The position numbers were made by a program, and so were the translations under genes. A stretch of 29,106 bases of DNA from a virus. Numbering within the stretch: the first letter of the stretch is position 1; each line of letters opens with the position of its first letter. Shown piece after piece: positions 1-29,106 of this stretch. The DNA lies in IMG/VR virus record IMGVR_UViG_3300042362_000164, positions 1 through 29,106 of that record; one strand, given 5' to 3'. The notes beneath the pieces were generated by a model that worked only from the letters and a program-made list of their open reading frames with translations, was not told where the DNA came from and did not search any database.

Positions 1-3000
1 TTGCAGCCTTGAGGTCGCCGGTATTGCGAGCGTTCTGGACTGCTTCTTGTTCCGCAGTGATTCTGTCCTGTATGGCCTTTACATTTTCCGCTGCTTGGAT
101 TTTTCTCTGTTCAAGCGTGTCTTGGAACTGAATTTCAGCACGCTGCCTCTCGTCAAGCTGCGCGGCAAGAAACTCTTCCACTCGCTGCGCACCAGCAAGT
201 CGATCAGCAAATACCTCTCTCTGCCTGGCAACCTCTTGGTCGTAGGATTCTTTCGTGAGAATCCCAGCCTTGACCTTTTCTTGCAGCGTGTCGATTGACT
301 GCTGGAGATTGTCGGCGGCAATTGCCGCAGCCCGCCCTACTGCGTCAGGAACGCCAACAAGGGATTTGACCTCGGCTTTGTCTACAAGGTCGCGAATGCT
401 TTTGTTGGTCGCTTCAAACGCTTTGACAAAGCCGTCCGAGAAGCCTTGCTCCGAGGCGGCTTGCGTGTCTTGCAGCTTCGCCTGCAGCTGGTCAAGCTGT
501 GCCAGCCTCGCAGTGGCAGCGTCTGCGGAGGCAGTATCTTGGGCAGCACGCGCTGCCGCTTGCTGCTCCTGTACGCGAACCTGCTCACGCTCAACGGCTG
601 CGAGATCCTCTGCCAGCTTCGACTGAGCGTCGTTGGGCTTCGTCAGGCTCTCGATTCGCTTTGCGTCCGCGTCGGCCTGCTTGGCGGCGGCATCAGCCAC
701 TTCTTGACGCCGCGCCTGCTCCTTGGTGATGGCCTCGTTGACCTTGTCTTGAGCCGCCTTGATGCGGGCGATCTCTTCCTCGTTTAGCTTCAGCGGATCT
801 TGCACGTCTGCGACGGCCGCCTCAAATCCACGCATGGCATCAGTGATGACGCTGCTTTGGTCGACGATGCCGCCGAAGAACGAATCGAAACGCTCTCGCG
901 TTTTCTCAATGTTGGTTTCGATTTGGAACTGCGGAGATCGCTCCTGCTGAATCCGTGCCGCGAAGGCGTCGACGAACTCCGTTGCTGCACCCTTGCCGGC
1001 AGCGCCGGCAGATGATTCGCCACCGTAAATGACCTGCGTGGCAGCCTTGGCTGCGTTGGAGGCGGCGTCCTGCAGTTCTGCGACGTTTTGCTGCATCGCG
1101 GCTTCGGATTGGATGGCCAGCCCTTTGCCAAACTCCTGCACGTCTGTCGAGAACAGTTTCCCGAATTGCTCTAGCAGCCTGCCGGTCAATCCGAGGCTTC
1201 CGTTTACGAAAATCTCAAACGCATTGAATATGACGCGGAGCGATTCGCCTGCTGCTGTGAACGCATTGCCCACAGCGGCGAATACTTCGGCAGAGCTTTT
1301 TAGCCCAACCACAAAACCGTCGAAGTTTTCAACGAATGAATCAAAAACGCCCGCGAGGTAGTCAGCACCTTGTAGCAGCACGTCCGTTATAGCGTTGGCG
1401 ATTCCGGTGCCGCCATTCCCCTCGGCACCTGCGAAGCCCTCGACGAATCGAAGGAACTCATCAGTGACGGTAGTCACGGCAGGGGCAAGATTGCCAACCA
1501 CCTGGCCGATGATGCCCTCGACAGTCTTCGACACGAGGTCGAACCCATCGTTCATTGCCGCGACGTTCTCGATCTGCGTCTCGTTGACGATGATGCCAAG
1601 CCGCTCGGCTCGAGCACGCAACTCCTCGATGCTGTCAGCACCTTCGCGGAACAACGGAGCCAGGGCCGCCCCTTGCTTGCCGAACACCTCCACCGCAGCG
1701 GCAGCACGATCCGCCGCCGTCGGCAGCTGCGATATCGCCTGGCCAATCGCGGAAAACTGCTGCTCTGGCGACAGGGCACGCAGCTCCTGCACCGACAAGT
1801 TGATGTTTCGGAGCGACTTGTCGAGAGCGTCGCCAGGCGTCGCCTTGCCGATGTTGACGGCCAATCGCTGGATCGACGTCCCGAATGCCTCCGTGTCCAC
1901 GCCGGCCAGCTTCGCGGCGACGGCGTAGCCCTGCAACGCCTCGACGCCGATGCCCGTCCTTGCGGAGAAGTCGTTGAGCGTGTCGAGCGACGAGTTGACA
2001 GAGCCCACCAGGCTGGTGATCTGGCTCGTCACGCTCGTGAATGCGTTGCCGAGGGCACGCACACCGTCGAAGACCAAGCGGCCGATTTCAATCTGTGCGA
2101 GGATGCTGACGTTTTTGTTGAGCCGCTCAATGTTTTTGTCGGTCTTCGCTGCTTCCGAGCCGACGCCGTCGAGGTCCGACTTCGCCTTCTGTGCAGCCCG
2201 ATTGAACTGCTCTTGCGTCAGACGGCCGGCGTCCAGATGCTGCGTGAGTTCTTGAATCTGCTGGTCGTACTTTTCCTGCGGAGTCAGGTTCGCGGCGATG
2301 ATGCGAGCCGCAGAAGCGGCAGCGTCAGCACGCTCTTTCTCGACGCCAGTGGCACGCTCTGACGCACGGACGAACGTCTCCTGAGAAATCGCACCTTGCG
2401 ATAGAAGGCTCTCCAGCTTCTCAAGCTCTGTCGCTCGCCGCTCTTCCTCAGTCGCCACTGAGGCCGTAACACGTAGCCCGTCCTCAATCACCTGCTGATA
2501 CTTGCTCGCCGCTTCGGCCGCCTTGTCCGCTTCGCCGGTCGCCTGCCCCCTGGCTTTGGCGTATGTTTCCTCCGAGATCACTCCCGCCTTTAGCAGATCA
2601 TCAATCTGCTGAATTGTCTTTGCTCGTTTTTCCTCTTCCGAAGCAAACTGCTCCGTAAGTCTCGCCCCTTCTTGCAGGAGTTTTTCGCGAGCCTTCTGCG
2701 ATTCAGCCTCGGCCCTAGCCGCCGCTTCTACTGACCCTGTCGCCTTGTCCCGAGCACGCCCGGCAGTCTCTTCCGAAATCGCACCGCGCGCGAGCAGCGA
2801 CTCGATTTTTTCAAGCTCTGCTGCCCGCCGTTCTTCTGCCGTGCGAACCTCGCGGGTGACACGCAGCCCTTCGGCGATGGCAGCCTGATAGGCGTCTTGC
2901 TCTGTCACAAGCTCCGCAATGCGCTTCGTTTCTTCATCGGCGTTTCCGGCAACGTCGAAAGTGACGGTCTTGCTTTCGGATGCGTCAATCGCCTGCGTGA

Positions 3001-4807
3001 GGCTCAAAACAGAATCAAGGCCGAGCGTCTTGGCAATGAGGTCGACATTCTTGCCTTCGACGCTGGCCAGCAGTGCCTTTGCGGACTCAATGCCGTCTAC
3101 GCCAAGCACGCGAAGCTGCGCGTCAATCTCCGTGCCGTTTACAGCAGCAAGCTGCTGCCGTGCATCAGCAATTGAATCAACGCCAAGCAGCCGCAGAACC
3201 GGCTCAATGTCTACGGTAGAAATCGACGCCAGCCGCTGCCGGGCTTCGTCTATTGTGTCCACGCCAAGCACCGTCAACGTGGCAGCAACATCTACGCTCT
3301 GAAGTTCTGCCAGCTTCGCTTGTGCAGCGTCAATCGAGTCGAATCCGCTGGCTCTCAAGAACGCCTCGACGGTCGTGCCGTCAATCACGCCAAGTCGCTC
3401 GCGTGCATCGTCGATGCTGTCTGTCCCTAAGAACTCAAGCGTGGCCGTGACGCTGCGATCACTTAGTGACTCAATCGCTGATTGAGCAGCGTCAATGGAG
3501 TCAAATCCAATGGCTTGCAGCTTTGGCTGAATTTGTACTTCGCCCAGCGCAACAAGCCTATTCCTAGCGGCATCAATCGTGTCTACGCCAAGTAGCTGTA
3601 GCGTCGCCGCCACGTCTACGTCTTTCAACTCACCAAGCTTGGCCTGGGCGGCATCTATTGACTCAAACCCAGTTGCCTGCAGAAACGCTTCGACGGTGGT
3701 GCCGTCGAGTGCTGCCAGCCTTTCTGCCGCATCGCTGATAGTCCCGGCCCCAAGAAACTCAAGCGTGGCCGTGACGCTGCGATCACTTAGTGACTCAATC
3801 GCTGATTGAGCAGCGTCGATGTTCTCAAACCCGATCGCCTGCAGCTTTGGCTCGATCTGCAAAGCACCCAGGGCGATCAACCGTTCGCGTGCGGCATCAA
3901 TCGAATCGACGCCGAGAACCTTGAGGACCGCATCGATCTGCGTACCGTCAACGCCAGCAAACTGTTGCCGCAGATCGTCCAGTTCCTCGACACCAGCGAT
4001 TTGCAACGCTGCGGTAATCTGCGTGTCAGTCAGTTGAGCTAACGAGGCTCGCAGTTCGTTGCTCGCCTCAACGCCCTCGCGAACTCCGACGACCTGCACC
4101 TCAAATGTTGTTGCAATGTCGCCAGACTGAATGCGTGAAAACTCTTCACGGTACTGCTCAATAGAAATTCGCCCAGCTTCAAAGCGATCGCGTAGCTCAA
4201 GGATCGCCGTTGCCTGCCGCTCTGCTGTTGGCGTTGATCCGCTGATCGCTGCAGCAATTTCCCGCGACTGCTCTGCGAAGCGTTCAGCAGACAAGGCACC
4301 GCCTTCAAACGCCGCTCGCAGCGGGGCAATCGCTTCGGTGAAGCGATCCAGGGCAGTGCTGTCCGATCCTTCAGAAAGCTTGGCTGACTCAAGGCCAAAG
4401 TTGCGGGCGTCTATTGCACCCATCTTCAGCAGTTCGTTGAGCCGCTCAAGACTAGCCGCTCTTGCTTGATCAGCAGTTTGATTCTGCTGCGTGATTTGCA
4501 GCCCCTCTTGGAAAGCCGCCGCCGCCGCCTTCGCCTCTTCGGTCAACTGCCCAAATGCGGCAGCGTACTCATTGGGCGCGACAACGCCGTTTCGCAACTG
4601 CTGGGCAAGCGACTCGAACTTCGCCGCGAACTCCTCTTGAGCTTTGCCCGCTGCCGCCGTCTTCTCAGCGAACGGCTGGAACACAGCCGTGGCCTTTTCG
4701 GCCTGCTTGCCGAGGTTGTCGAGCGCACGATCGACAGGCGTGAGTGACTTCGCCAGCCCGCTGGCGTCGCCGCTAACCTTGAGCGCGAGTCCGAGAATAT
4801 TCGCCAT
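1..4807 (-). CDS. Tail tape measure protein, C-terminus cut by window edge
   Basis: Open from an ATG at 4807 to the window edge, giving at least 1602 codons without a stop. Tape measure proteins set tail length and are carried inside the tail tube. The gene follows the tail assembly chaperone, as expected, and its ATG overlaps that gene's stop (TGATG), so translation is probably coupled. Seen in order: an alpha-helical N-terminus (residues 1-250), thirteen 27-residue repeats (250-600), four helical-hairpin units near residues 677, 744, 807 and 863, a TP901-like core with an Ala/Gln-rich region (about 940-1120), a hydrophobic stretch (about 1120-1210) that could be the membrane-interacting part, then a long charged Gln/Ala/Glu-rich coiled coil to the edge. 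Family assignment rests on size, position and composition. The repeat region is less GC-rich than the neighbouring genes. Confidence 0.93.
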   Translation of the reverse strand, partial: MANILGLALKVSGDASGLAKSLTPVDRALDNLGKQAEKATAVFQPFAEKTAAAGKAQEEFAAKFESLAQQLRNGVVAPNEYAAAFGQLTEEAKAAAAAFQEGLQITQQNQTADQARAASLERLNELLKMGAIDARNFGLESAKLSEGSDSTALDRFTEAIAPLRAAFEGGALSAERFAEQSREIAAAISGSTPTAERQATAILELRDRFEAGRISIEQYREEFSRIQSGDIATTFEVQVVGVREGVEASNELRASLAQLTDTQITAALQIAGVEELDDLRQQFAGVDGTQIDAVLKVLGVDSIDAARERLIALGALQIEPKLQAIGFENIDAAQSAIESLSDRSVTATLEFLGAGTISDAAERLAALDGTTVEAFLQATGFESIDAAQAKLGELKDVDVAATLQLLGVDTIDAARNRLVALGEVQIQPKLQAIGFDSIDAAQSAIESLSDRSVTATLEFLGTDSIDDARERLGVIDGTTVEAFLRASGFDSIDAAQAKLAELQSVDVAATLTVLGVDTIDEARQRLASISTVDIEPVLRLLGVDSIADARQQLAAVNGTEIDAQLRVLGVDGIESAKALLASVEGKNVDLIAKTLGLDSVLSLTQAIDASESKTVTFDVAGNADEETKRIAELVTEQDAYQAAIAEGLRVTREVRTAEERRAAELEKIESLLARGAISEETAGRARDKATGSVEAAARAEAESQKAREKLLQEGARLTEQFASEEEKRAKTIQQIDDLLKAGVISEETYAKARGQATGEADKAAEAASKYQQVIEDGLRVTASVATEEERRATELEKLESLLSQGAISQETFVRASERATGVEKERADAAASAARIIAANLTPQEKYDQQIQELTQHLDAGRLTQEQFNRAAQKAKSDLDGVGSEAAKTDKNIERLNKNVSILAQIEIGRLVFDGVRALGNAFTSVTSQITSLVGSVNSSLDTLNDFSARTGIGVEALQGYAVAAKLAGVDTEAFGTSIQRLAVNIGKATPGDALDKSLRNINLSVQELRALSPEQQFSAIGQAISQLPTAADRAAAAVEVFGKQGAALAPLFREGADSIEELRARAERLGIIVNETQIENVAAMNDGFDLVSKTVEGIIGQVVGNLAPAVTTVTDEFLRFVEGFAGAEGNGGTGIANAITDVLLQGADYLAGVFDSFVENFDGFVVGLKSSAEVFAAVGNAFTAAGESLRVIFNAFEIFVNGSLGLTGRLLEQFGKLFSTDVQEFGKGLAIQSEAAMQQNVAELQDAASNAAKAATQVIYGGESSAGAAGKGAATEFVDAFAARIQQERSPQFQIETNIEKTRERFDSFFGGIVDQSSVITDAMRGFEAAVADVQDPLKLNEEEIARIKAAQDKVNEAITKEQARRQEVADAAAKQADADAKRIESLTKPNDAQSKLAEDLAAVEREQVRVQEQQAAARAAQDTASADAATARLAQLDQLQAKLQDTQAASEQGFSDGFVKAFEATNKSIRDLVDKAEVKSLVGVPDAVGRAAAIAADNLQQSIDTLQEKVKAGILTKESYDQEVARQREVFADRLAGAQRVEEFLAAQLDERQRAEIQFQDTLEQRKIQAAENVKAIQDRITAEQEAVQNARNTGDLKAA
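2179..2850 (-). repeat. SHOCT-like helical hairpin units in the tape measure protein
   Basis: Four diverged units of about 56-67 residues, centred on Ile/Leu residues 677, 744, 807 and 863 of the tape measure protein. Each has a charged helix, L-L-x-x-G-x-I-S-x-E-T/Q-F/Y, then a second helix; the first three close with an A-T-G. The pattern resembles the short SHOCT hairpin. Similar single copies appear near 4375-4475, 4120-4230 and 205-325. The SHOCT relation is inference; the repetition is seen in the translation. Confidence 0.65.
3008..4060 (-). repeat. Thirteen tandem 81-bp (27-residue) repeats in the tape measure gene
   Basis: Uninterrupted in-frame array inside the tape measure gene; units begin at 4060, 3979, 3898 and so on, every 81 nt. 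The consensus starts D-A-A-R-x-R-L-x-x-L, then about five variable residues, then a V/I-x-x-x-L-x-x-L-G-V/F-D-S-I segment. This suggests one amphipathic helix followed by one short strand per unit. The following 26 residues look like a degenerate fourteenth unit. Period and borders were read directly; the helix/strand assignment is inference. Confidence 0.92.
3432..3817 (-). repeat. 62-bp exact direct repeat marking a four-unit duplication
   Basis: Bases 3432-3493 and 3756-3817 are identical, offset by 324 nt, which is exactly four 81-bp units (108 residues). Similarity continues with scattered mismatches on both sides. Units 3-6 therefore match units 7-10 better than they match adjacent units, so the array probably grew by duplication of a four-unit block. 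Confidence 0.9.
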
Positions 4808-5459
4808 CAGCCAGTTCCTAGCGCCGACTGCAGCATTCGTATCTGTGCGAGCATCTGATCCTCGTGCTGCGGCGGATGCTCAATCGGGTTGAAGTCCTCG
4901 GCACTCGGTGCCTTGCCTTTTGCGGAGTACGGTGCCAGCATCGCACTCACCTCGAGCCCTGTCTGTCTCCACGGATCTGGCAATGCCTGGAAGTACCGCG
5001 TGTAAGCCATCCACTCGGACAACTCGCGAGAATCCATTCGCTCGCACAGTTCGCCGACCGTCATCTTCAAGTGCCCCGCCAAAGCGAAGATGAACCTCCG
5101 CGTCGGCGAGACACTCAGGTTTTCCCCAGCTGCTCGACGTCCGCCTCCGTCATGTTGTTGTGTTGGAGCGCCTCGTCGAAGAGCCTGCCCATGACGGCTC
5201 CACTCTTGTTCGCCAGTGACGCGACCTGCTCGCGGGTGAAGAGCAGCTCGCCCTTCTCGGTGCAGAGCACGCGAGCGAGGTACTCGGTGCGGAAGTTCTC
5301 CACACCCGTGTCCCGCTTGCCCATCCACAGCCGCTCATAGGAATCACGCTCGCCGACGCTCATCACGCGGATGTAGACATCGCCGCCCCACTCGCGGACG
5401 GTGACCTTCTTCAATCCGAGGTCGTCGCTTGCCAGAATCTGCTCTGCCGTCAGTGCCAT
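4807..5459 (-). CDS. Tail assembly chaperone, frameshifted long form (gpGT-like)
   Basis: Proposed product of a -1 ribosomal frameshift: the 5459 start is read to about 5124, then translation continues in the -1 frame to a stop at 4807, for about 217 residues. The downstream frame has no usable start near its beginning, yet encodes a convincing 105-residue segment with M-T-V-G-E-L and S-R-E-L-S-E-W-M-A-Y. That pattern is typical of the T part of lambda-like G/GT chaperones (DUF4035 type). The long form normally bridges the short chaperone and the tape measure protein during tail assembly. Its stop overlaps the tape measure ATG. An alternative is independent translation of the downstream part from an ATG at about 5070. 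Confidence 0.78.
5115..5459 (-). CDS. Tail assembly chaperone, short form (gpG-like)
   Basis: A 114-residue protein starting M-A-L-T-A-E-Q-I-L and preceded by AGGAG six bases upstream of the ATG; the stop of the previous gene lies inside this leader. It fits short tail assembly chaperones in size, in the N-terminal A-E-Q-I-L and W-G-G-D-V-Y-I-R-V-M region, and above all in position between the tail-tube genes and the tape measure gene. Its last codons carry the proposed slippery site. Expected to coat the tape measure protein before tube polymerisation. Confidence 0.82.
   Translation of the reverse strand: MALTAEQILASDDLGLKKVTVREWGGDVYIRVMSVGERDSYERLWMGKRDTGVENFRTEYLARVLCTEKGELLFTREQVASLANKSGAVMGRLFDEALQHNNMTEADVEQLGKT
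5118..5127 (-). promoter_or_regulatory. Candidate -1 frameshift site
   Basis: Minus strand reads G4A4CC just before the short form's TGA. The zero frame is CTG GGG AAA ACC TGA; the frame needed is GGG GAA AAC CTG. A peptidyl-tRNA on GGG re-pairs perfectly after a -1 slip, while the A-site AAA to GAA shift is imperfect, so this is not a canonical tandem heptamer. The site is supported by frame logic and by the conserved use of frameshifting in this gene family. Confidence 0.62.
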
Positions 5460-5468
5460 GCTCGTCTC

Positions 5469-5801
5469 CTAGATGGGTGCCAGACGCAGCGTCACGGTGT
5501 TCCTCTGCACATCGTTGACCTTCTTCTCGACGACGAGTCGCTCGAAGATGGCCTTATGCGTGAACACGACGCCCGGCCCCGAGACTTGAAACGTGGCACG
5601 CTTGCCGTAATTGGCAACGCTACAGTTCGCGGCCCCGAGGCACGCTATCTCTATAGTGCCAAGGTCAAGCGCGAACGCGCTGCCGGCGGGAGCCTCCCGC
5701 GACACTGGCAGATTGCCGCCGAGCGTTACCCTGAAGTCTGTGACTTCAGTGAACGCTACGCTGTTCCACGTCACGGTAACGCCGGCAGCATAGTCAGCCA
5801 T
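5469..5801 (-). CDS. Tail-tube-like structural protein (second copy)
   Basis: 110 residues with no signal peptide or membrane segment, rich in alternating hydrophobic strands (V-T-V-T-W-N-S-V-A-F, then V-T-D-F-R-V). It carries late features common in short siphovirus tail-tube proteins: a G-K-R-A-T-F-Q-V-S-G-P-G stretch and a terminal R-N-T-V-T-L-R-L. GGAGG lies nine bases before the ATG. It sits between another tube-like gene and the tail chaperone, the usual place of the major tail protein. Which of the two genes encodes the true tube subunit is unclear; this one may be a minor tail or tail-tip protein. Confidence 0.6.
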   Translation of the reverse strand: MADYAAGVTVTWNSVAFTEVTDFRVTLGGNLPVSREAPAGSAFALDLGTIEIACLGAANCSVANYGKRATFQVSGPGVVFTHKAIFERLVVEKKVNDVQRNTVTLRLAPI

Positions 5802-5825
5802 GACGGGATGCCTCCGTCACGACGA

Positions 5826-6206
5826 TCAGCGTGCGACCTTGAAGACTGCCTGGCCCTTGATGACGTCGTTCGTCGCGAATGTCACCGACGAACTGACGAC
5901 CGTGGCGTCCTTCGACAGGAACGTCACGCCGGCGTGCGAGATCGACATGGCGGCACTGGAGGCGTCCGCGACGATAGCCTTGCCGAGATAGTCGATCGTG
6001 ACCTGCCGCCCAGTGTCGGTGGCGTTGCCGGTCAGGGGGCGGTCAATCGTCTTGACGGCGTTGCCGGCGGTGAGCCCGAGGTGCGACACGTCTATCGTGT
6101 TGTCGGTCGCCGGATCGGCCAGGTTGTAAACGATGTTCGTGACGGTGAAGGCCGTGCCGCCGAACGTGAACACTGTCCCCGCACCGTCATGAGGCGTGAC
6201 TGCCAT
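5826..6206 (-). CDS. Major tail (tube) protein candidate
   Basis: 126 residues, all-beta in appearance, with F-T-F-G-G-T-A-F-T-V-T-N-I near the start and an N-T-I-D-V-S-H-L-G segment typical of phage tail-tube proteins. AGGAG lies nine bases before the ATG. It directly follows the tail terminator gene and precedes a second small beta-rich protein and the tail chaperone, the normal position for the tube subunit. The polypeptide is at the short end for tube proteins. Assignment is by pattern and synteny, not by a diagnostic residue. Confidence 0.68.
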   Translation of the reverse strand: MAVTPHDGAGTVFTFGGTAFTVTNIVYNLADPATDNTIDVSHLGLTAGNAVKTIDRPLTGNATDTGRQVTIDYLGKAIVADASSAAMSISHAGVTFLSKDATVVSSSVTFATNDVIKGQAVFKVAR

Positions 6207-6209
6207 AGC

Positions 6210-6626
6210 TCAATTCTCCTGCCAGAGGATGCCGTAGATTTGCTGCACGGTGTAGACCGGCGGGAGGTCGCCGCCGGCCAACTGGGCGAATCCGTCGCTC
6301 TCGTTGTCGAGCGACACACGCGCCACAGTCACATTTTCCAATGTGCCCCCCCAGCCATCCAGAGACTGCCGGCACTGGTCTGCGATATCTCTCGCGGATT
6401 CGTAGGTCTCTGCGAAGATGTCGACCGAGAGGCTTACTGTCGGCGTGCCGATCGGCCCCTTGAGGGACTGCGTCCGCTCGACCGCCACACGCCGCCACGT
6501 CACGAACGGCAGGGCCGCCGTGGCCGGTGCGATGACGGGATAGATGCGGGTGCCGATGAGGGCGGTCACGCCGGCTGTCGCGACGAGGCGGCTGCGAACG
6601 GCAGCCTCTGGTGATTTCAAAGGCAT
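6210..6626 (-). CDS. Tail completion/terminator protein, DUF3168 family
   Basis: 138 residues. Family features read directly: an N-terminal helix, then V-T-A-L-I-G-T-R-I-Y-P, A-L-P-F-V-T-W-R-R-V, the T-Q-S-L-K-G-P-I-G-T-P segment and V-S-L-S-V-D-I-F-A-E-T-Y followed by a helix. DUF3168 proteins cap the growing tail tube and form part of the head-tail interface. It lies between an HK97 gp10-like gene and the tail-tube genes, as in most siphoviruses. GGAG lies seven bases before the ATG. Confidence 0.87.
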   Translation of the reverse strand: MPLKSPEAAVRSRLVATAGVTALIGTRIYPVIAPATAALPFVTWRRVAVERTQSLKGPIGTPTVSLSVDIFAETYESARDIADQCRQSLDGWGGTLENVTVARVSLDNESDGFAQLAGGDLPPVYTVQQIYGILWQEN

Positions 6627-6628
6627 CG

Positions 6629-7429
6629 TCAGACTCCGGAGAGGGTGCCTTCGCCGCGGAACGTGAGCGTGCTCAGTGCTCGCTCCAGGCTGATCCGCAG
6701 CTCCTGCTGCAGGATGAACGCCACCTGACTCTGCGACTCTTCAAAAGCAGTGCGAACCGGCGGGCGTCCTGCACGACCGCCCACGGGCGTCGGTGCGATC
6801 ACGATGGGCGTTTTTGACTTGCGAAAGAACGCCCCCGGATACGGCGGATCAGTCTGGACCCGGCCGTTTCGCTGGCGGATCGTGTCGAATGGCCCGAGGG
6901 TCTTGAAGCTCGACGCGATGTAGGCGTTCTGCCCCTTGACCGTATGCACGACGCCCTTGCCGCGGACGGTCTCTTGTATGCCCATGCGGGTTCGCACAAA
7001 CGGCACCGTCGGGCTTTTCCGCTGGTACGGTGTGTTGGAAAACTTGCCGACCACACGCTGCCGCGTGCCGTACTCAATGAGCCACTGGTGATTCGCACGG
7101 TCACCGGCAGACGCACTAGAGACACGGACCTTGCCGCCGGCAGCACTGCGAGAGTCCTGCCTGTTGGCCCGGCGATAGCCAATCAGGCCGACGGCAGCAC
7201 CATCACGCGGGTATGCCTTCACCAAGTGCGAGGCCGCGGCCTTCAGATTGCCGGTAGGACCGACAGGCGACAGTTCACGCAGCCGCAGATACGCCGGATA
7301 GATTGCTTTTTCCAGCGCATTCTTCAACGCCTGGGCTGTGAAGTTCTTGTCGCCCAGCCCGCGGATAGCGTCCCCGACCCGCTTGAGGTCGGGAAAGTCT
7401 GCCGAGATGACGATACCGGCTGTCGCCAT
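6629..7429 (-). CDS. HK97 gp10-like neck/head-tail protein, enlarged
   Basis: 266 residues, longer than the usual 130-180 of this family. The N-terminus has the gp10-like layout: an F-P-D-L-K-R-V segment, a helical A-L-K-N-A-L-E-K-A-I, then L-S-P-V-G-P-T-G-N-L-K and a short W-L-I-E-Y-G-T-R motif. The middle and C-terminus contain an extra basic, Gly/Pro-rich section before a terminal helix. AGGAG lies nine bases before the ATG. Neighbours are a head-tail adaptor upstream and the DUF3168 protein downstream, matching the standard connector order. The extra 80-100 residues are unexplained. Confidence 0.8.
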   Translation of the reverse strand: MATAGIVISADFPDLKRVGDAIRGLGDKNFTAQALKNALEKAIYPAYLRLRELSPVGPTGNLKAAASHLVKAYPRDGAAVGLIGYRRANRQDSRSAAGGKVRVSSASAGDRANHQWLIEYGTRQRVVGKFSNTPYQRKSPTVPFVRTRMGIQETVRGKGVVHTVKGQNAYIASSFKTLGPFDTIRQRNGRVQTDPPYPGAFFRKSKTPIVIAPTPVGGRAGRPPVRTAFEESQSQVAFILQQELRISLERALSTLTFRGEGTLSGV

Positions 7430-7747
7430 CTAGGTGTTCTCCTGGCAGATAGCCTCGTGCTCTTGGCGGTTGCCGTGCTCGAGCAGGCTGACAATCTCCA
7501 GCGTGCGAGACCGCCACGAGAAGCGATGCGACTGCGTCAGGCCAGGCAGATACCGCAGCCGCACGCGATGGCTGATCGCCGTCTGGCTCTGCCCCGCCGT
7601 GATCTGCTCGCGTGCCGACACGCCCTCCACGCTCGCCCAGACGGCAGACGAGTCGGACCACGTCAGCACCGTTTCGCCGAGGGCATTGGTCGTGCCACTG
7701 GCGACCTGCACCGTCACCCGCTCGCGGAGCTTGCCAGGGTCAATCAT
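7430..7747 (-). CDS. Head-tail adaptor (SPP1 gp16-like joining protein)
   Basis: 105 residues. It opens with M-I-D-P-G-K-L-R-E-R-V-T-V-Q, the hallmark start of small head-tail joining proteins, then G-E-T-V-L-T-W and V-W-A-S-V-E-G-V-S-A-R-E. A basic beta-hairpin follows (H-R-V-R-L-R-Y and R-F-S-W-R-S-R-T-L-E-I). These proteins form a ring below the portal adaptor and close the head exit channel. The start overlaps the stop of the upstream connector gene as ATGA. Confidence 0.87.
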   Translation of the reverse strand: MIDPGKLRERVTVQVASGTTNALGETVLTWSDSSAVWASVEGVSAREQITAGQSQTAISHRVRLRYLPGLTQSHRFSWRSRTLEIVSLLEHGNRQEHEAICQENT

Positions 7748-8343
7748 CGGTACGAGCCCCAGCGTTGAGCGTCGAGCAGCGCCTTCGCCCCGAATGGAAT
7801 CTCGTTCAGCGCCCCGGCATCAGCCGCCAGCCGACGCTCGTACCAGTGCCCCACGAGCATCAGTATTGCGTTGCGGATGCCCTGCGGCACGTCGTTTCCA
7901 GACGAGCCGCGGCCTGCCCACCACGTCACAGTGACGGCGTTGTAGTCCATGATGTGCCCAGGCCACGCCCCGCCGTAGTTCGTGCGGATCACGCCCGGCG
8001 TGCTGTCCCGGTCCACCCGGTATTGCGTCGATGACAGCGTTGCCGTCGTGCCTGTCTCGTCGAGCGTGTAGGTGACCGTGACGGCAGTCGTCGTGCCGGC
8101 AGTTGCCATCGGCGGACGCGGCAACTCGATCTCGACGGGGAACCCGTCCATCTTCATGGTCAGCTGCTGGTGGACGAGCGACTCGTCCATGTACGCCTCG
8201 ACCCACTCGCGGGCCGCCGTCACCAGCGACGCGATGTAGGCGTCGTCGGTCGTGGAGTCGATCCGGCAGTGACCCTTCGCCTCGGCCAGCGAGACAGGCT
8301 CAACTATCGGCTGCGTGACCGTCCGTGTGCTGCGGTAATTCAA
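7744..8343 (-). CDS. Head-tail connector (HK97 gp6-like), TTG start
   Basis: 199 residues from a TTG start. Family features are P-V-S-L-A-E-A-K-G-H-C-R-I-D near the N-terminus, a helix with D-D-A-Y-I-A-S-L-V-T-A-A-R-E-W-V-E, and a C-terminal helix beginning V-P-Q-G-I-R-N-A-I-L-M-L-V, with W-Y-E-R-R just after. Such proteins form the adaptor ring docked to the portal. A GTG in the same frame at 8370 would lengthen the protein, but the perfect AAGGAG sits seven bases before the TTG, so TTG is preferred. The gene overlaps the previous one by 44 bases. Confidence 0.88.
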   Translation of the reverse strand: MNYRSTRTVTQPIVEPVSLAEAKGHCRIDSTTDDAYIASLVTAAREWVEAYMDESLVHQQLTMKMDGFPVEIELPRPPMATAGTTTAVTVTYTLDETGTTATLSSTQYRVDRDSTPGVIRTNYGGAWPGHIMDYNAVTVTWWAGRGSSGNDVPQGIRNAILMLVGHWYERRLAADAGALNEIPFGAKALLDAQRWGSYR

Positions 8344-8554
8344 CGCTTCGCTCCTTGGGAGGTCGCCCACGCCGCCGCGGAGTCAGGTCCGCAGACTCGC
8401 CGCCAGGGTCAAGTGCCGCCGTCTCGATCAGGTCGGCCTGCCTATCCGCTACGGCAGTGCCCTCGGCGATGAGCCGACGAGCCACTGCCTCGTCGCAATC
8501 GACAACGTCGCCCGGCCGGTAAGTCGAGTAGTTCTTCTGGAATTTGATTTTCAC
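8300..8554 (-). CDS. Small basic hypothetical phage protein
   Basis: 84 residues from a GTG at 8554 that overlaps the upstream stop as GTGA; an in-frame ATG at 8572 is the alternative. Starts K-I-K-F-Q-K-N-Y, then Y-R-P-G-D-V-V-D, then A-V-A-R-R-L-I-A-E-G-T-A-V. This pattern recurs in small proteins between capsid and connector genes of many siphoviruses. The C-terminus is basic (R-R-R-G-R-P-P-K), like an AT-hook core. No function is established; a small head-completion role is possible from position. Confidence 0.68.
   Translation of the reverse strand: MKIKFQKNYSTYRPGDVVDCDEAVARRLIAEGTAVADRQADLIETAALDPGGESADLTPRRRGRPPKERSVELPQHTDGHAADS
8351..8356 (-). promoter_or_regulatory. Strong ribosome binding site selecting a TTG start
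   Basis: AAGGAG on the minus strand, seven bases upstream of TTG at 8343 and inside the end of the preceding gene. No ATG lies nearby in frame, and the alternative GTG at 8370 has no comparable site. This decides the start of the connector gene. Confidence 0.8.
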
Positions 8555-9288
8555 GATTGGGGCACGCTCCATGCAGTGTCGGGGGCTTTCAGCTTGCTCG
8601 TGAACTCCGTCGTCCACTGGAAAACAGGCGTGCTGAGATCCTTGCCGGGCCACGTCACGACGTACTCTCCGTGGCCGAGAATCACTCGCGGCGTCACGAA
8701 CACGCGGTTTCCGCTCTCACGCCAGTTCTTCCACCAGTAAATGTCCGGGTCTAACCTGCCGTCATTCCAGGTGCCGTCCGGCGCTGGCTTCGACCAGAAC
8801 CACGGTTTCTTGCATCGCTTGAGTGCGGCCGTGCTGATTACCGTGAGCCCGAAATGTGCGGAGTCCACCTCCTGCACGGGCTCGCCGAACCAGCTGGCAG
8901 GCACCGTCGTGCTGCCGCTCTCGGGAGGATTGTCGAGCGTGCCCTTGAGCGTGAGCATCGGACGGCCGTCTTCACGCTTGGTCTGCAAGCCCGTAAGTGC
9001 GTCGCACTGGAACGTGAGCGCCATCGTAAAGAGGTGCTCGACATCGGCCCTCGTGAAGAACGTGTCGTAGTCGATGGTGAGGATGTATTCGCACTTATCG
9101 ATAAACTGCTCGAAGATGCGAGAATTGACCTGATCCCAGAACGCACCAGTGCCCATCGTCGGGCGAATGCCGAGCGGCATGAGTGCCTGAGCCCATGCGA
9201 AGTGGTTGGCGGTAAAGCTCAACCGCGGCATCGACAGCACCGCCTCGACGCGAATGTCTGCCTCTGTGTTCCCCACCTTGACGATCAT
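8551..9288 (-). CDS. GT-A-fold glycosyltransferase-like protein in the head module
   Basis: 245 residues. A probable metal-binding D-Y-D (residues 73-75, after Y-I-L-T-I) fits a GT-A nucleotide-sugar transferase. Further on are a V-D-S-A-H-F-G-L-T-V-I segment like the acceptor-site region of family 2-type enzymes and an I-L-G-H-G-E-Y near the C-terminus. No membrane segment. GAGGT lies six bases before the ATG. It is the first gene after an intrinsic terminator and comes before the connector genes, so it may glycosylate virion proteins. Fold-level assignment is fairly secure; donor and acceptor are unknown. Confidence 0.72.
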   Translation of the reverse strand: MIVKVGNTEADIRVEAVLSMPRLSFTANHFAWAQALMPLGIRPTMGTGAFWDQVNSRIFEQFIDKCEYILTIDYDTFFTRADVEHLFTMALTFQCDALTGLQTKREDGRPMLTLKGTLDNPPESGSTTVPASWFGEPVQEVDSAHFGLTVISTAALKRCKKPWFWSKPAPDGTWNDGRLDPDIYWWKNWRESGNRVFVTPRVILGHGEYVVTWPGKDLSTPVFQWTTEFTSKLKAPDTAWSVPQS

Positions 9289-9302
9289 TCTGGTACCTCG
9301 TG

Positions 9303-9343
9303 AAAAAGGAAGCGGCTGGCGGGGATTGCTCCCTGCCAGCCGC
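9303..9343 (-). terminator. Intrinsic terminator after the capsid operon
   Basis: A near-perfect inverted repeat, GCGGCTGGC (9312-9320) with GCCAGCCGC (9335-9343), extended by three G-C pairs and one G-U to 13 bp around a 6-base loop. On the minus strand it is followed by TTCCTTTTTC, a U-rich tail. It lies in the gap between the accessory capsid gene and the glycosyltransferase gene, so it should stop or attenuate transcription between head and tail modules. Confidence 0.88.
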
Positions 9344-9368
9344 CCAGAATGACGATAGTGTCAAGCGA

Positions 9369-9809
9369 TCAGGACTCGACCGAGACCTTCACACCCTTGC
9401 CGGTCGCGTCGACCGGGCCAGCCTCGCCGCGGCCGAGCCGAGCCGAGACCACGATCACCGTGTCGGTGTTGGGGCTCGCCACCACCCGGAGATAGCGCTT
9501 CTTGCCGCGGAGGTCAACGTCCAGCCGCGAGACGGTCATCGCGTCCGTCGCGGTCTGGCCGGCGTAGGCCGCCGGCTTGAGGTCGACCGCGAAACCCGAG
9601 ACGGTGGAGTAGGTGCCGGTGCTGGCATCCGACTCCGTCAGGGTCAGGGTCTGAAACACGCTCGACGTCGACGCCGCAGGGCCGGCGATCACGTCAATGG
9701 ACGCATAGGCATAACCCAGCGTGTCGAGCGTCAGGGTCGCGGTCTGCGAGGACGTGTAGACCGCACCCTTGCCGGCCGCAGCGGACTTCGTAGCAGCAAC
9801 GTGGTTCAT
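9369..9809 (-). CDS. Head-associated protein, possible decoration protein
   Basis: 146 residues directly downstream of the major capsid gene, with AGGAG ten bases before the ATG. The sequence is rich in Thr, Ser and Val with alternating hydrophobic strands (T-A-T-L-T-L-D-T-L-G, V-F-Q-T-L-T-L-T-E-S, R-Y-L-R-V-V-A-S-P), which suggests a beta-sandwich. No membrane segment, signal or catalytic motif is visible. Position next to the capsid gene and before a terminator suggests co-expression at a high level and a capsid-decorating or head-stabilising role. This is inference; the family was not recognised with certainty. Confidence 0.62.
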   Translation of the reverse strand: MNHVAATKSAAAGKGAVYTSSQTATLTLDTLGYAYASIDVIAGPAASTSSVFQTLTLTESDASTGTYSTVSGFAVDLKPAAYAGQTATDAMTVSRLDVDLRGKKRYLRVVASPNTDTVIVVSARLGRGEAGPVDATGKGVKVSVES

Positions 9810-9840
9810 GGATCAGAGTCTCCTAGGAAGGGGGTGTTGT

Positions 9841-11199
9841 TCAGCCGAACTTGAGGGCGACCACCGGGCCGGCCTTGGTGGTGGAGCCGAGGTCGTGGGC
9901 GACGATCGCCACGCGAGCGGTCGCGAAGGTCAGCGTCTGGTCGTACTCGATGAACCGGCTGCCGTCGGTCTTGATCGTGACCGCACGCCGCTCGCCGTAG
10001 GTCGCCGCCTGGCTCATGTCGCCGAACAGGCAGGCCACCGTGCCGGTCGTTCCGGTGAGGGCCGACTGAAGCGGATGGCAGAGAACGACCGGGAAACCGA
10101 GGAACTGGAGGTTCGCACCGCCAGCAATGTCCGAGGCATTGTTGCCGGCGTTGGCAACCATGAGCCGCAGCATCGACGAGCCGTACCCGGCCGGGCTGAT
10201 GTAGAACTTCGCCGACCGCCGAGCGAACAGCGGAAGCCGAGCCACGAGGTTCGTGAAGTCGGTCAGCGTCAGGGCGTCGAACGTCGTGCGGCTGGTCGCC
10301 GTCACCACGCCCGCGGTATGCGTGCCATCGTTGATGGCCGACGCCACGCCCACCGTCCCGTGATACGTGCTGCTGCCGTCACCGATGAGGCCGGCGTTGT
10401 CGAACGCTTCCGCGAACGACTGCGCCACCTCGACGGCCATCGCGTCAGCCAGGTCCACCACGGAGTCTTCGAGCAGGCTGTTGGGCACGCGGTTGTCGAT
10501 GCCCCAGAGCTTCGCGACGAGGTTGACGTTGTCGAACGTCACGTCACTGGTCGTCGGAGCAGCGTTCTCGCCGATCGGCCGAGCCGACAGTCCGCCGGTG
10601 CGACGGGCGACCAGAATGCTGTCCGTGTTCATCGAGACGCGGCGGAACTCCGACGGCACCACGCCGAACTCCTCGACGAGCCGGATGATCTCGCTCGACA
10701 GCTCCTCGCTCACGAGGACGCCGCCGAGCGAGTTGATGCCGCCCGCCTGGGCACGGCTCTCGACGCCGTGATCGCGGCACCACCGACGAGCCTCCTCGTC
10801 ACCGAGCACAAAGCCCTTGAGGTGCATTCCGGCACGGTAGGCACGCTCTTCGGCGTTGGGGCCGACGAAGCCCTTGAGCTTGCCGGTCGCACGGGGGACA
10901 GCGTAGTTGCGGTTTTCCACGACGGACTCCTTGGTCTCGGGGGCTTCGGTCTTCTCGACCGTCTTGGCGGGAGCGGCACGCTCCAGAACGGCACGCAGTT
11001 CGACCTGCTTCGCCTCAATCCGCTGCAGCAGCTCGATCTGCTCGCGGAGGCCAGCGGCACGGGTCTCGAGCGAGCGGAGGGACGCCTCCTGCTCGGCACT
11101 CATCGCGGGAGCGTCACCGTCGGAGGGCATTTCCGAGGTCGCTTCCATCTCGGCAACCACCGCGGCGAGTTCGTCGAGCAGCTTCTTGAGCTTGTCCAC
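9841..11199 (-). CDS. Major capsid protein, HK97 fold
   Basis: 452 residues from a GTG preceded by AGGAG seven bases upstream; an upstream in-frame start at 11250 lacks such a site. Residues 1-90 form a Leu/Glu/Ala-rich coiled coil, the scaffolding delta domain normally cut off by the prohead protease. The rest has HK97-type features: G-G-V-L-V-S-E-E-L-S-S-E-I-I near the start of the mature part, then G-D-G-S-S-T-Y-H-G, a middle A-K-F-Y-I-S-P-A-G-Y segment and a late D-M-S-Q-A-A-T-Y-G-E-R-R. Adjacent portal and protease genes support the call. Confidence 0.95.
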   Translation of the reverse strand: MDKLKKLLDELAAVVAEMEATSEMPSDGDAPAMSAEQEASLRSLETRAAGLREQIELLQRIEAKQVELRAVLERAAPAKTVEKTEAPETKESVVENRNYAVPRATGKLKGFVGPNAEERAYRAGMHLKGFVLGDEEARRWCRDHGVESRAQAGGINSLGGVLVSEELSSEIIRLVEEFGVVPSEFRRVSMNTDSILVARRTGGLSARPIGENAAPTTSDVTFDNVNLVAKLWGIDNRVPNSLLEDSVVDLADAMAVEVAQSFAEAFDNAGLIGDGSSTYHGTVGVASAINDGTHTAGVVTATSRTTFDALTLTDFTNLVARLPLFARRSAKFYISPAGYGSSMLRLMVANAGNNASDIAGGANLQFLGFPVVLCHPLQSALTGTTGTVACLFGDMSQAATYGERRAVTIKTDGSRFIEYDQTLTFATARVAIVAHDLGSTTKAGPVVALKFG

Positions 11200-11305
11200 G
11201 TGAAGACTCCTGTGTACGGGATGGGCGACGCTTGCCGCCCGCACACTCAAAACTACGGAGAGACCCCGCGACCCTTGCAGTGAAAGGGCGGCGAGAGTAA
11301 ACGAA
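11200..11305 (-). promoter_or_regulatory. Capsid gene leader with a small hairpin
   Basis: A 106-base gap upstream of the capsid gene. It contains a 7-bp hairpin with a 4-base loop (11223-11240) about 17 bases before the AGGAG. No U-tract follows, so it is not a terminator; it could stabilise the capsid transcript or mask or expose its start. No convincing promoter was seen. Confidence 0.35.
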
Positions 11306-11476
11306 TCAGCCGACCTTCAGCCGGCGGACCTCGACCGCATGGAGCACGTGCTTGTCAGTGCAGCCGCAGGCGCGGCACCGCAGATACCGCACCTGATAGT
11401 CGCCGTGCCGCTGGCTACTGGCGATTTCCAGCCTGCCGCGGCGGCAACCGCATGGGTCGTTCGTCCTAGCGGCCAT
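11306..11476 (-). CDS. Small zinc-ribbon-like protein
   Basis: 56 residues from an ATG at 11476 that overlaps the protease stop. Two cysteine pairs, D-P-C-G-C and C-R-A-C-G-C, lie about 25 residues apart, separated by a basic strand region (Y-Q-V-R-Y-L-R-C). The layout fits a zinc ribbon. Lengthening the frame upstream gives only low-complexity basic sequence inside the protease gene, so the short form is preferred. It lies between protease and capsid genes. No function is known. Confidence 0.65.
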   Translation of the reverse strand: MAARTNDPCGCRRGRLEIASSQRHGDYQVRYLRCRACGCTDKHVLHAVEVRRLKVG

Positions 11477-12467
11477 GCTTGCGGAGGTACTCGCGGAGGT
11501 CTGCGGCCCGTGCCTGGATCGCCAGCCGCTTGGACGACTCCGCGTCACGCTGGCTGCGGAAGGCGTTGAAGGATCGCTGGGCTACGCTCACGTCGGCGTC
11601 GGGATAAGCCGGAAAGGTGACCGGCCCCACGTCGATCAATGAGTCGATCTTCGTCACGGTGCGGATACTGCGACCGTCCTCGACGCTCCATGCTTCGCCG
11701 CCCGGCGCGATCTGGAACGAGAACGACGAGCCACGGACGATGCCCGCGTCGATGTTCGCAGCGAGGTCGCGGCCGTAGGTCGTGTCTGGCACGGGGAACT
11801 CGTACCGCAGCCCGATGTCGTCCACGTTCATCCGCAGCGTGCCCGGATACCGAGCGAGCGGGAAGTTTGCGTCGTGGTTCCACAGGGCTCGCGTCTCCAG
11901 CGCTTTCTTGCGCCCACGCCGCTCGGCGACGATACCAAACGCCTGCGGGTCAATACGCTCGACGAAGTCGCCGAGATCGAGCGAGTTCACGCCGAACTTC
12001 GCGGCGTAGCCGACGATCCACCGCGACTCCGCGGCACCTTCCTCGGAGCGTGACTCCACTCGGAGCAGCGGCAGGTCGGCGGACTCTTCCTCGTACAGAC
12101 TGCGTCGCTCGATCATGCTTCGGTTCTCCTCGTCTGCGGCGTTCATTTGCTCAACTAGTTTGCGACTCCACGCCCACCCGGGGTCGGAGCCCCACAATGC
12201 CCACGCGATTCGCCCGTTGCTGGGGAAGCCCGGCTCGCCGGGACTCCAGCCTTCGCCTTGCTTGTCCACTTCGTGCCGGTCGAAATACGCCTTCATCCGG
12301 CGTGCTGTCTCGGGGCTGATCGTCGTGCCGTTGCTCAGGTCGCGTCCGCGAGCCACGCCGACTGCCGTGCCGCCGCGGCCGTATTCGCTTCGCCATGCCA
12401 GCCCCTTCGCCGCCTCCTCCCGCACGCCCGCGGGCGGCGTGAAGTCAATGTGGTCGTACCTAGCCAC
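11466..12467 (-). CDS. Prohead protease with N-terminal extra domain
   Basis: 333 residues from a GTG at 12467, with AAGGGG seven bases upstream. Residues 118-333 are an HK97-type (U35) prohead protease: W-I-V-G-Y-A-A-K-F, the catalytic-type His in L-W-N-H-D (198), the Ser cluster in G-S-S-F-S-F (247-250), then V-G-P-V-T-F-P-A-Y. It should cut the capsid delta domain in the prohead. Residues 1-117 form a separate domain with G-R-D-L-S-N-G, R-H-E-V-D-K-Q-G-E-G-W and R-I-A-W-A-L-W-G, of a type found in several phage proteins, with unknown role. An internal ATG at 12116 has a strong ribosome binding site, so a 216-residue protease alone may also be made. Confidence 0.9.
   Translation of the reverse strand: MARYDHIDFTPPAGVREEAAKGLAWRSEYGRGGTAVGVARGRDLSNGTTISPETARRMKAYFDRHEVDKQGEGWSPGEPGFPSNGRIAWALWGSDPGWAWSRKLVEQMNAADEENRSMIERRSLYEEESADLPLLRVESRSEEGAAESRWIVGYAAKFGVNSLDLGDFVERIDPQAFGIVAERRGRKKALETRALWNHDANFPLARYPGTLRMNVDDIGLRYEFPVPDTTYGRDLAANIDAGIVRGSSFSFQIAPGGEAWSVEDGRSIRTVTKIDSLIDVGPVTFPAYPDADVSVAQRSFNAFRSQRDAESSKRLAIQARAADLREYLRKHGR
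12116..12131 (-). promoter_or_regulatory. Internal ribosome binding site and ATG in the protease gene
   Basis: GAGGAG (12126-12131) lies nine bases before an in-frame ATG (starting at 12116) that begins M-I-E-R-R-S-L-Y, exactly where the conserved prohead protease domain starts. It would give a free protease besides the fused form. Confidence 0.6.
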
Positions 12468-14292
12468 GCTTCCGCCCCTTCCGCTTGGGCTTGCCGTAGG
12501 CGTTCTCCTCGACCGGCGGCGGCTCGGGCAGCGGGTCGATCTTCGTGAGCGTCGACACCTTGTGCCCGACTTGCGTCTCGGTCGCCCGCCACCCGCCAGC
12601 CACCTCTTCGTAGAGCGTGATGAGGGCGGCAGGATCTTCCTTCGTAGCGTCAATCTTGAAATCGGTGCCGGGGATGTCGAGCGTGCCGTAATCCATCACA
12701 TGGTCAATCCGCCCGCGAGCACGGCCGCCCGAGGAATCCCACGACACGAAGTCACCTTCCGACACGGTACCCGGCTCAGCGCGGGCTTCGGAGGCTTGCT
12801 CGGGCTGCAAAACGGGAGCCGGTGCCGGTTCTGCCGGCGGTGCTGCCTCGCTCACTCCCGCGAGAATCGACGCAATCTGTGCGGCGGTAATGCTCGGGAA
12901 CGACGCGGCGATCAGTGCCGCCGCCCCTTCCTTTGTCAGCAGCCCCGCCGGAATCTGCGTCAGGATGGCAATCAGCCCCGTGATCTGTGCACCGTTGAGC
13001 GACACGTCGGCCACCTGGGGAGACGCAGGCTCGGCTGGCTGGCCATCCACGGCCGCAGCAACGCCGCCCTCGACAGCCTGGCCATCGATGCCGCTTCCGG
13101 GCTGCTGCTGGGCGAGCACGTCGCCGACTGACGGTGGTGCCCCAAGCGTCCCCATGTTCAGCGGCCGATACCGCTCGTCGCCGCCATCGACCGGGTCAAG
13201 ATTCTCGCTCGCCCTGATGTCGTTGGTCGACACGACGCCGATGTCCCACATCGCACGATAGTACGCCGACCGGCTGGCGGCATCGCCACGCAAGAGCCCC
13301 CGCACGTCGAACTCGACCAGATACCGCTCGTCGTCAACGATCAGGTCGCGCATAAATGCCGACTCAAGACGCCGCAGCCACGGCATGATCGTGTGCGTGA
13401 CGAATTGAATCTCGGCCTGCGGCGTACCCGGCTCAATCCCTAGCAGATAGCCAGGGATACGGAACAGCCTGGCGATCTCGCGAAGCTGGTACTCACGCAA
13501 CTCCAGATACTGCGAGTCGGTGTTGCTGGCGTATGGCACCTCGTAGGGCTTCAGCCCGCCCGTGAGGACGGCCGTCTCGTGAGCGTTGTACGAGCCGCGG
13601 TGCTTGCGGTTCCAGTTCTCTGCAAGCTCGCGGCGAGCGTCGGCGTTGAGCTGGTTGTCGGTCGACAGGATGAATCCCGGCCGGGCACCGGCACCGAAGA
13701 ATCTCGCCCCGTGGATTTCGCACGCACGAGCCAGGGCAATCGCGTCGCGGCACTCCTCCACCACCGAGATGCCGTGCACGCCGTCGTCGCTCGGGCCGCG
13801 GACGTGCAGAATCTGCTCGTCGGTGTAGATCGTCTGCTTGCCCTTCGCCTCGCGGTACGTGTACCGCAGCCGGCCGTTCTCCAGCGTCTCAGTCTTCATC
13901 CGGCTCGGGTGCAGCGGCACGATCTGGTCGATCGCCCCTGACTGACCTGGAACAAGCTCGCTCTCGGCGTCGCCCCACAGGCCGACGTGCATCACCATCT
14001 GCTCGCGCCACTCGAAGCTCGTCTGCCATGCGTTTGGCTGCGAGTGCAGCTTGCGATACAGCGGCAGCTCGCGGGCGAGTCGCTTGCCGCCGCCAGGCGT
14101 CCGCTCAAGCAGGTGGAGCGGCAGGCCCGCCACCGTCTCGGCCAAAATCCGCAGGCACGAAAACACCGCCGCGACCGAGGTCGCATTCTCTGGCGTGATT
14201 CGCACGCCGGCCGGCGAACGACCGCCGCCATCGTCATCCCACGAGCGCTCTTCGCCGGGGAGCCAGAGAATCCGGTGCTCGTGAGCGATCAT
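12460..14292 (-). CDS. Portal protein (HK97 type) with C-terminal extension
   Basis: 610 residues from an ATG overlapping the terminase stop (ATGA). Typical portal features: T-P-E-N-A-T-S-V-A-A-V-F-S-C-L-R-I-L-A-E-T-V-A near the N-terminus, L-P-L-H-L-L-E-R-T, L-H-V-R-G-P-S-D-D-G, F-G-A-G-A-R-P-G and F-R-I-P-G-Y-L-L-G in the core, and I-R-A-S-E-N-L-D-P-V-D-G-G near the end of the core. The dodecameric portal is the DNA gate of the head. After about residue 430 comes an Ala/Pro-rich linker, then a V-S-W-D-S-S-G-G-R-A-R-G-R-I domain like the Tudor-type DUF2945 fold, and a basic tail. HK97-family portals usually have 400-450 residues. Confidence 0.94.
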   Translation of the reverse strand: MIAHEHRILWLPGEERSWDDDGGGRSPAGVRITPENATSVAAVFSCLRILAETVAGLPLHLLERTPGGGKRLARELPLYRKLHSQPNAWQTSFEWREQMVMHVGLWGDAESELVPGQSGAIDQIVPLHPSRMKTETLENGRLRYTYREAKGKQTIYTDEQILHVRGPSDDGVHGISVVEECRDAIALARACEIHGARFFGAGARPGFILSTDNQLNADARRELAENWNRKHRGSYNAHETAVLTGGLKPYEVPYASNTDSQYLELREYQLREIARLFRIPGYLLGIEPGTPQAEIQFVTHTIMPWLRRLESAFMRDLIVDDERYLVEFDVRGLLRGDAASRSAYYRAMWDIGVVSTNDIRASENLDPVDGGDERYRPLNMGTLGAPPSVGDVLAQQQPGSGIDGQAVEGGVAAAVDGQPAEPASPQVADVSLNGAQITGLIAILTQIPAGLLTKEGAAALIAASFPSITAAQIASILAGVSEAAPPAEPAPAPVLQPEQASEARAEPGTVSEGDFVSWDSSGGRARGRIDHVMDYGTLDIPGTDFKIDATKEDPAALITLYEEVAGGWRATETQVGHKVSTLTKIDPLPEPPPVEENAYGKPKRKGRKRG

Positions 14293-15896
14293 AGAAAAAA
14301 GATCTCGGGCGTTTGTGACGGCGTTTGGTCGGCTATGGCCCAGCACCCAATCGCCTGACATAAGGCGACGATGCCGTCGATTCGTTCCGTTGACTTGGCT
14401 TTGCTCGGATAAATGTTCCCGTAGCGGTCTTCGTGCACCGCGACGTTTCCAGCGCACCACGTCAGGATAGGATGCCCTGCGTGTCGAATCTTGGAATTGC
14501 CGACCAAGTTTTCCAGAGCCTTGGCCGGCGCACTCATCGCGCGACCGCCCTGCGGAAATCCTCTCATTTCAACCCCGTCCCCTTGCAGCATATTGGCGAT
14601 CATCTGCCCGTTGAACTTCAGGTCGACCGCTAATTGTCGCACGCGATATTGCTCGCAGATGGCGGAAATGTCGCGGTGGAGAACCGTGTAGTCGGTCACG
14701 TTGCCGTCCGTGGTGCGGAGATGTCTATCGCGTATCCAGTCGGTGTACGGCACCTTGTCCCGCTGGCTCCGCTCGACGGCGTTGGATTCTGGAATCCAGA
14801 AAAACGGCAGCACGTCAATGCTCCCGTCCTCGGGATCGGGGCAGACAAGGACCAGGGCAGAGAGGTCGTAGGTCGTGGCAAGATCAAGGCCCGCGTACAC
14901 AGGCCGGTCGCCGAACTCGCGGAGCGGCACCGAACCTTGCTGCCACGTTTCCGGCGACAGCCACCGAACGTCAGAGGAGGTCCAAGTGTTGAGCCGGTAG
15001 CGGAGGAATGAGTTGAGCTTGGTTGGCGACTGCTCGGCCTCTTTGGCGTCGAGGGCGAAGTCGCCCGGCTTGATCGTCACGCCCCACGACGGGTTCGCCT
15101 GGGGCCACACGTCGGGGTCTTTCCAATCGGCTCCCTCCTCCATCTCGTGGATGCACGAGAAGAACGTCGGGTCGTGCCGCCAGTTCGCCGCGACCGCCTT
15201 GGCATACTGGTACTGCTCATAGCAGATGCCCTTGCGGTCGTAGCCTGCCGTCGTGATCGAGCAGAGCAGCGGCTGCTCGCGGGCCGCGCCACCGTAGCGG
15301 AGGGCATCCCACAGGCGGCGATCTTTTTGAGCGTGAAGCTCGTCGAACAGCAGCCCGTGGATATTCAATCCTTCCGCACGGAAGGCGTCGGCGGAAAGGA
15401 CGCGGTAGAACGACGCCTCCTTGCGGTAGGCAATCGTGCGGCGAGAGTCGATGACCTCTAGCTGCTGCGAGAGCAGGGGGGAGGCTCGCACCATGCTTGC
15501 GGCCTCGCGGAACACGACCGATGCCTGCTCGCGGTCGGCCGCGGCACCGTAGACCTCGGCCCCATTCTCGCCATCCATGACGAGAAGATAGAGACCTATG
15601 CCCGCAAGGATCGTAGACTTGCCCGATTTCTTTGCTGTCGAGATGTACGCTACGCGGTAGCGGCGCAGATCGTCGGCGACACGCACCCAGCCGAATAGCT
15701 CCGCGATCATTTCCTTCTGCCAATCAAGCAGCAGAAAAGGCTGATTGGCGAACTTTCCTTTGCTGTGCCGCAGCCAGCCCTCAAAAAACTCTATGGCGTG
15801 AACGGCCCGCTCGGGGTCGAACCAGTAATCAAGCCCCTGTTTTTTTGCCGCGCTTTTGGACAAAGGCTGCAATCGGGTCTGATTCGGCGTTGCCAT
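14289..15896 (-). CDS. terL: Terminase large subunit
   Basis: 535 residues. ATPase part: Walker A-like T-A-K-K-S-G-K-S (87-94) and Walker B L-L-F-D-E (182-186). The nuclease part begins near residue 330 with Y-A-G-L-D-L-A-T-T-Y-D-L-S-A-L, whose Asp (338) is a likely metal ligand. Domain order and length match the Terminase_1 family. It powers DNA packaging and cuts concatemers at the portal. The gene overlaps the end of the small subunit by 68 bases and ends in an ATGA overlap with portal. Confidence 0.96.
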   Translation of the reverse strand: MATPNQTRLQPLSKSAAKKQGLDYWFDPERAVHAIEFFEGWLRHSKGKFANQPFLLLDWQKEMIAELFGWVRVADDLRRYRVAYISTAKKSGKSTILAGIGLYLLVMDGENGAEVYGAAADREQASVVFREAASMVRASPLLSQQLEVIDSRRTIAYRKEASFYRVLSADAFRAEGLNIHGLLFDELHAQKDRRLWDALRYGGAAREQPLLCSITTAGYDRKGICYEQYQYAKAVAANWRHDPTFFSCIHEMEEGADWKDPDVWPQANPSWGVTIKPGDFALDAKEAEQSPTKLNSFLRYRLNTWTSSDVRWLSPETWQQGSVPLREFGDRPVYAGLDLATTYDLSALVLVCPDPEDGSIDVLPFFWIPESNAVERSQRDKVPYTDWIRDRHLRTTDGNVTDYTVLHRDISAICEQYRVRQLAVDLKFNGQMIANMLQGDGVEMRGFPQGGRAMSAPAKALENLVGNSKIRHAGHPILTWCAGNVAVHEDRYGNIYPSKAKSTERIDGIVALCQAIGCWAIADQTPSQTPEIFFL

Positions 15897-16356
15897 TGGT
15901 CGTGCTTACCTGTGACCGGCTGCTCGGCGTCATGCCGAACTCTTGCTCAATCCGCAGCATTGCGGCGTGGTGCCGGTGCATCTGCGTTGCCCACGGGGCG
16001 ACCTGCGTGTATTTGATTCGGAGCTTTCCATCGGTGCGGTTTGGGTCTGGCTCCCAGTGCGTGTATTCCTCGCCGCCGACTTTCACTTTCTCATAGCAGG
16101 CAAGATAGAGCGACGATTCGATGCAGTATCGCGTCAGCGTTGGCACGTCGGCCTCGGTCAGCACGCGCATCCGCGCGAGCTTTGGCACAGTGTCGTTCCA
16201 GATTTCAATGCCCTTCGCGTCGAGCGTCTTAGGCGGCGGGAAGTCTTGCGGCACGAGGGCAGGCGTCGGCTCGCTCGATGGCAGCGACCCCTTCGACGGG
16301 TTGCCGCGAATGTATTTCAGAATCGAAGGCTCGGGGGCGGGGCCGCGTTTGCCCAT
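15829..16356 (-). CDS. terS: Terminase small subunit, P27 family
   Basis: 175 residues, starting M-G-K-R-G-P-A-P-E-P-S, the hallmark opening of P27-type small terminases. It continues with P-P-P-K-T-L-D-A-K-G-I-E-I-W-N and R-V-L-T-E-A-D-V-P-T-L-T-R-Y, characteristic helices of the family. It binds the packaging start site on phage DNA and hands it to the large subunit. The frame extends upstream to 16401, but the family start at 16356 is clear. It immediately follows the methyltransferase gene with a 2-base gap. Confidence 0.94.
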   Translation of the reverse strand: MGKRGPAPEPSILKYIRGNPSKGSLPSSEPTPALVPQDFPPPKTLDAKGIEIWNDTVPKLARMRVLTEADVPTLTRYCIESSLYLACYEKVKVGGEEYTHWEPDPNRTDGKLRIKYTQVAPWATQMHRHHAAMLRIEQEFGMTPSSRSQVSTTNGNAESDPIAAFVQKRGKKTGA

Positions 16357-16358
16357 GA

Positions 16359-17189
16359 TCAACCTGCCTTTCTTGCCCAAAACGCGGGGCGGTTGTTCCA
16401 CAGTTTTGTCTTGATTTTCACATAGCCAAGCCGCTTCATGTCGGCGTTGAATACTCGCTGGGTGGCCTTGCCGTCTAGCAATTTTCCGCCGACCTTGTAC
16501 GTGTGAAAATGACCAATGGCCGTCGTGCCAAACGCGTTTGCAATCAGCATGAATCGAGGCTTTAGGTTCCGCACTACTTCGTACAGATGCTCGATTGGCG
16601 AGTGAATGTGCTCAAAGTATTCCGAGGCAAAAACAAAAGTCGTGGGGCCGGCGGCATCTTCAACGGTTGGCACCATAGAGAACCCAAACTGCTCAGCCAT
16701 GCGGCAAGCAACGCGATACTGGATTGATCCGCTGATGTTTGTCCCGACAACTTCCGCCGCGGGGAACAACTCCCGAAACGCGGATGTCGTGTATCCAGCG
16801 CCGCAACCAAGGTCTACGATTCTCCTGACTGGGGCCATTCTTGCAGCAATGCCGACAGGCGGAAAGTTTCTCGTGGGATGCAGGCCGAGCAGATACTTCC
16901 GCGAATAGACGATCCAGCAAGCCCACAGTTCAGCGAGGTACAGAGGAGAGTCGTAAACGCCGTAGTCCGGCTGGCCTGCATCAAGCGACGCATACCATCG
17001 CTTCATTAGGTGGCCGCTACGCAGCATCTGCTGCGACGCCGAGTCGCCCTGCATCAATGCTAGCGTTCTGGCCGCAAGCCTTCCGATGCCCTCAGCGTCC
17101 GGCACACCTAGGCCGGAAAGCGATTCAAGGAATAGCAACAGCGCCTTCTTGGGAGGCACCGCGGTTACGGATTGCGTGCTAGCAGTCAT
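16359..17189 (-). CDS. Class I SAM-dependent methyltransferase
   Basis: 276 residues. SAM-binding motif I is I-V-D-L-G-C-G-A-G-Y-T-T (124-135), followed by E-V-V-G-T-N-I-S (motif II region) and F-A-S-E-Y-F-E-H-I-H. No N-P-P-Y type motif and no C5-cytosine P-C motif, so it is not a standard DNA base methyltransferase; a small molecule, sugar or modified base is more likely. An N-terminal helical region (1-115) precedes the Rossmann domain. The ATG overlaps the end of the TAGT gene. It is AT-richer than the terminase genes and is grouped with TAGT and ParB, which suggests a joint role in DNA modification. Confidence 0.8.
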   Translation of the reverse strand: MTASTQSVTAVPPKKALLLFLESLSGLGVPDAEGIGRLAARTLALMQGDSASQQMLRSGHLMKRWYASLDAGQPDYGVYDSPLYLAELWACWIVYSRKYLLGLHPTRNFPPVGIAARMAPVRRIVDLGCGAGYTTSAFRELFPAAEVVGTNISGSIQYRVACRMAEQFGFSMVPTVEDAAGPTTFVFASEYFEHIHSPIEHLYEVVRNLKPRFMLIANAFGTTAIGHFHTYKVGGKLLDGKATQRVFNADMKRLGYVKIKTKLWNNRPAFWARKAG

Positions 17190-18039
17190 CCGCAATAGCT
17201 TTCTGCTTGTACCTAAGGGTCAGCCCATAATCCTGTGGCTCTGCCGAGATCGAGATTCCGTCCCTCAAGACCAGCCTGTTTTTCCTCCACGGACCGTAGT
17301 CAACCGAGTGCTGCCAGCGATTCCACTTCCAAACTACGCGAACGCAATCTGGGTGAAACGCTCGCAACGCTTCTGCCATCCTGAGCCGCCCATCCATCTG
17401 CTCGTTCTGCTTGTAAAGCTCTTCTGTGTTGCCGCCGCTCATAGTCATCGTCGGCATCTTCTCTGCTAAAAAGGCTTGGCAGAGGATTGTGCACATGCCT
17501 GCCTTGAGAACGCGAAGCGAGAGGTCTGTGTCTTCGTTGTATCTGCCCCTCCACCGAAACGGCAAATTATTTCGAATAAGGATGCACGAATAAATGCGTG
17601 TATTGAGAATGAGCGGAGGTCGCTTTCGCTTCCTTGGAATGAACATCGCGTACTGCTTGCCAGATAGCCCGACGTTCTCGTAGCGATCCGACAGATCCTC
17701 AATGACCTTGAACGATGTGCCGTCGGTCGTTCGCCACTTCATATTTTTGTGATAGCGATAAAACTTTCTGATGTTGTCATCGAGAATCCAGTGCCACGCG
17801 TGCCCTTCTGATATTGAGTGTTCCCACACCCAGTTGCGGGCTGGAATTGATCCTTGCCCTAGGTTGCTGAATGGAAGAACAAGGATTTTTTTAGGGTCGA
17901 TAACCGAAGCGTACTGCTTGTATTCCTGCGGCTCGATGACTATGCGGTACGGGATATTGCGGAGCTCAAGAGCGCGCGCGGTCAGCCTAGATTCCCACCG
18001 CCCCTTAGAGATGACGTAAACCGGATGCTGCGGATTCAT
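17179..18039 (-). CDS. TET-associated-type glycosyltransferase (TAGT)
   Basis: 286 residues from an ATG overlapping the ParB stop (ATGA). Strongly conserved segments of the TAGT family are visible: Y-V-I-S-K-G-R-W (8-15), I-L-V-L-P-F-S-N-L-G-Q-G-S-I-P-A-R-N (52-69), W-I-L-D-D-N (84-89, the likely metal/nucleotide-sugar site), L-N-T-R-I-Y-S-C (145-152), R-Y-N-E-D-T-D-L-S-L-R (166-176) and T-M-S-G-G-N-T (199-205). The family is named for its links to TET/JBP base hydroxylases in phage genomes and is thought to put sugars on hydroxymethylated bases. No TET gene occurs in this window, so the substrate must come from elsewhere or the role differs. The enzyme family is well supported; DNA as substrate is inference. 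Confidence 0.88.
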   Translation of the reverse strand: MNPQHPVYVISKGRWESRLTARALELRNIPYRIVIEPQEYKQYASVIDPKKILVLPFSNLGQGSIPARNWVWEHSISEGHAWHWILDDNIRKFYRYHKNMKWRTTDGTSFKVIEDLSDRYENVGLSGKQYAMFIPRKRKRPPLILNTRIYSCILIRNNLPFRWRGRYNEDTDLSLRVLKAGMCTILCQAFLAEKMPTMTMSGGNTEELYKQNEQMDGRLRMAEALRAFHPDCVRVVWKWNRWQHSVDYGPWRKNRLVLRDGISISAEPQDYGLTLRYKQKAIADDC

Positions 18040-18668
18040 GATTCGTAGTTCTTCATGTCTGTATCTAGGACTTCTGGGAACCAAATTGCTTTTGTCTTGT
18101 CTGTGCACTCTTGGCCGATTGTCTGAAAAAACTCCTGGCGGTCCTCCGGCGTCTTGAAGTGCACGATGACCTTGTATTTGTCGAGCTCTTCGTTCTCGCA
18201 CTCTGGCATGCCCTGCCATACGTCATCGACAGAAGCCTCTGGGTCTTTGCTAGTGTCATAGAGCCCTGCTTGCGCCGCCGTCGACGTGAGAAGCATCTGC
18301 AATGCCTCGCTGCCGGTGTCCACGTTGCGAAGCAACTCATCGAGCTTGGCGGCATCGCTGTCAGCCATCGCCGCGAGCGGGTCTAGCGTGGCAAGAATCT
18401 TGTCGGCCTCGGCCTCGTTCACGTCGAGTACCAAAACTGGTACGGTCGCGTTCGCCGCCGTCTCGGCTCGAAGGTGACCGTCGATCAGCATGAGGGAGCC
18501 GTCGGGCAGCTCACGCGCAAGGCAGGCATCTGCCATCCCGACCTCCGCAAGAACACCGCGGAGCGCATCCTGTTGAGCCTTGGGATGCGTTCTCCAGTTC
18601 TTCGGATTGGGCTTGAGGTCGCTGGCAGGCACCATACGGAGCGATTTGACGCGGTTTCGGATGTTCAT
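18036..18668 (-). CDS. ParB-like N-terminal domain protein
   Basis: 210 residues. The first 90 residues form a ParB/Srx-like domain: L-K-P-N-P-K-N-W-R-T-H-P, a helix, then L-I-D-G-H-L-R-A-E, the G-H-x-R motif common to this fold. The domain may bind nucleotide or cut DNA. The C-terminal part ends in V-I-V-H-F-K-T-P-E-D-R and is not assigned. Phage ParB-like genes often lie beside terminase or base-modification genes, as here. No ribosome binding site precedes the ATG, which is unusual in this window, so a leaderless or short leader transcript from the gap upstream is possible. Confidence 0.82.
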   Translation of the reverse strand: MNIRNRVKSLRMVPASDLKPNPKNWRTHPKAQQDALRGVLAEVGMADACLARELPDGSLMLIDGHLRAETAANATVPVLVLDVNEAEADKILATLDPLAAMADSDAAKLDELLRNVDTGSEALQMLLTSTAAQAGLYDTSKDPEASVDDVWQGMPECENEELDKYKVIVHFKTPEDRQEFFQTIGQECTDKTKAIWFPEVLDTDMKNYES

Positions 18669-18893
18669 GTAGGGAAACTATTAGTGAGGGGAAACGGGCT
18701 AGAGAACGCAGTTGTGAGACTCGTAGAGGGGGGGGCCGAAAACCCCCGGCCGCGCACGCGCAGGGATCACCTGTGGTTTACCTCGTTGCCGGCCTTTGCC
18801 GTGCCCCCCCTATGGGGTCGGGTGTGGCCTCCGTTCTTTATATATGCACCCTGTGTCAACCTACGGGCTTCCAAAAGTTCCACGTCCCCCGGG
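18669..18893. other. Non-coding gap between HNH and ParB genes
   Basis: The longest gene-free stretch (225 bases). It has an 8-G run (18728-18735) followed by C5 (18743-18747), able to pair around CCGAAAA, and a C7 (18804-18810)/G4 (18814-18817) pair, but no U-tract after either. It also holds the only AT-rich patch nearby (18837-18845). A packaging (cos/pac) site or operator is possible from its position among HNH, ParB and terminase genes, but nothing diagnostic was seen. Confidence 0.5.
18837..18859 (-). promoter_or_regulatory. Candidate promoter for the modification/packaging operon
   Basis: Minus strand shows TTGACA (18854-18859) and, downstream, overlapping TATATA/TATAAA (18837-18844). 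The spacing is only 9-11 bases, well short of the usual 16-18, so a standard sigma70 promoter is doubtful. It is the only AT-rich stretch in the gap and lies upstream of ParB, TAGT, methyltransferase and terminase genes. Confidence 0.3.
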
Positions 18894-19199
18894 TCAACCA
18901 CCGCGCACTGTCTTCTTGCTGTGGCACGACGCACATAGGCATTGGCCATTCGCGACGTCGTACCGGAGGTCTGGTCGGCTCACCACCGACAGCACATGGT
19001 CTGCGTGGGCCTCGCGTCGCTTGGCACACACACGACCGCAGGCGCGGCATTGCCAGTTGTCACGCTCAAGCACAGCCAGCCGCCACGCCTTGTGCTGCGG
19101 CGAGCAGTAGCCTCGCTCGTGGGCATTCGGCCCGTTGTCGCGCCTGCGGATCTGGTGATTCGCACGCGCCGCCTTGATGAACTCGATTCGCTGCGGCAT
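18894..19199 (-). CDS. HNH endonuclease
   Basis: 101 residues. The zinc site is C-R-A-C (51/54) and C-A-S-C (89/92). The HNH core is seen as A-D-H-V (68), an Asn at 84 and the final His at 93 in C-H-S-K-K. Upstream Y-C-S-P-Q-H-K-A-W-R-L-A-V-L-E-R-D is the usual entry helix. HNH proteins next to terminase genes assist genome cutting in cos-type packaging; here it precedes the 225-base gap and the ParB-TAGT-methyltransferase-terminase run. AGGGTG lies a few bases before the ATG. Confidence 0.93.
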   Translation of the reverse strand: MPQRIEFIKAARANHQIRRRDNGPNAHERGYCSPQHKAWRLAVLERDNWQCRACGRVCAKRREAHADHVLSVVSRPDLRYDVANGQCLCASCHSKKTVRGG

Positions 19200-19207
19200 A
19201 GCTCACC

Positions 19208-19675
19208 CTAGATCGTGGACGCCTGGCGGAACGCCTCGTCGACCTGGGCCTCGTCGAGCCCGAGGGCAGCGGCGAGCGGCACGAGCATCGGGTGCGCCCG
19301 CTCGACATAGGGCGCGTAGTCCCACTCGACTCTTGCTTCCTCACGGGCCTGTGCGTCTTGTATCGCGTCGATGGCGGCATCGACCTGGGCGAGCGACACG
19401 CCGTGCCGCACCAGCCACAGGCGTATCTGCCGTGCCGTGACGCTCGCAGGCACTGACCGCTCCACAGGCAAATCGACGCTCTCGTTCGTCCATCCGTCGC
19501 CAAGGGCCGACAGGATGTCGGTGGAGTTTGGCGTCCCGATTAGCGTCCATTGCGATGTCGGAGCGCCGGTGCGCTGCTCCTGCGCCGATGAGTAGGCCGC
19601 GAGGATGTAGTCGCTCTCGCTGATAGAGATGACTGTGGCGACTGCACCTTCAATGCCAGCAAACCAGATATACAT
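19208..19675 (-). CDS. Tail-fibre-associated small protein
   Basis: 155 residues. The N-terminal part (M-Y-I-W-F-A-G-I-E-G) is hydrophobic and strand-rich. From about residue 80 a helical domain begins V-T-A-R-Q-I-R-L-W-L-V and continues to R-A-H-P-M-L-V-P-L-A-A-A-L-G-L-D. This kind of domain is common at the C-termini of phage tail proteins or in small proteins beside fibre genes. It lies one base beyond the propeller gene stop. A role in fibre attachment or folding is possible; no catalytic residues were seen. Confidence 0.6.
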   Translation of the reverse strand: MYIWFAGIEGAVATVISISESDYILAAYSSAQEQRTGAPTSQWTLIGTPNSTDILSALGDGWTNESVDLPVERSVPASVTARQIRLWLVRHGVSLAQVDAAIDAIQDAQAREEARVEWDYAPYVERAHPMLVPLAAALGLDEAQVDEAFRQASTI

Positions 19676-19676
19676 T

Positions 19677-20870
19677 CTACGACCTGTTGTAAAAGGAACC
19701 GCTCAGTATTACGTTTTGGTTATAAGTGCTGCCCGCCCTGCCGTAGGTCCGCGCCTGCGTGCCGCTGTACGCGCAGATAATCATGCGACCATCCATCAAA
19801 AGCGATGCACCTAGCACAGCGTTTGCCCCTGGAAGTGTGCCTGCGGCCAGCGTCACCGTGTCCGTGACTGGATCATAGATTCGCAACGAGGTCGCGTTGA
19901 ACGGCGTCATCAGTATGCGACCGTCAGGCATCAGCACGCCATAAGCGAAGGAATTGCTGGCGGGGAATGTCGCAGGGCCAGCCAACGTCACTCTGTCTGC
20001 GTATGGGTCATAGATTCGTATCTGCGTGGCGCTGAGTGGAACGCATAGCACCCTGCCATCAGCCATCAGTACGCAGCCGGCGTAAGCGTTAGAGCCCGGG
20101 AATGAGCTTGGGCTTCCGGCGGCGTAGACAGTGTTGTTGGTCGGGTCAAAGATCCTCGCCTGCGTTGCCGAGCGAGGGCAGACAAACACGCGACCGTCAA
20201 GCATCAGCGCGCAACCCTGCCAATCGTTTGCGCCTGTGGAGAACGTGCCGTAGCTGGAAACTGTGTCATTACGCGGATCGTAGACTCGCGCCACCGAGGT
20301 TGCAGACCCAGCGACTGGCGCGGGCGAGCAAAACACGCGCCCGTCTCGGAGGAGCACGCCATTATTGTGCGACGTAGGAAACGAGCCTGCTGGACCGACG
20401 AGGCTGACAGTATCCGTGCGTGGATCGTAGACTCGCGCCTGAGTTGCGCCGATGTTTGGGACGCAAAACACGCGACCGTCCTGCATCAGTACGCCGCCGG
20501 CGTAAGCGTTAGAGCCCGGGAATGAGCTTGCTGGTCCGGCTGTCGATACCGTATCTGTCCGTGGATTGTATATTCTCGCCTGCGTAGCGTTTCGCGGTGG
20601 GCAGAACACACTGCCGTCGGGCAGCGTGACGCCGCCTTGATACGCTCCCACCGTCCCTGGAAATGAGTTTGCCGCACCCGCGAGCGAGAGCGTATCTGCT
20701 ACTCTCACGGACGACGCGATGCCGAATCTGATGGCGGCAGTGTAGCGAGACAGATCCGCAGAACTCCTCCAATCGGGCAAGCCGGAACTGGATCGCGGCC
20801 CGTCCGACGGCTGCGGTGATACAGCCGGCATCGCCACGGCTGCCGATGAGCCAAAGATGCCAGCGTTCAT
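19677..20870 (-). CDS. Seven-bladed beta-propeller tail protein
   Basis: 397 residues. After about 55 N-terminal residues come seven repeats of 44-50 residues. Each holds a variable loop, a G-G/C-V-L-M-x-D-G-R-V-F-C/V segment and an A-T-Q-A-R-I-Y-D-P-x-T-D-T-V end; most begin with a S-F-P-G-S-N type loop. Seven blades of Kelch/WD-like size would close a propeller. Position among fibre genes suggests a receptor-binding or adhesion role at the tail tip. Two blades three apart share near-identical DNA. The ATG overlaps the stop of the previous gene (TAATG). Confidence 0.86.
   Translation of the reverse strand: MNAGIFGSSAAVAMPAVSPQPSDGPRSSSGLPDWRSSADLSRYTAAIRFGIASSVRVADTLSLAGAANSFPGTVGAYQGGVTLPDGSVFCPPRNATQARIYNPRTDTVSTAGPASSFPGSNAYAGGVLMQDGRVFCVPNIGATQARVYDPRTDTVSLVGPAGSFPTSHNNGVLLRDGRVFCSPAPVAGSATSVARVYDPRNDTVSSYGTFSTGANDWQGCALMLDGRVFVCPRSATQARIFDPTNNTVYAAGSPSSFPGSNAYAGCVLMADGRVLCVPLSATQIRIYDPYADRVTLAGPATFPASNSFAYGVLMPDGRILMTPFNATSLRIYDPVTDTVTLAAGTLPGANAVLGASLLMDGRMIICAYSGTQARTYGRAGSTYNQNVILSGSFYNRS
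20076..20530 (-). repeat. 35-bp exact repeat between propeller blades
   Basis: Bases 20076-20110 and 20496-20530 are identical, offset by 420 nt (140 residues, three blades). This covers the S-F-P-G-S-N-A-Y-A-G part of two blades and suggests gene conversion or recent duplication between them. Confidence 0.88.
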
Positions 20871-21253
20871 TAGAGATCAGCGCCAAGGGCCGTGACGTGC
20901 GTGGCCTGGGCCACGCTGGTCGTCGCCCGTAGTGACCATGAAGCAGACGGTAGGATCAGGTTGTTGTAGACGACTGACACGCGCGTCTGCTGCACGGTTG
21001 ACGATCCTGTGGCTGCGGCAATCGTCACCTCATCGAAGAGCCAGTATGTGGTCCCGTCGTACAGGAAAAGCCGCACAATCGCCGCCGCGCTTGTGGCCGC
21101 ACATTTGACCACCACCTCAGCGATCCTTGTGCCGGCGGCCACGCCCGTCAGCACAGTGCCGACGTTGCTGGGGGCGGTGTACGACGAGTCTGCGGTGGCG
21201 ATGCTGACCGCTCCAACTCTTGGAGTTACTGCGAATGCTGGTGATGTTGCCAT
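20870..21253 (-). CDS. Beta-sandwich tail/fibre accessory protein
   Basis: 127 residues, rich in Ala, Thr, Ser and Val, with alternating strands (A-E-V-V-V-K-C-A, V-R-L-F-L-Y-D-G-T-T-Y-W-L-F-D-E-V-T). AGGAG lies seven bases before the ATG. No signal, membrane or catalytic motif. Similar small all-beta proteins occur in phage fibre clusters. It lies between a tail fibre and a propeller protein and may be a fibre knob or trimeric cap. The exact role is unknown. Confidence 0.6.
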   Translation of the reverse strand: MATSPAFAVTPRVGAVSIATADSSYTAPSNVGTVLTGVAAGTRIAEVVVKCAATSAAAIVRLFLYDGTTYWLFDEVTIAAATGSSTVQQTRVSVVYNNLILPSASWSLRATTSVAQATHVTALGADL

Positions 21254-21263
21254 GTTCTAGCTC

Positions 21264-22412
21264 CTATCGGTATGTCTGCCAGAGATACAGGTTCATCGCT
21301 GCCGCTGCTTTTGCCGAGAGCCGCGAGTCTTCGAGCGTGCCGCTAGTGATCTGACTCGCCGCAACCGTTACCGGGTCACTGCCGCCGCTCGCGTGCGTGC
21401 TGGCGTGGCTGGTCGACGCCGCACCGATGTCGCTGGCGGTCAGGGCATCACTGCCACCCGTCGCGTGCGATGTTTTGTGTGCTGACGGAGCGAATGTCGA
21501 TGGCACTCCCGAGAGTGACGAGTACGCGACCGTCGGCGAGGAGCCGGCCGTCACGCGCCCCTTCGCGTCAACCGTCACGCTCGTGTAGGTGCCCGCCGAG
21601 ACGCCCGTGCTCGAGAGCGTGGCCGAGAACGAGCCAGTGCCGCTGCCTGTGACGTCTCCGGTGAGCGTGATCGTCTGGTCGCCCGTGTTCGTGCCGCTCG
21701 ACGTGCCGCTGAACGTGCCATCCTGCGATGCCATCGTGCCGAGCGTCGGCTTCCCAGTGAGGTCGGCATAGCTGCCGCTCGTTGCCACGGTTGCCAGAGA
21801 CGGCGTGCCTGTGATGGACGAGTACGGCAGCGATGTCACAGGTGCCGATACGCTGATCGTGCCGTCACCGCCGATAGTGACGTTGCTTCCTTGCTTCACG
21901 CCACCGAGGACGCTGCTCGTCGCCACCGGAAGCGAGTACGCGGCCGGGATGGTCGGCTTGTTCGTCAGGTCGGCGTAGCTGCCCGTAGTGGCCACCGTCG
22001 CGAAAGTCGGCTTGCCAAGAATGTCATCCCACGCCGTGCTGCCAGCCGTCACGTTGCCGACTGCCCACGCCGTGCCGTTCCATCGCACGACCTGGCCGGC
22101 AGTCGCACCGCCTTGAGCGAGCGACGACAGAGGCACGGCAGACACGACGAGCGATCCCGCGGAAACGTCCAGGCCAGACCCGACAGACAGGGCAAGCGCC
22201 GCAGCGGAGCTGGTGCCGCTGTTGGTGAGCGGTGCCGACACAGTGACGACGCCGCTCGATCCTGACGCACCCGGAGAGCCGGCAGCACCGCTGGCACCGA
22301 AGCCCGCCTGCACGGTCGCTGTGACCGCCTGCGAACTCACGGCCGCCGTGATCTTGTCCTCGCTGACCGAGGCCGTGACCTGCTGCGGGCTTGTGGAGAC
22401 TGTGATGCCCAT
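21264..22412 (-). CDS. Repetitive tail fibre protein
   Basis: 382 residues, almost wholly Gly, Ser, Thr, Ala and Val. Near residue 40 a short collagen-like stretch (G-A-S-G-A-A-G-S-P-G) is followed by typical tail-fibre shaft repeats: T-G-S-Y-A-D-L-T-N-K-P-T twice with variation, S-S-V-L-G-G-V-K-Q-G, and L-T-G-D-V-T-G-S-G-T with V-T-V-D-A-K-G-R-V-T. A-T-G-G-S-D-A-L / A-S-G-G-S-D-P-V repeats lie near the C-terminus. Such segments form thin trimeric fibres that bind the host surface. The start overlaps the stop of the previous gene (TGATG). Confidence 0.9.
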   Translation of the reverse strand: MGITVSTSPQQVTASVSEDKITAAVSSQAVTATVQAGFGASGAAGSPGASGSSGVVTVSAPLTNSGTSSAAALALSVGSGLDVSAGSLVVSAVPLSSLAQGGATAGQVVRWNGTAWAVGNVTAGSTAWDDILGKPTFATVATTGSYADLTNKPTIPAAYSLPVATSSVLGGVKQGSNVTIGGDGTISVSAPVTSLPYSSITGTPSLATVATSGSYADLTGKPTLGTMASQDGTFSGTSSGTNTGDQTITLTGDVTGSGTGSFSATLSSTGVSAGTYTSVTVDAKGRVTAGSSPTVAYSSLSGVPSTFAPSAHKTSHATGGSDALTASDIGAASTSHASTHASGGSDPVTVAASQITSGTLEDSRLSAKAAAAMNLYLWQTYR

Positions 22413-22735
22413 CAGCGAGTGACCTCGACGAATCCAGTGAGGTAGCTACGCCGCACGCTGGCGGCGTCGGTCGCTGTCAGATCCCAGCGGTACGTGCCCC
22501 GCGGCAGGTCGACCGTCTGCGTGCCGGTCAATGAGACGTTGACCTTTCCGGCCGCCGCGTCAGTCAGCGTCGTCGTCATCGCGGCGAGCGTGTTGCCGCC
22601 GACGAGCGACGAGATCGTCGCCGCCATCGTGAAGCCCGTGAGCGAAATCGGGTTGAAGTCGATCTCTGCCGACAGGCGGTCGCCGCCACGCACGGAGAGG
22701 TTGAGCTGCCCCGGCAGTTGATCGTAGGACGACAT
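22412..22735 (-). CDS. BppU-like Ig-fold baseplate/fibre protein
   Basis: 107 residues from an ATG preceded by GGAGG five bases upstream. One Ig-like domain: an N-terminal strand with V-R-G-G-D, F-T-M-A-A-T-I-S-S-L, a central region with A-G-K-V-N-V-S-L-T, then L-P-R-G-T-Y-R-W-D-L-T-A-T-D. This matches the N-terminal domain of BppU-type baseplate proteins that carry receptor-binding modules. Longer upstream readings only run through the neighbouring gene and are not used. It sits between a lectin-like protein and the tail fibre. Confidence 0.74.
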   Translation of the reverse strand: MSSYDQLPGQLNLSVRGGDRLSAEIDFNPISLTGFTMAATISSLVGGNTLAAMTTTLTDAAAGKVNVSLTGTQTVDLPRGTYRWDLTATDAASVRRSYLTGFVEVTR

Positions 22736-22746
22736 CTCTACCTCCA

Positions 22747-23520
22747 CTAGCTGTCTGGGTATGCCGCTGTTGGGACGGTGATGGTGCTGCCCGTGTGCCG
22801 CGCCGCCCCCACGGTCCAGCGGAACTCGTCGAGGTATCCCGCCATCGACACGCCGCCTGATTGTGAGCCGATCCATATCTGAGTCGGATTCGCGACCCAG
22901 CTAGTCGAATCAGTAATCGCAGAGCCGACGAGCGTGCCGTCGATATACAGCCTGTTGCTTGAGCCGCTGCGACTGATCGCGACGTGCTGCCATGTGTTCG
23001 CGGCGAGCGGGACGCTGCCAAACTGCACCGGCCAGCCGACGTTCGCCTGACCGACCCACAACTGCTGCGAGCCTGTGAGGTTTAGGCCCAGCATGAAATA
23101 CCCGCTGGCATTGGCATTGCCGCCGATGATCCAGCCCTGTGCCGTCGCACTGGTCAAATAGTGGAACCACTCCAGCGTGAAGTCGCCAGACATATTGAAC
23201 GCTGTGGCACCTGGCAGGCTGACGTACTGGCCGCTGCCGATGGAAATCGACGATGAGCCAAATTTCTTTTGCGCCGTGCTGATCGTCGCTCCGCTTGCCG
23301 TGAGCGTGCGAGCTGCATTGGACGAGTCGACCATCGACTCGCCGTGGAGAAGTAGAACCACGTTGGAGAAGAACGGGTCGCTAGAGAGATCCGGCATCGT
23401 GTCTGGCCACGCTGCCGCACGCTTGCTCGCCTCTGCTTCTCGCAGCGTCCAGATCCCAGACGCCGCCGTCGAGGTCGGCGTCCGCGTGAATCCGACATAT
23501 CCCGCACGCGGTCGAGTCAT
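22747..23520 (-). CDS. LamG/concanavalin A-like tail lectin
   Basis: 257 residues. From about residue 50 the sequence follows the LamG/concanavalin-like layout: V-V-L-L-L-H-G-E, then a G-S-S-S-I-S-I-G-S-G-Q-Y-V segment, D-F-T-L-E-W-F-H, a W-Q-H-V-A-I-S-R-S-G region and L-Y-I-D-G-T-L-V-G. The final G-Y-L-D-E-F-R-W motif is typical of this fold. Such domains bind surface sugars. A short N-terminal region (M-T-R-P-R-A-G-Y-V-G-F) may join the protein to the tail. The start is an ATGA overlap with the next gene's upstream stop. Confidence 0.84.
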   Translation of the reverse strand: MTRPRAGYVGFTRTPTSTAASGIWTLREAEASKRAAAWPDTMPDLSSDPFFSNVVLLLHGESMVDSSNAARTLTASGATISTAQKKFGSSSISIGSGQYVSLPGATAFNMSGDFTLEWFHYLTSATAQGWIIGGNANASGYFMLGLNLTGSQQLWVGQANVGWPVQFGSVPLAANTWQHVAISRSGSSNRLYIDGTLVGSAITDSTSWVANPTQIWIGSQSGGVSMAGYLDEFRWTVGAARHTGSTITVPTAAYPDS

Positions 23521-23810
23521 CGCGTCGCCTTGCCTTTCGCCTGGCAGCGATCAGCCGAGCACGCACCGCACGGACACTTCACCCATCCACCATCGGGGCG
23601 GTAGATGCGGCCCGTGCCGCTGCACTGCTGGCATGGCCTCGGAGGCTCGATGGCAGCCGGCACGTCCTGCGGCTTCGTCGGCTCCAGTGCGAGGCCAGCG
23701 TAGGCGACGTTGACGCTGCCGGCCGTGCGGGCACGCTCCGCGTCAATCACTCCGGGATCGGCGGATGACCACGTCAGCACATAGAGCAGCCAGTGCCACA
23801 GAGCGTGCAT
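23517..23810 (-). CDS. Small protein with DnaJ-like zinc motif
   Basis: 97 residues. A hydrophobic N-terminal segment (H-A-L-W-H-W-L-L-Y-V-L-T-W) may be a membrane anchor or signal. The C-terminal third holds C-Q-Q-C-S-G-T-G and C-P-C-G-A-C, a DnaJ-type C-x-x-C-x-G-x-G zinc site. It follows a small membrane protein gene and precedes the lectin-like gene. No function is known; a chaperone-like or redox role in fibre folding is only a guess. Confidence 0.62.
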   Translation of the reverse strand: MHALWHWLLYVLTWSSADPGVIDAERARTAGSVNVAYAGLALEPTKPQDVPAAIEPPRPCQQCSGTGRIYRPDGGWVKCPCGACSADRCQAKGKATR

Positions 23811-24092
23811 CTACCACCTCTCGTTTCGCAGCTGCACGTGGCCGTCGATGCCGAGCACGGCGTGAGCCATCTGTGTCTCGTCGGCATCAGCCGGTGCAGG
23901 CTCCATGAAGACCAGGGCGGTGAGCCCGATGCGGGCCGCGAGCTTGCCGATTTTCGCGAAGAACTTGAGCACCGGCCGGTCGGGCCGCGGTGGCTCTGGG
24001 CGAATCGGAGAGTCAGGTGCGGTCGCGAACCACCACGTCACGCCAACGAGGACGACGGCCGCGACGGCGAGTTTCTTTTGCGTGGCGTTCAC
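23811..24092 (-). CDS. Small single-pass membrane protein
   Basis: 93 residues from a GTG that overlaps the upstream stop (GTGA), with GGAG nine bases before; an ATG at 24107 is the alternative. One hydrophobic helix, K-L-A-V-A-A-V-V-L-V-G-V-T-W-W-F, is followed by a Pro/Arg-rich linker and an amphipathic F-F-A-K-I-G-K-L-A-A-R-I-G-L segment. Type I or II membrane topology is likely. It is part of a set of five or so small membrane proteins around a peptidase gene, compatible with a lysis module (holin or spanin-like), but no diagnostic motif is seen. Confidence 0.58.
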   Translation of the reverse strand: MNATQKKLAVAAVVLVGVTWWFATAPDSPIRPEPPRPDRPVLKFFAKIGKLAARIGLTALVFMEPAPADADETQMAHAVLGIDGHVQLRNERW

Positions 24093-24316
24093 TGCTGCTG
24101 GCTCCATGCGGTGTAGAGATACAACACGACGCAAGCCCCGATCACAGAGCCGACCATGCCTGCCGGCCCCTGGCCAAACGGCAGACCACCGACGACACTG
24201 CCGATGCAGCCAAGAGCGGCACACGGCACCCAGCCGCCGGGCCACTGCAGCGGCAGGATCGCCTTCGCGATGCTGCCCGCGATCACCCCGGTCACTGCCC
24301 AGACGATCAGCGTCAT
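24089..24316 (-). CDS. Small membrane protein, GlsB/YeaQ (transglycosylase-associated)-like
   Basis: 75 residues from an ATG overlapping the peptidase stop (ATGA). Three hydrophobic segments, with glycine-rich turns (G-V-I-A-G-S-I-A-K, G-C-I-G-S-V-V-G-G), match the small Transgly_assoc/YeaQ family. Bacterial members are stress-induced inner membrane proteins; in a phage such a protein might act as a holin or membrane-stress factor. Family assignment is by pattern only. Confidence 0.66.
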   Translation of the reverse strand: MTLIVWAVTGVIAGSIAKAILPLQWPGGWVPCAALGCIGSVVGGLPFGQGPAGMVGSVIGACVVLYLYTAWSQQQ

Positions 24317-25380
24317 AGTGCGAGCCCCCAATCGGCATTTTGAAGGTCACGCCACTCGTAGCTGGTGCCGATCGCCCACGAGTCGCCCTGTTGCAGTGCC
24401 GCCTCAACGTCTCGCCGGCGTGCCCAGAACGAGCCGTCAGGCTGATCGTCGGGCCACCGCGGCCCTGACACCCAGTTGGTGTTCCAGCTGTTTTGTATCA
24501 GCCCCATATCGTCGGGCGAGCCGTTGTGCTTGTGCCTTACGCCCCACACGAGCATCGCGTGGGACCACGACGAGCCGCGGGAGAGTGCGCCGTCAGAGTC
24601 ACGCACTCGCGGCGTCGGGCCGTATCCAACCTGCGAGCAGATGGCCACAGGCGTGCCTCGCTCAATCGCGGCACAGAGTTCCTGCCAGGTCTGCACCTGC
24701 ACGCACTTCGCCTTGCGTTTGTTGGCTTCACGGGCCAACTCGAGCGGCACGCCGTTGCGTCCCCAATCGCGAGACAGGGAGATCGAATACTTCGACAGGT
24801 CGAACGACCCGTACTGTTGGCGATAGAGGACGCCGCCGAGCGCCGTGTCGGTGCACTTCCCAGTGAGCCAGCGGGCCGCGGCACCTCCGTAGCTGCCGTC
24901 GCCTCCGTTGTTTCTCTCCATCGGCGGGATTCTGGCGGCCGTCCTCGATCCGCCGTACACCGGCTCGGTCGCACATGCAGCCGGCGGCTCCTTCACTTTC
25001 CCCGCAACATGGTCGACGGCTTCCGCTGTGTATTCGCCCAACGCAAACGCGAACGACACGCATGTGCCCGCAGAGCCCTGGTCCCACGACCGCCACGGCG
25101 TGCCGTACTTCCGCTGGTGAGCAATGTCGACCGCACGATAGAGGAACGTGTCGCGGCCGGTCGCGTTCTTCATCGCGTCGGCACCCGCCTCTGCGAACGT
25201 CGGCTGTGCCAACTCGCCGAGGAACAGGCGAACGCCCTCGGGATTCGGCTGATAGCCAAATCCGCTATCGACGCGCTTCAGTAGGCGATGCGTGTAGTGG
25301 TCAATGATGGCTCCAGCAATCGCCGCGAACACGACGAATGCAATGGCTGACATCGTCCAGACGCTGCGTCGATGGCTCAA
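24313..25380 (-). CDS. Membrane-anchored papain-like cysteine peptidase (C1-type)
   Basis: 355 residues from a TTG that overlaps the upstream stop (TTGA) and has GGGGAGG seven bases upstream; an ATG nine codons later lacks such a site. The N-terminus (10-27) is a hydrophobic signal-anchor, so the catalytic part lies outside the cytoplasm. The catalytic set is complete: Q101 and C107 in D-Q-G-S-A-G-T-C-V-S-F, H274 in W-S-H-A-M-L-V-W-G and N297 in I-Q-N-S-W-N. These match papain's oxyanion Gln, Cys, His and Asn. The protein could help lyse the cell or cut a surface protein; papain-fold enzymes are rare in phages. The place within a run of small membrane-protein genes fits lysis. Fold and residues are seen; function is inference. 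Confidence 0.86.
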   Translation of the reverse strand: MSHRRSVWTMSAIAFVVFAAIAGAIIDHYTHRLLKRVDSGFGYQPNPEGVRLFLGELAQPTFAEAGADAMKNATGRDTFLYRAVDIAHQRKYGTPWRSWDQGSAGTCVSFAFALGEYTAEAVDHVAGKVKEPPAACATEPVYGGSRTAARIPPMERNNGGDGSYGGAAARWLTGKCTDTALGGVLYRQQYGSFDLSKYSISLSRDWGRNGVPLELAREANKRKAKCVQVQTWQELCAAIERGTPVAICSQVGYGPTPRVRDSDGALSRGSSWSHAMLVWGVRHKHNGSPDDMGLIQNSWNTNWVSGPRWPDDQPDGSFWARRRDVEAALQQGDSWAIGTSYEWRDLQNADWGLAL

Positions 25381-25622
25381 TCGTCAGCCTCCCCGAGATT
25401 GCGGAGGCGTGGCAGCACTCGCGGCAGCACGGGGCCAGGGCCGCGGTCTTCGCTGCACTTGCACGAGGCGGACTGCTCGCGGATCTGGACAAGCTCCGCG
25501 TGGATGAGATGCAGGTAGACCGGGCACGCGATGGCAGACGCGGCCACGACGAGCACGGCAATGCAGCAGCACAGCATGAGAGCGTTGTCGACGACCTCCC
25601 ACACGTGATCGAGCAGCGTCAT
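25377..25622 (-). CDS. Small Cys-rich membrane protein
   Basis: 81 residues from an ATG overlapping the upstream stop (ATGA). A single membrane helix with a C-C-C-I-A-V-L-V-V-A-A-S-A core is followed by a short helix (H-L-I-H-A-E-L-V-Q-I-R-E-Q) and a Cys pair (C-K-C). It ends inside the peptidase leader and overlaps its start, so the two are probably co-translated. A holin-like or spanin-like role is possible. Confidence 0.6.
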   Translation of the reverse strand: MTLLDHVWEVVDNALMLCCCIAVLVVAASAIACPVYLHLIHAELVQIREQSASCKCSEDRGPGPVLPRVLPRLRNLGEADD

Positions 25623-26074
25623 CGGACGGCCTCCTCGGCGGCATCGGCAAGCGTGCGGTACGCGGCGACCCACTTGGCACGAGTCGTCGTGTCGAGCGGC
25701 CCGCCAGATGTGCCGGCCACCTCATCGAGATACCGGCCGGCAGCGGCGGTAGCGTGTGGCTGCTCGCGTGTCAGCGTCCGCGGCAGGAATCGCCCCTCGG
25801 CGGCAGCGACACGAACGTCCTCGAGCTGAACGCCCGTGGTGATTCGTGGCGTCGACTTCTGGCCGTCGGCCTGCAAGGCGTCGGCGATGCCTCGGCACAG
25901 CCCGGCGAAGGCGGCAGCGTCATCGGCCGCCGACGGCCCGACGAACTTACCCCGGAGCGACAGGCCGGGCTCGGGCCGAACGTCCTCGCCTGGACGCTGC
26001 GAGAACTCGACAACGGCAGCCAGTGCCGCCACGGCAAGCAGGGCGGCGAATACGATTGCCTTCTCTCGGCTCAT
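25619..26074 (-). CDS. Signal-anchored hypothetical protein
   Basis: 151 residues. An N-terminal hydrophobic segment (V-F-A-A-L-L-A-V-A-A-L-A-A-V-V-E-F) after M-S-R-E-K indicates a signal anchor. The rest is an Ala-rich, mostly helical domain with a W-V-A-A-Y-R-T-L-A end. No family was recognised. ATGA overlaps on both sides tie it to the neighbouring membrane-protein genes. Confidence 0.62.
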   Translation of the reverse strand: MSREKAIVFAALLAVAALAAVVEFSQRPGEDVRPEPGLSLRGKFVGPSAADDAAAFAGLCRGIADALQADGQKSTPRITTGVQLEDVRVAAAEGRFLPRTLTREQPHATAAAGRYLDEVAGTSGGPLDTTTRAKWVAAYRTLADAAEEAVR

Positions 26075-26340
26075 CGCTTGGCGCTCCCGTGGAGCAGCTC
26101 CAGCCAGAGACGGTCGACAGCAGCACCGCTCTCCTCGTCGAGCGGGCCACCAGCGGACAGGCGGTCACGCACGGCCAGCAGGCTGTCGATCGCAGCCCTG
26201 GCATCCGGCGTGGCTGGTGCCGCAGGCGGTTGCACTCGGAACAGGTCAGACGGCAGCGGCATCGCCTGTGATGGCGTCGCCTTGCCGGCAGGCCACATGA
26301 GCCAGGCCACGGCAGCGGCGACGATAAGCAGCGTCATCAT
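26071..26340 (-). CDS. Small membrane-anchored hypothetical protein
   Basis: 89 residues. An N-terminal hydrophobic helix (T-L-L-I-V-A-A-A-V-A-W-L-M-W) is followed by a Pro-rich linker and a C-terminal helical part (A-A-I-D-S-L-L-A-V-R-D-R-L, V-D-R-L-W-L-E-L-L). The start overlaps the stop of the upstream holin candidate. Unknown function; topology suggests most of it lies outside the cytoplasm. A spanin-like role is not excluded. Confidence 0.58.
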   Translation of the reverse strand: MMTLLIVAAAVAWLMWPAGKATPSQAMPLPSDLFRVQPPAAPATPDARAAIDSLLAVRDRLSAGGPLDEESGAAVDRLWLELLHGSAKR

Positions 26341-26696
26341 GCGGGGTCTCTCCTCGTGATTGCGAGCAATGCTTCAATGGCACCAGCGGCGAGCGACAGG
26401 ATCAGCACGCGAGTCGCCGGCCGAATCAGCAGCCACGCTGGCCAGAACGTGATCGGCACGCACTTGTCCGCAAACGAATCAAACAGGGCGGCGGCGGCCG
26501 TCAGCACGACCGCCTTTTTCTCTGGACCCGACAGCGTTGTCACGGCGTCGAGCCCAGCCACGAGCAGGTGCAGCAACTGCACGAGCAGCCTGCCGAACTC
26601 GGCCCACGTCAGGCCGTCCGATGCTTGCTCGCGGGCAGCCGCCAGGAACGCATTGGCCTTGGCGGCGACTGTCTGGAGGTTGTCGGCGGCGTCCAC
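26337..26696 (-). CDS. Holin candidate with two hydrophobic segments
   Basis: 119 residues from a GTG; the ribosome binding site is weak. After a helical N-terminal third, hydrophobic helices run through L-L-V-Q-L-L-H-L-L-V-A-G-L and P-A-W-L-L-I-R-P-A-T-R-V-L-I-L-S-L-A-A-G-A-I. The C-terminus is short and basic (I-T-R-R-D). Size and layout fit a holin, but no family-specific motif is seen. It leads the run of small membrane proteins before the cysteine peptidase. Confidence 0.58.
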   Translation of the reverse strand: MDAADNLQTVAAKANAFLAAAREQASDGLTWAEFGRLLVQLLHLLVAGLDAVTTLSGPEKKAVVLTAAAALFDSFADKCVPITFWPAWLLIRPATRVLILSLAAGAIEALLAITRRDPA

Positions 26697-26703
26697 GGCA
26701 GCG

Positions 26704-26991
26704 TCATCCAGAGGGCGGCGAATCGTCCTCCGTCGATTCTGCCGCCTGCCCCCCGTCCCCTTGCAGGGGCATCGGGAACACGACGGCGTCAGAGATGTGC
26801 TGGTAGCACGCCTGCCAGCAGTCGTCCGCCTCGTCGTGGGCGTCGCGCCGCTCCAGCAGGAACGGCTGCGTGAAGACCTCCTCCCGGCCCGGCACGAGCT
26901 TCGCCGTGGCGTCCGTCATCGTCAGGTACACATACCGACGCCCGTACTCGATGACGATACGGCGTTCGATGTAGTCGTGCTCGCGACTCAT
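26704..26991 (-). CDS. Hypothetical protein
   Basis: 95 residues. Begins M-S-R-E-H-D-Y-I-E-R-R-I-V-I-E-Y-G-R-R-Y-V-Y-L and ends in an acidic, Ser-rich tail. Charged, soluble and probably small alpha/beta. No family was recognised. The ATG overlaps the stop of the upstream HTH-like gene (ATGA). No membrane segment, unlike the next genes downstream. Confidence 0.55.
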   Translation of the reverse strand: MSREHDYIERRIVIEYGRRYVYLTMTDATAKLVPGREEVFTQPFLLERRDAHDEADDCWQACYQHISDAVVFPMPLQGDGGQAAESTEDDSPPSG

Positions 26992-27341
26992 TCTTCCACC
27001 GGGAGCTCGTCGAACGCTTGGCGAGCCTCGTCGGTCATTTCGATTCGCTTGAGCGTCACCGGCCGAGGCTTGATGACCGACCGCTCCTGCCTGGTGCGAT
27101 CATCCCATCGCGCCTGCACTTCCTTGCAGCGTTGCTCGATCTCGGCCGGCGTCGGGTCGCGCGTCTCGCCGCGGGCAGGCTTGTACCGCAGACGGCGATT
27201 GTTCCGCAGCGGCAGATCCCAGAGGTCACGCAGGCGAATGACCTGGTCCTTGGAGATTGTGTAGCGGACGCACAGTGCAGCAATCGGCATGTGCGAATCC
27301 CAATCCGCACGAAACGAAAGCACGTTGATCGTCGCCGTCAT
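26988..27341 (-). CDS. Helix-turn-helix-like DNA-binding protein
   Basis: 117 residues from an ATG overlapping the upstream stop (ATGA). The segment P-I-A-A-L-C-V-R-Y-T-I-S-K-D-Q-V-I-R-L has the spacing of a helix-turn-helix, followed by W-D-L-P-L-R and a basic N-R-R-L-R-Y-K-P-A-R patch, similar in style to GcrA-like regulators. The C-terminus is charged and helical. It could regulate late genes or be a small transposase-type HTH; position right after a glycosyltransferase gives no further clue. Confidence 0.6.
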   Translation of the reverse strand: MTATINVLSFRADWDSHMPIAALCVRYTISKDQVIRLRDLWDLPLRNNRRLRYKPARGETRDPTPAEIEQRCKEVQARWDDRTRQERSVIKPRPVTLKRIEMTDEARQAFDELPVEE

Positions 27342-28207
27342 TCCAGCCACGACATCACCGTCCTCATCGCCGGATCGAGGTAGAGCGACCTGCCTGTCTT
27401 CGCCGCGATGGACGCATGGAACGGAACGTGCTCGCAGTCGCTGCCGTCATAGGTGCCAGACAGATACGCGCCGGTCTCGTAGGTCGTCATCCCGCCGAAC
27501 GCAGATGCCACCGGAACGACAGGCGATCCCACGGGGGGCAGCCACGAGTGTTTCCAGCCGCCGATGCCAGCCGTGTAGTCGTCGAAGCTTGAGTTGAGCC
27601 GCAGCGCCCAGCAGTCGTACTGCAGCCACGTTCTCTCCCGCTTCGTTTCGCCAGACGGGGTCATCACCATCTGGAAGTGCCGCATCAGCGACACGCTCGC
27701 CATACCGTAGGCGTGCGGATTGGCAGCCAGCGCCCCCACGCCGTGCAGGAATCCTGCGTGGCTCCAGCCGCCCCACATATCGAAGTCGATCGCCACGACG
27801 AGGCTGGCATTCGGCGCGGACTCCCTTACCCACGACTGACACTCCGTCCGGTACTCCGCAAGCGCCTGCGTCCGGGGTCCAGCCCATTCGGCTCCGTAGT
27901 GTTTCCGGCCGAGCGTCTGGTCGATGTAGGACGCCTGCGGATACTCCTGGCAGAACTCCTGCAGCACCCGCGGCGTCTCGTCGGTGTTGTCGTTCGTGCG
28001 AACGTGCAGCCTCCACGAGCGGACGCCGTCGCACAGCTGCACCAGACGAGCAAGATTGCCCGCCAGCCACTTGTCGCAGTTGCGGGCAAGACCGACGAAT
28101 GCCACGTCGGTATCACGCAAGACGTCGACGCCTCGCTCGTAGTTCGCCTTGAAGTCCTCGACGAACACGTCCAGCGGGTACAGCAGGTGATCCGGTGGAG
28201 ATTCCAT
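27338..28207 (-). CDS. Glycosyltransferase-like protein
   Basis: 289 residues. A D-F-D (141-143) after V-V-A-I fits a GT-A metal site; further on are Q-Y-D-C-W-A-L-R (197-203), S-A-F-G-G-M-T-T-Y (235-243) and C-E-H-V-P-F-H (258-264), the acceptor-side pattern of several glycosyltransferases. The first residues (V-A-F-V-G-L-A-R-N) resemble a nucleotide-sugar-binding entry strand. No membrane segment. The radical SAM gene lies just upstream, so the two may act in the same modification. ATG at 28207 is used (GTG at 28210 is an alternative). Confidence 0.74.
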   Translation of the reverse strand: MESPPDHLLYPLDVFVEDFKANYERGVDVLRDTDVAFVGLARNCDKWLAGNLARLVQLCDGVRSWRLHVRTNDNTDETPRVLQEFCQEYPQASYIDQTLGRKHYGAEWAGPRTQALAEYRTECQSWVRESAPNASLVVAIDFDMWGGWSHAGFLHGVGALAANPHAYGMASVSLMRHFQMVMTPSGETKRERTWLQYDCWALRLNSSFDDYTAGIGGWKHSWLPPVGSPVVPVASAFGGMTTYETGAYLSGTYDGSDCEHVPFHASIAAKTGRSLYLDPAMRTVMSWLE

Positions 28208-28210
28208 CAC

Positions 28211-29059
28211 TCAGCCCTCGTGCTTCACGTGGTCACAGCAGGCAAAGCAGACAGCGTCGCACCACTCGACACGACGCTCTAGTTCATTCAGTCGCACGCT
28301 GCCGTCGACTTTGCAGATTGGCTCGATGTCCTGATACGCAAACGTCACGCACTGATACAGCGAGCCGTCCGCTCCGACTGCCATGAGCTTGTCGTGCCGA
28401 TTGCAGAGCTTTCCCTGCGGCGGCGGTCCAGCGAGGTAGACGTTGCCCGGCCCGAGGATCTCCTCAGCCGCCGCCTTGAGGTGCGACACGTCCGCCGGGC
28501 CATGCGTGTCGAGGTGCCAGTTGATTCCCGCCAGCGGCAGCGAGCGGAGGTACGCGAGCGTCTCGGCGAGCTTCGAAACCGTCGAGTCGGCAATCACGAC
28601 CGTGGCCCGAGCAGGACAACCGCACTCCGCGAGCATACGGATGCTGCGGCTGTACGAGTCCTCCATGCCGCTGCACGGATGCCACGACGCAGTCCAGGCA
28701 ACGCATCGCTCGAGGGCACCCGTGGCGATGAGCCGCTGAATCGCCGTGCTCATCAGCGTGTTGCTCGTGATCGCCCAGCGATGCGGAATCGCCGCGAGGA
28801 TCTCGGGCAGGTCGAGACGCATCAGCGCCTCGCCGCCGCTGATCTCCAGGTGCCCGCCCATCGCGTCGTAGTTGGCGGCGAAGAACGCAACGAGGTCCGC
28901 AGCTGGGGCACGCTCGTCGGACGACGTGATCTTGCTGTCAAAGATCAGGCGGTTCGTTTGCTTGTCGATTGAGTATGGGCAGTACGGGCATTTTCGGCCG
29001 TAGCTGTGGCCAGCGCTGTAGTTCTGGCATGACCACGATGGGAACCAGACGAGCTTCAT
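28211..29059 (-). CDS. Radical SAM enzyme with unusual cysteine spacing
   Basis: 282 residues from an ATG with GAGGT nine bases upstream; the further upstream TTG has no such site. The N-terminus has C11, C24 and C27 as C-x12-C-x2-C (last part K-C-P-Y-C-P-Y), not the usual C-x3-C-x2-C. Then S-G-G-E (74-77) supplies the SAM carboxylate/amine contact. The C-terminal part carries C219, C237, C249, C267, C271, C274 and C275, a SPASM/twitch-like auxiliary cluster region. Such enzymes carry out radical chemistry on peptides or small molecules. Substrate unknown; the glycosyltransferase downstream suggests sugar or modified-base chemistry. Confidence 0.82.
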   Translation of the reverse strand: MKLVWFPSWSCQNYSAGHSYGRKCPYCPYSIDKQTNRLIFDSKITSSDERAPAADLVAFFAANYDAMGGHLEISGGEALMRLDLPEILAAIPHRWAITSNTLMSTAIQRLIATGALERCVAWTASWHPCSGMEDSYSRSIRMLAECGCPARATVVIADSTVSKLAETLAYLRSLPLAGINWHLDTHGPADVSHLKAAAEEILGPGNVYLAGPPPQGKLCNRHDKLMAVGADGSLYQCVTFAYQDIEPICKVDGSVRLNELERRVEWCDAVCFACCDHVKHEG

Positions 29060-29106
29060 TTGGATTGCACCTCGCGCCCGAGGCAAGCCCGTCCAGCATC
29101 AGGGCG
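29060..29106. other. Window edge, upstream of the radical SAM gene
   Basis: 47 bases at the right edge, containing the ribosome binding site GAGGT for the radical SAM gene. Nothing else can be said; a further gene may start beyond the window. Confidence 0.4.

Follow-up and report, generated by a model that had tools for sequence, protein, structure and literature searches.

A probable DNA-glycosylation cassette beside the terminase genes of a phage is exchanged together with the C-terminus of a ParB-like protein

The window analysed here is the complete 29,106-nt stretch of virus record IMGVR_UViG_3300042362_000164. An ORF check showed that genes for a ParB-like protein (P0001), a TAGT glycosyltransferase (P0002) and a SAM methyltransferase (P0003) overlap one another and are followed by the terminase genes (Table 1). 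The original prediction, made from the letters of the window, had described three overlapping reading frames running into the terminase genes, which matches exactly. The ATG of the TAGT gene and the stop codon of the ParB-like gene share a 4-bp overlap, the methyltransferase ATG falls just within the 3' end of the TAGT gene, and the genes for TerS and TerL also overlap. The window is a fragment. It is contained at 99.98–99.995% identity, across a terminal direct overlap of about 236 bp, in a genome of 53,481 bp (G001), which is very probably complete because of this overlap.

Table 1. Features of the ParB–terminase region (positions in the window).
Feature	Position	Strand	Remarks
HNH endonuclease, upstream of slot	18894–19199	minus	HNH 7e-9; position conserved in many relatives
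ParB-like gene P0001	18036–18668	minus	210 aa; N-domain and C-terminal tail
ParB/Srx (ParB-CTPase) fold N-domain of P0001 (predicted), residues ~1–137	18259–18668	minus	PHROG, family profile, model of relative
Putative docking tail of P0001, residues ~138–210 (domain: last ~60 residues)	18036–18258	minus	49-position HMM; GC 49.5%
Cassette block, apparently exchanged	16357–18259	minus	ParB codon ~137 to 1 base before TerS start
TAGT glycosyltransferase gene P0002	17179–18039	minus	PF20691; phrog_842
Class I SAM methyltransferase gene P0003	16359–17189	minus	Methyltransf_23; TAGT-linked family
Terminase small subunit TerS, slot border	15829–16356	minus	Terminase_4 1e-17
Terminase large subunit TerL	14289–15896	minus	TerL_nuclease 1.3e-41, TerL_ATPase 2.3e-27

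The order of all six genes from the HNH endonuclease to TerL is kept in a close relative (L002), and the distant phages L028, L178 and L194 repeat the order ParB–TAGT–TerS–TerL; the arrangement is therefore not due to chance. GC content is 62.0% in the ParB N-domain, which resembles the genome in this respect, 49.5% in the ParB tail, 52.0% in the TAGT gene, 56.0% in the methyltransferase gene, 60.8% in TerS and 60.7% in TerL. The AT-richness originally ascribed to the module is real and sharper than had been described, as the step from 62.0% to 49.5% sits within the ParB gene. A scan of positions 15800–19300 for promoters and terminators gave no more matches than shuffled sequences did. Elsewhere in the window, positions 3425–3592 and 3748–3916 are about 82% identical to non-collinear parts of G001 at a distance of some 320 bp, suggesting an imperfect internal repeat.

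P0001 scores 12.5 bits against the Pfam family ParB_N, under the cut-off of 26.3. ParB-like PHROG families match it down to 9.5e-12, and a profile of its family reaches 2.1e-7 against solved ParB/Noc/Spo0J chains. A model of L010, a natural relative, superimposes on CTPgammaS-bound ParB (7bnr) with a Z-score of 14.6 and an rmsd of 3.0 over 131 residues. As its own ParB_N score is below the cut-off, we use profiles and model to place P0001 in a fold family only, that of the ParB/Srx (ParB-CTPase) fold. A canonical partition ParB was considered and rejected: the protein has 210 residues with only the tail after the N-domain, and lacks the central HTH and the C-terminal dimerisation domain. Pfam scans of 44 of the G001 genes revealed no partition family that might provide a ParA partner.

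P0002 matches Pfam PF20691 (TAGT) with an E-value of 1.6e-38 and 133.2 bits (cut-off 27.5), and phrog_842 with 1.5e-39. The alignment shows an acidic DxD-like site (DDN, residues 87–89) and an RGRYNED motif. The model of a 64%-identical relative has a GT-A fold, as seen by comparison with GalNAc-T2 (Z 14.4, rmsd 4.2, 228 residues), and the nearest solved structures to this model include the collagen galactosyltransferase COLGALT1 and GalNAc-transferases. Both the GT-A fold and the ParB fold are present in the confident model of L010, which is a natural triple fusion. The assignment of P0002 as TAGT (PF20691), a GT-A-type glycosyltransferase, is certain; it rests on sequence and not on the genomic association with TET/JBP from which the name TAGT derives.

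P0003 gave only generic class I methyltransferase matches in Pfam, the best being Methyltransf_23 (3.9e-8), so that profile searches agree with the identities originally proposed for all three proteins. A function of P0003 as DNA base methyltransferase was rejected, as it matches neither the C5- nor the N6/N4-methyltransferase families. Its homologues form a tight family with invariant FASEYFEH and GHF motifs. Where there was room for a neighbour, 17 of 20 P0003-type loci adjoin a TAGT gene, of either subtype, which bears out the functional three-gene module that had been proposed. The model (pLDDT 88.5) has a fold like that of small-molecule O-methyltransferases with an N-terminal helical cap; these enzymes are also its best structural matches (Z 13.7), and an aminopentose methyltransferase reaches Z 12.3. 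O-methylation of the transferred sugar would be compatible with this predicted fold and is a reasonable guess, a class I fold being little guide to the substrate.

Almost all TAGT loci encode the tail of P0001 in the gene that immediately precedes TAGT, while the rest of the upstream protein varies. The core motif of the tail is W-x-GMPEF...VxF...D...F...GQxxTxKTKxIWxP. In a TAGT-anchored scan with an HMM built on 49 core positions, the tail was found adjoining or fused in 128 of the 152 TAGT copies with room for it, either as a separate ORF at most 400 bp upstream (94) or fused to the TAGT N-terminus (34). In seven other copies it lies within 3 kb, and it is absent from 17, mostly divergent TAGTs; nine further copies, not counted among the 152, were not assessable. 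Conversely, a tail-anchored scan found TAGT in the locus of all 81 tails, directly downstream or fused in 69 cases and farther away, within about 1.2 kb, in 12. Judged by these scans, tail and TAGT are paired almost without exception.

The tail follows the ParB N-domain in 61 ORFs, has a short N-terminus in 102 small separate proteins and is part of a TAGT fusion in 36. When stand-alone tails were compared with Pfam and PHROG, no family reached a meaningful score (best 0.0065), and a PDB search with the tail alone gave no significant match. The tail is joined to the TAGT N-terminus within one ORF in eight cultured phages, and ParB domain, tail and TAGT share a single ORF in L010 (528 aa) and L163 (690 aa from stop to stop). 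The tail of L010 is modelled with pLDDT values of 94–97, compared with less than 50 for the linker to ParB, and consists of extended pieces round one helix, which suggests that it packs on the transferase.

Several other arrangements of the tail were seen. Extra small tail-like proteins of 66–71 aa are encoded directly 3' of the tail–TAGT fusions of Aeh1, POP12 and Ah1 (L211:6921–7058, L213:6882–7001, L217:6921–7058). Paired tail–TAGT fusions lie close together in a single record, as a tandem duplication, in L209 (Vibrio phage Kuja), L036, L009, L037 and L075. In Vibrio phage henriette 12B8 (L212, ~5700–6840) tail and TAGT are unannotated and in different frames; either the two are truly split or the sequence contains a frameshift error.

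Relatives with TerL proteins 64–100% identical have between 1.2 and 5 kb of DNA separating the ParB-like gene from TerS. This slot contains a C5-cytosine methyltransferase, TET/JBP, GTP cyclohydrolase I, a PAPS-reductase-like/DUF3440 protein, an asparagine-synthase-like protein with a methyltransferase, an N6/N4 methyltransferase with a PLP enzyme, a divergent TAGT accompanied by UDP-galactopyranose mutase and in some cases by a sulfotransferase, or the present TAGT with its methyltransferase. Since known DNA-modification enzymes occupy the same slot in relatives, DNA modification holds as the theme of the locus, as originally suggested. When the DNA of L084, which has a different cassette, is compared with the window, homology stops at about nucleotide 410 of the ParB gene (codon ~137) and begins again precisely at the start of TerS, which is 99.5% identical. 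The coincidence of this break with the GC drop argues for late acquisition, also part of the original prediction, with a border inside the ParB gene.

The relation between cassette and ParB C-terminus was analysed in 33 non-redundant phages. Among 85 pairs sharing a C-terminus, 64 also share the cassette, compared with 30 in the best of 20,000 shuffles; the shuffles ignore relatedness, for which the equal N-domain identities serve as control (mean 0.79, up to 0.98, between cassette types versus 0.80 within a type). The 21 exceptional pairs come from two joins. One connects C5-methyltransferase with asparagine-synthase cassettes, both of which have a zinc-ribbon-like tail; the other connects TET with a CL21 locus, where a TET-like gene was also found in a later scan. 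A scan anchored on ParB, which in part covered the same contigs, repeated the pattern and revealed direct fusions of this N-domain to N6/N4 DNA methyltransferases, assigned by the sequence GDLWxLGxHRLLCGDST...PPY and not by profile. These comparisons indicate that the N-domain is the fixed, resident element of the slot and that the ParB C-terminus and the enzyme are exchanged as a block, from codon ~137 to the TerS start.

Three other cassettes from this slot may be mentioned. A divergent TAGT with genes for a sulfotransferase and UDP-galactopyranose mutase after it (L149:834–3750, L251, L266, L267) suggests a sulfated furanose-type sugar on DNA. The PAPS-reductase-like/DUF3440 protein after the ParB-like gene (L116:7106–8275, L110, L108, L113) recalls IbrA/IbrB. 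Beside GTP cyclohydrolase I cassettes, a protein of about 300–377 aa with no Pfam match (CL4, e.g. L097:1464–2597; also L099, L100 and L139) is a candidate base-inserting enzyme.

No gene for TET/JBP, C5-methyltransferase or hydroxymethylase had been seen in the window, and extending the search to G001 likewise yielded none. Profile searches of G001 detected neither TET/JBP nor a C5-methyltransferase. The thymidylate-synthase/hydroxymethylase fold PF00303 was absent in the same search that finds gp42 in T6 at 56 bits; with this positive control, a hydroxymethyl-pyrimidine made by a thymidylate-synthase-type enzyme was rejected for G001. Pfam scans of 44 of its genes identified an integrase, Prim-Pol, helicases, a pyrimidine-dimer glycosylase and virion genes, and no base-activating enzyme. 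Since many genes of G001 match no family, such negative profile results are indicative and not conclusive.

The search covered 43 records with a tail-type TAGT, nine of them from cultured phages and 34 from metagenomic virus contigs, of which many are fragments. In none of the 43, G001 included, was TET/JBP found, and TET-dependence was rejected for the tail-type TAGT. Among the 50 records searched, TET/JBP occurs only in Nonlabens phage P12024L and in the close relative L102, where the slot holds TET and a weak TAGT match; the TAGT matches of both are of other, divergent types. A C5-methyltransferase as general partner was also rejected, being present in only five of the 43 tail-type records. 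Thymidylate-synthase-type enzymes are confined, among these records, to large cultured phages. Aeh1, Ah1, 65 and POP12 have only one thymidylate-synthase-like locus over the cut-off, in a search that also detects gp42 in T6. From the missing TET/JBP and these single loci, the tail-type TAGT departs from the TET rule, and a need for gp42 seems to be absent too. The TET-based rationale of the original prediction thus fails, no hydroxymethylating enzyme having been detected in G001 either; its identities, module, acquisition and theme stand, and it had missed the docking tail, the exchange of the ParB C-terminus and the TET-independent origin of the hydroxymethylcytosine used by the T2/T6 TAGTs (PMC13216743).

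The explanation that we favour, and as a whole consider fairly probable, is that a swappable cassette probably sugar-tags the phage DNA. The block would belong to a large set of interchangeable cassettes for DNA hypermodification, each placed between TerS and a ParB-like gene that stays in place. The ParB-fold N-domain would engage DNA, probably as an NTP-controlled clamp, and the C-terminal tail would dock the modification enzyme supplied by the same cassette, here TAGT. This enzyme would move a sugar from a nucleotide-sugar onto the phage DNA late in infection, and the methyltransferase would most likely then methylate the sugar or the modified base. At this position related phages swap the tail along with a different DNA-modifying enzyme, which suggests that the ParB-like proteins are adaptors bringing such enzymes to DNA. 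The sequences themselves establish the gene identities, the tail–TAGT pairing, the natural fusions of the ParB domain with tail and TAGT or with a DNA methyltransferase, and the block exchange. Published precedents are the T2/T6 TAGT, which acts on DNA, the binding of NTPs by ParB folds and the ParBc genes at CmoX loci.

The main weakness of this explanation is twofold: no activating enzyme was recognised in G001, and the DNA of phiJL001, which has a solitary T6-like TAGT, is cut normally by restriction enzymes (PMC4276943). We also count against it that the structural neighbours of TAGT include protein O-glycosyltransferases and that several cassette proteins in the slot have no family identity. 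A literature search on PTm1 DNA found no papers.

The strongest rival remains a protein acceptor, TAGT glycosylating, for example, the ParB-tail protein itself or a host protein, so that the module would not concern DNA modification. COLGALT1 and GalNAc-transferases among the nearest structures fit this, as do both parts of the weakness just named and the Thr/Ser-rich TxKTKSIW motif kept in the tail. However, the S/T residues of that motif are only moderately conserved (50–76%), genuine DNA-modification enzymes occupy the same slot, there are fusions of this ParB N-domain to DNA methyltransferases, and the characterised phage TAGTs (T2/T6) act on DNA (PMC13216743). We regard a protein acceptor as unlikely.

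Partly overlapping with the favoured explanation, and likewise with DNA as acceptor, TAGT might act on a hydroxylated base that comes from the host, from a co-infecting phage or from a phage oxygenase that escaped recognition, by the classical TET-then-TAGT or HMase-then-TAGT route. Precedents are TET beside TAGT in P12024L, hydroxymethylcytosine in T2/T6 (PMC13216743) and the L102 slot. They are opposed by the tail-type records devoid of TET/JBP, and the single thymidylate-synthase-like loci of Aeh1, Ah1, 65 and POP12 constrain the option of an unrecognised enzyme; this route appears rather doubtful. Phage genomes are compact and variable cargo is common near terminases, yet an accidental collection of independent cargo, with overlaps due to compact packing and the ParB-like protein an unrelated nuclease or partition protein, is highly improbable, being strongly contradicted by the tail–TAGT pairing, the triple fusions, the methyltransferase–TAGT linkage and the matching of C-termini to cassettes.

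Going beyond the favoured explanation, we tentatively raise the possibility that ParB-like proteins of tailed phages are general modification adaptors, each an unvarying ParB-fold clamp with plug-in tails for glycosyltransferases, TET, C5-methyltransferases, 7-deazaguanine enzymes and others, and that here a (methylated) sugar is placed on a base without prior hydroxylation. If true, the latter would mean that DNA can be glycosylated by a new route.

TAGT, fusions of ParB folds and variable modification genes have all been described before. Two things appear to be new, the docking tail paired with TAGT and the joint exchange of a ParB C-terminus and its enzyme: neither was found in the literature searched, the scope of which did not include Iyer et al. 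2013 (10.1093/nar/gkt573), so that priority is uncertain. ParBc genes accompany CmoX hypermodification loci in a role given as unknown (PMC12783734), and TAGTs occur without known DNA glucosyltransferases in 288 of 753 phage genomes (PMC13216743). To both, the exchange of tail and enzyme offers a testable answer, in which ParB is a clamp-adaptor and a solitary TAGT is an enzyme that is docked. Searching for the tail motif is a simple means of finding many such modules, and the ParB–TerS slot is a place to seek new DNA-modification enzymes.

Among known systems, the TAGT of T2/T6, a beta-glucosyl-HMC-alpha-glucosyltransferase, resembles P0002 in being phage-encoded, in its GT-A-type fold and in belonging to PF20691. 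It glucosylates DNA at cytosines that already carry glucose (PMC13216743, PMC13390438), and the hydroxymethylcytosine is made without TET (PMC13216743). In contrast to P0002, to which it is 16% identical, it has no docking tail and its substrate is glucosylated hydroxymethylcytosine; T6 has the base-making enzyme of gp42 type that was not found in G001. The TET/JBP-associated TAGT of Nonlabens phage P12024L belongs to the same Pfam family, but is only 24–25% identical to P0002, has no tail and directly adjoins a TET/JBP gene.

ParB-CTPase folds bind NTPs and in phages are often fused to DNA methyltransferases (PMC12704722, the text of which does not mention glycosyltransferases). These fusions and the CmoX ParBc genes (PMC12783734) share with the present locus a ParB fold fused to or beside DNA-modification enzymes; the present locus differs from those systems in that a short C-terminal tail is swapped along with an enzyme encoded separately downstream. 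For the glucosyltransferase Aeh1ORF087c, an earlier prediction of DNA modification, with the base unknown, is given in the passage of PMC8056088 citing Iyer 2013. Unlike the proteins described here, it is one polypeptide with no ParB domain and no methyltransferase annotated beside it; like P0002 it is a tail-type TAGT, in this case with the tail fused at the N-terminus.
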